Part shown: in pieces, positions 1 through 37,171 of the stretch | How positions within the stretch are numbered: the first letter of the stretch is position 1 | Layout: every line of letters starts with the position of its first letter | Assembly: GCA_017549185.1 (NCBI GenBank) | Contig: JAFYVJ010000065.1 | Span: 1-37,171 of the forward strand | Direction: 5' to 3' | DNA length: 37,171 bases | Source of the DNA: Roseburia sp. | GTDB taxonomy: Bacteria; Bacillota; Clostridia; Lachnospirales; Lachnospiraceae | Translations under genes and position numbers: made by a program | Notes under the pieces: model-generated | What the model saw: the letters and a program-made list of their open reading frames with translations, nothing else | What the model was told of the DNA's origin: nothing | Databases searched by the model: none

Positions 1-74
1 GCGACCTCATTTACTGATATAGCACAGCTTTTGTTCCGCGCGCGTAGCTGCGCATCGTTTGCACGTAGTGCTTT
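1..74. repeat. Dispersed intergenic repeat, copy 1 (74 bp, exact match to 30174-30247)
   Basis: Bases 1-74 are identical, in the same orientation, to 30174-30247, and differ from base 75 on. The element is GC-richer than its surroundings and contains short self-complementary pieces (GCGCGTAGCTGCGC, and GCACGTAGTGC at 61-71), so a transcript would fold into small hairpins. It lies downstream of an operon terminator. The window starts inside or at its left edge, so its true left end is unknown. No protein-coding sense is visible. It could be a small non-autonomous mobile element or a structured RNA piece; the sequence alone does not decide. Confidence 0.85.
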
Positions 75-139
75 TATTCTATAGGAAAGTCATAGACTTT
101 CACAAATTAACGCATCAAGGTCTTTCCTATAGAATAAAA
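72..139. repeat. 18-bp perfect inverted repeat at the end of the repeat element
   Basis: Bases 72-89 pair perfectly with 122-139 (18 bp), enclosing a 32-base loop with a smaller stem (GAAAGTC/GACTTTC). The left arm starts inside the last three bases of the 74-bp repeat. The other repeat copy is also followed at once by a palindrome with the same TAGGAA core. Neither strand has a clear U-tract after the stem, so this is not itself a standard terminator, though its right arm shares the A-tract of the neighbouring terminator at 136-175. Confidence 0.7.
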
Positions 140-175
140 AAATAGATGTTGTAAAAGCCTTAGGCCTCTACAACA
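136..175 (-). terminator. Rho-independent terminator of the aryl-CoA operon
   Basis: Read on the minus strand, bases 175-163 pair with 159-147. This gives a 13-bp stem with two G-U pairs, a TAA loop, and then a run of seven T (complement of 136-142). It sits 40 bases past the stop of the amidohydrolase gene and closes the six-gene operon. Confidence 0.85.
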
Positions 176-214
176 CCCACACATATATTTTTACAATAGC
201 CAAATAACATTACA

Positions 215-1015
215 TCACTCTATAGCCAGTAATCTCTTTGCATTATCGGCAAAAATTGCCTCTTTTTCCACTTGTGTAATCGGCAATTCATGGACCTTCG
301 CAATAATCCTCGCAGGATCGCTCCATGGGGAATCCGTAGCAAAAAGAACCTTCTTTTTATCATGTTTCTCCCAAATTTTTAAAAACATCTCCTGCTCTAT
401 ATAATCCAAAGTAACCGCTGTGTCAAAGTATACATCTGCATCTGCCAGATACTCATACACCTCTTCCCAACGCTTCCAACCACCAAAATGTGCTACCACT
501 AATTTTTCTGGCTTAATGGTATCTATTACCTTTCGCATTCTATCCGGCGGACAATGTACCAAATCCTGGAAAGCATTATCCAGTCCCGCATGTGTTGTTA
601 TAATAAGCCCAAGCTCACTGGCATATTCGATAATATTCATAAAACGAATATCATCAATCATAACGTCCTGATAGTCTGGATGAAGCTTTATACCAGGCAA
701 TCCTAATTCTTTAATAAAACGCAGTTTACCCTTGTAATCTTCACAATCCGGATGAATCCCTCCAAAAGACAGTAATTTTCCTCCATATTGTTCGTTTACA
801 CTCTGGGCAAATAAATTCACACTCTCAAACTGGGAGGGTTTTGTCATCACAGGAAGTATAACAGACATATCCACACCTGTCTTTTCCATAGACTGCAATA
901 ATCCGGCTAATGTACCATCCGCCGCAGCTTTTATCCCAGATGCCATTTCCAATCCGGCAATCGTTTTGGATGCAATTGCATCAGGAAAAATATGCGTATG
1001 AAAATCTATTATCAT
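215..1015 (-). CDS. Amidohydrolase-family metal-dependent hydrolase (amidohydrolase_2 type)
   Basis: This is a 266-residue TIM-barrel hydrolase of the amidohydrolase_2 type, which includes decarboxylases and lactone hydrolases. Visible metal-site motifs are DFHTH at the N-terminus, THAG and AHFGG in the middle, and FATDSPW near the C-terminus. I chose the ATG at 1015 because it puts DFHTH at the very N-terminus, as in the family, with AAAGG upstream. The frame stays open to a GTG at 1057, but that start would sit directly against its Shine-Dalgarno sequence. It is the last gene of the operon, 47 bp after the ACT gene. The substrate cannot be named; an aromatic or CoA-derived side product is possible from context. 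It is probably cytoplasmic, as no signal peptide is seen. Confidence 0.85.
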   Translation of the reverse strand: MIIDFHTHIFPDAIASKTIAGLEMASGIKAAADGTLAGLLQSMEKTGVDMSVILPVMTKPSQFESVNLFAQSVNEQYGGKLLSFGGIHPDCEDYKGKLRFIKELGLPGIKLHPDYQDVMIDDIRFMNIIEYASELGLIITTHAGLDNAFQDLVHCPPDRMRKVIDTIKPEKLVVAHFGGWKRWEEVYEYLADADVYFDTAVTLDYIEQEMFLKIWEKHDKKKVLFATDSPWSDPARIIAKVHELPITQVEKEAIFADNAKRLLAIE

Positions 1016-1062
1016 TTCTCTACCTTTGCTACCGCTTACTTCGTAACAGTTACACACCTCTC

Positions 1063-1488
1063 CTAATTACTCAGTTCTGCTGCACGAATCAGTTCTACGC
1101 CAGTCTCTTCTAATACTGCTGCTGCCTTCTCTAAATCTGCCGGTTTGATTACGATAGAGGCATCATCATTACCGGTTGCAAGTGCATAGGTATATTCGAT
1201 GTTAATACCTGCCTTGCAGATTTCAGAAAGAAGCACCTGAAGCTGTCCAACCTGATGAGATAATTTTACTGCTAATACTGGTGTAAGCATCGCAGAAAAT
1301 CCTTCTGCCTTTAATGCATCTTTTCCCACTTTTGGATCTGATACAATCATACGTAACATTCCAAAGTCACTGGTATCTGCCAATGACAAGGAAATAATAT
1401 TAATATTGTTCTGTTTTAAGGTATCTAATACCTTTTCTAGACGACCTTCTCTGTTCTCTAGAAACACTGATAACTGATTAATATACAT
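1063..1488 (-). CDS. Tandem ACT-domain protein
   Basis: This is a 141-residue protein made of two ACT folds, roughly residues 1-70 and 71-141. The first begins with the typical FLENREGRLEKVLDTL pattern. ACT domains bind amino acids and usually act as regulatory modules; no catalytic domain is attached here. The ATG at 1488 is preceded by AAGAGGA at good spacing; the open frame extends to 1557 but upstream residues look non-coding. It lies between paaK (108 bp upstream) and the amidohydrolase. Small ACT proteins recur beside phenylacetate-CoA ligase genes in clostridia and archaea, so it may sense an aromatic amino acid or modulate the ligase. The role is inferred from context only. Confidence 0.88.
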   Translation of the reverse strand: MYINQLSVFLENREGRLEKVLDTLKQNNINIISLSLADTSDFGMLRMIVSDPKVGKDALKAEGFSAMLTPVLAVKLSHQVGQLQVLLSEICKAGINIEYTYALATGNDDASIVIKPADLEKAAAVLEETGVELIRAAELSN

Positions 1489-1596
1489 AGCATTCCTCTT
1501 TCTGTGCTGCTTCTCGCCTTGCAGACTCATGCCACAGCACAAGCATAAGTCTGTCAAAATAATACCTATTCGTAATTACTCAGTACACTTTTCCTC

Positions 1597-2895
1597 TTAC
1601 ACTAATTTACGTTTATCAATTACATGAACTGCTTTGCCCATACTTCTCTCAATAGACTTTGGCTCTACCAGTTTTACTTTTACTGCCAAACCAATTGCCT
1701 GCTGAATCACATGTGCAATCTTCTTTGTAAGATTCTCAAGTTCACTAATCTTATCAGAAAAGAATTTTTCGTCTACTTCTACCTGAACTTCAAGACTATC
1801 TAAGTTATTCACACGATCTACCACTAACATATAATGTGGTGAAGTTTCGCCCATTTCTAATAATGCAGCTTCAATCTGTGATGGGAATACATTAACACCA
1901 CGAATAATAAGCATGTCATCTGAACGTCCTTTGAATCTGCTGATACGAGGAGTCGTTCTTCCACATTCGCATTTCTCGTAACTAATACTTGTAAGGTCTC
2001 TTGTTCGATAGCGAAGCAATGGTAAACCTTCTTTGGTCAATGTTGTAAATACCAATTCTCCTGTTTCACCCTCTGGAACCTGTTCTAACGTCTCAGGATG
2101 AATGATTTCCGGATAGAAATGATCTTCGTATACATGTAAACCTTTATGATAGATACAGTCACAAGCCACACCCGGTCCCATAACTTCTGACAATCCATAA
2201 ATATCAAATGCATTGATATGAAGTTTTTCTTCAATCTGTTTACGCATCTGTTCTGTCCATGGCTCTGCACCACAGATAGCTGCTTTTAATTTTATTTTGT
2301 CTAAATCGCCATCTGCTTCTAATGTCTCTGCAATATGTAGCAGATAAGAAGGGGTACATGCAATCGCTGTTGCACCAAAATCCTTCATCATTGTAGTAAG
2401 TTTCTTCGTATTACCAGTTGACATTGGTACTACAGTAGCCCCAAGATGTTCCGCACCATAATGTGCGCCTAAACCACCTGTAAACAAACCATATCCATAT
2501 GCAATCTGAATCACATCATCACGATTTAAGCCGGCCTGTGCAAAAGCTCTAGCTACACATTCAGACCAGATTTCAATATCTCTTTTGGTATAACCAACTA
2601 CTGTCGCTTTACCTGTTGTTCCACTAGATGCATGCACACGCACAATCTGAGACTGTGGCACTGCAAAAAGTCCAAATGGATAGGTATCACGCAAGTCACT
2701 TTTGGTTGTAAATGGGAGTTTTGTAATATCTTCGATTACTTTGATATCTCCCGGTTCAACACCCATATACTGCATTTTTTTGCGATAAAATTCTACATTA
2801 TGATAGACACGGTCAACTAACTTAACTAAACGCTTACTCTGCAGGTTATGCATTTCATCGCGGCTCATACATTCCTTTGCTTCATTCCAAATCAT
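1597..2895 (-). CDS. paaK: Phenylacetate-CoA ligase (AMP-forming, PaaK family)
   Basis: This is a 432-residue adenylate-forming ligase of PaaK type, joining an aryl-acetate to CoA with ATP. Visible features are the P-loop [16 protein letters not shown], the family pattern [12 protein letters not shown], and the [11 protein letters not shown] and [20 protein letters not shown] hinge region typical of PaaK. Length matches the family. The ATG at 2895 follows GAGGGGG at about 9 bases; an upstream in-frame extension to 2919 overlaps the iorB stop. It starts 4 bp after iorB, so the two are tightly coupled. In this setting the enzyme may run toward ATP synthesis, releasing aryl-acetate from the aryl-acetyl-CoA made by IorAB. 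The direction is inference. Confidence 0.93.
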
Positions 2896-2899
2896 GACA

Positions 2900-3478
2900 C
2901 TATTCCCCCTCAAATCCAAGTAAGAATGCTTTCTTATTAATCTCTACTGTCTTCGGTGGAACAGTCTTTTCAATCACATTAAGCCATGCTTCTTTTGAAA
3001 AATCCATATGACGTGCTGCCACGCCCAAAACGATGATATTAAACACTTTAGAATTGCCTAATTTTAAGGCTTCCTCCATAGCATTTACTTTAAACACTTT
3101 ATGTTCTTTTTCAAGATTCTCAATAATATTCTCCGGATATGTTGCTGCACCTGTTACTACTGTAATCGGGTCGATGCGATGCTCGTTTACTACAATCGCA
3201 CCATCTTTTTTGAGAAAGTGAGCATAACGTAATGCTTCTAACATTTCGAAAGCAATCAATACATCTGCCTGACCTTCTTCTACGATAGGTTCTGCTACTT
3301 TTTCGCCATAGCGTACAAAAGTTACTACGCTACCACCACGCTGTGCCATACCATGTACTTCAGATAATTTTACATCATATCCTGCATCTACGGTGATACC
3401 ACCTAAGATTCGGCTGGTGAGCAATGTACCCTGTCCACCAACACCTACAATCATAATATTCTTTGTATTATTTGCCAT
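2900..3478 (-). CDS. iorB: Indolepyruvate ferredoxin oxidoreductase, beta subunit
   Basis: This is the 192-residue gamma-type domain of a 2-oxoacid:ferredoxin oxidoreductase. [19 protein letters not shown] at the N-terminus is the signature, and [14 protein letters not shown] follows. With IorA it decarboxylates aryl-pyruvates (indole-, phenyl-, hydroxyphenylpyruvate) to aryl-acetyl-CoA, passing electrons to ferredoxin. The ATG at 3478 has AGAGG five bases upstream. It lies 102 bp after iorA, a gap that holds a 13-bp hairpin, and 4 bp before paaK. Family length is normal. Confidence 0.93.
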
Positions 3479-3548
3479 TTTTCCTCTTTTCTGCTGCCAT
3501 AAGGCAGCGTATGAAATAATGGGAACTTTGTGCAACGCACAAATTCCG

Positions 3549-3580
3549 AATTGAAAATAACACTCATGTTATTTTCAATT
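3549..3580 (-). other. Intercistronic hairpin between iorA and iorB
   Basis: Bases 3549-3561 and 3568-3580 are a perfect 13-bp inverted repeat with a 6-base loop, abutting the iorA stop codon. It is AT-rich (AATTGAAAATAAC arm) and has no following U-tract, so it looks like an mRNA processing, stability or partial attenuation element within the operon rather than a terminator. A role in setting the IorA:IorB ratio is inference. Confidence 0.6.
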
Positions 3581-5320
3581 TTATACCTCCACCTGTTCAA
3601 TTGCGTCAAATTTGCAAAGTCCTTGGCAAAGACCACAGCCATTACACATTGTCTCATCGATAGAAACAGTTCCATCTGCGTTTTTCGTAATAGCTGGACA
3701 GCCTGGACGTAAGCAGGCACCACATTTTTTACATTTATCAGAAACCGGTCTGCAGGTTACTGTACTCTTCTGTTTTTTCAAAAGTACACAAGGTGCTTTT
3801 GTGATGATAACAGATACTTCTTCTTTTGCTACTTCTTCTTTTACGATTCGTTCTAATTCTGCTGTATCAAAAGCATTTACTTCTACTACATTCTTAATAC
3901 CTAATGCTTTACAAAGTTCAAAGATATTAATTGCTGGTACTTCTTCTCCCATAAGGGTTTTACCGGTAGCCGCATGATCCTGATGTCCTGTCATACCTGT
4001 GGTAGAGTTATCTAAAATCATAACAGTACCTGTTCCCTGGTTATAAACCATGTTCATAAGAGAGTTGATACCGGTATGCATGAAAGTAGAATCACCGATC
4101 ACAGCTACCCAGTTTTTGATATAATCTTTTCCTTTTGCTTTTTCCATACCATGTAACGAAGAAATACTTGCTCCCATACAGATAGTAGTATCTACCACGC
4201 TAAGCGGTGCAACTGCACCTAATGTATAACATCCAATATCGCCTGCTGCATGGATTTTCAACTTATTCAGTACAGAGAATACGCTTCTGTGTGGACAACC
4301 AGGACAAAGAATAGGTGGTCTTGCAGGTACCTGTGCTGCTGCATTCAACTCCAATTCTTCTTTTAATACTGCTTTGCGGAGCATATTCGCACTGTATTCG
4401 CCCTGTACGGTAAAGATTTCTTTACCGATACATTTAATGCCCCATGACTTAATCTGCTCTTCAAATACAGGCTCTAATTCTTCAAATATGTATAAGGTCT
4501 CTACTTTAGAGGCAAAATCTTCAATTAATTTTCTTGGAAGTGGATGTACCATACCAAGTTTTAAAACACTGGCTTCCGGACAGGCTTCTTTTACATACTG
4601 ATATGCAATACCGCTAGTGATAAAACCAATCTTGGTATCATTCATCTCTACTTTATTAATAGGCATTGTGTAGCCATCTTCTGCCATATCTTTTAATCTC
4701 TGCTCTACATGCACATGACGTCCTTTGGCATTACCTGGCATCATAACGTATTTTGCAGGATTTCTTTCATATGTCGCATCGATTGGCTCACATCTTTCTT
4801 CTAATGTAACTGGTCCCTGTGAATGAGATAAACGGGTTGTAGTACGCACAATCACTGGTGTATCATATTTTTCAGATAAATCGAAAGCATATTTCATAAA
4901 ATCTTTTGCTTCCTGTGAATCAGACGGCTCTAATACAGGCACCATCGCTGCTCTTGCCACACATCTGGTATCCTGCTCATTCTGAGAAGAATATAATCCT
5001 GGATCGTCTGCTGCTACTAAAACCAAACCACCATTTACACCAATATAAGAAACCGTATAAAGTGGGTCAGATGCAACGTTCACACCTACGTGTTTCATAG
5101 ATGCCATTGCACGAACACCACTGATTGATGCACCAATTGCTACTTCCATAGCAACCTTTTCATTGGGTGACCATTCTGCATAGATTTCAGGATATTTTAC
5201 AATATTTTCACTGATTTCTGTACTTGGTGTACCAGGATATGCAGCTGATACTTTTACTCCTGCTTCAAATGCTCCTCTGGCAATGGCCTCATTGCCGAGC
5301 ATGATTTTTGTTTCGCTCAT
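3581..5320 (-). CDS. iorA: Indolepyruvate ferredoxin oxidoreductase, alpha subunit
   Basis: This 579-residue subunit carries the transketolase-like pyrimidine and thiamine diphosphate domains and a C-terminal ferredoxin module. The N-terminal LGNEAIARGAFEAGVKVSAAYPGTPSTEI is typical. The TPP site is seen as GDIGCYTLG, then GDSTFMHTGINSL and NSTTGMTGHQDH. The C-terminus has two cysteine clusters, CKKCGACLRPGCP and CNGCGLCQGLC, for two Fe-S clusters. The last cysteine cluster is followed by KFDAIEQ. The ATG at 5320 has AGAGAGG upstream. It is second in the operon, 26 bp after the acyl-CoA synthetase gene. The enzyme is cytoplasmic and oxygen-sensitive, consistent with an anaerobe. Confidence 0.95.
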   Translation of the reverse strand: MSETKIMLGNEAIARGAFEAGVKVSAAYPGTPSTEISENIVKYPEIYAEWSPNEKVAMEVAIGASISGVRAMASMKHVGVNVASDPLYTVSYIGVNGGLVLVAADDPGLYSSQNEQDTRCVARAAMVPVLEPSDSQEAKDFMKYAFDLSEKYDTPVIVRTTTRLSHSQGPVTLEERCEPIDATYERNPAKYVMMPGNAKGRHVHVEQRLKDMAEDGYTMPINKVEMNDTKIGFITSGIAYQYVKEACPEASVLKLGMVHPLPRKLIEDFASKVETLYIFEELEPVFEEQIKSWGIKCIGKEIFTVQGEYSANMLRKAVLKEELELNAAAQVPARPPILCPGCPHRSVFSVLNKLKIHAAGDIGCYTLGAVAPLSVVDTTICMGASISSLHGMEKAKGKDYIKNWVAVIGDSTFMHTGINSLMNMVYNQGTGTVMILDNSTTGMTGHQDHAATGKTLMGEEVPAINIFELCKALGIKNVVEVNAFDTAELERIVKEEVAKEEVSVIITKAPCVLLKKQKSTVTCRPVSDKCKKCGACLRPGCPAITKNADGTVSIDETMCNGCGLCQGLCKFDAIEQVEV

Positions 5321-5346
5321 TGTTTCTAACCTCTCTCTTTTATCAT

Positions 5347-6981
5347 TTATCCCATATTCTGATCTGCGATTAAGTGATTTGCACCATACATCTCACGTAA
5401 CTTCGGTTTTTCAATTTTTCCGGTTGGATTCCGTGGAATCTCTGCAAAAATAACTTCACGCGGACGTTTATAACGAGGCATTCCAAGACAGAACTCATTC
5501 ACTTCTTCTTTTGTCATCGTCACACCTTCTTTTAATTCGATGATTGCTGCTGCAATTTCACCTAAGCGATTATCCTTCAAACCGATAACTGCTACGTCAT
5601 GTACCTTATCATTGGTACGGATAAAGTCTTCAATCTGCACCGGATATAAGTTCTCACCACCACTGATAATAACGTCTTTCTTACGGTCTACTAAGAAAAT
5701 AAATCCTTCTTCGTCTTCCTGTGCCATATCACCTGTGAACAGCCAGCCATCTTCTAATACTTCTTTTGTTGCTGCCTCATCACGATAGTAACAAGTCATA
5801 ACACCAGGTCCTTTTACTGCTAATTCACCAACTTCGCCTTTTGCTACCGTCTGACGATTCTCATCTACGATACGTACTTCCCAACCAAAACCTGGTTTAC
5901 CAATCGCACCAACTTTATGAATATTCTCTACACCTAAATGTACACAACCAGGTCCGATAGATTCAGACAAACCATAGTTGGTATCATACTGATGATTCGG
6001 GAAGATGCTCTTCCATTTTTTAATCAAACTCTGTGGAACCGGCTGTGCTCCAATGTGCATCAGTCTCCACTGGTCTAAATCATAATCGTCTAAATTCACT
6101 TTGCCACTTTCAATTGCTTCTAAAATCTCCTGTGCCCACGGAACAAGGAGCCATACGATTGTACATTTTTCTTTCGATACTGCATCTAAGATGAATTCTG
6201 GTGCTGTACCTTTTAATAAAATCGCTTTACTGCCTGATAACAAACTTCCGAACCAATGCATTTTCGCACCTGTATGATAAAGCGGTGGAATACATAAAAA
6301 TACATCATCTTTCTGCTGGTTATGATGATTCTGCTCTACACGACAGGCATGTACTAAGCTTCTATGTTTATGTAAAATTGCTTTTGGAAAACCTGTTGTA
6401 CCAGATGAAAAATAAATTGCCGCATCATCATCATCGTAAATCGTCACTACCGGTGACTGACTAGAACAATTCGCTGATAATGAATTATAATCGTCTGCAA
6501 ATCCCGGACAACCTTCTCCAACATAAATTAACAGTCTTCCTTTACTGATGCGGTCTGCTATCTCCTCTACTCGACCGATGAATGGATTGCTGAATACTAA
6601 AACATCTGCTTCTGCTAAATTCACACAATATTCAATCTCATCAGATGAATAACGGAAGTTAAGCGGCACTGCTAATGCACCTGTCTTTAAAATACCAAAA
6701 TAAATCGGGAGCCACTCTAAACCGTTCATCATAAGAATCGCTACCTTATCGCCTTTTTTGATACCGCGCTGAATTAAGAGATTTGCAAAACGGTTTGCCT
6801 TCTCATTAAACACGCTCCAGGTAATCTCTCTGCGATAGCTGGTCTTTGGACTTGGCTCAATCAATTCATATTCTTTCCATGTAACCCTTCTATCCTCTTT
6901 AATCTCTGGGTTAATCTCCACCAGACAAATATCATTCGGATACTCTCTAGCATTTCTCTCTAAATAGTCTGTAATTATCAT
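5347..6981 (-). CDS. AMP-forming acyl-CoA synthetase/ligase
   Basis: This is a 544-residue member of the ANL superfamily. The P-loop IYFSSGTTGFPKAI is near residue 190, YGLSESIGPG near 325, then GWLFTGDMAQ, the hinge DRKKDVIISGGENLYP and the C-terminal catalytic lysine in RNPTGKIEKPKLR. It activates a carboxylic acid with ATP and forms the CoA thioester; the exact acid is not readable, and context suggests an aryl or short aliphatic acid. The ATG at 6981 has GAGGG six bases upstream. It is the first gene of the operon, with a 55-base leader from the promoter at 7044-7072. It is distinct from the PaaK-type ligase in the same operon. Confidence 0.92.
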   Translation of the reverse strand: MIITDYLERNAREYPNDICLVEINPEIKEDRRVTWKEYELIEPSPKTSYRREITWSVFNEKANRFANLLIQRGIKKGDKVAILMMNGLEWLPIYFGILKTGALAVPLNFRYSSDEIEYCVNLAEADVLVFSNPFIGRVEEIADRISKGRLLIYVGEGCPGFADDYNSLSANCSSQSPVVTIYDDDDAAIYFSSGTTGFPKAILHKHRSLVHACRVEQNHHNQQKDDVFLCIPPLYHTGAKMHWFGSLLSGSKAILLKGTAPEFILDAVSKEKCTIVWLLVPWAQEILEAIESGKVNLDDYDLDQWRLMHIGAQPVPQSLIKKWKSIFPNHQYDTNYGLSESIGPGCVHLGVENIHKVGAIGKPGFGWEVRIVDENRQTVAKGEVGELAVKGPGVMTCYYRDEAATKEVLEDGWLFTGDMAQEDEEGFIFLVDRKKDVIISGGENLYPVQIEDFIRTNDKVHDVAVIGLKDNRLGEIAAAIIELKEGVTMTKEEVNEFCLGMPRYKRPREVIFAEIPRNPTGKIEKPKLREMYGANHLIADQNMG

Positions 6982-7043
6982 ATCAATCCCTCGTACCTTC
7001 TCTGCAATACTTTAACACTTCAACGCTTTCATGCAATAAACTG

Positions 7044-7072
7044 ATTATAGCAAATAAAATCTTACAGGTCAA
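7044..7072 (-). promoter_or_regulatory. Sigma-A-type promoter of the aryl-CoA operon
   Basis: On the minus strand there is a TTGACC -35 (7067-7072), a 17-base spacer and a TATAAT -10 (7044-7049), with TG one base before the -10. The predicted start is near 7037, about 55 bases before the synthetase ATG. No operator palindrome is obvious in the leader. Confidence 0.8.
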
Positions 7073-7088
7073 CATATATTATGATACT

Positions 7089-7116
7089 AAAAAAGTTGGC
7101 AAAATACCAACTTTTT
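7089..7116 (-). terminator. Terminator downstream of the DUF1292 gene
   Basis: Bases 7090-7099 (AAAAAGTTGG) pair with 7107-7116 over a 7-base loop. On the minus strand the stem runs into six T. It separates the DUF1292 gene from the operon promoter just downstream, and being A/T-symmetric could also act on the plus strand. Confidence 0.8.
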
Positions 7117-7188
7117 CTTGAATTCTATTATATAAATATCTTATAGCTTCTATAATAATGTACTATCGTAGCAAGCTCTTATCTTGCT

Positions 7189-7473
7189 TTATTTCTTTGA
7201 TAACTGTCTTGAAAAATACTGTGCTGCAACAGCGTATTCATAATCATTCTCTATATATAAAACGATAGGATTGCCCTCCTCATCTTCTTCGACCTCATAA
7301 AGCATATAGCTTTGAGAAAAATCTAATTCCTTTTCTCCTTTGAGCGGCAATAATGCAAAATATTTTTTATTATTAACTTCAAAGTAAGAATATACGCCAC
7401 ATTCTACCGTTGTTCCATCTTCAAAAGGAAGTTCTACAACAATGTCCTCTAAATTTTTTCCCATAAATTCCAT
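7189..7473 (-). CDS. DUF1292 family protein (YrzB-like)
   Basis: This is a 94-residue acidic protein with the DUF1292 pattern: VVELPFEDGTTVECGVYSYFEVNNKKYFALLPL, then SYMLYEVEEDEEGNPIVLYIENDYEYAVAAQYF. The family is widespread in Firmicutes, often near YrrK/Holliday-resolvase genes, and has no established function. The ATG at 7473 has AGGAGA nine bases upstream. It is transcribed alone, with its own promoter (7584-7613) and terminator (7089-7116). No membrane segment or signal peptide is seen. Confidence 0.88.
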   Translation of the reverse strand: MEFMGKNLEDIVVELPFEDGTTVECGVYSYFEVNNKKYFALLPLKGEKELDFSQSYMLYEVEEDEEGNPIVLYIENDYEYAVAAQYFSRQLSKK

Positions 7474-7583
7474 AATATGTTCTCCTAAACTTTTTGTTCT
7501 AATTTCTTAACTTTCATATTTCTGCAATAAACAAATTGTCTCAACATGGCTCGATGTTCCCATTTTGATGTCTGCCTTAATTT

Positions 7584-7613
7584 ATTGTATCGAAGTATAA
7601 GGGAATAAATCAA
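7584..7613 (-). promoter_or_regulatory. Probable promoter of the DUF1292 gene
   Basis: On the minus strand there is a TTGATT -35 (7608-7613), an 18-base spacer and a TACAAT -10 (7584-7589). It leaves a leader of about 105 bases. An 8-bp inverted pair (ATGTTCCC at 7553-7560, GGGAACAT at 7631-7638) brackets it and may be chance. Confidence 0.5.
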
Positions 7614-7659
7614 GGGTTTTTACTGTTAAAGGGAACATACCTTGTGTATTAGCTTACTC

Positions 7660-9099
7660 TTAATCAATAGTCCAATGTCCACTATAACCTCTTCCCACAT
7701 AATGAACATTACCCATTTTCTTAATTTCACGTTCAACCGTTTTCTTGCTTACACCTGCTTTTACTGCGATCTGCTCTCTTGTTACCTTTTCATTCTTGCG
7801 TATTTCAGCAATAATTATTTCAGCAAGTGTTCTTTTTTTCTCTTGAACGACATCTTGAGCGACACCTTGGGCGACATTTTGAGCGACATCCTGATTTTTT
7901 GTCGCCTCTGACTCCACAAGATACTTTTTATTTTTAATCGTAGCATGCACCATAAACGCAACTGTCTTATACTCTGGCTCCGGAAGACCTGCTTCTTCCA
8001 TCTCACGATACATACGATCTACACCTTCACCAAACTCTCGCACATATTCATACTCATGCAGAAGCTGTGCCATCTTCGGATTTCTTGAAAAATGTATCTC
8101 GCGCATATTGTTAAGACGCACAGTTCCCGGTAGTGTTCCCGGACTTTCAACAGTAATATGGTCATCAAACATCTTAATCTGAATATCTGTCCCTTTTATG
8201 CTATAATCACGATGTGCAATAGCATTTACAATAATCTCTTTCCATGCAAATTCAGGATATTCCGGTTCTGTCACAAAACGAGCGTCTGGTCCAAGATAAG
8301 TATGCTCTTTTATCTGTGTTCGCACATACTCAATAGTCTGCTCCACTAAATCAAGAATACGTCCTCCGAACATTTTGTCTTTAATAACGTTCATTTCGGC
8401 ACCGACTTTTGCCTCAGTACCTTCATATCGTATAAAACGCACTCTTGACCTCGGGAAAAATCTCTGTGGGTCTTTTCCAAACATCATAATAGCAGCACCG
8501 CTCATTTCTTGGCGTCCTGCCACATTTACGATGTAATCCTTATTCTGTCGGATATACTCTTCCGGAGTCTTTCCGTAGCCAATCTTCTCACAATACTTTG
8601 CAACAAATTCCATATCAATATCATCCAAAGTACTACGATATACAGGCTCGTCCTCATAAAAACGAATTCCCTTTGAATACATCAGTTCCATACGTTCATC
8701 AAAGGTAAGTTTCTTTGACCTGTCGCCAACACGCAAGAACGCTTCATCTCTATGGTTTACATGCATGTCCGCACTTTGCGGAATCTTAATAAGCAAAATA
8801 TGATTTGTATTACCATTCTTATCAATACAATCAACTGTTTCCTTTTCAATGAAAATAGACGGCTGACAAAAATCATATCCGGCACGAAGTATTTCATTAA
8901 TATTCTTTGCATAATCATCTATTCCGGTAATCTCGCCATTATCCTCAATACCTACAGCTAAGAGTCCGCCGTCTGCATTTGCAAACGCAATCATCGGAGT
9001 AGCAATTGCTGTCGCTTCTATCTTTGCACTCTTACGGTCAAATGACTGCTTTTCTGTAGTCGTACACATTTCTTCAATTGTCATATCTGTAAGTTTCAT
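7660..9099 (-). CDS. AlbA_2 / divergent-AAA (RecG-like, Schlafen-type) ATP-binding protein
   Basis: This is a 479-residue protein with an N-terminal AlbA_2 domain (KQSFDRKSAKIEATAIATPMIAFANADGG, then LAVGIEDNGEITGID) and a C-terminal HATPase_c_4 region (AWKEIIVNAIAHRDYS, then FGEGVDRMYREMEEAGLPEP). It ends with a winged-helix-like segment (TREQIAVKAGVSKKTVEREIKKMG). Between them is a short (D/N/G)VAQ repeat tract encoded by 12-bp DNA repeats. The ATG at 9099 follows AGGAGG at seven bases; the longer frame to 9123 has no such site. It is the last gene of the hsd operon, 67 bp after the HelD-like gene. AlbA_2 proteins are often annotated as regulators and are frequent guests in type I restriction loci. 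A DNA- or RNA-binding effector or regulator role is possible. Confidence 0.88.
   Translation of the reverse strand: MKLTDMTIEEMCTTTEKQSFDRKSAKIEATAIATPMIAFANADGGLLAVGIEDNGEITGIDDYAKNINEILRAGYDFCQPSIFIEKETVDCIDKNGNTNHILLIKIPQSADMHVNHRDEAFLRVGDRSKKLTFDERMELMYSKGIRFYEDEPVYRSTLDDIDMEFVAKYCEKIGYGKTPEEYIRQNKDYIVNVAGRQEMSGAAIMMFGKDPQRFFPRSRVRFIRYEGTEAKVGAEMNVIKDKMFGGRILDLVEQTIEYVRTQIKEHTYLGPDARFVTEPEYPEFAWKEIIVNAIAHRDYSIKGTDIQIKMFDDHITVESPGTLPGTVRLNNMREIHFSRNPKMAQLLHEYEYVREFGEGVDRMYREMEEAGLPEPEYKTVAFMVHATIKNKKYLVESEATKNQDVAQNVAQGVAQDVVQEKKRTLAEIIIAEIRKNEKVTREQIAVKAGVSKKTVEREIKKMGNVHYVGRGYSGHWTID
7843..7890 (-). repeat. Four tandem 12-bp repeats inside the AlbA_2 gene
   Basis: Units of the form TTGAGCGACATC repeat at 7843, 7855, 7867 and 7879, each differing at a few positions. 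They encode a repeating four-residue (D/N/G)VAQ motif just before the winged helix. A unit change would alter linker length without shifting frame. Confidence 0.8.
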
Positions 9100-9166
9100 C
9101 TGCTGCCTCCTTTCATTTCTCATAAAATGCTCTGTTTACACATTCAAATTATTCCTGCTAACACAA

Positions 9167-12100
9167 CTACTTATCCGTTTTCGTACACCATCCATTTCTA
9201 TTTTTTGTTTCTTTGCTAGATGCATACTTTCCTGATATTCCAAATTTTGCAATTGCTGCGTTAACAATATTTCTAATTGCAATTTTTTCACCAATCACCC
9301 AAAGACGTCCGCCCTGATCTCTATTATCAACAACCTCAAGACCATTACTTTCAAAGAATTTTCTCACTTCACTATCTGAATAATCCTTTTCGCTTATCAC
9401 TTTCTCGTCTTTCGATTTCGAGCCATCTGTACTTGTCTGACTAGCCTCATTTTTTATTCCGTCAGTTTGAGTACTGCTTTCTTCTTTACGGTATGACTCT
9501 TCTTTCTCGATTTTTTTCGGTTTCTTTTCATATCCGGCAATATCAATCACATCTGAATAGATATATAAATCATCTAACGCACGAGTAAATGCAATATATT
9601 TTTCATTTCTACTCATACGTCCAGATAGCACTATTACAGAACTAAACTCCAGTCCCTTGGCCTCCTCTATACAAATGATATTCCACCTTGTATGATGAAT
9701 ACTAAATTCCTCATCTGTCATATTATGGAATTTTTGTTCATATGCCGAAAACTTGTCAAGAAGATATCTAGCTTCCGCATCATTACTTACCAAAATCGCA
9801 GCCAGACCAGCTCTCTGTGTATCTAATAATTGTGTAATCATCTCTGACTCAAATTCAGATACAGTTTTCAATTCATGAACACCTTTGCCCAGCGTATTAA
9901 TTGGCTTCATTTCCATTCCAAATACACGATTGCAGTATTCCGTAACCTGCGATGCATTTCGGTAATTTTCCTGCATCTCATAATAATCATAATCACATAT
10001 TTCAGAAAACTCTTCCCAACTATCTACACCCTTAGTTCCTTCTATGTGCTGATGAATATCACCAAACATATTAAAAATGACCTTAGTTCCATTAATATTT
10101 TTAAGCAGTCGTATTTCTTCAGGTGAAATCCCCTGCGCTTCATCTATCGCAAGCAAAGACTCTCTTGAGCCAGGAGCCCCCTGGTAACAATAAATAGTCT
10201 GCAAGTAAAGGTATGGTGAACATTTAATTGCACGAATATTACCACTTTCCGCACGCTTAATACCAATTTTTTCCATAACAGTATCATAAGCCTGCTTAAT
10301 TGCATTGTTGCTTGCAGCCGATAAATTCTCACGCTCTTTCCTAATTTTTGAATAATAATCAAAATCTAAGTATTTATCCGTTGTTCCTTGTAATATTGAT
10401 ATACATTTCTCTGCCTTATCTACATCGACCTTTATTTCATCTAAATAAGACGCATACTTATCTTCTATCTTGGAAAACTCCCAAGCAAGCATAAAAAATC
10501 CACCAATAAGCTGTCCTGTCTTATCAATTGCACTGTAGATATCATTTGCTGTATTCTGACTGAACTCATTCTTTATATTGCTAAATGGTTCTAATACAGT
10601 CTCTATTTTCTTATTTAACTCATTAAGTGTATCAAAATACTCTGTATCTGCTTCTACGGACGCAATTTCCATGCGTAATTGCTCGATTCTATTCTTCGCC
10701 GTTTCAATAATCTTCACACGATTCTGAACCGCAATTTCATTTTCTTCCAGATTAAGTTTTTCTAATTCCTTCTCTGCTTTTATAATATCTTCCTCAGATT
10801 TAGAAATTAGCTTTGTAATTTCTCGTATTACTTCATTCTTTCTATGGCGCAAAACTGCACTCAATGTATATAACGAATCCAATACGTTTCTAATGCCTTT
10901 GAAATACTTAACCACTACTTGATTATTCGCATTTAAAACATCCTGTATTTCAATTAAACGATTGCTAATTCTCTGTGCATGTGTATCGCTTATTCTCCTA
11001 TCATTCCGCTTAATTGAAAGAACCGAATACGCTTTTTCTAAAGCAACTTCGTCTCTACCAATGCTATCATAAACGTTGCAAATATCAGCAATACATTCTT
11101 TCGAATAAACATATCTCTCATGCTCTGCATTGATTCTTGAACCATAGTTTATCTTTCCGTATTCTCCGGCCTTATGCCCCGGATATTTTGAAATACAATA
11201 ATCATAGTATTGCTCTATTGTACCCATATTAACATCCGATATTTCTAATTGGTGGCGCATACTTTCCGCTAATTGTACGTACATTTGAGACGGAGTAATA
11301 ACATAAATACTATTTCTGCTCAAATTATTAGGATTATCGTATAACAAAATTGGCAGTCTATGTAACATAATCATAGATTTACCAGAACCTGCACATCCCT
11401 GTACAACCATATCTCTACCGTACGGAGCCTGAATAATTTCTCCTTGCTTCTTTTGAATAGAGAAAACAATATTTTTAAATTCCGGTGTACTTCTACGCTC
11501 TAACAATTCCTGCAAAAATTCATCCGAAATAATCTTTGCCGCCGCATCCGGATCATAATCATCAGGATTGAATCGCTTAATCATTTCTTCCAAATACTCA
11601 TCACTAAGAAATTTTTTCGATTTCATTAATTCTAATGTCTCTGCATCGAATAACCCCGGAAATAAATTTAATGCTTTAGCCACACGTGTAAAACGAAGCG
11701 TCACCTGATTTTTCACAAGCAATTTATAATCTGTATAATACTTTTCTCCATGTTTTCCTGTAACAACACCATTGTATTCAACAGAAGCATTATCCAATAT
11801 ATAATGACGACACAATGGCATTGTCCATGATGTTACGAAATGTTCACCTGCATATCCACATTCGTGTAGACCGATTTTTATCTCTTCAACACCACTTTCT
11901 TGAGAATTTTCATACTGCAACAATAATCTTGTATGATACAACTCATCTCTAGCTTGCAATAACTTCTTTCTATTTTCCTTTGTATCCGCCATTCCATTCT
12001 GTGCCAATACTTTTGCTAAGTATGCATCTGGGTTAATTGAAATATCCGCATTCTTTGCTTCATAAACATAGTTTTTCATTCTACGTTCTAATTTCTCTAA

Positions 12101-12184
12101 AACCCTATTCATTCGCCGAATCAGTTCATCCAATACGGCTTGTTCTTCTTTCTTTAATTCCTCCGGATTATCATTAAAATTCAA
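9167..12184 (-). CDS. HelD-like superfamily 1 helicase with extra C-terminal domain
   Basis: This is a 1005-residue UvrD/HelD-type ATPase. The first 90 residues are charged and helical, like the N-terminal coiled-coil arm of HelD. Walker A (VQGCAGSGKS) is near residue 260 and Walker B (LLAIDEAQG) near 678; the gap of about 415 residues holds a coiled-coil-rich insertion. Late motifs EEAKGLEFSSVIVLSG and KYIAFTRALDDLYIYSD follow. A separate domain ends the protein (about 932-1005, with GGRLWVIGE and NGWCTK). The start is a TTG at 12184, supported by GGTGGGG seven bases upstream; the first internal ATG is residue 25 and would cut the coiled coil. It lies 19 bp after the DNA2-like helicase gene. 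HelD proteins remove stalled RNA polymerase; whether this one does so or acts on foreign DNA is open. Canonical HelD is about 770 residues. Confidence 0.85.
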   Translation of the reverse strand: MNFNDNPEELKKEEQAVLDELIRRMNRVLEKLERRMKNYVYEAKNADISINPDAYLAKVLAQNGMADTKENRKKLLQARDELYHTRLLLQYENSQESGVEEIKIGLHECGYAGEHFVTSWTMPLCRHYILDNASVEYNGVVTGKHGEKYYTDYKLLVKNQVTLRFTRVAKALNLFPGLFDAETLELMKSKKFLSDEYLEEMIKRFNPDDYDPDAAAKIISDEFLQELLERRSTPEFKNIVFSIQKKQGEIIQAPYGRDMVVQGCAGSGKSMIMLHRLPILLYDNPNNLSRNSIYVITPSQMYVQLAESMRHQLEISDVNMGTIEQYYDYCISKYPGHKAGEYGKINYGSRINAEHERYVYSKECIADICNVYDSIGRDEVALEKAYSVLSIKRNDRRISDTHAQRISNRLIEIQDVLNANNQVVVKYFKGIRNVLDSLYTLSAVLRHRKNEVIREITKLISKSEEDIIKAEKELEKLNLEENEIAVQNRVKIIETAKNRIEQLRMEIASVEADTEYFDTLNELNKKIETVLEPFSNIKNEFSQNTANDIYSAIDKTGQLIGGFFMLAWEFSKIEDKYASYLDEIKVDVDKAEKCISILQGTTDKYLDFDYYSKIRKERENLSAASNNAIKQAYDTVMEKIGIKRAESGNIRAIKCSPYLYLQTIYCYQGAPGSRESLLAIDEAQGISPEEIRLLKNINGTKVIFNMFGDIHQHIEGTKGVDSWEEFSEICDYDYYEMQENYRNASQVTEYCNRVFGMEMKPINTLGKGVHELKTVSEFESEMITQLLDTQRAGLAAILVSNDAEARYLLDKFSAYEQKFHNMTDEEFSIHHTRWNIICIEEAKGLEFSSVIVLSGRMSRNEKYIAFTRALDDLYIYSDVIDIAGYEKKPKKIEKEESYRKEESSTQTDGIKNEASQTSTDGSKSKDEKVISEKDYSDSEVRKFFESNGLEVVDNRDQGGRLWVIGEKIAIRNIVNAAIAKFGISGKYASSKETKNRNGWCTKTDK

Positions 12185-12203
12185 TGCTTTTCCCCACCTT
12201 CTC

Positions 12204-14657
12204 TTACATCTCTAAAAACGCTTGAATAGACCTTGCTGTATGCGCACCTTCAAATCTTACACATGGAAAATATTCCGTATCCAATATTTCTCCTTCCGTA
12301 ATAAAATCTGCTGCATACAAAGGCTGACCAAACCATATCGTCTTTTTATCGATAACAGTAATTGGATTCGTCACATATTCAAATGGTCGTATATATTCTT
12401 GTAAACCTTCTGGTAAATCTACATCTTCAGAAATTCGAATGCAAATTTCCAAACCATCTTCACGCTTTTTATTCAGCACAGAAACAAGTTCATGAATTGC
12501 CTCGTCATCATCGTCAATAACATCCGGCATATCTATATGTATCTTATTCTTTGCATCTGCTATATCTTGAATAAATCGTTTCCAGCTAGACTTTCTATCC
12601 CCCACATAAACCAACGGATTTTCTTCTTGCAACGGAACCAGCTCTTCCATAACATAATTATCTTTTACATCTTGATTTTCTTTTCGTATCTGGTTCATTG
12701 CCTTTGTAAAAATCAGTTTTTTCGATATATTTTTTCTTACTAAATAATCTACATTCGCAACTAAAACAAACTTTCCCTTTGCACGAGTAAGAGCAACATT
12801 AAATAATCTATTTGCTGTATCATTTTTTAACGATGTTAAAAGCATCCCCGGATAAGGCATTCTAAAGCAATCGACCGCATCATATACAATCACAGGTTTC
12901 TCCGAACCCTGAAACTGATGAACAGTTGCACAAGACACTTTATGCCACCTTTTATCATACTCTTGGATATCTCTTATCATAGCTAATACTAATCTGGATT
13001 GTGCGCTATACGGTGTAATAATTCCCACTTCATACTGTGCAATATTTTTTTCAGCTACACGTAAACACATTAGTGCCGACATAATATTAATTCGAGAGCC
13101 ATCCTTTGTCTTTGTACAAACAGAATACATTCCACTTAGGTCTATCAATGACATTGCCGAATCCGGACATGGATGACACTTTGCTATTTCTTCTCTACTC
13201 TCCGCAATTCTTTCAGACGTTTTTAATTTGCCATGATACATATGCTCACTCACAAAATCTGCTATATCCTGATGCATACGATACTGTAAATCCAACATCA
13301 CTAACCACTCATGTCCTTGGTCATTCTCGACAGCATCTGTAATACCTGTATATTCAAAAATATCGCGTGTCAATCGCTCTTCTGCATTATTCTGAACAAT
13401 AGCCGGTAACTGTCGAAAATCTCCAAGACATACAAAATATTTCTTCGCAATACTTGCTGCAAATACTATCTGTGGTACATAGGCCATACTCGCCTCATCA
13501 AAAATCACCACATCAAATCTCTGATTATAAATAGCTTTGTCAACGGTTGCTTTCGATACCGTAGTTGCTACAAATGCAGAATTTTGAATCAGTACTTTTT
13601 CTTCTTCTAAAAGATATTCACGTATCTTATTAAGTTTTTTATTTATTTCCACCCTTTCCGGGTCTTTTCTCTTGAGTTTACGTTTTCTTTCTGTTAACTC
13701 ATGATACTCTGTTGCCTTCTCCGGATTTCTATGTAGCACAAACTGATAAGATGTTAATGTCTTACTCTCTAACAATTCTTTTGTTCTAGGATATCCATAT
13801 CGGATAATCTTTCCATCCGGTAAATCTGCCTTTTTAGCGACTCTAAGAAGTGCTCCGTCTACAGAAACATTACTATATGATAACATCAGAACTCGTCTTC
13901 CACTTTTTATATGTTCTAATGCAATATTAGCCAATGTTTCCGTTTTACCAGTTCCCGGTGGTCCCCAAATAAATGTGATTCCCTCTGATGTTGCTCTGTG
14001 AAATGCAAGGTTCTGTCCGCTCTTAATTCCTTGCCATTTCGTAATTTGTCTTCTACCATTACACGCAATTTGATAAGCCAAAGAATCCGTACTAGGTTCC
14101 ATTTCTTCAAGTCGTTCCATCAACGCTTCTAATAATGCCCATTGCTCACATGTCATATCAACACTTTCAACAGAATCACCAATATATTCTACCGTTCTTA
14201 TAAGAATAGAGAAATCCTCGCATGAAATAACATATCCAGGAACAATATTATCCAGAAACCAAAGTTTAACTGCTGTTCCATCTGGGAAATGCAAATCTGT
14301 ATCTGTATCAAACGCATACAGATATTCTCCACTTTTAGTTGGGAGTTTCTCCCCATCTATAATCTTATACTTCTTTCCTCCAGTAGCTTTCAAATAAGTG
14401 ATTTCATTATTAATTGCAAAATGAAAATCTCTCTTAAAATTGTCAAACGAAGCTCCAACACTTTCACCCTGAATTTCTTCCTGTAATTCCTCATCTTCCA
14501 ATTCAAGCAAACCTGCAAACGCGGCCGGATAAGAATACTTGCTGATAGTTCCATAAAAATCCACTGCAATAATGCCATCTCGTATATATTCAATTGTACC
14601 TACTGCATGTGTATTGGTATTCATAACTCGCATACCAACAAGCATTTCTGTATCCAT
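12204..14657 (-). CDS. DNA2/Upf1-like superfamily 1 helicase with PLD-like C-terminal domain
   Basis: This is an 817-residue AAA_11/AAA_12 helicase. Walker A is IWGPPGTGKTETLANIAL (about 230-242), Walker B VVIFDEASMAY (about 384), then GDFRQLPAIV, LDLQYRMH, TPYSAQ, VHQFQGSEKPVIVYD and NVALTRAKGKFVLV. After residue 690 a PLD-like fold follows (SSWKRFIQDIADAKNKIHIDMPDV, ending KKTIWFGQPLY), but the catalytic HxK(x)4D motif is not present. The N-terminal 200 residues are a small beta-rich region (VGMRVMNTNTHAVGTIEYIRDG). It starts 24 bp after the hsdR stop and ends 19 bp before the HelD-like gene, so it is co-transcribed. Related helicases occur in bacterial defence islands; the function here is inferred. 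Confidence 0.9.
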   Translation of the reverse strand: MDTEMLVGMRVMNTNTHAVGTIEYIRDGIIAVDFYGTISKYSYPAAFAGLLELEDEELQEEIQGESVGASFDNFKRDFHFAINNEITYLKATGGKKYKIIDGEKLPTKSGEYLYAFDTDTDLHFPDGTAVKLWFLDNIVPGYVISCEDFSILIRTVEYIGDSVESVDMTCEQWALLEALMERLEEMEPSTDSLAYQIACNGRRQITKWQGIKSGQNLAFHRATSEGITFIWGPPGTGKTETLANIALEHIKSGRRVLMLSYSNVSVDGALLRVAKKADLPDGKIIRYGYPRTKELLESKTLTSYQFVLHRNPEKATEYHELTERKRKLKRKDPERVEINKKLNKIREYLLEEEKVLIQNSAFVATTVSKATVDKAIYNQRFDVVIFDEASMAYVPQIVFAASIAKKYFVCLGDFRQLPAIVQNNAEERLTRDIFEYTGITDAVENDQGHEWLVMLDLQYRMHQDIADFVSEHMYHGKLKTSERIAESREEIAKCHPCPDSAMSLIDLSGMYSVCTKTKDGSRINIMSALMCLRVAEKNIAQYEVGIITPYSAQSRLVLAMIRDIQEYDKRWHKVSCATVHQFQGSEKPVIVYDAVDCFRMPYPGMLLTSLKNDTANRLFNVALTRAKGKFVLVANVDYLVRKNISKKLIFTKAMNQIRKENQDVKDNYVMEELVPLQEENPLVYVGDRKSSWKRFIQDIADAKNKIHIDMPDVIDDDDEAIHELVSVLNKKREDGLEICIRISEDVDLPEGLQEYIRPFEYVTNPITVIDKKTIWFGQPLYAADFITEGEILDTEYFPCVRFEGAHTARSIQAFLEM

Positions 14658-14681
14658 AACCTACCCATCCTAACTACAAAA

Positions 14682-17600
14682 TTATGCAACTACATTAACC
14701 GCATTCTCTTTAATCTCATTAATCTTTTCCATCAATGCTGTTCTTGTTCTTGCATCAAACAACTTAACAAAACTGATTGGCTTATCAAATGGTGGTTTCA
14801 TAAGTTCCTTAATATCTTCCATGTAACCATTTTGCTCTATATGATTAATAATCTTGTGTACAAACGCAATCTGTTTTTGATTCAGCGACGCATCATTAAT
14901 AAAGGTCGAAAATGCTTCCATCGCAGCATTGTGGTCTAATTTCGCAATCTTGCGTACAAGTAAACCAAATGGTGTGTCTCCGTATTCTCGCTGATAATCT
15001 TCCTTGCTACCAAGTTCCTCTGTGAGAACACGCTCTAATTCTGCATAATCCCCCGCCGTCAACGGAATATTATGCGTAAGTTTATGTATTGCAATAGAAT
15101 TGCCGTGTTCATTCACATATCGATTTACCTTTTTCTTGTAATCCTCAAAATCATATGCCGGATCCAATTTTTGTCCTTCTGTCATATCTAAAATAGGGTC
15201 TGCTAATTTAGTAATGATTGGCTTTCTTACCGGCCCATCATCAACCAAGAATTTCATCAAATCTCGAAGTTCTCTTCTTGTCTGTTCAAAAAGTAAGATA
15301 TCATTAGCTGCCCAATATGAATCTGTATTAATCTCTTTGATAATTGGAAGTTTTACTTTAATCTGTGGAATTGTAATCTTTCTTTCAAAAGCTGCAGCAA
15401 TATCACACAACTGCTTTTTCGCATGCTTAAATGCGGGCATTGCTTCAATATGTGCAATCATCATTCCATACATAAAATTATCAAAACGCTTAGCATATTC
15501 GTCTGCTTCATTCATATATACCAATGGAGCAACATGAGTAATAAGTTCCCCTTTGGCACCCTCGCTTATATATGTAAAATTCTCAATTTTACTATATCGT
15601 TCTACAAATTCGCGTTTCAGCTTTACAGAAACCAATTCTGTATTAAGCATACGAACCTGCTCATTACACTCTTCTACTAACTGCTTTCTCCAGTTCTGAT
15701 AACTATCATCAGCAAATGCACTTTCTTGCATTGCGACTGCCAATCTGACTTTCTTTCCAAAAATGTTCTCTGAAAGAGATTTTGTATCACTTCCTTCAAA
15801 ACCATTTGGTTTCTGACGGAAATACTCGAAATTGCCACAGTAATCGAAAATCATAAAATATTTCTTTCCTATATATTCTCCATTAATGCAGTCCACACAA
15901 TTTAATTTAGGTGCTAATCTTGTTCCTCTACCAATCATCTGCCAGAATTTTGTCTTGGAACGAATCTTCTTGAAAAATACAAGATTGACACATTCCGGGA
16001 CATCAATACCTGTATCCATCATGTCCACCGAAACAGCAATTCTAGGTTCTTTCTCTGGTTGTTTAAAATCATCTATAATAGTTTGTGCATATGTATCATC
16101 ACAAATAATCCTCTGTGCAAATGTTCCTTTGTACTGAGGATATAATTTATTAAATCTTTCCAGGATAAATTCTGCGTGTTTTTTGTTTTGAGCAAAAATA
16201 ATAGTCTTACCAATAAGGTCACCACCTTCAACCTTAATGCCACGTTCCATTAAATCCTGTAACACCACATCTACTGTGGTTTCATTAAAGACGAATTTAT
16301 TCAATTCTGCTGACGGAATAAAATCCGGCATGTAGCCATCTTCCGCAAAATCGTCTTCATATCGTGCTTTGTCCTCTTCCGAAAGGTCATCATAAGTAAT
16401 GCCCTCTTCCAAAAATTTCGTCTTTACCTCATAATTATAATATGGTACAAGCACATGATCCTCATTTACCGCAGTTTCATAGTCATACGCATATGTTGGA
16501 ACACCATTCTCCATTTCAAAGAAATCATATGTATTTCTATCTACATCTGTTTTCGGTGTAGCAGTAAGCCCTACCAAATATGCATCAAAATATTCAAAAA
16601 TCGTTCTATACTTCTTGAAAATAGATCTATGACTTTCATCCACAATAATTAAATCAAAATGTGTAGGTGTAAATAACGGTGTTCCTTCTTTTGTCTTACA
16701 CTCATCGATTGCATTTAGCATTGTTGGATATGTTGAGAATACAATTCTTGCCGTTTTGTCATCCTTACTTGAACATAAATTACAAAGTGACATATCCGGA
16801 AGATAATTCTTAAAATCGTCCTTCGCCTGTTTTACAAGTGCAGTTCTATCTGCAAGGAACAATACATTTGTAACATATCCACCACGGCTCAATACATCTG
16901 TCAAACTTGATGCCGTTCTCGTCTTTCCAGTACCTGTTGCCATAACAAGCAGATTCGTACGAAATCCCTGCTCAATATGGTCACATACAGCTCGAATAGC
17001 TTCTTTTTGATAATATCTATCTGTAATCTTATCGTTAATAGAAATCTCATTTAATGGCTTTCTTTCTGTCCTACGATTCATAAGACGCTGCAAGTCATCC
17101 TTACTAAATACCTCACTTACTCGTCTTTGTGGACTTGTCTGGTCATCCCAAAAATATGTTTCAAATCCATTTGTTGTAAACATCATTGGTCTTCGACCAA
17201 ATTTCTTCTGCAAACAGTCTGCATACAACAAAGCCTGCTTACGTCCAATATTAGGATCTTTGCTAGTGCGTTTTGCTTCTATTACCGCAAGTGGCAATCC
17301 ATCTTTCCCAAACAGAACATAATCAACATACCCTTTTTGTCCAAGCACACCAGCCATTCCATCTACTTCATATTCTTCCCAAACATCTGCATCACTGCCT
17401 TCAAACTTCCAGCCTAATTGTTTCAAATCAACATCTATATATTTCTTCCTAGTCAAAAATTCAGAAATATCCTCTGCCTCAAAATTTCTACTCTGCTGAT
17501 TTTCCTCCTTAGACGCAGTAAATTGCTCTGCCATCGCCGCAATCTGCTTACGAAGTTTTTCTATTTCTGCATCTTTCTCACCGAGCAAACTTTCTTGTTC

Positions 17601-18056
17601 TTTAATCTTTTTAGTATCAACAACTACTTTTTCTTTTGGAATATCTCCTTCTGAAAAATGACGCTCTTCATATTGCTTTCCATAGCAATAATCAACCCAT
17701 TCAATAAACTCAAATAAACTACGCAATGCCATAAGCGCATCACTTGCGCTCACGCTACGTTCTGTATGAACTGCCAAATTTCCTAACTTCACAATAAACG
17801 GTAGTTTTCCCCATGTATTATAATCCACAGAAAAACGAAAGCTTGGCTCGTGTATTAACGATTGCAAATTGTCTTTGTATGGCATCTGCATAGAAGTATC
17901 TGCAGAGTATACCCATTTCACCGCTAACTCCAATGCCTTTCTGCTACCAACTGCTGCCATCGCCGGAGAAGTCGCATAAACTTTTTCTGCTTCTATCGCA
18001 GCATCTGCAAATAACACATATTCTTTTTGTCCTTTCAAAAACTCAAAATTTGCCAT
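14682..18056 (-). CDS. hsdR: Type I restriction enzyme, R subunit
   Basis: This is an 1124-residue motor and nuclease subunit. The N-terminus resembles DUF4145 (MAAVGSRKALELAVKWVY). A coiled coil follows at about 150-190, then the PD-(D/E)xK nuclease with YVDYVLFGKDG and AVIEAKRTS near residue 255. Helicase motifs are VMATGTGKTRT (about 372), IIVDESHRS (about 472), GLTATP, TIIFAQNKKHAEF and QMIGRGTRLAP. The C-terminal portion is helical, as in EcoEI-type R subunits. It translocates and cuts DNA unmethylated by the HsdM/HsdS complex. The ATG at 18056 has AGGAGG at eight bases. It sits 23 bp after hsdS2 and 24 bp before the helicase gene. All key motifs are intact, so it looks functional. Confidence 0.95.
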   Translation of the reverse strand: MANFEFLKGQKEYVLFADAAIEAEKVYATSPAMAAVGSRKALELAVKWVYSADTSMQMPYKDNLQSLIHEPSFRFSVDYNTWGKLPFIVKLGNLAVHTERSVSASDALMALRSLFEFIEWVDYCYGKQYEERHFSEGDIPKEKVVVDTKKIKEQESLLGEKDAEIEKLRKQIAAMAEQFTASKEENQQSRNFEAEDISEFLTRKKYIDVDLKQLGWKFEGSDADVWEEYEVDGMAGVLGQKGYVDYVLFGKDGLPLAVIEAKRTSKDPNIGRKQALLYADCLQKKFGRRPMMFTTNGFETYFWDDQTSPQRRVSEVFSKDDLQRLMNRRTERKPLNEISINDKITDRYYQKEAIRAVCDHIEQGFRTNLLVMATGTGKTRTASSLTDVLSRGGYVTNVLFLADRTALVKQAKDDFKNYLPDMSLCNLCSSKDDKTARIVFSTYPTMLNAIDECKTKEGTPLFTPTHFDLIIVDESHRSIFKKYRTIFEYFDAYLVGLTATPKTDVDRNTYDFFEMENGVPTYAYDYETAVNEDHVLVPYYNYEVKTKFLEEGITYDDLSEEDKARYEDDFAEDGYMPDFIPSAELNKFVFNETTVDVVLQDLMERGIKVEGGDLIGKTIIFAQNKKHAEFILERFNKLYPQYKGTFAQRIICDDTYAQTIIDDFKQPEKEPRIAVSVDMMDTGIDVPECVNLVFFKKIRSKTKFWQMIGRGTRLAPKLNCVDCINGEYIGKKYFMIFDYCGNFEYFRQKPNGFEGSDTKSLSENIFGKKVRLAVAMQESAFADDSYQNWRKQLVEECNEQVRMLNTELVSVKLKREFVERYSKIENFTYISEGAKGELITHVAPLVYMNEADEYAKRFDNFMYGMMIAHIEAMPAFKHAKKQLCDIAAAFERKITIPQIKVKLPIIKEINTDSYWAANDILLFEQTRRELRDLMKFLVDDGPVRKPIITKLADPILDMTEGQKLDPAYDFEDYKKKVNRYVNEHGNSIAIHKLTHNIPLTAGDYAELERVLTEELGSKEDYQREYGDTPFGLLVRKIAKLDHNAAMEAFSTFINDASLNQKQIAFVHKIINHIEQNGYMEDIKELMKPPFDKPISFVKLFDARTRTALMEKINEIKENAVNVVA

Positions 18057-18079
18057 CTTGCGTTCCTCCTAACTACCCA

Positions 18080-19240
18080 TCATGTAATTAAAACAATATA
18101 TATATTCGTTGTTGCTATTTCCTTAAATTTTGATTTGTCGGTCTGTTTCTTAAATTCTACATATGCTTCTTGTCTTTCGTATGTAGCATTTGGAATTAAA
18201 TAGTTCTCAATATCTTTTGTGCTTATATTAGGTTGTGAACATCCAATACTGCAAGTTTCAACATATCTTGTAAAATCATCTGTCATTAAACAACCATATA
18301 TAAACTCAAGAAAAACTGATTTTTCTTTTTTTGCAACAATTCTACCCACTCTTTGATTTAAAAGGCAAGGCAAATCGCTCGGTTTAACAATACAAGCCTT
18401 TACATTTCCTAATGATTGGATCATCGGACGGGTTAGAGCAATAACAATATCGCCCTCATTTAACATAAATTTTGAATATTTTTCATCAAATCCTTCAGGC
18501 AAATAATTGGTTGTTTCCCAACTTACATTATCTAAATACACATTTCCTATCTGCAAAATTTTTATTGCACCATCATTAGAAATGTCACCACTTTTAAATG
18601 AATACCCACCTGTGACATTGCACATTTCTCTAATAGGAATTTTATTTTCCTCACTACCAAAGAGCTCGACAAATCGGGCTTTGATAAGATTATCTAAATT
18701 ATTTAATTCCTGATTTCGATTACTAATAATGTTTTGAATTTTACCAAATAATTCAACAATTTTTTTTTGCTTTTCTAATTTAGGCATTGGTATCTCAATA
18801 TCTCCGACATCTTTCAATGACAGATTCAACTGAGCCACGCCCTGTTTTTTTCTTTCAATCTGTTCTTTTACGATATTGGAAGTTAAAATCAACTTAATAT
18901 ATGGCAAATGAACATTTTCATCGTGTATTCTAATTATCGCCAAGGCTTGATTTGTATTGGCAGGTAACATTTCCTCCGTCACGATTGCTACACGTCCAAT
19001 CGCCCCGGCAATAGAAAACAAAACATCTCCACACTCTAGTTGTGAACGTTTTAATTTATCATTACACTCCTCAGAAATATGTGTAACTTTGTCTGCAATA
19101 AAGCAGCCATTCTCATCAAAACATTCTATTTTCAAAAAATTTACACCTATATCCTGAAATTCGTATCCCAACGTGGTTGGTGTAGTACCTTTGGTAATTA
19201 CTTTTGCAATATTAGCAATTTTTACCAGTGTATCACTCAT
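18080..19240 (-). CDS. hsdS: Type I restriction specificity subunit, second copy, altered C-terminus
   Basis: This is a 386-residue specificity subunit with two target-recognition domains. The first ends in the conserved helix NRNQELNNLDNLIKARFVELFG, and the second begins YSFKSGDISNDG. After the second conserved block start (KKQTDKSKF) the sequence changes to KEIATTNIYIVLIT and stops. The roughly 20-residue C-terminal helix seen in the other copy (QKALDEAQLLFDSLMQKYFG) is therefore missing. It may be a silent or donor cassette, or a weak subunit. The ATG at 19240 has GGAGA eight bases upstream. It is separated from the recombinase gene by about 470 bp and is followed by hsdR after 23 bp. A central 33-bp segment is shared with hsdS copy 1. 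Confidence 0.88.
   Translation of the reverse strand: MSDTLVKIANIAKVITKGTTPTTLGYEFQDIGVNFLKIECFDENGCFIADKVTHISEECNDKLKRSQLECGDVLFSIAGAIGRVAIVTEEMLPANTNQALAIIRIHDENVHLPYIKLILTSNIVKEQIERKKQGVAQLNLSLKDVGDIEIPMPKLEKQKKIVELFGKIQNIISNRNQELNNLDNLIKARFVELFGSEENKIPIREMCNVTGGYSFKSGDISNDGAIKILQIGNVYLDNVSWETTNYLPEGFDEKYSKFMLNEGDIVIALTRPMIQSLGNVKACIVKPSDLPCLLNQRVGRIVAKKEKSVFLEFIYGCLMTDDFTRYVETCSIGCSQPNISTKDIENYLIPNATYERQEAYVEFKKQTDKSKFKEIATTNIYIVLIT
18656..18688 (-). repeat. hsdS central direct repeat, copy in hsdS2
   Basis: This 33-bp segment matches 21275-21307 at 31 of 33 positions in the same orientation, including 23 identical bases in a row (18663-18685). It encodes the LIKARFVELFG helix between the two recognition domains. 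A shorter 13-bp match (18128-18140 versus 20810-20822) marks the DKSK block at the gene ends. These are likely sites of hsdS domain exchange. Confidence 0.85.
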
Positions 19241-19437
19241 CTTATCATCTCCACAAATCTAAATATTCTTATTGATTATCGAACGTTTGTTTGTTATAAT
19301 ATATTCAGGTGCTACCACACATTGACGTGTGTATGACATATCTCTATGTCTGGCGGTTCGCTTCTTGCGGAGAGTTCATAGCTCCGATTACATAGATTCA
19401 TCCCTTTAGGGAAATCTTGGAAAGGAGACTATTATAT
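19241..19437 (+). ncRNA. Structured leader of the 33-aa peptide mRNA
   Basis: From the predicted start near 19307 the plus-strand leader is about 130 bases and rich in short stems. These include ACAC-GTGT at 19317-19330, GACATA/TATGTC (19335-19350) and TCCC/GGGA (about 19401-19412). CCTTT at 19403-19407 can pair with the AAAGG of the ribosome binding site (19421-19425), which would hide it. No minus-strand gene lies here apart from the upstream region of hsdS2. The folding is my reading by eye, not a computed structure. Confidence 0.5.
19272..19300 (+). promoter_or_regulatory. Promoter of the 33-aa peptide gene
   Basis: There is a TTGATT -35 (19272-19277), a 17-base spacer and a TATAAT -10 (19295-19300), with TG at 19292-19293 (extended -10). 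It is one of the best promoter matches in the window and points against all neighbouring genes. Confidence 0.8.
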
Positions 19438-19539
19438 ATGCTTACCATAAGTGACCTTATTGCTGTAATTGCACTTTGTGCTACCTTTTATAGTCTTGGT
19501 TATCTGCATGGGCAGCATGATTCCAAGACGCAAAAATAA
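19438..19539 (+). CDS. 33-residue hydrophobic membrane peptide, candidate type I toxin
   Basis: This is a small plus-strand gene in an otherwise minus-strand operon. ATG at 19438 follows AAAGGAG (19421-19427), and TAA is at 19537-19539. The peptide begins MLTISDLIAVIALCATFY, has one predicted membrane segment (about residues 6-23) and ends in a charged tail (HDSKTQK). Length, layout and tail resemble Fst/Ldr-type toxins, though I do not recognise a named family with certainty. Support for a real gene is the promoter, ribosome binding site, terminator overlapping the stop, and structured leader. It sits between the recombinase and hsdS2, so it could act as an addiction element for the hsd locus, or be a small membrane protein of other function. 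Confidence 0.65.
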   Translation: MLTISDLIAVIALCATFYSLGYLHGQHDSKTQK

Positions 19540-19574
19540 CCGCCCTGTCCTGAGAAAACAAGCGGTTATTTTTT
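19532..19574 (+). terminator. Terminator overlapping the peptide stop codon, possibly bidirectional
   Basis: AAAAATAACCGC at 19532-19543 pairs with 19562-19573 (12 bp, 18-base loop), followed by a T on the plus strand. The stem contains the TAA stop. On the minus strand the same stem also ends in five T, so it could stop a convergent antisense RNA or transcription of the hsd operon from the right. Confidence 0.8.
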
Positions 19575-19583
19575 AATGACCTT

Positions 19584-19592
19584 ATTATATCA
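19584..19592 (-). promoter_or_regulatory. Possible antisense promoter facing the peptide gene
   Basis: On the minus strand TGATATAAT is an extended -10; the -35 region 17 bases upstream (CTACCG) is poor. Transcription would start near 19577 and cross the shared terminator stem and then the peptide gene. It could give a short antisense RNA or drive hsdS2. Confidence 0.35.
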
Positions 19593-19693
19593 GGCGAACC
19601 GTCTATCGGTAGCACCTTTTCTATAATTATATTACCACTACACTTTCTCTGTGTCAACTTTACCTATATTCATTTTTCTTTTACAAACAATGT

Positions 19694-19706
19694 CTACAAA
19701 TCCGAA
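19694..19706 (-). repeat. Copy of the hsdS leader sequence just after the recombinase gene
   Basis: CTACAAATCCGAA at 19694-19706, six bases past the recombinase stop, is identical to 21861-21873 in the leader of hsdS copy 1. A 10-of-13 relative sits in the hsdS2 leader (about 19251-19264). The two exact copies flank the hsdS1-recombinase segment and may mark a past duplication or insertion junction. Confidence 0.55.
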
Positions 19707-19712
19707 GTTGTA

Positions 19713-20681
19713 TTACGCAATGAATTTCTGATGGGATGTTTTTACATTTGTTTGATTTACTATTGCATATTTCATTGTAGTGTCAATCTGTGAATGACCT
19801 AATAATTTTTGCACCTGCTCAATTGGCATCCCTTTGTCAATCGCTCTTGTAGCCATTGTTCGTCTAAATTTGTGTGGGTGAATTTTATCCATACTCAACA
19901 ATCTACCTAATTTGCGCATACGGATTTCCACACCACTTATTTTCAACCTATCAAAAGGTGCATCCAATGTAACAAACAGTGCTGGATTATCATCTTTCCT
20001 GCTGCTTAAATATGATTGCAAATGAATTTTGGCCTTAGCATCAAAATATACCCTTCTTTCCTTATCACCCTTGCCAAACACGACGCATTCTCTCGCCTCA
20101 AAGTCTATATCTGAAATGTTCAAATTTACCAACTCTCCAACTCGAATTCCGGTTGAATACAATAAATCAATAATTGCCAAATCTCTTTGGCAATTACACT
20201 TATCACGCAATTGCTCAATAGCCTCATCTGAAATCGTTTCCTTAACCTGTTGTTTCGTTTTAATTTTATGAATTCTTCGCATAGGACTCTTTAGTAAATA
20301 GTCCTCTTCCTCTAACCACGAAAAGAAACTTGAAATATTACGTCTAACATTATCTACCGTTACTTTACTACAATCATTAATTTGCTGATATTCAACCAGA
20401 TAATGCCTTATTTCCTCAGTAGTAATCTTTCGAATTGGCGTAGGAATGGTAAGTAATAATTTTTCTATGGTTGTCCTATAGTATTGAATTGTTCGTTCAG
20501 AGCACCCCTCAATTTGCTTCGCATCCAAAAAAAGCTGCAAATATTCTTGATTACTAATTTCTTTTCTTTCGGATTCATGCTCAGAAAATGTCTGTAATAA
20601 TACCTCTTGCAACTTTTTCATTTGCGATACATTCAGATATTCCGCCATTTCATTGATGATTTTTACTACCTTTTCTTCCAT
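19713..20681 (-). CDS. Tyrosine recombinase/integrase (XerC/D type), hsdS shuffling candidate
   Basis: This is a 322-residue site-specific recombinase. An N-terminal SAM-like core-binding domain (about 43-130) is followed by the catalytic domain. The active-site residues are all visible: R180 in TGIRVGELVNL, K204 in GKGDKERRV, H270 and R273 in HPHKFRRT, H296 in LLGHSQIDTT, and the nucleophile Y305 in MKYA. It is therefore probably active. The ATG at 20681 has AAAGGAGA upstream, but that site lies in the loop of a 9-bp hairpin, which may restrain translation. It lies 56 bp after hsdS1. Recombinases in such loci switch type I specificity by exchanging hsdS halves. Confidence 0.93.
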   Translation of the reverse strand: MEEKVVKIINEMAEYLNVSQMKKLQEVLLQTFSEHESERKEISNQEYLQLFLDAKQIEGCSERTIQYYRTTIEKLLLTIPTPIRKITTEEIRHYLVEYQQINDCSKVTVDNVRRNISSFFSWLEEEDYLLKSPMRRIHKIKTKQQVKETISDEAIEQLRDKCNCQRDLAIIDLLYSTGIRVGELVNLNISDIDFEARECVVFGKGDKERRVYFDAKAKIHLQSYLSSRKDDNPALFVTLDAPFDRLKISGVEIRMRKLGRLLSMDKIHPHKFRRTMATRAIDKGMPIEQVQKLLGHSQIDTTMKYAIVNQTNVKTSHQKFIA

Positions 20682-20711
20682 GTTGGTACTCTCCTTTCAA
20701 TTGTACCAACA
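20681..20711 (-). promoter_or_regulatory. Hairpin presenting the ribosome binding site of the recombinase
   Basis: TGTTGGTAC (20681-20689) and GTACCAACA (20703-20711) are a perfect 9-bp inverted repeat with a 13-base loop holding AAAGGAGA on the minus strand. The right side of the stem on the RNA ends at the A of the start codon. It could limit recombinase translation; a binding site for the recombinase itself is an alternative. Confidence 0.6.
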
Positions 20712-20737
20712 TCCTTCTCCAACTATCTTCAGTTTTC

Positions 20738-21850
20738 TTATCCAAAATATTTTTGCATCAAACTATCAAATAACAATTGTGCTTCATCCAAAGCTTTCTG
20801 CACAGCAACTTTTGATTTGTCGACTTGCGTAACAAAATCAGCAAAGTTATTTTGCTCAGTTATAGGAACCCTTAGAATCTGTATCTCTTGTAAGTTCTTT
20901 ACTGATAATCCTGGTTGTGCTGCTCCTGTTTGATATCTTTTCAAATCAAGATTAATCAAAAGCTGATTCAACCAGATGCTATTCATCTCTACTATTGGTG
21001 TAACTAATAATGCATGTTCAGTATTTTTAAATTTACCCTTTGCATACTGAACATTTCCACTTAAGGCACCTTGTCTACCCACAAGGGAATACTCACCATC
21101 TTGGTTGTATTCAGCCACATAACCTCTAATTCCGTTTCCACCATAACACGGATAACTATGTGTTTTGTTAGGTTCATCTGAAATATCTGATGCAGCTGTA
21201 AAATCTCCTGCTTTTAATATTAGAACATTTTTTAAATCTTTTGTTTCAAGACATTTAGTATTAGTAATGGGATCACCAAACAGCTCGACAAATCGGGCTT
21301 TGATGAGTTCGTCCAGTTTCTTAATTTCCTGTTTTCTATGTTCAATTATTGATTGTACACATGAGATCACATGAACTATCTCTTCGTTCTTAACTTCATC
21401 ATAAACACGTAAATCAAGAGTATCTATATGTTCATTTCTTATATTATTGATATTAGCACCTATAGCTACAGCAGAAATTTTACTTCGATACGTATTGCTC
21501 TGGAAATATTTTCCAAGATATCTTGCAAACTCCTCTTGAGGACGCACCACCTTACAAAAGGCGCCAAATGTACACTCTGTTTCAAAATCCACACTTGCTG
21601 CTTTTCCTACAAGTTGCTTACTACCACTCGAAGCACATACAAGAATGTCACCTCTTTTTAAATACTGTTCTTTTGACACCTTACTTTTATCAACATATAC
21701 AACATCATCAAAATTAATTTTTCCATCATCTATATTATTGGCCCTAAGCAAAATCACAGATGAATCGTTTAGAGAATCATGCAAATCGTCTGGCTTATAC
21801 GACACCCCTCGAACTTGATTTGCAACTTCTTGTATCTTTAATGTTTTCAT
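20738..21850 (-). CDS. hsdS: Type I restriction specificity subunit, first (expressed) copy
   Basis: This is a 370-residue subunit with two recognition domains, each followed by a conserved helix: EHRKQEIKKLDELIKARFVELFG in the centre and TQVDKSKVAVQKALDEAQLL with LFDSLMQKYFG at the end. The layout is complete, unlike copy 2. It determines the DNA target of both methylation and restriction by binding two HsdM and HsdR. The ATG at 21850 has AGGGATGAAG upstream. It lies 55 bp after hsdM, the normal partner position, so this copy is likely the active one. Confidence 0.93.
   Translation of the reverse strand: MKTLKIQEVANQVRGVSYKPDDLHDSLNDSSVILLRANNIDDGKINFDDVVYVDKSKVSKEQYLKRGDILVCASSGSKQLVGKAASVDFETECTFGAFCKVVRPQEEFARYLGKYFQSNTYRSKISAVAIGANINNIRNEHIDTLDLRVYDEVKNEEIVHVISCVQSIIEHRKQEIKKLDELIKARFVELFGDPITNTKCLETKDLKNVLILKAGDFTAASDISDEPNKTHSYPCYGGNGIRGYVAEYNQDGEYSLVGRQGALSGNVQYAKGKFKNTEHALLVTPIVEMNSIWLNQLLINLDLKRYQTGAAQPGLSVKNLQEIQILRVPITEQNNFADFVTQVDKSKVAVQKALDEAQLLFDSLMQKYFG
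21275..21307 (-). repeat. hsdS central direct repeat, copy in hsdS1
   Basis: This is the partner of 18656-18688 (31 of 33 identical; 23 in a row at 21282-21304). Exchange between the two would join the first domain of hsdS1 to the second domain of hsdS2 and excise about 2.6 kb carrying the recombinase and the peptide gene. Confidence 0.85.
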
Positions 21851-21860
21851 CTCTTCATCC

Positions 21861-21873
21861 CTACAAATCCGAA
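21861..21873 (-). repeat. hsdS1 leader repeat
   Basis: This 13-bp sequence is identical to 19694-19706 and lies 11 bases upstream of the hsdS1 start codon. See that entry for the flanking arrangement. Confidence 0.55.
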
Positions 21874-21905
21874 TTTATCATTGAATTTGCACTCCTTTCC
21901 CTACT

Positions 21906-23441
21906 TTACTGAAGCAGTTTTTCCAACTCATCCATCTCTCTTGCCACTTCTTTTTCAAGTTTTCTAAGTTCTGCAAGGATTTCCCAAGTTGACGGATATT
22001 TTACAGCAACATATTCCACTTTTTTATACTTATTAATGGATAAATCATAATCATTATCAATAATTTCCTGCTTAGGTACAAAAAAGCTCTGTTCTGTTCT
22101 TTCTCTTCCTGTTTCATTTTCCAAATCATGAAATCTCTTAATAATATCTGGAATATCGTTATCCTGGATTTCACTTCTCTTATCATCCAAACTATAGCCA
22201 TCTGCTTTCATATCATAGAACCATACGTTATCAGTTCCACCTGCACCTGTCTTTGTAAATACAAGTACCGCTGTTGATACACCTGCATATGGTTTAAATA
22301 CACCGGAAGGCATTGAAATAACGGCCTGCAAGTGATGATTTTCAATAATTTCTTTTCTAATGGATTTATGTGCATTACTACTACCGAATAATACTCCGTC
22401 TGGAACGATACATGCACATCTTCCACCCTTTTTCAATAAGCGTAGGAATAATGCCAAGAATAGTAATTCTGTTTTCTTTGTATTTGTAACTGCTTTCAGA
22501 TTATCATGAATACTTTCTGCATCTACGGTTCCCTTAAATGGTGGATTTGCCAAACATACTGTATATTTTGCACTAGTATCATTCTGCTTAGAAACGCTAT
22601 CCTTATAATCTACATCCGGATTACTAATAGAATGTAACATTAAGTTCATGGCAGAAATTCTAAGCATGGTTCTATCTGTATCAAAACCAGAGAACATCGT
22701 ACTCGCATAGGAGTCCCACTGTTCATTTGTCATTGTGTCTTCATAATTTTTTCTGACATATTCTGCTGCAGACACAAGGAAACCTGCCGTACCACATGCC
22801 GGATCACAAATCAAATCATCTGGTGTTGGTGCAATTAACTCTACCATCATTTCTCTAATATGCTTTGGTGTTCTGAACTGTCCGTTACGTCCTGCGGTGG
22901 CTAATTTACCAAGCATATATTCATATAAATCACCCTGCATATCTCTATCTGAAATATCATGAGTGTATAAATCCTCTAATCCGGTTACAATTTTCTGTAA
23001 TACCTGTGGAGTAGGTACAAGGAACATTGCATCTTCCATGTATCTCGAAAACGCAGTATCTGCGATATTTGCTTCATCAACGATTTCCGTATTTTCTACT
23101 AATTCACCTGCTTCATTAAAATCAGGTAATTTCCCATTCTTTATCTTCTTTACAGCTGGGAATACACGCTGAGAGATAACATCAAAAATTTCTCTTGGGT
23201 CTTTATCTTTGAATTTGCTCCAACGCATTGCCTGTCCCACTTCAGACAATGGGAAAATATTATCTACAGCTTCACCCATCATATTAGCAAATTCTTCATT
23301 CTCCAATTCCTTTTCATCCAAGGATCTTATAAACATCAAATATGTAAGCTGCTCAATTACTGTAATCGGATTCGTAATTCCTCCGGCAGCGATATCATCC
23401 CATATTTTATCTACTTTATTTTTTATAGCTCCTGTTATCAT
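21906..23441 (-). CDS. hsdM: Type I modification methylase, M subunit
   Basis: This is a 511-residue N6-adenine methylase. The N-terminal helical HsdM_N region (KIWDDIAAGGITNPITVIEQLTYLMFIRSLDE) is followed by the SAM-binding motif DLICDPACGTAGFLVSAAEY (about 213) and the catalytic LANPPFKGTVD (about 296). KGGRCACIVPDGVLFG follows. The C-terminus is a coiled coil that contacts HsdS. The ATG at 23441 has AAGGAGA six bases upstream. It follows the XRE regulator by 44 bp, and both belong to one transcript. Motifs are intact, so the system should methylate. Confidence 0.95.
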   Translation of the reverse strand: MITGAIKNKVDKIWDDIAAGGITNPITVIEQLTYLMFIRSLDEKELENEEFANMMGEAVDNIFPLSEVGQAMRWSKFKDKDPREIFDVISQRVFPAVKKIKNGKLPDFNEAGELVENTEIVDEANIADTAFSRYMEDAMFLVPTPQVLQKIVTGLEDLYTHDISDRDMQGDLYEYMLGKLATAGRNGQFRTPKHIREMMVELIAPTPDDLICDPACGTAGFLVSAAEYVRKNYEDTMTNEQWDSYASTMFSGFDTDRTMLRISAMNLMLHSISNPDVDYKDSVSKQNDTSAKYTVCLANPPFKGTVDAESIHDNLKAVTNTKKTELLFLALFLRLLKKGGRCACIVPDGVLFGSSNAHKSIRKEIIENHHLQAVISMPSGVFKPYAGVSTAVLVFTKTGAGGTDNVWFYDMKADGYSLDDKRSEIQDNDIPDIIKRFHDLENETGRERTEQSFFVPKQEIIDNDYDLSINKYKKVEYVAVKYPSTWEILAELRKLEKEVAREMDELEKLLQ

Positions 23442-23485
23442 AAGATTCTCCTTCTATACGCATTCTTGCAATATTTTCACATTCA

Positions 23486-23692
23486 TTATCGTTTAACGTA
23501 AGATATTTCTATATCATATCCTAGTGCCTCAAGCATTTGAACGAATGTTTTATTTACAATACCATCCTGTTTTTTGATAATACGATTCACATACGGACTG
23601 CTTGTTCCTATCTTTTCCGCAACCTGCGCTTGCGTCAATCCAGCCTCTATGCATTTTACTTTCACATCCACTTCAACGTTGTTTCGTACCAT
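23486..23692 (-). CDS. XRE-family helix-turn-helix regulator, control-protein-like
   Basis: This is a 68-residue single-domain Cro/CI-type protein. The recognition helices are seen in LTQAQVAEKIGTSSPYVNRII. It is the first gene of the hsd operon and directly precedes hsdM, like small control proteins of restriction systems that delay nuclease expression until DNA is methylated. The ATG at 23692 has GAGGTGAG five bases upstream. A perfect 11-bp palindrome at 23716-23746 over its promoter is the likely self-operator. Autoregulation is inferred. Confidence 0.85.
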   Translation of the reverse strand: MVRNNVEVDVKVKCIEAGLTQAQVAEKIGTSSPYVNRIIKKQDGIVNKTFVQMLEALGYDIEISYVKR

Positions 23693-23715
23693 AACTCACC
23701 TCACCAAATCAGCGT

Positions 23716-23746
23716 TAATAAATTATACAAAATAGATAATTTATTA
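23716..23746. promoter_or_regulatory. Probable operator: 11-bp perfect inverted repeat
   Basis: TAATAAATTAT at 23716-23726 is the exact reverse complement of 23736-23746, with a 9-base spacer. It overlaps the -10 of the promoter at 23743-23771 and contains a second TATAAT (23722-23727). The placement fits repression by the XRE protein encoded just downstream. The low GC content makes chance pairing easier, so it needs a binding test. Confidence 0.6.
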
Positions 23747-23771
23747 TATCATGTTTGATGAAAATTTTCAC
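23743..23771 (-). promoter_or_regulatory. Promoter of the XRE-hsdM-hsdS operon
   Basis: On the minus strand there is a GTGAAA -35 (23766-23771), a 17-base spacer and TATAAT (23743-23748), with TG one base before the -10. It overlaps the right arm of the operator palindrome. Confidence 0.6.
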
Positions 23772-23802
23772 TATCATTTTTAGCATAGATCTAAACACTT
23801 CA

Positions 23803-23826
23803 AGGCCGCAACTTTCATTGCGACCT
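23803..23826 (-). terminator. Stem-loop after the EF-hand gene, weak terminator
   Basis: Bases 23803-23811 pair with 23818-23826 (9 bp with one G-U on the RNA, 6-base loop), starting 14 bases after the EF-hand gene stop. No T-tract follows on the minus strand, so termination would be weak and some reading into the hsd promoter region is possible. Confidence 0.5.
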
Positions 23827-23840
23827 CTCTACATCGTTCA

Positions 23841-24098
23841 TTAAAAATCATAATCATCCGGGTCTAACCCAGCATCTTCTAATACTTCTCTCCGTTCATT
23901 CTCATCCATAAATGACAGTTCATCATAATCTAAGCCCGCCATTTCAAGTTCATCCAACAATTCGTCTTCATCCTCCGATGAATCTTCGGATTCGTTCATC
24001 ATTTCATTAAACGCCATAAAATCCATAGTTCTCTCAAATGCATCCAACTCTCCATCGTGGTTCACATCAAATAATCCACCGAAAAATCCTTTGTCCAT
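23841..24098 (-). CDS. Small acidic EF-hand protein
   Basis: This is an 85-residue very acidic protein. Residues 11-22 (DVNHDGELDAFE) are a complete canonical EF-hand calcium loop: D at positions 1 and 5, N at 3, G at 6, E at 12. The rest is Asp/Glu-rich helix (ESEDSSEDEDELLDELEMAGL). The ATG at 24098 follows GGAGGTG at six bases; the frame is open to 24143 but has no site there. Only one EF-hand is present, so calcium binding might be weak or need a dimer. No signal peptide is seen. Similar short EF-hand proteins occur in Lachnospiraceae without known role. Confidence 0.78.
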   Translation of the reverse strand: MDKGFFGGLFDVNHDGELDAFERTMDFMAFNEMMNESEDSSEDEDELLDELEMAGLDYDELSFMDENERREVLEDAGLDPDDYDF

Positions 24099-24409
24099 AA
24101 TCACACCTCCGACATTCATTGTAATATATATATCAACAGCCATTCGCTGTAATATTAGAAAGGAAGCACAGCTGATTTATACATATTTCATCCTCCTACC
24201 GTGCTTGGTAGCTGATTTACAGCTGCAGATGCCTACTATTCAGAAGGAAATCATTTCATTCAACACCTGCTATTATGACAAACAAAAACAATCAAAACAC
24301 TCTATGAAAGGGTACTGTTTTCCTGTACATCCAAATTTTCTCACACAACCTGTCCAATAAACTTCCCTCAAGCAACAAATCTTCCCCCGTTTTCCTCTTT
24401 TTTCACTTT

Positions 24410-25387
24410 TTACTCATCATTTTTATGTTTTTTCGATTCCACCCGCTCACATAATGTAATTATCTCTTCACGCTTTATGATTAAAGTTTTCCACTCTTCC
24501 GGAATACTGCCATATCCATAATGCAATGCCGCTAGCCCACCAGCAATTGCCCCTATAGTATCTGTATCCCCACCAAGGTTTACTGCCTTAAGAAGTCCAT
24601 CTTTAAAACTTTCTGTTGTAATCAAAGACCAGACAGCAGCTTCCAAGCTATCTACTACATACCCCGTACTTTTTATTTTGTTCTCCGGAACTTTGGCAAA
24701 TTCATCTAAATGAAACAATCTGCCGTAATGTGACATCTGCACAAGATTAGCAACATCATGATGATAAAACCTTATTGCATCATCCACCCCTTTTTGCAAT
24801 TCGGAAATAAGTTCCCCATCTTCATCCAATATTGCTTTAACCATAAAATAATAAAATCCACACGCCATTTTCGAACGAAGATGCGCATGCGTTAACGCTG
24901 ATACTTCATGAATAAGTACAAGACCTTCATCTTCTGTAATAGTCCCATTTTTTACATTTTCATATACATATAAGCATACTGGCATAATTCTCATCAGCGA
25001 TCCGTTCCCGTTGGAATACTCCCCTGTGCAACCACATTCTTTATAGCTATATGGATTGCCATATCTACAAATTGCTTCCTCACAAGTTGATCCTATATCA
25101 AAAGCAAACCCATGTGGTGTATATGCTCCATTTTCATACCAGTCTACAAATCTTTTCATGATATCATCACTATCAATCTTTCCTAACGCTTGTATACTAT
25201 CCAATGCCGCAAGCGTCAAACTGCTATCATCCGACCAAATCCCTGGTGGCATATTATAAGTTCCATAGCCTTCCATTCCTGCAACAGGAGTCTTCTTTAC
25301 TTCATTACGCTCCATAAACTGAACGGGCATTCCCAATGCATCTCCAATAACCACACCCATAATTCCATCTATCCAAATATTCTTCAT
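24410..25387 (-). CDS. ADP-ribosylglycohydrolase family protein (DraG-like)
   Basis: This is a 325-residue protein of the ADP-ribosylglycohydrolase fold, which removes ADP-ribose from proteins or small molecules using two magnesium ions. Metal-site motifs are visible: GDALGMPVQ near residue 15, IWSDDSSLTLAALDSI near 50, GNGSLMRIMPVCLY near 128, and NLGGDTDTIGAIAGGLA near 265. The ATG at 25387 is six bases after AGGTG; a GTG two codons earlier is an alternative. It lies 8 bp after the VWA gene, so the two are co-translated. With the macro-domain protein nearby it suggests a local ADP-ribose removal or signalling unit. Confidence 0.92.
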   Translation of the reverse strand: MKNIWIDGIMGVVIGDALGMPVQFMERNEVKKTPVAGMEGYGTYNMPPGIWSDDSSLTLAALDSIQALGKIDSDDIMKRFVDWYENGAYTPHGFAFDIGSTCEEAICRYGNPYSYKECGCTGEYSNGNGSLMRIMPVCLYVYENVKNGTITEDEGLVLIHEVSALTHAHLRSKMACGFYYFMVKAILDEDGELISELQKGVDDAIRFYHHDVANLVQMSHYGRLFHLDEFAKVPENKIKSTGYVVDSLEAAVWSLITTESFKDGLLKAVNLGGDTDTIGAIAGGLAALHYGYGSIPEEWKTLIIKREEIITLCERVESKKHKNDE

Positions 25388-25395
25388 ATGCACAC

Positions 25396-26058
25396 CTATT
25401 TCTTTCTTCTGCTATAATCTTCACGGATTTCTTCGTCCCAACCTTCTAATGCCACTTCAACGCAACAAGCATCACATTCTCTTACCACACTAACCGCTTT
25501 ACTTAGTGCCTTATAATTAACTTCTGTTCCTTCCCTATCACTATGATAATTAACTGCTCTGTTTGCCTTAATCCCAAAACGGCTTGCCTCTGCTACTGCA
25601 TCAATATTTGCTCCAAGAAACAAAAATTCCCATCCAAACTTTTCTTTCTGACGTTCTACCATATGCTTTACTTTCTCATAAGAATAATGCTTGCTGGAAT
25701 TCTCCTGACCATCCGTTGTAATAATAAATAACGTTTTTTCCGGTCTATCTTCTTCTCTGGCATATCTATGTACATTTCCAATATGATGTATTGCACCACC
25801 AATAGCATCAAGTAATGCGGTGCAACCTCTAACATAATACTCTTTATCTGTCATAGGCAAAATTTTCTCCAATGGAACTCTGTCGTGCAATACTTCACAC
25901 GCATCATCAAATAATACCGTTGAGATATATGCCTCTCCCTCTTCTTTCTTCTGTTTCTCAATTAGCGAATTATAACCACCAATTGTATCTGCCTCCAAGC
26001 CACTCATTGAACCACTTCTGTCTAAAATAAATATAATTTCTGTTAATCCTTTTCTCAT
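25396..26058 (-). CDS. VWA-domain protein (TerY-like)
   Basis: This is a 220-residue protein that is essentially one von Willebrand A domain. The metal-ion-dependent adhesion site is intact: D13-R-S15-G-S17 in FILDRSGSMSG, TALLDAIGG and FIITTDGQENSS. No signal peptide or membrane helix is seen, so it is cytoplasmic. Intracellular VWA proteins of this sort occur with Ter stress systems and ADP-ribose enzymes. The ATG at 26058 has GAGG six bases upstream, partly within a leader hairpin. It is followed by the ADP-ribosylglycohydrolase gene after 8 bp. The partner protein is unknown. Confidence 0.88.
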   Translation of the reverse strand: MRKGLTEIIFILDRSGSMSGLEADTIGGYNSLIEKQKKEEGEAYISTVLFDDACEVLHDRVPLEKILPMTDKEYYVRGCTALLDAIGGAIHHIGNVHRYAREEDRPEKTLFIITTDGQENSSKHYSYEKVKHMVERQKEKFGWEFLFLGANIDAVAEASRFGIKANRAVNYHSDREGTEVNYKALSKAVSVVRECDACCVEVALEGWDEEIREDYSRRKK

Positions 26059-26065
26059 AGTTTTC

Positions 26066-26107
26066 CTCGCTTTCCCTTGGAAAGTGCGAGCTTTCTGCGA
26101 GCAGAAA
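26066..26107 (-). promoter_or_regulatory. Two consecutive leader hairpins before the VWA gene
   Basis: 26066-26075 pairs with 26079-26090 (10 bp, two-base bulge), and 26092-26097 with 26102-26107 (6 bp). The first stem reaches into the GCGAGG ribosome binding site. They could damp translation of the VWA gene or respond to a trans factor. Confidence 0.45.
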
Positions 26108-26167
26108 ACTTATTACCTTCCAAAAATTTATCGTTTTCTTGTTTCGTGAGGTAACTATATCATAAGC

Positions 26168-26203
26168 CAAAAAAAAATCAGGTCGCCGTGAAAGCGACCT
26201 GAT
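26168..26203 (-). terminator. Terminator of the macro-domain gene
   Basis: ATCAGGTCGC (26177-26186) pairs with 26194-26203 over a 7-base loop. On the minus strand the stem is followed by nine T. It directly follows the macro-domain stop codon and separates it from the VWA gene. Confidence 0.92.
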
Positions 26204-26206
26204 AAA

Positions 26207-27340
26207 TTACTCAATGAAACATGGCAAACCGTGTTCTTCTAATGCAATATCAATTTCAATCATATCATGCACGTTATTCTCTATGAAGAACGAGAAAATA
26301 ATATCTCTTTTGTCACATGGCGATAATGCATAACCCGCCCTACTAAGCAAATCCTTTGTTTCGTCTATATTAAGTTTTACACCAACACACAAACGCATCG
26401 CTGTCGCTTTATCCGGATGATAATTAGGGTTTACTTTTATCTTTGAAAACAGCTGCTTTGTAATAATTGCTCTTTTGTACACTTCTGCAGGTGTTAACCC
26501 CTTTACCTCTATTAAATACAAGAGATACTGTTGAAATGTATCTGACATATGCTTCATGCGTTCTTTTAATGCTGATTCATTTTCTTCATAAAAATCCTTA
26601 TATGAATCAACATCCATATCTTTCACACTAATTGACTTAGATGAAGCTGAGCATACGGTTTCCATACTCATACAGCATTCATCTATTTCCACAGGAACTT
26701 TTAACGCCTTTTCTACTCGCTCACGCTCCTGCTTGTACGCATCATATCCCTGTGCTCCCTTGACCACTGAACCAAAGTATCTGTTGCCATACTCTTCTTC
26801 CCTTTTTTCACACACATAATTATGGTCAATATATGCTTCCAGATTAGGATATAAATTCAATCCCAATTTAGTTGATTCCGTATCAAATACCACCAAATAG
26901 ACCAGCATATCATGCGACATTAAAAATGCATTAATCTCATCTAATGCGATTCGCATCCCCTCTTCTTTCGGATAACCGAAACATCCCGTAGAAATCAAAG
27001 GAAAAGCTATTGTTTCACACTTATTCTCGTACGCCAATTGCAGGCTTTTGCTGTAACATTCACGAAGTAACTGCTCCTCCCCAAATGTTCCATCTATATA
27101 ACAAGGACTTACCGCATGAATAATATATTTCGCAGGAAGTTTGAATCCCGGTGTAATTGCCACCTCTCCTTCCTTCATCCAGCCTATCTTTTTTCTTTCC
27201 GCAAGAAGTTCTTTCACACCTGCTGCATGATAAACTGCTCTATCCACACCATCCGAATACTGAGGTGCTTCATTAGCCGTATTAACAATTGCATCCACAT
27301 GCATTTTTGTTATGTCGTTTCTAACTATTTTAAATGGCAT
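26207..27340 (-). CDS. Macro-domain protein with C-terminal helical/HTH-like domain
   Basis: This is a 377-residue protein. Residues 1-160 are a macro domain, which binds ADP-ribose: DAIVNTANEAP near residue 17-26, the IIHAVSPCYIDG strand, and PLISTGCFGYPKEEG near 115. After a charged linker the last 110 residues are helical (YLLYLIEVKGLTPAEVYKRAIITKQLFSKIKVN, then ATAMRLCVGVKLNIDETKDLLSRAGYAL). They resemble a helix-turn-helix or sensor module. This fusion is known in Lachnospiraceae but has no assigned role. The ATG at 27340 has AAGGAGA eight bases upstream. It lies 24 bp after the alpha-CTD-like gene. It could remove ADP-ribose marks or act as an ADP-ribose-responsive regulator. Confidence 0.88.
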   Translation of the reverse strand: MPFKIVRNDITKMHVDAIVNTANEAPQYSDGVDRAVYHAAGVKELLAERKKIGWMKEGEVAITPGFKLPAKYIIHAVSPCYIDGTFGEEQLLRECYSKSLQLAYENKCETIAFPLISTGCFGYPKEEGMRIALDEINAFLMSHDMLVYLVVFDTESTKLGLNLYPNLEAYIDHNYVCEKREEEYGNRYFGSVVKGAQGYDAYKQERERVEKALKVPVEIDECCMSMETVCSASSKSISVKDMDVDSYKDFYEENESALKERMKHMSDTFQQYLLYLIEVKGLTPAEVYKRAIITKQLFSKIKVNPNYHPDKATAMRLCVGVKLNIDETKDLLSRAGYALSPCDKRDIIFSFFIENNVHDMIEIDIALEEHGLPCFIE

Positions 27341-27364
27341 GATACTTTCTCCTTGTCACATCTA

Positions 27365-27736
27365 TCAATTTAGTTCAAGAACTTTATTTATGTACTTTAT
27401 TTTCTGTGGTGTATCAAATTGACTATACTGGTAGCAAAACAATTGCTCCATTATCTCATCAATACTCTTTGCCCCACAATTTCTAATTCTCTTTAAATCT
27501 TCGCTACTTTCGATTGCCTCTACAAGTTCCCCAATGGTTTTATATCCGGCTCTGTGCAGGCAATTGCTTGAACGAACCGATAATTCCAATGCTTCCAGCT
27601 CTGTAGATTTTAGTTTTTCATTAATATAGATTGGATATCGAAGCTTACCGCCACGTCTTCTCTTTATTTCTGAAAAATTTGCAGTTGGAACTAATGTTAA
27701 TATCTCATCAAATACCTTTTGGCACTTTTCACTCAT
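27365..27736 (-). CDS. Free-standing RNA polymerase alpha C-terminal-domain-like protein
   Basis: This is a 123-residue protein. Residues about 50-115 match the alpha-CTD fold: STELEALELSVRSSNCLHRAG, YKTIGELVEAIESSEDLKRIRNCGAKSIDEI. This is a tandem helix-hairpin-helix fold, which in RpoA binds UP elements and activators. There is no alpha N-terminal domain. The N-terminal 45 residues contain a basic stretch (EIKRRRGGKLRYP). The ATG at 27736 has AAAGGAGA six bases upstream; the frame is open to 27862 but overlaps the Lrp gene. It follows lrp by 70 bp and precedes the macro gene by 24 bp. It may act as a DNA-binding or polymerase-binding adaptor. Confidence 0.82.
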   Translation of the reverse strand: MSEKCQKVFDEILTLVPTANFSEIKRRRGGKLRYPIYINEKLKSTELEALELSVRSSNCLHRAGYKTIGELVEAIESSEDLKRIRNCGAKSIDEIMEQLFCYQYSQFDTPQKIKYINKVLELN

Positions 27737-27806
27737 AGAAATCTCCTTTCGTTTCGAGGCTTCTACTTCAAGTACCTTATCTTTACATTTAAAAATATTA
27801 ATATTA

Positions 27807-28304
27807 CTACTTACTTTCCAAATGTTCAGATTCTTTATATCGTACATACTCGACGCCTCCATCTACATCCATGTACGTCTCCATTATAACATGACACTCC
27901 ATACGTCTAATTCCTTCCGTATGGTTATACAGATAACGCACATGTGAACCTAATGTTTCATTATTTGGAGCATAGCCTCTGCAATGGAAACGGCAATTTC
28001 CTGTGGTACTGTACACCTGACGAATATATGGGTCACCACATAGCACTTCGAGAATATACTGAACCGACTCAGATGTAGCCTCCACATCAAGCATAAAATG
28101 TACACCTGTTGGCATATGGTTATCATTAATTACCGTCTGATATCCTCGAATGATCCCCTTCTTTTCCATAGCATCCATTCTGTTTTTCACTGCTACTCTT
28201 GATAGACCAACCATAGTTCCAATGTCGGAATAACTAAGCCTTGCATTATCTTTTATTGCATCTAAAATCTTATTATCTAATGCGTCTAAACCTTCTATAT
28301 TCAT
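27807..28304 (-). CDS. Lrp/AsnC family transcriptional regulator
   Basis: This is a 165-residue regulator with an N-terminal winged helix (LDNKILDAIKDNARLSYSDIGTMVGLSRVAVKNRMDAMEKKGIIRGY) and a C-terminal RAM/AsnC-like ligand domain (GDPYIRQVYSTTGNCRFHCRGYA). Members form dimers to octamers and respond to amino acids. The ATG at 28304 has AGGAGG six bases upstream and a good promoter at 28355-28383. The ligand is unknown. The C-terminus has a short acidic extension (KESEHLESK). Confidence 0.9.
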   Translation of the reverse strand: MNIEGLDALDNKILDAIKDNARLSYSDIGTMVGLSRVAVKNRMDAMEKKGIIRGYQTVINDNHMPTGVHFMLDVEATSESVQYILEVLCGDPYIRQVYSTTGNCRFHCRGYAPNNETLGSHVRYLYNHTEGIRRMECHVIMETYMDVDGGVEYVRYKESEHLESK

Positions 28305-28354
28305 GTTGGTCCTCCTATTGCTCCTAAAATTTACAGCGTCGACTCTGTGGATTT

Positions 28355-28383
28355 ATCATATCAAAATAGTTTTCAAATAACAA
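28355..28383 (-). promoter_or_regulatory. Promoter of the lrp-type gene
   Basis: On the minus strand there is a TTGTTA -35 (28378-28383), a 17-base spacer and a TATGAT -10 (28355-28360), with TG one base before the -10. The predicted leader is about 45 bases. Confidence 0.65.
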
Positions 28384-28455
28384 CACCCTCGCTTTCCTTT
28401 CGCAAGTCAGCTTTTTCGTTCTGTAATAATCTTACTCATTTTTGTACATAATGCC

Positions 28456-28480
28456 TATTTGTATTTTCTAAATACAAATA
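28456..28480. repeat. AT-rich perfect inverted repeat upstream of the lrp promoter
   Basis: TATTTGTATT (28456-28465) is the exact reverse complement of 28471-28480, with a 5-base spacer. It lies about 75 bases upstream of the lrp -35, and it could be a regulator site. Base composition makes chance formation plausible. Confidence 0.45.
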
Positions 28481-28494
28481 CAGTCTCTAATAAC

Positions 28495-28527
28495 AAAAAA
28501 TGCCCACGGATAAAAATTCCGTGGGCA
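28495..28527 (-). terminator. Terminator of rlmD
   Basis: TGCCCACGGA (28501-28510) pairs with 28518-28527 over a 7-base loop. On the minus strand the stem is followed by six T. It lies 50 bases after the rlmD stop. Confidence 0.92.
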
Positions 28528-28576
28528 AACCGTGGACAAATATTTATTTTTCACTTTAGCCACTGCTTATAACACC

Positions 28577-30055
28577 TTATTTTGCAAGAGTAAGCTTACA
28601 AATTGTTTCTGTATGAACGGTATTTGGGAACATGTCCACACAACAAACCTTCTCCACTCTATATCCTCTCGCCTGCAACACTTCCAAATCTCTCGCAAGA
28701 CTCGTCGGCTTACAAGAAATATACACCATCTGTGGCACACCATAACGAATAATTTTCTCCAATGCCTTTGGATGGATGCCATCACGAGGTGGGTCGAGTA
28801 CGATATATTCCGGCTTCTCCTCAATATCATCAATTACTTTCAATACATCGCCTGCAATAAATTCACAGTTATGTAAATCATTTAACTCTGCATTGATTTT
28901 TGCTGCTTCTACTGCTTCTTCAATGATTTCCACACCGATAACCTTCTTTGCAACCGGCGATAACATCTGTGCAATCGTTCCCGTACCAGAGTAAAGGTCA
29001 AAAACTACCTTGCCATTCTCTGCCACGTCTTCACCACTCAAAGCATCTCCGATGAAGCTTCTTGCTGTCTCATAAAGTACCTCTGCTCCCAATGAATTGG
29101 TCTGGAAGAATGAGAATGGTGTAATCTTAAAACGTAATCCTAATAACTCCTCAAAGAAATAATCCTGACCATATAACACATCTGTGCCATCATTTGCCAC
29201 TACATCTGCCAGACTGTCATTTTTTGTATGGAGAATACCGGTCATCTTACCCACATATTCTTTCGCTAATAAAGCATCTTTCCAAGCCTCTAACAAAGCC
29301 GTTTCCTTTGCCTGTAAATCTCCACACACTGTACCAACAGCACCATTTTCCTCATCATTCTCACCGGTTACACCCATATGTTCCAACTGTGTACTAGTAA
29401 TCAAATCAACTAGAATCTCGCCCGTCTTTACAGCCTTACGCACAAGTAAATGCCTCAAATATCCTTCATGACGCAATTTATGATAGAACGCACTTTTACG
29501 TCCTTCAAAAAATTCCAATGTCGTCATCAAAACTGTTCTAAAATCTTCGTCTACAATCTGACATTCCGGAACCGGAACAATATCATAGAAACTGCCGCGT
29601 TTATGCATACCAAGTGCTAATGGTCCGTCCTTATAAGCATCGCCAAAAGAAAACTCCATTTTATTACGATAAGCCTTCTGCATAGGACTAGCCTTAATAC
29701 CTAAAAATTCATAGCCCTCACTAATCGGTGCAATCACATCATCAATCAGCTTCTTTACCTGTTCTGCCTTCATTTTAAGCTGTTCTTCATAAGGCAATGT
29801 CTGATATGTACAGCCACCACATTCGCTAAAATGCACACATCCCGGCTCGTCTAATTCTAGTGGTGATTTCTCTAATACCTCCAACAAACGCCCTTCGCAT
29901 TTTCCTTTACGAATTTTATTGATAGATGCAGAAACTTTCTGTCCCTGCACACCATTTTTCACGATAACCTGTTTTCCGTCTTCTGTAATAACAATACCCT
30001 TATTCGGAAAATCAACGCGTTCTATCATTCCTTCTATAATCTGTCCTTTTTTCAT
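28577..30055 (-). CDS. rlmD: 23S rRNA (uracil-C5) methyltransferase, RlmD/RumA family
   Basis: This is a 492-residue methyltransferase. An N-terminal TRAM domain (about 1-60) precedes the Fe-S cysteines (C73, C79, C82 in GCVHFSECGGC, and one near 163 in VPECQI). The SAM region is VFDLYSGTGTIAQML, with IVLDPPRDGIHPKAL and the catalytic cysteine in MVYISCKPTSLARDL. It methylates C5 of a uracil in 23S rRNA; paralogs in Firmicutes (RlmCD) do both 747 and 1939, so the exact site is not certain. The ATG at 30055 has AAAGGA upstream. It stands alone with its own terminator at 28495-28527. Confidence 0.93.
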   Translation of the reverse strand: MKKGQIIEGMIERVDFPNKGIVITEDGKQVIVKNGVQGQKVSASINKIRKGKCEGRLLEVLEKSPLELDEPGCVHFSECGGCTYQTLPYEEQLKMKAEQVKKLIDDVIAPISEGYEFLGIKASPMQKAYRNKMEFSFGDAYKDGPLALGMHKRGSFYDIVPVPECQIVDEDFRTVLMTTLEFFEGRKSAFYHKLRHEGYLRHLLVRKAVKTGEILVDLITSTQLEHMGVTGENDEENGAVGTVCGDLQAKETALLEAWKDALLAKEYVGKMTGILHTKNDSLADVVANDGTDVLYGQDYFFEELLGLRFKITPFSFFQTNSLGAEVLYETARSFIGDALSGEDVAENGKVVFDLYSGTGTIAQMLSPVAKKVIGVEIIEEAVEAAKINAELNDLHNCEFIAGDVLKVIDDIEEKPEYIVLDPPRDGIHPKALEKIIRYGVPQMVYISCKPTSLARDLEVLQARGYRVEKVCCVDMFPNTVHTETICKLTLAK

Positions 30056-30173
30056 ATATATCCTTTCTCTTGTTCAAAACAAGAAACCCGTAAATCACAC
30101 ATCCTTGTGAAAAATTTAACTTCACTGGTATTTCCTCATATGATTTAACAAAAGTGTACTTTCGCACACTCTC

Positions 30174-30247
30174 GCGACCTCATTTACTGATATAGCACAG
30201 CTTTTGTTCCGCGCGCGTAGCTGCGCATCGTTTGCACGTAGTGCTTT
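30174..30247. repeat. Dispersed intergenic repeat, copy 2
   Basis: It is identical over 74 bases to 1-74. On the right it continues into a palindrome (30246-30276) and then the terminator at 30275-30299. On the left it continues toward rlmD with no matching sequence available for comparison, because copy 1 is cut by the window edge. It lies in the 256-bp gap between rlmD and the acidic membrane protein gene. Confidence 0.85.
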
Positions 30248-30276
30248 AAAATCATAGGAATTTCCTACGATTTTAA
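30246..30276. repeat. Palindrome attached to repeat copy 2
   Basis: Bases 30246-30260 pair with 30262-30276 (15 positions, one A-C mismatch). The inner core TAGGAA/TTCCTA is shared with the palindrome after copy 1, but the outer arms differ. Confidence 0.7.
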
Positions 30277-30299
30277 AAAGGGCTGCGCTCTCGCAGCCC
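30275..30299 (-). terminator. Terminator of the acidic membrane protein gene
   Basis: GGGCTGCG (30280-30287) pairs perfectly with 30292-30299 over a CTCT loop. On the minus strand the GC-rich stem is followed by five T (complement of 30275-30279). It starts 13 bases after the stop. Confidence 0.92.
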
Positions 30300-30311
30300 C
30301 CATTATTATTC

Positions 30312-30638
30312 TTATTCTTCTGTAATCTCATCCTCATCCGGCTCAAGTTCTACAACTTCTTCATCCTCGAAAAAATCATCTTCGAATTCATCTTCAAACT
30401 CATCTTCGAAATCGTCATAATAATCAGGTGTAAAATAACGGTATACCGCATACGCAATAGCTGCTATCGCAACAATAACCCCGATAATTGCAAATACCCA
30501 TACGAGCTTACATGGTTCTTTCTTTTCTTCTTTTTTCTTTAATAATTCATTTAACTTTGTCATACTCATCAACTCTTCTTTCACATTTTCTAACTCTACA
30601 GCTTTTAATAATTCCATAAGCTCTTCTACTTTCGCCAT
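30312..30638 (-). CDS. Small single-pass membrane protein with acidic tail
   Basis: This is a 108-residue protein. The N-terminus is a charged helix (VEELMELLKAVELENVKEELMSM), then KKKEEKKEP and one membrane segment (LVWVFAIIGVIVAIAAIAYAVYRYF, about residues 46-70). It ends in a strongly acidic tail of repeated DEFEDEFEDDFFEDEE. The positive residues before the helix suggest the N-terminus is cytoplasmic and the tail outside. No family function is known to me. The ATG at 30638 has AAGGAG eight bases upstream; a TGATATAAT at 30688-30695 on the minus strand could be its promoter. It is separated from pcrA by 104 bp. Confidence 0.75.
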   Translation of the reverse strand: MAKVEELMELLKAVELENVKEELMSMTKLNELLKKKEEKKEPCKLVWVFAIIGVIVAIAAIAYAVYRYFTPDYYDDFEDEFEDEFEDDFFEDEEVVELEPDEDEITEE

Positions 30639-30742
30639 GATACCACTCCTTATTGCATGAATTTATGACACTTTGACTCATACATTAATTATATCATATC
30701 TTTCCCGTTTATCCTATAAAAAATTTATAAAAAACAAATTTT

Positions 30743-32992
30743 TTATAATTTTCGAAGTTTTGCAAAACCTGCAAACATTTTTTTCGTTCCATATGACTCG
30801 AATTCTACGGTCACTTCATAGTCACGGCCGCCATCTATGATACTTTTCACCACACCGTTACCGAACTTCACATGTGCTACCATGTCACCAACTTCATAAT
30901 CCAAATCTGACTTTTTAGGACCGCCTAAAGTCGCAAATGCCATAGACTGCATACTCTGACCAGATGGTTTATGTCCGGTCGCCATAGCCGAACGATAAGC
31001 CGTTGTCGCTTTTCCTACCGGTGTTTCCCTGCGTTCCACATACTTCATCTTCTGTGGGCCGCCCTGCATCAATTCGACTGGAATCTCTTTTACAAATCGG
31101 GATACTTTATTATACTGCGTTTCTCCTCGAACCATTCGCTGCCTTACACAAGTTACTGCTAATTCCTCCTTCGCACGAGTAATACCTACATAAGCCAGAC
31201 GACGTTCCTCTTCAATCTCTTCTACCGAATCATCCGAAGTAATAGACATATAGCTTGGGAAAAGTCCATCTTCCATACCAGTCAAAAATACCTTCGGGAA
31301 TTCCAAACCTTTGGCACTATGTAAAGTCATAAGCACCACATGATTGCTCTCCTCATCCAAACTATCGATATCCGCTACTAATGCCACTTCCTCTAAGAAA
31401 CCGCTCAGGGATGGTTCGTCCATTCCTTCTTCGTAAGCCACCGCCTTACTGATTAATTCGTTAATATTCTCAATACGAGCAAGTGCCTCCTCTGTACCTT
31501 CTTCCTCCAACTCCTGCAAATAACCTGTTTCTTCAATCACCATCTCCAATAACTTCGATACTTCCAAAAATTCTGCTGCACTGCGGAATCTTTGAATCGT
31601 AGTTACAAATGGCTTTATCTTAGCCGCACCTCTACCAAGTGTCGGGATATCCTCCGCCATTTTCAATGCCGTATAGAAACTAATATCCTCCATATCCGCA
31701 TAATCCTGCACCTTCGCAATCGATGTTGCGCCGATTCCTCGTTTTGGAATATTGATAATACGTTTTACTGCCAAATCATCTCTTGCATTATCAATCGTCT
31801 TTAAATAACATAATAAATCCTTGATTTCCTTACGAGCATAGAAGTTTACACCACCCACAATTTTATAAGGAATATTGGACGTAATAAAACGTTCTTCAAA
31901 CAGACGTGACTGTGCATTCGTTCGATACAATACAGCACAATCCTTGTACTGATATTTGCCAAACATCACCACATCTTTTATCTCTCCTGCCACAAAATCA
32001 GCCTCGTCATATCCAGTTTCAAACTGTTCAAATCGAATCTGTGATCCCGCATCTTTTCTCGTCCACAGTGCTTTACTCTTTCGGCCTTTGTTATTCGCAA
32101 TCACCGCATTCGCTGCATCTAAGATATTCTGTGTAGAACGATAATTCTCTTCTAGTTTAATCGTCGCTGCTTCTGGAAAATAACGCTCAAAATTCAAAAT
32201 ATTATAAATATTAGCACCACGGAATTTATAAATCGACTGGTCATCATCACCTACTACGCACAAATTCTTATACTTATTTGCTAACAGACGAATCAACTCA
32301 AACTGTGCTGTATTCGTATCCTGATACTCATCCACCATTATATAACGCAAACGCTCCTGATAATAATTCAGCACCTCTGCATCCGTTTTGAACAATTCAA
32401 TCGTTTTCACAATCAAATCATCAAAATCCAATGCATTATTCTTCCGCAGACGCTCCTGATACTCTCTATATACTTCCGCCTGCTTTTTCATACCATAATT
32501 GCCAGCAGTCGCTGCTTTTAGTGAAAACTCCTGTGGTGATACCAATTCATCCTTCGCCTTAGAAATCGCTGCAAGCAAAGCCTTTTCCTTATACATCTTC
32601 GTATCAATATTCAGACTCTTACAGATATCCTTCATCAATGACTTCTGATCATCGGAATCATATATTGTAAAATTGGTATCAAATCCAATTCTATCAATAT
32701 GTCTACGCAAAATCCGTACACATGCTGAATGGAATGTTGATACCCAGATACTCTCTGAACCATACCCCACCAAATCATCAATACGCTCACGCATCTCCTC
32801 CGCAGCCTTATTGGTAAAGGTAATCATCATAATATGATAAGGATTCACTCCTTCTTCCTCTATCAAATATGCCGCACGATGCGTCAGTACACGGGTCTTA
32901 CCCGAACCGGCACCCGCAAGTATCAAAACAGGTCCTTCTGTATGAAAAACAGCCTCTCTCTGCTGTTCATTTAATGAATCATATATACTCAT
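30743..32992 (-). CDS. pcrA: ATP-dependent DNA helicase PcrA/UvrD
   Basis: This is a 749-residue superfamily 1A helicase. Motifs in order: LNEQQREAVFHTEGPVLILAGAGSGKTRVLTHR (Q motif and Walker A), ITFTNKAAEEMRER, MVDEYQDTNTAQFELI, VVGDDDQSIYKFRGA, ENYRSTQNIL, LMTLHSAKGLEFPKVFLTGMEDGLFP and AYVGITRAKEEL. The C-terminus (YEVGDMVAHVKFGNGVVKSI) is the Tudor-like RNA polymerase-interacting domain of PcrA. The protein works in DNA repair and removal of replication blocks. The ATG at 32992 starts at MSIYDSLN, as in relatives; the frame extends to 33025. Confidence 0.97.
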   Translation of the reverse strand: MSIYDSLNEQQREAVFHTEGPVLILAGAGSGKTRVLTHRAAYLIEEEGVNPYHIMMITFTNKAAEEMRERIDDLVGYGSESIWVSTFHSACVRILRRHIDRIGFDTNFTIYDSDDQKSLMKDICKSLNIDTKMYKEKALLAAISKAKDELVSPQEFSLKAATAGNYGMKKQAEVYREYQERLRKNNALDFDDLIVKTIELFKTDAEVLNYYQERLRYIMVDEYQDTNTAQFELIRLLANKYKNLCVVGDDDQSIYKFRGANIYNILNFERYFPEAATIKLEENYRSTQNILDAANAVIANNKGRKSKALWTRKDAGSQIRFEQFETGYDEADFVAGEIKDVVMFGKYQYKDCAVLYRTNAQSRLFEERFITSNIPYKIVGGVNFYARKEIKDLLCYLKTIDNARDDLAVKRIINIPKRGIGATSIAKVQDYADMEDISFYTALKMAEDIPTLGRGAAKIKPFVTTIQRFRSAAEFLEVSKLLEMVIEETGYLQELEEEGTEEALARIENINELISKAVAYEEGMDEPSLSGFLEEVALVADIDSLDEESNHVVLMTLHSAKGLEFPKVFLTGMEDGLFPSYMSITSDDSVEEIEEERRLAYVGITRAKEELAVTCVRQRMVRGETQYNKVSRFVKEIPVELMQGGPQKMKYVERRETPVGKATTAYRSAMATGHKPSGQSMQSMAFATLGGPKKSDLDYEVGDMVAHVKFGNGVVKSIIDGGRDYEVTVEFESYGTKKMFAGFAKLRKL

Positions 32993-33095
32993 ATTATCTC
33001 TCGCTTTCTGAATTATCGTAGGCAACTTGATAATAATTATCCCCTAGTCATAGCATGTCCTTCCGAACACACCTTGAAAATAATTACATATCCTC

Positions 33096-33124
33096 ATTAT
33101 ATCTAATCGAACATACATTTGCAA
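33096..33124 (-). promoter_or_regulatory. Promoter of pcrA
   Basis: On the minus strand there is a TTGCAA -35 (33119-33124), a 17-base spacer and TATAAT (33096-33101). The predicted start is near 33089. Confidence 0.7.
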
Positions 33125-33285
33125 TCAAAAAAATACTATTCCTAGATTATTTCAAACTCACGTTACTGTTCACTCCGTTCTCAGTATCAAACTCTCTTCT
33201 ATTCACTTTCACATCATTTTAAATGTCAATTTCATATTAAAACTACATGTTAAATTTTTCTCGAATAAATTTTAACATTCACCTC

Positions 33286-33314
33286 TTGTCATCTAGTTTT
33301 TGATACTATATAAT
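33286..33314 (+). promoter_or_regulatory. Promoter of the DUF1836 gene
   Basis: TTGTCA -35 (33286-33291), a 17-base spacer and TATAAT (33309-33314). The start is near 33321, about 33 bases before the chosen ATG. This excludes starts of the open frame upstream of 33320. Confidence 0.8.
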
Positions 33315-33353
33315 TTAATTCTAATATTACAATTCATAGAAATGAGGAATATT

Positions 33354-33995
33354 ATGGACGCAGCAGCAAAAAAATTTTTAGGAGAAATTTTAACTGGTTT
33401 AAAAGGTATCGACTATGTAAAACCCGAAGAGATTCCTAATATTGATTTATATATGGATCAGGTTACTACTTTCATCGAATCTCAACTTGCTCCATCCAAT
33501 CACCGCAAAGATGGAAAACTTCTAACAAAAACGATGATTAACAATTACGCCAAAAACGACCTGCTTCCACCACCAACGAAAAAAAAATATAACAAGGATC
33601 ACATGCTGACTCTCATCTTTATCTACTATCTGAAAAATGTAATGAGTATCAGCGACATTCAAAGTATTATGAATCCTATCACAGACAAATACTTTGGAAA
33701 AAAAGAGGAACACTTAAACCTCACTGATATTTATAACGAAGTGTTCAGTTTAGAATATCAGGAAACCAAAAATATTATGAAAGATGTGGTAAAGAAATTT
33801 AATAAATCCATGCAGACTTTCGAAAATGTTCCAGAAGAAGAAGCCGCTCTTTTACACCGCTTTACACTTATCTGCATGCTTAGCTACGATATTTACATTA
33901 AAAAATCAATTATTGAAGGAATTATTGATCAAATCAATACAGATCACTTGACTGAAAATTCTAAAAATACAACAGGCAATCATACTAATTCATAA
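33354..33995 (+). CDS. DUF1836 protein, MerR-like helix-turn-helix regulator
   Basis: This is a 213-residue protein with the DUF1836 pattern: LTKTMINNYAKNDLLPPPTKKKYNKDHMLTLIFIYYLKNVMSISDIQSIM. It resembles the MerR winged helix with the recognition wing (YNKDH) and a dimer helix. The C-terminal half is helical with no clear ligand motif. The ATG at 33354 is preceded by GAGGA; the frame is open to 33300 but that part precedes the promoter start. It is the only large plus-strand gene in the window and converges with the YerC-like gene. Its targets are unknown. Confidence 0.88.
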   Translation: MDAAAKKFLGEILTGLKGIDYVKPEEIPNIDLYMDQVTTFIESQLAPSNHRKDGKLLTKTMINNYAKNDLLPPPTKKKYNKDHMLTLIFIYYLKNVMSISDIQSIMNPITDKYFGKKEEHLNLTDIYNEVFSLEYQETKNIMKDVVKKFNKSMQTFENVPEEEAALLHRFTLICMLSYDIYIKKSIIEGIIDQINTDHLTENSKNTTGNHTNS

Positions 33996-34000
33996 TCAAT

Positions 34001-34033
34001 AAAGAGGATTTCGTCAAAAGCGAAATCCTCTTT
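34001..34033. terminator. Bidirectional terminator between convergent genes
   Basis: AAAGAGGATTTCG (34001-34013) pairs with 34021-34033 over a 7-base loop. The T-tract is short on both strands. It lies between the stops of the DUF1836 gene (33995) and the YerC-like gene (34049). Confidence 0.85.
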
Positions 34034-34048
34034 GCTATCTTCGTCTAA

Positions 34049-34360
34049 TTATTCTTCACTTTTTGCTGATTCGCCACCGCAAATTCTGGCAAATACCATA
34101 TCATAACCATCATTACCATAATTCAACGAACGATTAACACGGCTGATAGTCGCAGTAGACGCACCCGTTTTCTCCGCAATATCCAGATATGTCTTCTGGT
34201 CACGAAGCATCTTTGCTACTTCAAATCTCTGAGATAAAGAAAGTAATTCATTTACTGTACATATATCTTCGAAAAAGATATAACATTCCTCTCTGTTTTC
34301 TAAGCTTAAAATCGCATCAAAAAGACGATCCACTGCCTCTGTTCTTAGTTTTTTACTCAT
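34049..34360 (-). CDS. YerC/YecD-family TrpR-like DNA-binding protein
   Basis: This is a 103-residue protein with the TrpR-like helix-turn-helix: LLSLSQRFEVAKMLRDQKTYLDIAEKTGASTATISRVNRSLNYGNDGYDM is the typical YerC/YecD signature. The family is widespread in Firmicutes as a small repressor. The ATG at 34360 has AAAGGAGA upstream. It follows hisC by 76 bp on the same strand, so it may be co-transcribed. A link to amino-acid biosynthesis is suggested by the neighbours only. Confidence 0.9.
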   Translation of the reverse strand: MSKKLRTEAVDRLFDAILSLENREECYIFFEDICTVNELLSLSQRFEVAKMLRDQKTYLDIAEKTGASTATISRVNRSLNYGNDGYDMVFARICGGESAKSEE

Positions 34361-34436
34361 TTTCTTCTCCTTTAATGAAACACTTCATCACTTGTGTATT
34401 TTAACATATTAAAGTTTTAAAGTAAATATATGATTT

Positions 34437-35492
34437 TTATTTTATATAATTTTCCAAAAACTGAATCAACTTGAACATTTCCCCATCTGTTCCAATACTG
34501 ATACGCAGATAATTGTCAATTCTTGGCTTCGAAAAATAGCGAACATAAATCCCCGCTTCTTTCAATGCCTCAAATAACTCTTTTGCCGGAATTCTCTCAT
34601 GTGTTGCAAAAATAAAATTACTTTTAGAATCGCCAAATGAAAATCCCAGACGTTTCAATTCCGCTTTTGTCCACTCTCTAGTAGCAATAATCATCTCGCA
34701 CTTTTCTTCAAAGTACGCCTTATCCTTAATCGCTTCTACTCCTAATACCAATGCTGTTTCGTCCATAGTATAAGAATTAAATGAATATTTCACGTCATTT
34801 AAATACTTGATTAATTTTTCATTACCTATCGCAAAACCAATTCGCATGCCTGCCATAGAACGTGACTTCGAAAAAGTCTGTACCACTAGTAAATTGTCAT
34901 ACTTCTCTATCAGAGGCACTGCCGATGCTCCGCCAAAATCAATATACGCTTCATCAACTACTACGATTACATCTTGATTATGTGCGATGATATCCTCCAC
35001 CTCAGAAAGTTCCATATAAATTCCTGTCGGTGCATTCGGGTTTGGGAAAATTACACCACCATTTTTACCATAATAATCTTCTTTTACAATGCAAAAATTC
35101 TCATCTAATGGCTTTGTCTCATATGGCACACGGAACACATCTGCCCATACATCATAAAATGAATATGTAATATCTGGGAATAAAATGGGCTCTTTGCTAT
35201 TAAAAAAGGTCATATAAATCATAGCCAGTACATCATCGGAACCTACTCCTACAAAAATTTGATTAGCGTTTAGACCATAATTCTCTGCAATTGCATCCAC
35301 TAAAATCTTACAGGTCGGATCCGGATATTTCCGCAACTTTCCAATATTCATTTCCCGCAAAGCTTCTGCTACCCCTGGTGCCGGCGGATATGGATTCTCA
35401 TTCGTATTTAATTTAATAATATTCTGTTCTGCCGGCTGTTCTCCCGGCACATACGGAACTACTTTTCTGACATTTGCTTCCCAGTTGCCCAT
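34437..35492 (-). CDS. hisC: Histidinol-phosphate aminotransferase
   Basis: This is a 351-residue class I/II aminotransferase of HisC type. NTNENPYPP near the N-terminus, GVGSDDVLAMIYMTF, FPNPNAPTG, VVVDEAYIDFGG and the PLP lysine in VVQTFSKSRSMAGMRIGFAIG are seen. YLRISIGT is near the C-terminus. It converts imidazole acetol phosphate and glutamate to histidinol phosphate; HisC-like enzymes may also use aromatic amino acids. No other his genes are in the window, so the gene is isolated from a his operon. The ATG at 35492 has AGGGGAG upstream. Confidence 0.92.
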   Translation of the reverse strand: MGNWEANVRKVVPYVPGEQPAEQNIIKLNTNENPYPPAPGVAEALREMNIGKLRKYPDPTCKILVDAIAENYGLNANQIFVGVGSDDVLAMIYMTFFNSKEPILFPDITYSFYDVWADVFRVPYETKPLDENFCIVKEDYYGKNGGVIFPNPNAPTGIYMELSEVEDIIAHNQDVIVVVDEAYIDFGGASAVPLIEKYDNLLVVQTFSKSRSMAGMRIGFAIGNEKLIKYLNDVKYSFNSYTMDETALVLGVEAIKDKAYFEEKCEMIIATREWTKAELKRLGFSFGDSKSNFIFATHERIPAKELFEALKEAGIYVRYFSKPRIDNYLRISIGTDGEMFKLIQFLENYIK

Positions 35493-35634
35493 ATATCGTT
35501 CTCCCCTAATTATTCATGCTATATAACTATTATCTTTTGCTCATATTGTCTTCTCACCAAAGAAATTTTCAAAAAACATTCTTTTATGCAAGCATAATTC
35601 CTACCTTTATGAAAATTGCTTTAGCTTTAAATAG

Positions 35635-36837
35635 TTATAAATTATACTCTTTCGCAAGTTTTTCAAATGCTGGTAACGAACGTTCAATCATCTCATAAGA
35701 TACACAATAAGCCAGTCTCACATAACCAGCACATCCAAATGCACTACCTTTTACCATCAAAAGATTATATTTCTTACCTGCTGCCACAAATTCCTCTTCA
35801 TTTGCAACTGGAGATTTCATCCAAAGATAAAATGCACCTTCCGGCTTCACACAAGTAAATCCTAACTTGGTCAAGCTCTCATATAACAACTTACGATTTC
35901 TATCATAGAACGCTACATCTGTAGGCTCTTCTAAGCATTCTGCCACTGCTTTCTGCATCAGAGATGGTGCATTTACAAAGCCTAAAGTACGATTTGAAAT
36001 CTCAATACCTGCAAGTAAATCTTCTGCATCAGACGCTTCATTTGGCACTACTACATAACCAATTCGTTCACCTGGAAGTGACAATGATTTGCTAAAAGAA
36101 TATCCTACAAGCGTATTTTTATAATACTTTGTATAAAAATCCTGCTTTGCTCCATCATATACCAATTCACGATATGGTTCGTCGGATACTAAATATATAT
36201 CATGTCCGATTTCCTGCTGTTTTTTCTCCAAAATTGCGGCAATCTCCTGCATAGTTGCCGGACTATAGATGACACCAGTAGGATTATTCGGTGTATTAAT
36301 GATAACCGCTTTGGTCTTATCTGTAATTTTTGATTCAAAGTCTACCAAATCCGGTTGGAAATTCTCTAAATTTGGCTGAACAGTCACCAATTTAGCATCA
36401 AAATTCGCTGCATACTGACGATATTCTCCAAAGAATGGTGCAAATACGATTACTTCATCTTCCGGATCTAAAATGGTCTTGAAAATAATATTAAGACCGC
36501 CTGCTGCTCCCACAGTCATTACCACATTATGGAAATCAAAATCTGTACCGAAACGTTTGTTTAAATTATCTGCAATCGCCTGACGTACTTCTGGGTAACC
36601 AGAATTAGACATATAACCATGTAATTCCAAAGCTACACTGTCACTTTCTGTTGCCTGTTTTGCCAACTCAATTACAGCATCATTAAACGCCTTTGGTGCC
36701 GGTGTCGCCGGATTCCCCAACGAAAAATCATACACATTCTCTGCACCATATTTCGCTGCCATCTCTTTTCCTTCTATAAACATCGCACGGATTGCTGAAC
36801 TTCCTGCCAATGCGGTTTTAATCTTCTTCGAAATCAT
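35635..36837 (-). CDS. PLP-dependent aminotransferase, class I (aspartate-aminotransferase-like)
   Basis: This is a 400-residue fold-type I aminotransferase. SLGNPATPAPKAF near the N-terminus, INTPNNPTGVIYSP, LVSDEPYRELVYDG and the PLP lysine in VGYSFSKSLSLPGERIGYV are seen; VRLAYCVS near the end carries the substrate carboxylate arginine. The amino-acid preference cannot be read; aspartate, alanine or aromatic substrates are possible. The ATG at 36837 has GAGAGG nine bases upstream. It lies 142 bp upstream of hisC on the same strand. A TGATAAAAT about 50 bases before the start could be its -10. Confidence 0.9.
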   Translation of the reverse strand: MISKKIKTALAGSSAIRAMFIEGKEMAAKYGAENVYDFSLGNPATPAPKAFNDAVIELAKQATESDSVALELHGYMSNSGYPEVRQAIADNLNKRFGTDFDFHNVVMTVGAAGGLNIIFKTILDPEDEVIVFAPFFGEYRQYAANFDAKLVTVQPNLENFQPDLVDFESKITDKTKAVIINTPNNPTGVIYSPATMQEIAAILEKKQQEIGHDIYLVSDEPYRELVYDGAKQDFYTKYYKNTLVGYSFSKSLSLPGERIGYVVVPNEASDAEDLLAGIEISNRTLGFVNAPSLMQKAVAECLEEPTDVAFYDRNRKLLYESLTKLGFTCVKPEGAFYLWMKSPVANEEEFVAAGKKYNLLMVKGSAFGCAGYVRLAYCVSYEMIERSLPAFEKLAKEYNL

Positions 36838-37171
36838 ATCAAATACCTCTCTTCTATACGTTTAATACCTTTTATTCCCTTTTCATATTTTATCACTTTA
36901 CCTTGTGAAATTAACTATTCTCTACTTTACTATATTACGTCAAAAAAGTAAAGAGGGCGTCATAAAATAAATTATTAATACAATAAACTTTCGTTTAGCG
37001 AGGTCTTAGAATACGCACCGACCGCAGGATTTTGTCGTTCGAGAAACTATAGAAAGTGCGAATATTTTAAATCAGTAAATTTAGTTGTGTTAGAGAAAAG
37101 TTTAGAAATTCTTTTCGCAGAATGCCGGAATAACGTTTTGTGTCCACCAACGTGTTGAACAAACGAACCGA
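36838..37171. other. Right-edge region without a recognised gene
   Basis: The first 110 bases are AT-rich and would hold the aminotransferase promoter. From about 36955 the composition changes and no promoter or stem stands out. On the minus strand a 34-codon frame (37067-37171) is open to the window edge, reading SVRLFNTLVDTKRYSGILRK at its visible start. It might be the end of a gene beyond the window or a non-coding dispersed sequence; neither can be supported. Confidence 0.4.

What the first reader, a model, noticed from the sequence alone, without database searches (positions are those of the whole stretch)
19272..19617. Opposite-strand 33-aa membrane peptide inside the type I restriction operon, with type I toxin layout
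Seen directly: a near-consensus promoter, a roughly 130-base stem-rich leader, a good ribosome binding site, a 33-codon ORF with one membrane helix and a charged tail, and a terminator overlapping the stop. Type I toxins such as Fst share this size and layout. Inside an hsd locus it could act as an addiction module, or be lost with the recombinase upon hsdS exchange. The toxin role is inference; the family is not one I can name.
Basis: partly seen in the sequence, partly recalled or inferred. Interest (0 to 1): 0.78.

Follow-up and report, generated by a model that had tools for sequence, protein, structure and literature searches.

The report
Likely toxin peptide with antisense RNA
A tiny membrane-peptide gene sits between two restriction-locus genes and, judging by its relatives in gut bacteria, is one copy of a widespread module that pairs a probable self-toxin with a small antisense RNA that would keep it silent.

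Summary
In detail: plus-strand promoter 19272-19300, 131-nt leader, RBS, 33-codon ORF 19438-19539, terminator overlapping the stop. Peptide and antisense element are conserved together. A profile finds the peptide in 101 of 397 genomes of the host's family, own genome included. The antisense 5' element follows the ORF in 131 of 138 copies. pN/pS is 0.096. Of 130 copies with full context, 13 keep the antisense half but lost the toxin's start signals; 3 show the reverse, all abnormal. The same RNA scaffold carries other hydrophobic peptides, one a Hol_Tox (PF16935) match. It works like Fst/par type I toxin-antitoxin systems but differs in toxin sequence, lacks conserved direct repeats, and has the same 5' hairpin arms on both RNAs. 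The restriction link is not conserved: 0 of 29 related recombinase loci examined carry it. Transcription and toxicity are inferred, not tested.

The parts
19272..19300 (+). RNA I (toxin mRNA) promoter, TTGATT-17-TATAAT
   Evidence: aligned in close relatives; promoter match mean 9.2 of 12 vs 8.0 in shuffles over 101 copies
19307..19437 (+). structured 5' leader of RNA I
19307..19316 (+). left arm L1 of the RNA I 5' element (AGGTGCTACC)
19354..19361 (+). right arm R1 of the RNA I 5' element (CGGTTCGC); CTTCTT at 19361-19366 can pair with the ribosome binding site
19368..19386 (+). leader hairpin P2 (CGGAG/CTCCG)
   Evidence: arms that change together in the family
19422..19427 (+). ribosome binding site AAGGAG
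19438..19539 (+). 33-codon ORF, membrane peptide (probable toxin), stop 19537-19539
19532..19573 (.). bidirectional intrinsic terminator overlapping the stop codon
   Evidence: stop followed directly by CCGCC in 120 of 138 copies, stem of 7 bp or more there in 92 of 133
19530..19621 (-). RNA II, predicted antisense RNA of about 90 nt, read 19621 to 19530 (ends inferred)
19594..19617 (-). 5' hairpin of RNA II (arms L2 19617-19608, R2 19601-19594), same arm sequences as RNA I
19629..19657 (-). RNA II promoter, TTGACA-17-TAATAT
   Evidence: exact TTGACA in this stretch in 63 of 103 copies vs 1 of 103 shuffled

Best explanation
It is a type I toxin-antitoxin-like module. RNA I (about 270 nt) encodes a 33-residue peptide with one membrane helix that would stop growth if made freely. 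Its leader can fold so that the ribosome binding site is masked. RNA II, a short antisense RNA from the facing promoter, ends in the same terminator, so about the last 50 nt of RNA I are fully complementary to RNA II; pairing probably starts there and may extend through the 5' hairpins, keeping the toxin mRNA silent or marking it for decay. If the DNA is lost or RNA II transcription stops, RNA I (assumed to be the more stable) is translated. In this window the module is an independent insertion between a recombinase and hsdS, not a dedicated part of the restriction system. Shown by sequence and comparison: both promoter sequences, shared terminator, conserved leader, coding selection, joint conservation, lopsided decay. 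Inferred: transcription, toxicity, RNA-RNA pairing, order of events.
For: ORF and antisense 5' element together in 131 of 138 copies found by protein alone; RNA II promoter; pN/pS 0.096 over 359 non-independent pairs of 118 ORFs; leader hairpin with arms that change together and a stretch complementary to the ribosome binding site (18.2 vs 12.3 for shuffled; cognate better than mismatched, p 0.0008, n 96); decay 13 vs 3, the 3 abnormal; same RNA scaffold with other hydrophobic peptides in 29 of 44 non-family copies, one of ten tested above the Hol_Tox cut-off (29.2 vs 23.3 bits) and one just below (21.4); profile similarity to the Hol_Tox-like set above 200 of 200 column shuffles; several copies in 6 loci; copies in a phage record, predicted viral contigs and a megaplasmid.
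Against: No expression or toxicity data. The window peptide matches no known toxin family. Cognate RNA I/RNA II pairs do not pair better than mismatched pairs (-23.05 vs -22.88 kcal/mol, median rank 44 of 97); no start-codon complementarity as in par is conserved (14.6 vs 14.1 over 101 copies). RNA II hairpin covariation is weak (89.0% standard pairs vs 87.5% shuffled). The best leader stem is only a little longer than in shuffles (6.9 vs 6.1), and RNAalifold gave no good consensus fold. None of the comparisons was corrected for relatedness.
Confidence: 0.75

Rival explanations
1. A harmless or regulatory membrane peptide (for example a modulator of a membrane protein) whose level is tuned by an antisense RNA, with no killing role.
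For: Toxicity untested; no toxin family match; weak resemblance to BcsF, a small membrane protein, below its cut-off.
Against: Scattered distribution in unrelated contexts, sometimes in several copies, decay asymmetry and a scaffold shared with Hol_Tox-type peptides fit a toxin better than a fixed partner protein.
Confidence: 0.17
2. A guard or addiction device dedicated to the type I restriction locus, lost or kept with hsdS switching.
For: Position between hsdS and the recombinase; the hsdS genes share a 65-nt direct repeat whose recombination would remove recombinase and module; 3 of 138 neighbouring proteins scanned elsewhere are HsdS (no background rate known).
Against: 0 of 29 other related recombinase loci examined carry it; in three of them the next gene starts 4, 45 and 144 bp after the recombinase against 472 bp here; the neighbours elsewhere are mixed.
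Confidence: 0.04
3. A small mobile inverted-repeat element (MITE-like) whose ends are the matching GGTGCTACC repeats, with the ORF as passenger.
For: Inverted repeats near both ends; copies in unrelated places.
Against: Conservation extends past the repeats to both -35 boxes, and no common end sequence was found beyond them; the repeats coincide with the two predicted RNA 5' ends; the ORF is under purifying selection.
Confidence: 0.03

Closest known systems
Fst/par type I toxin-antitoxin family (par of pAD1)
   Same: 33-residue membrane toxin, convergent promoters, shared bidirectional terminator, leader that masks the ribosome binding site, 5'-end helix, short antisense RNA (passages of PMC7472228)
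   Different: No Fst match in Pfam or NCBIfam at E up to 1; no [PDST]xxxG motif in the window peptide; no conserved complementarity across the start codon; here the two RNAs begin with the same hairpin arms; antisense about 90 nt against the ~40 nt that review gives
Hol_Tox, putative holin-like toxin (PF16935)
   Same: Peptides above or near its cut-off occupy the same RNA scaffold; remote profile similarity resting on the first ten columns
   Different: The window peptide does not match PF16935 at E up to 1; different core (LGYxxG) and tail
C. difficile type I modules (CD2517.1-RCd8 and others)
   Same: Convergent overlapping toxin and antisense genes in Clostridia, in prophages and near CRISPR arrays (passages of PMC6563280)
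   Different: Toxins of 34-53 residues described as lacking homology to other known type I toxins; I made no sequence comparison with them
SymE/SymR
   Same: Antisense-controlled toxin found with restriction-modification genes in mobile islands (passages of PMC1891008)
   Different: A larger AbrB-fold protein; here the link to restriction genes is not recurrent

Membership tests
type I toxin-antitoxin (class) | small hydrophobic peptide gene under coding selection | tested here: met
   hydropathy 2.1 over the best 17 residues; pN/pS 0.096
type I toxin-antitoxin (class) | overlapping antisense RNA with its own promoter | tested here: inconclusive
   promoter, 5' element and shared terminator present and conserved; transcription not shown
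type I toxin-antitoxin (class) | peptide toxic when expressed and neutralised by the antisense RNA | not testable with these tools
   needs bench work
Fst/par | convergent promoters and shared bidirectional terminator | tested here: met
   as sequence features
Fst/par | direct repeats giving complementarity at the translation start | tested here: not met
   no cognate excess over 101 copies; the window alone has a 10-nt repeat that scores above all its mismatched partners
Fst/par | Fst toxin sequence and [PDST]xxxG motif | tested here: not met
   no Fst match at E up to 1; motif absent by reading the window peptide
Hol_Tox PF16935 | profile match above the gathering score | tested here: not met
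   window peptide no match at E up to 1; only remote profile similarity
known Rfam antisense or leader RNA | match at gathering score | tested here: not met
   0 in the window; none at the module in 14 related loci

The most novel reading that the evidence does not exclude
One conserved pair of RNA parts (a toxin-mRNA leader and an antisense RNA that begin with the same hairpin arms) serves as an interchangeable control cassette for several unrelated membrane-peptide toxins across Lachnospiraceae; and because these arms are nearly the same in every copy, the antisense RNA of one module can silence the toxin mRNA of another, making a genome-wide network and not isolated pairs.
Probability: 0.15. 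Interest if true: 0.8.

Novelty: new variant of a known kind. Interest (0 to 1): 0.62.

Why it matters
If right, about a quarter of the sampled genomes of a large gut-bacterial family (101 of 397) carry a toxin-antitoxin type for which I found no family model or paper, and whose RNA scaffold is shared by different toxins. It offers a case for how antisense antitoxins tolerate toxin replacement, and the RNA 5' element is a ready handle for finding more toxins.

Tried and rejected
Direct repeats of par type: the window has a 10-nt repeat TGACCTTATT (19452 and 19577) and it outscored all its mismatched partners, but over 101 copies linker-to-start complementarity is not above mismatched pairs (14.6 vs 14.1; 8.9% of copies in the top 5%), so it is not a family feature; a contact special to this copy is not excluded. 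Cognate specificity of the whole duplex: not found. Antisense arm R2 pairing with the ribosome binding site: none (12.8 vs 12.9 mismatched). RNAalifold on 95 RNA II sequences and on 87 of 99 leaders gave poor folds; helices were then counted in registers that I set by hand. Rfam: nothing; only far below cut-offs. PADLOC and Pfam on neighbours: 138 of 209 neighbour proteins typed in, the window's own two left out; HTH_3 in 10, HsdS in 3; without a background rate I claim no enrichment. Mobile-element ends: no shared end sequence. Profile similarity to the Hol_Tox-like set: when the first ten columns were kept and the rest shuffled, scores reached 26.4, above the real 20.8, so the signal lies in the N-terminus only. 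Literature: 7 searches of the held open-access library listed no paper on this family; I saw passages only of PMC7472228, PMC10903887, PMC6563280 and PMC1891008 and search listings of the rest.

Full report
What is there. Between hsdS (18080-19240, minus) and a tyrosine recombinase (19713-20681, minus) lies a block of 386 bp from one -35 box to the other (19272-19657). On the plus strand it has a promoter (19272-19300), a leader from about 19307, AAGGAG, a 33-codon ORF 19438-19539 and a terminator whose left arm overlaps the stop codon. Promoter and terminator scans alone are at chance level, and the terminator scan does not list this terminator, whose loop is too long for it; the folded transcript beats 200 of 200 shuffles.

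The missed half. On the minus strand TTGACA-17-TAATAT (19657-19629) faces the block. The RNA it would make begins AAGGUGCUACCGAUAGACGGUUCGCC and folds into a 5' hairpin and the same terminator (z -4.4). RNA I begins AGGUGCUACC and later has GGCGGUUCGC, so the two RNAs share hairpin arms; in DNA this is an inverted repeat. Together the two RNAs gain about 58 kcal/mol on pairing, chiefly through a 53-nt full overlap as I drew the ends.

Family. The peptide finds two more copies in its own genome: L003, with both RNA elements, and L002, without them. It is in 24 of 145 relatives at E 0.01. A 24-row profile finds 101 of 397 genomes of the family at E 0.001 and 5 of 398 across the phylum at E 1e-6, of which three are of the same family; both tallies include the own genome. 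The exact antisense pattern is rarer: 29 of 397 family genomes and 2 of 398 phylum genomes, both of the family.

Joint conservation. From the protein-based loci 138 unique copies were taken. The antisense 5' element follows in 131 of 138, the RNA I 5' element precedes in 108, both in 103 (cut-off 13, best score in 20 shuffles per copy 13 and 14). In the 103 the antisense start lies a median 78 nt after the stop; two of the 7 without it are cut by a contig end. RNA II has an exact TTGACA in place in 63 of 103 against 1 of 103 shuffled. Stop codon and CCGCC are fused in 120 of 138. Single-difference codons are 2241 silent to 831 replacing, pN/pS 0.096.

RNA structure. Leaders carry a hairpin with loop ACUGUGA in 48 of 95 and arms that change together (CGGAGGG/CCCUCCG 20, CAGAGGG/CCCUCUG 16, CGCAAG/CUUGCG 2, CACAGG/CCUGUG 1), though mean best stem is 6.9 against 6.1 in shuffles. 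The stretch after R1 is complementary to the ribosome binding site (18.2; mismatched copies 17.3; shuffled 12.3; p 0.0008). Arms L and R are more alike between RNA I and RNA II of one copy than between copies (0 of 5000 permutations, n 101). None of this is corrected for relatedness. RNA II hairpin covariation is weak, start-codon complementarity is not conserved, and whole-duplex energies do not favour cognate pairs. The last point leaves room for cross-talk between copies.

Same scaffold, other peptides. The exact pattern gave 132 places, 127 in genome contigs and 5 in IMG/VR contigs. Of 123 with at least 200 nt upstream, 93 have the RNA I core and 116 a candidate ORF; 72 belong to the window's family and 44 do not; 29 of the 44 have the RNA I core and a hydrophobic ORF, 25 different peptides. 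The other 15 have no convincing small ORF. Of ten such peptides tested, one passes the Hol_Tox cut-off and one is just below it; a second set (MSDFELLSLV...) shows no relation to the window family. The window family resembles the Hol_Tox-like set (score 20.8, 0 of 200 full column shuffles as high), but only through the first ten columns.

Decay. Of 130 copies with full context 108 are complete. Fourteen keep RNA II but fail a simple start test; one of these just uses GTG and is dropped, leaving 13 that have lost the ribosome binding site, the start or both. Three keep a start but lack RNA II, and each is abnormal: two have altered C-terminal tails, one has lost its leader and has LGY changed to LRY. 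An antidote can outlive its toxin, the reverse is hard; this fits, with small numbers and a coarse test.

Restriction context. Of 33 other recombinase matches 29 had loci; none has the module, and 14 show an hsdS match within the stretch held. In three of them the next gene starts 4, 144 and 45 bp after the recombinase against 472 bp here. So the module entered this locus on its own. The two hsdS genes share a 65-nt direct repeat, so deletion of recombinase and module together is possible.

Verdict. A type I toxin-antitoxin-like module, par-like in layout but distinct in toxin sequence and RNA pairing elements, of a family for which I found no model and no paper in the searches named. Transcription and toxicity remain to be shown.

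Noticed in passing
window 18656-18720 and 21275-21339: The two hsdS genes share a 65-nt direct repeat (80%), so recombination would delete the recombinase and the module, not invert them.
   Followed up: partly
leaders of L160, L166, L189, L211, L215: Short hairpin inserts of similar make-up (with ACCG..AG and GAGACC-like stretches) sit inside the toxin leader, as if a small repeat element inserts there.
   Followed up: no
L294 (MT835527.1), L151, L152, L154, L155: An unverified phage record carries a module of the window's family; four IMG/VR contigs carry the scaffold with another peptide, MEIVEHID....
   Followed up: partly
L012 around the module: Similar stretches flank the module on both sides as a direct repeat of some tens of bases (by eye).
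   Followed up: no
flanking proteins of the copies: Cro/C1-type HTH proteins are the commonest neighbours (HTH_3 in 10 of 138 scanned).
   Followed up: no
L081 and G304 contig 33: A contig titled Bacteroidales has the same length (141650) as one placed in the window's family, so its title may be wrong.
   Followed up: no
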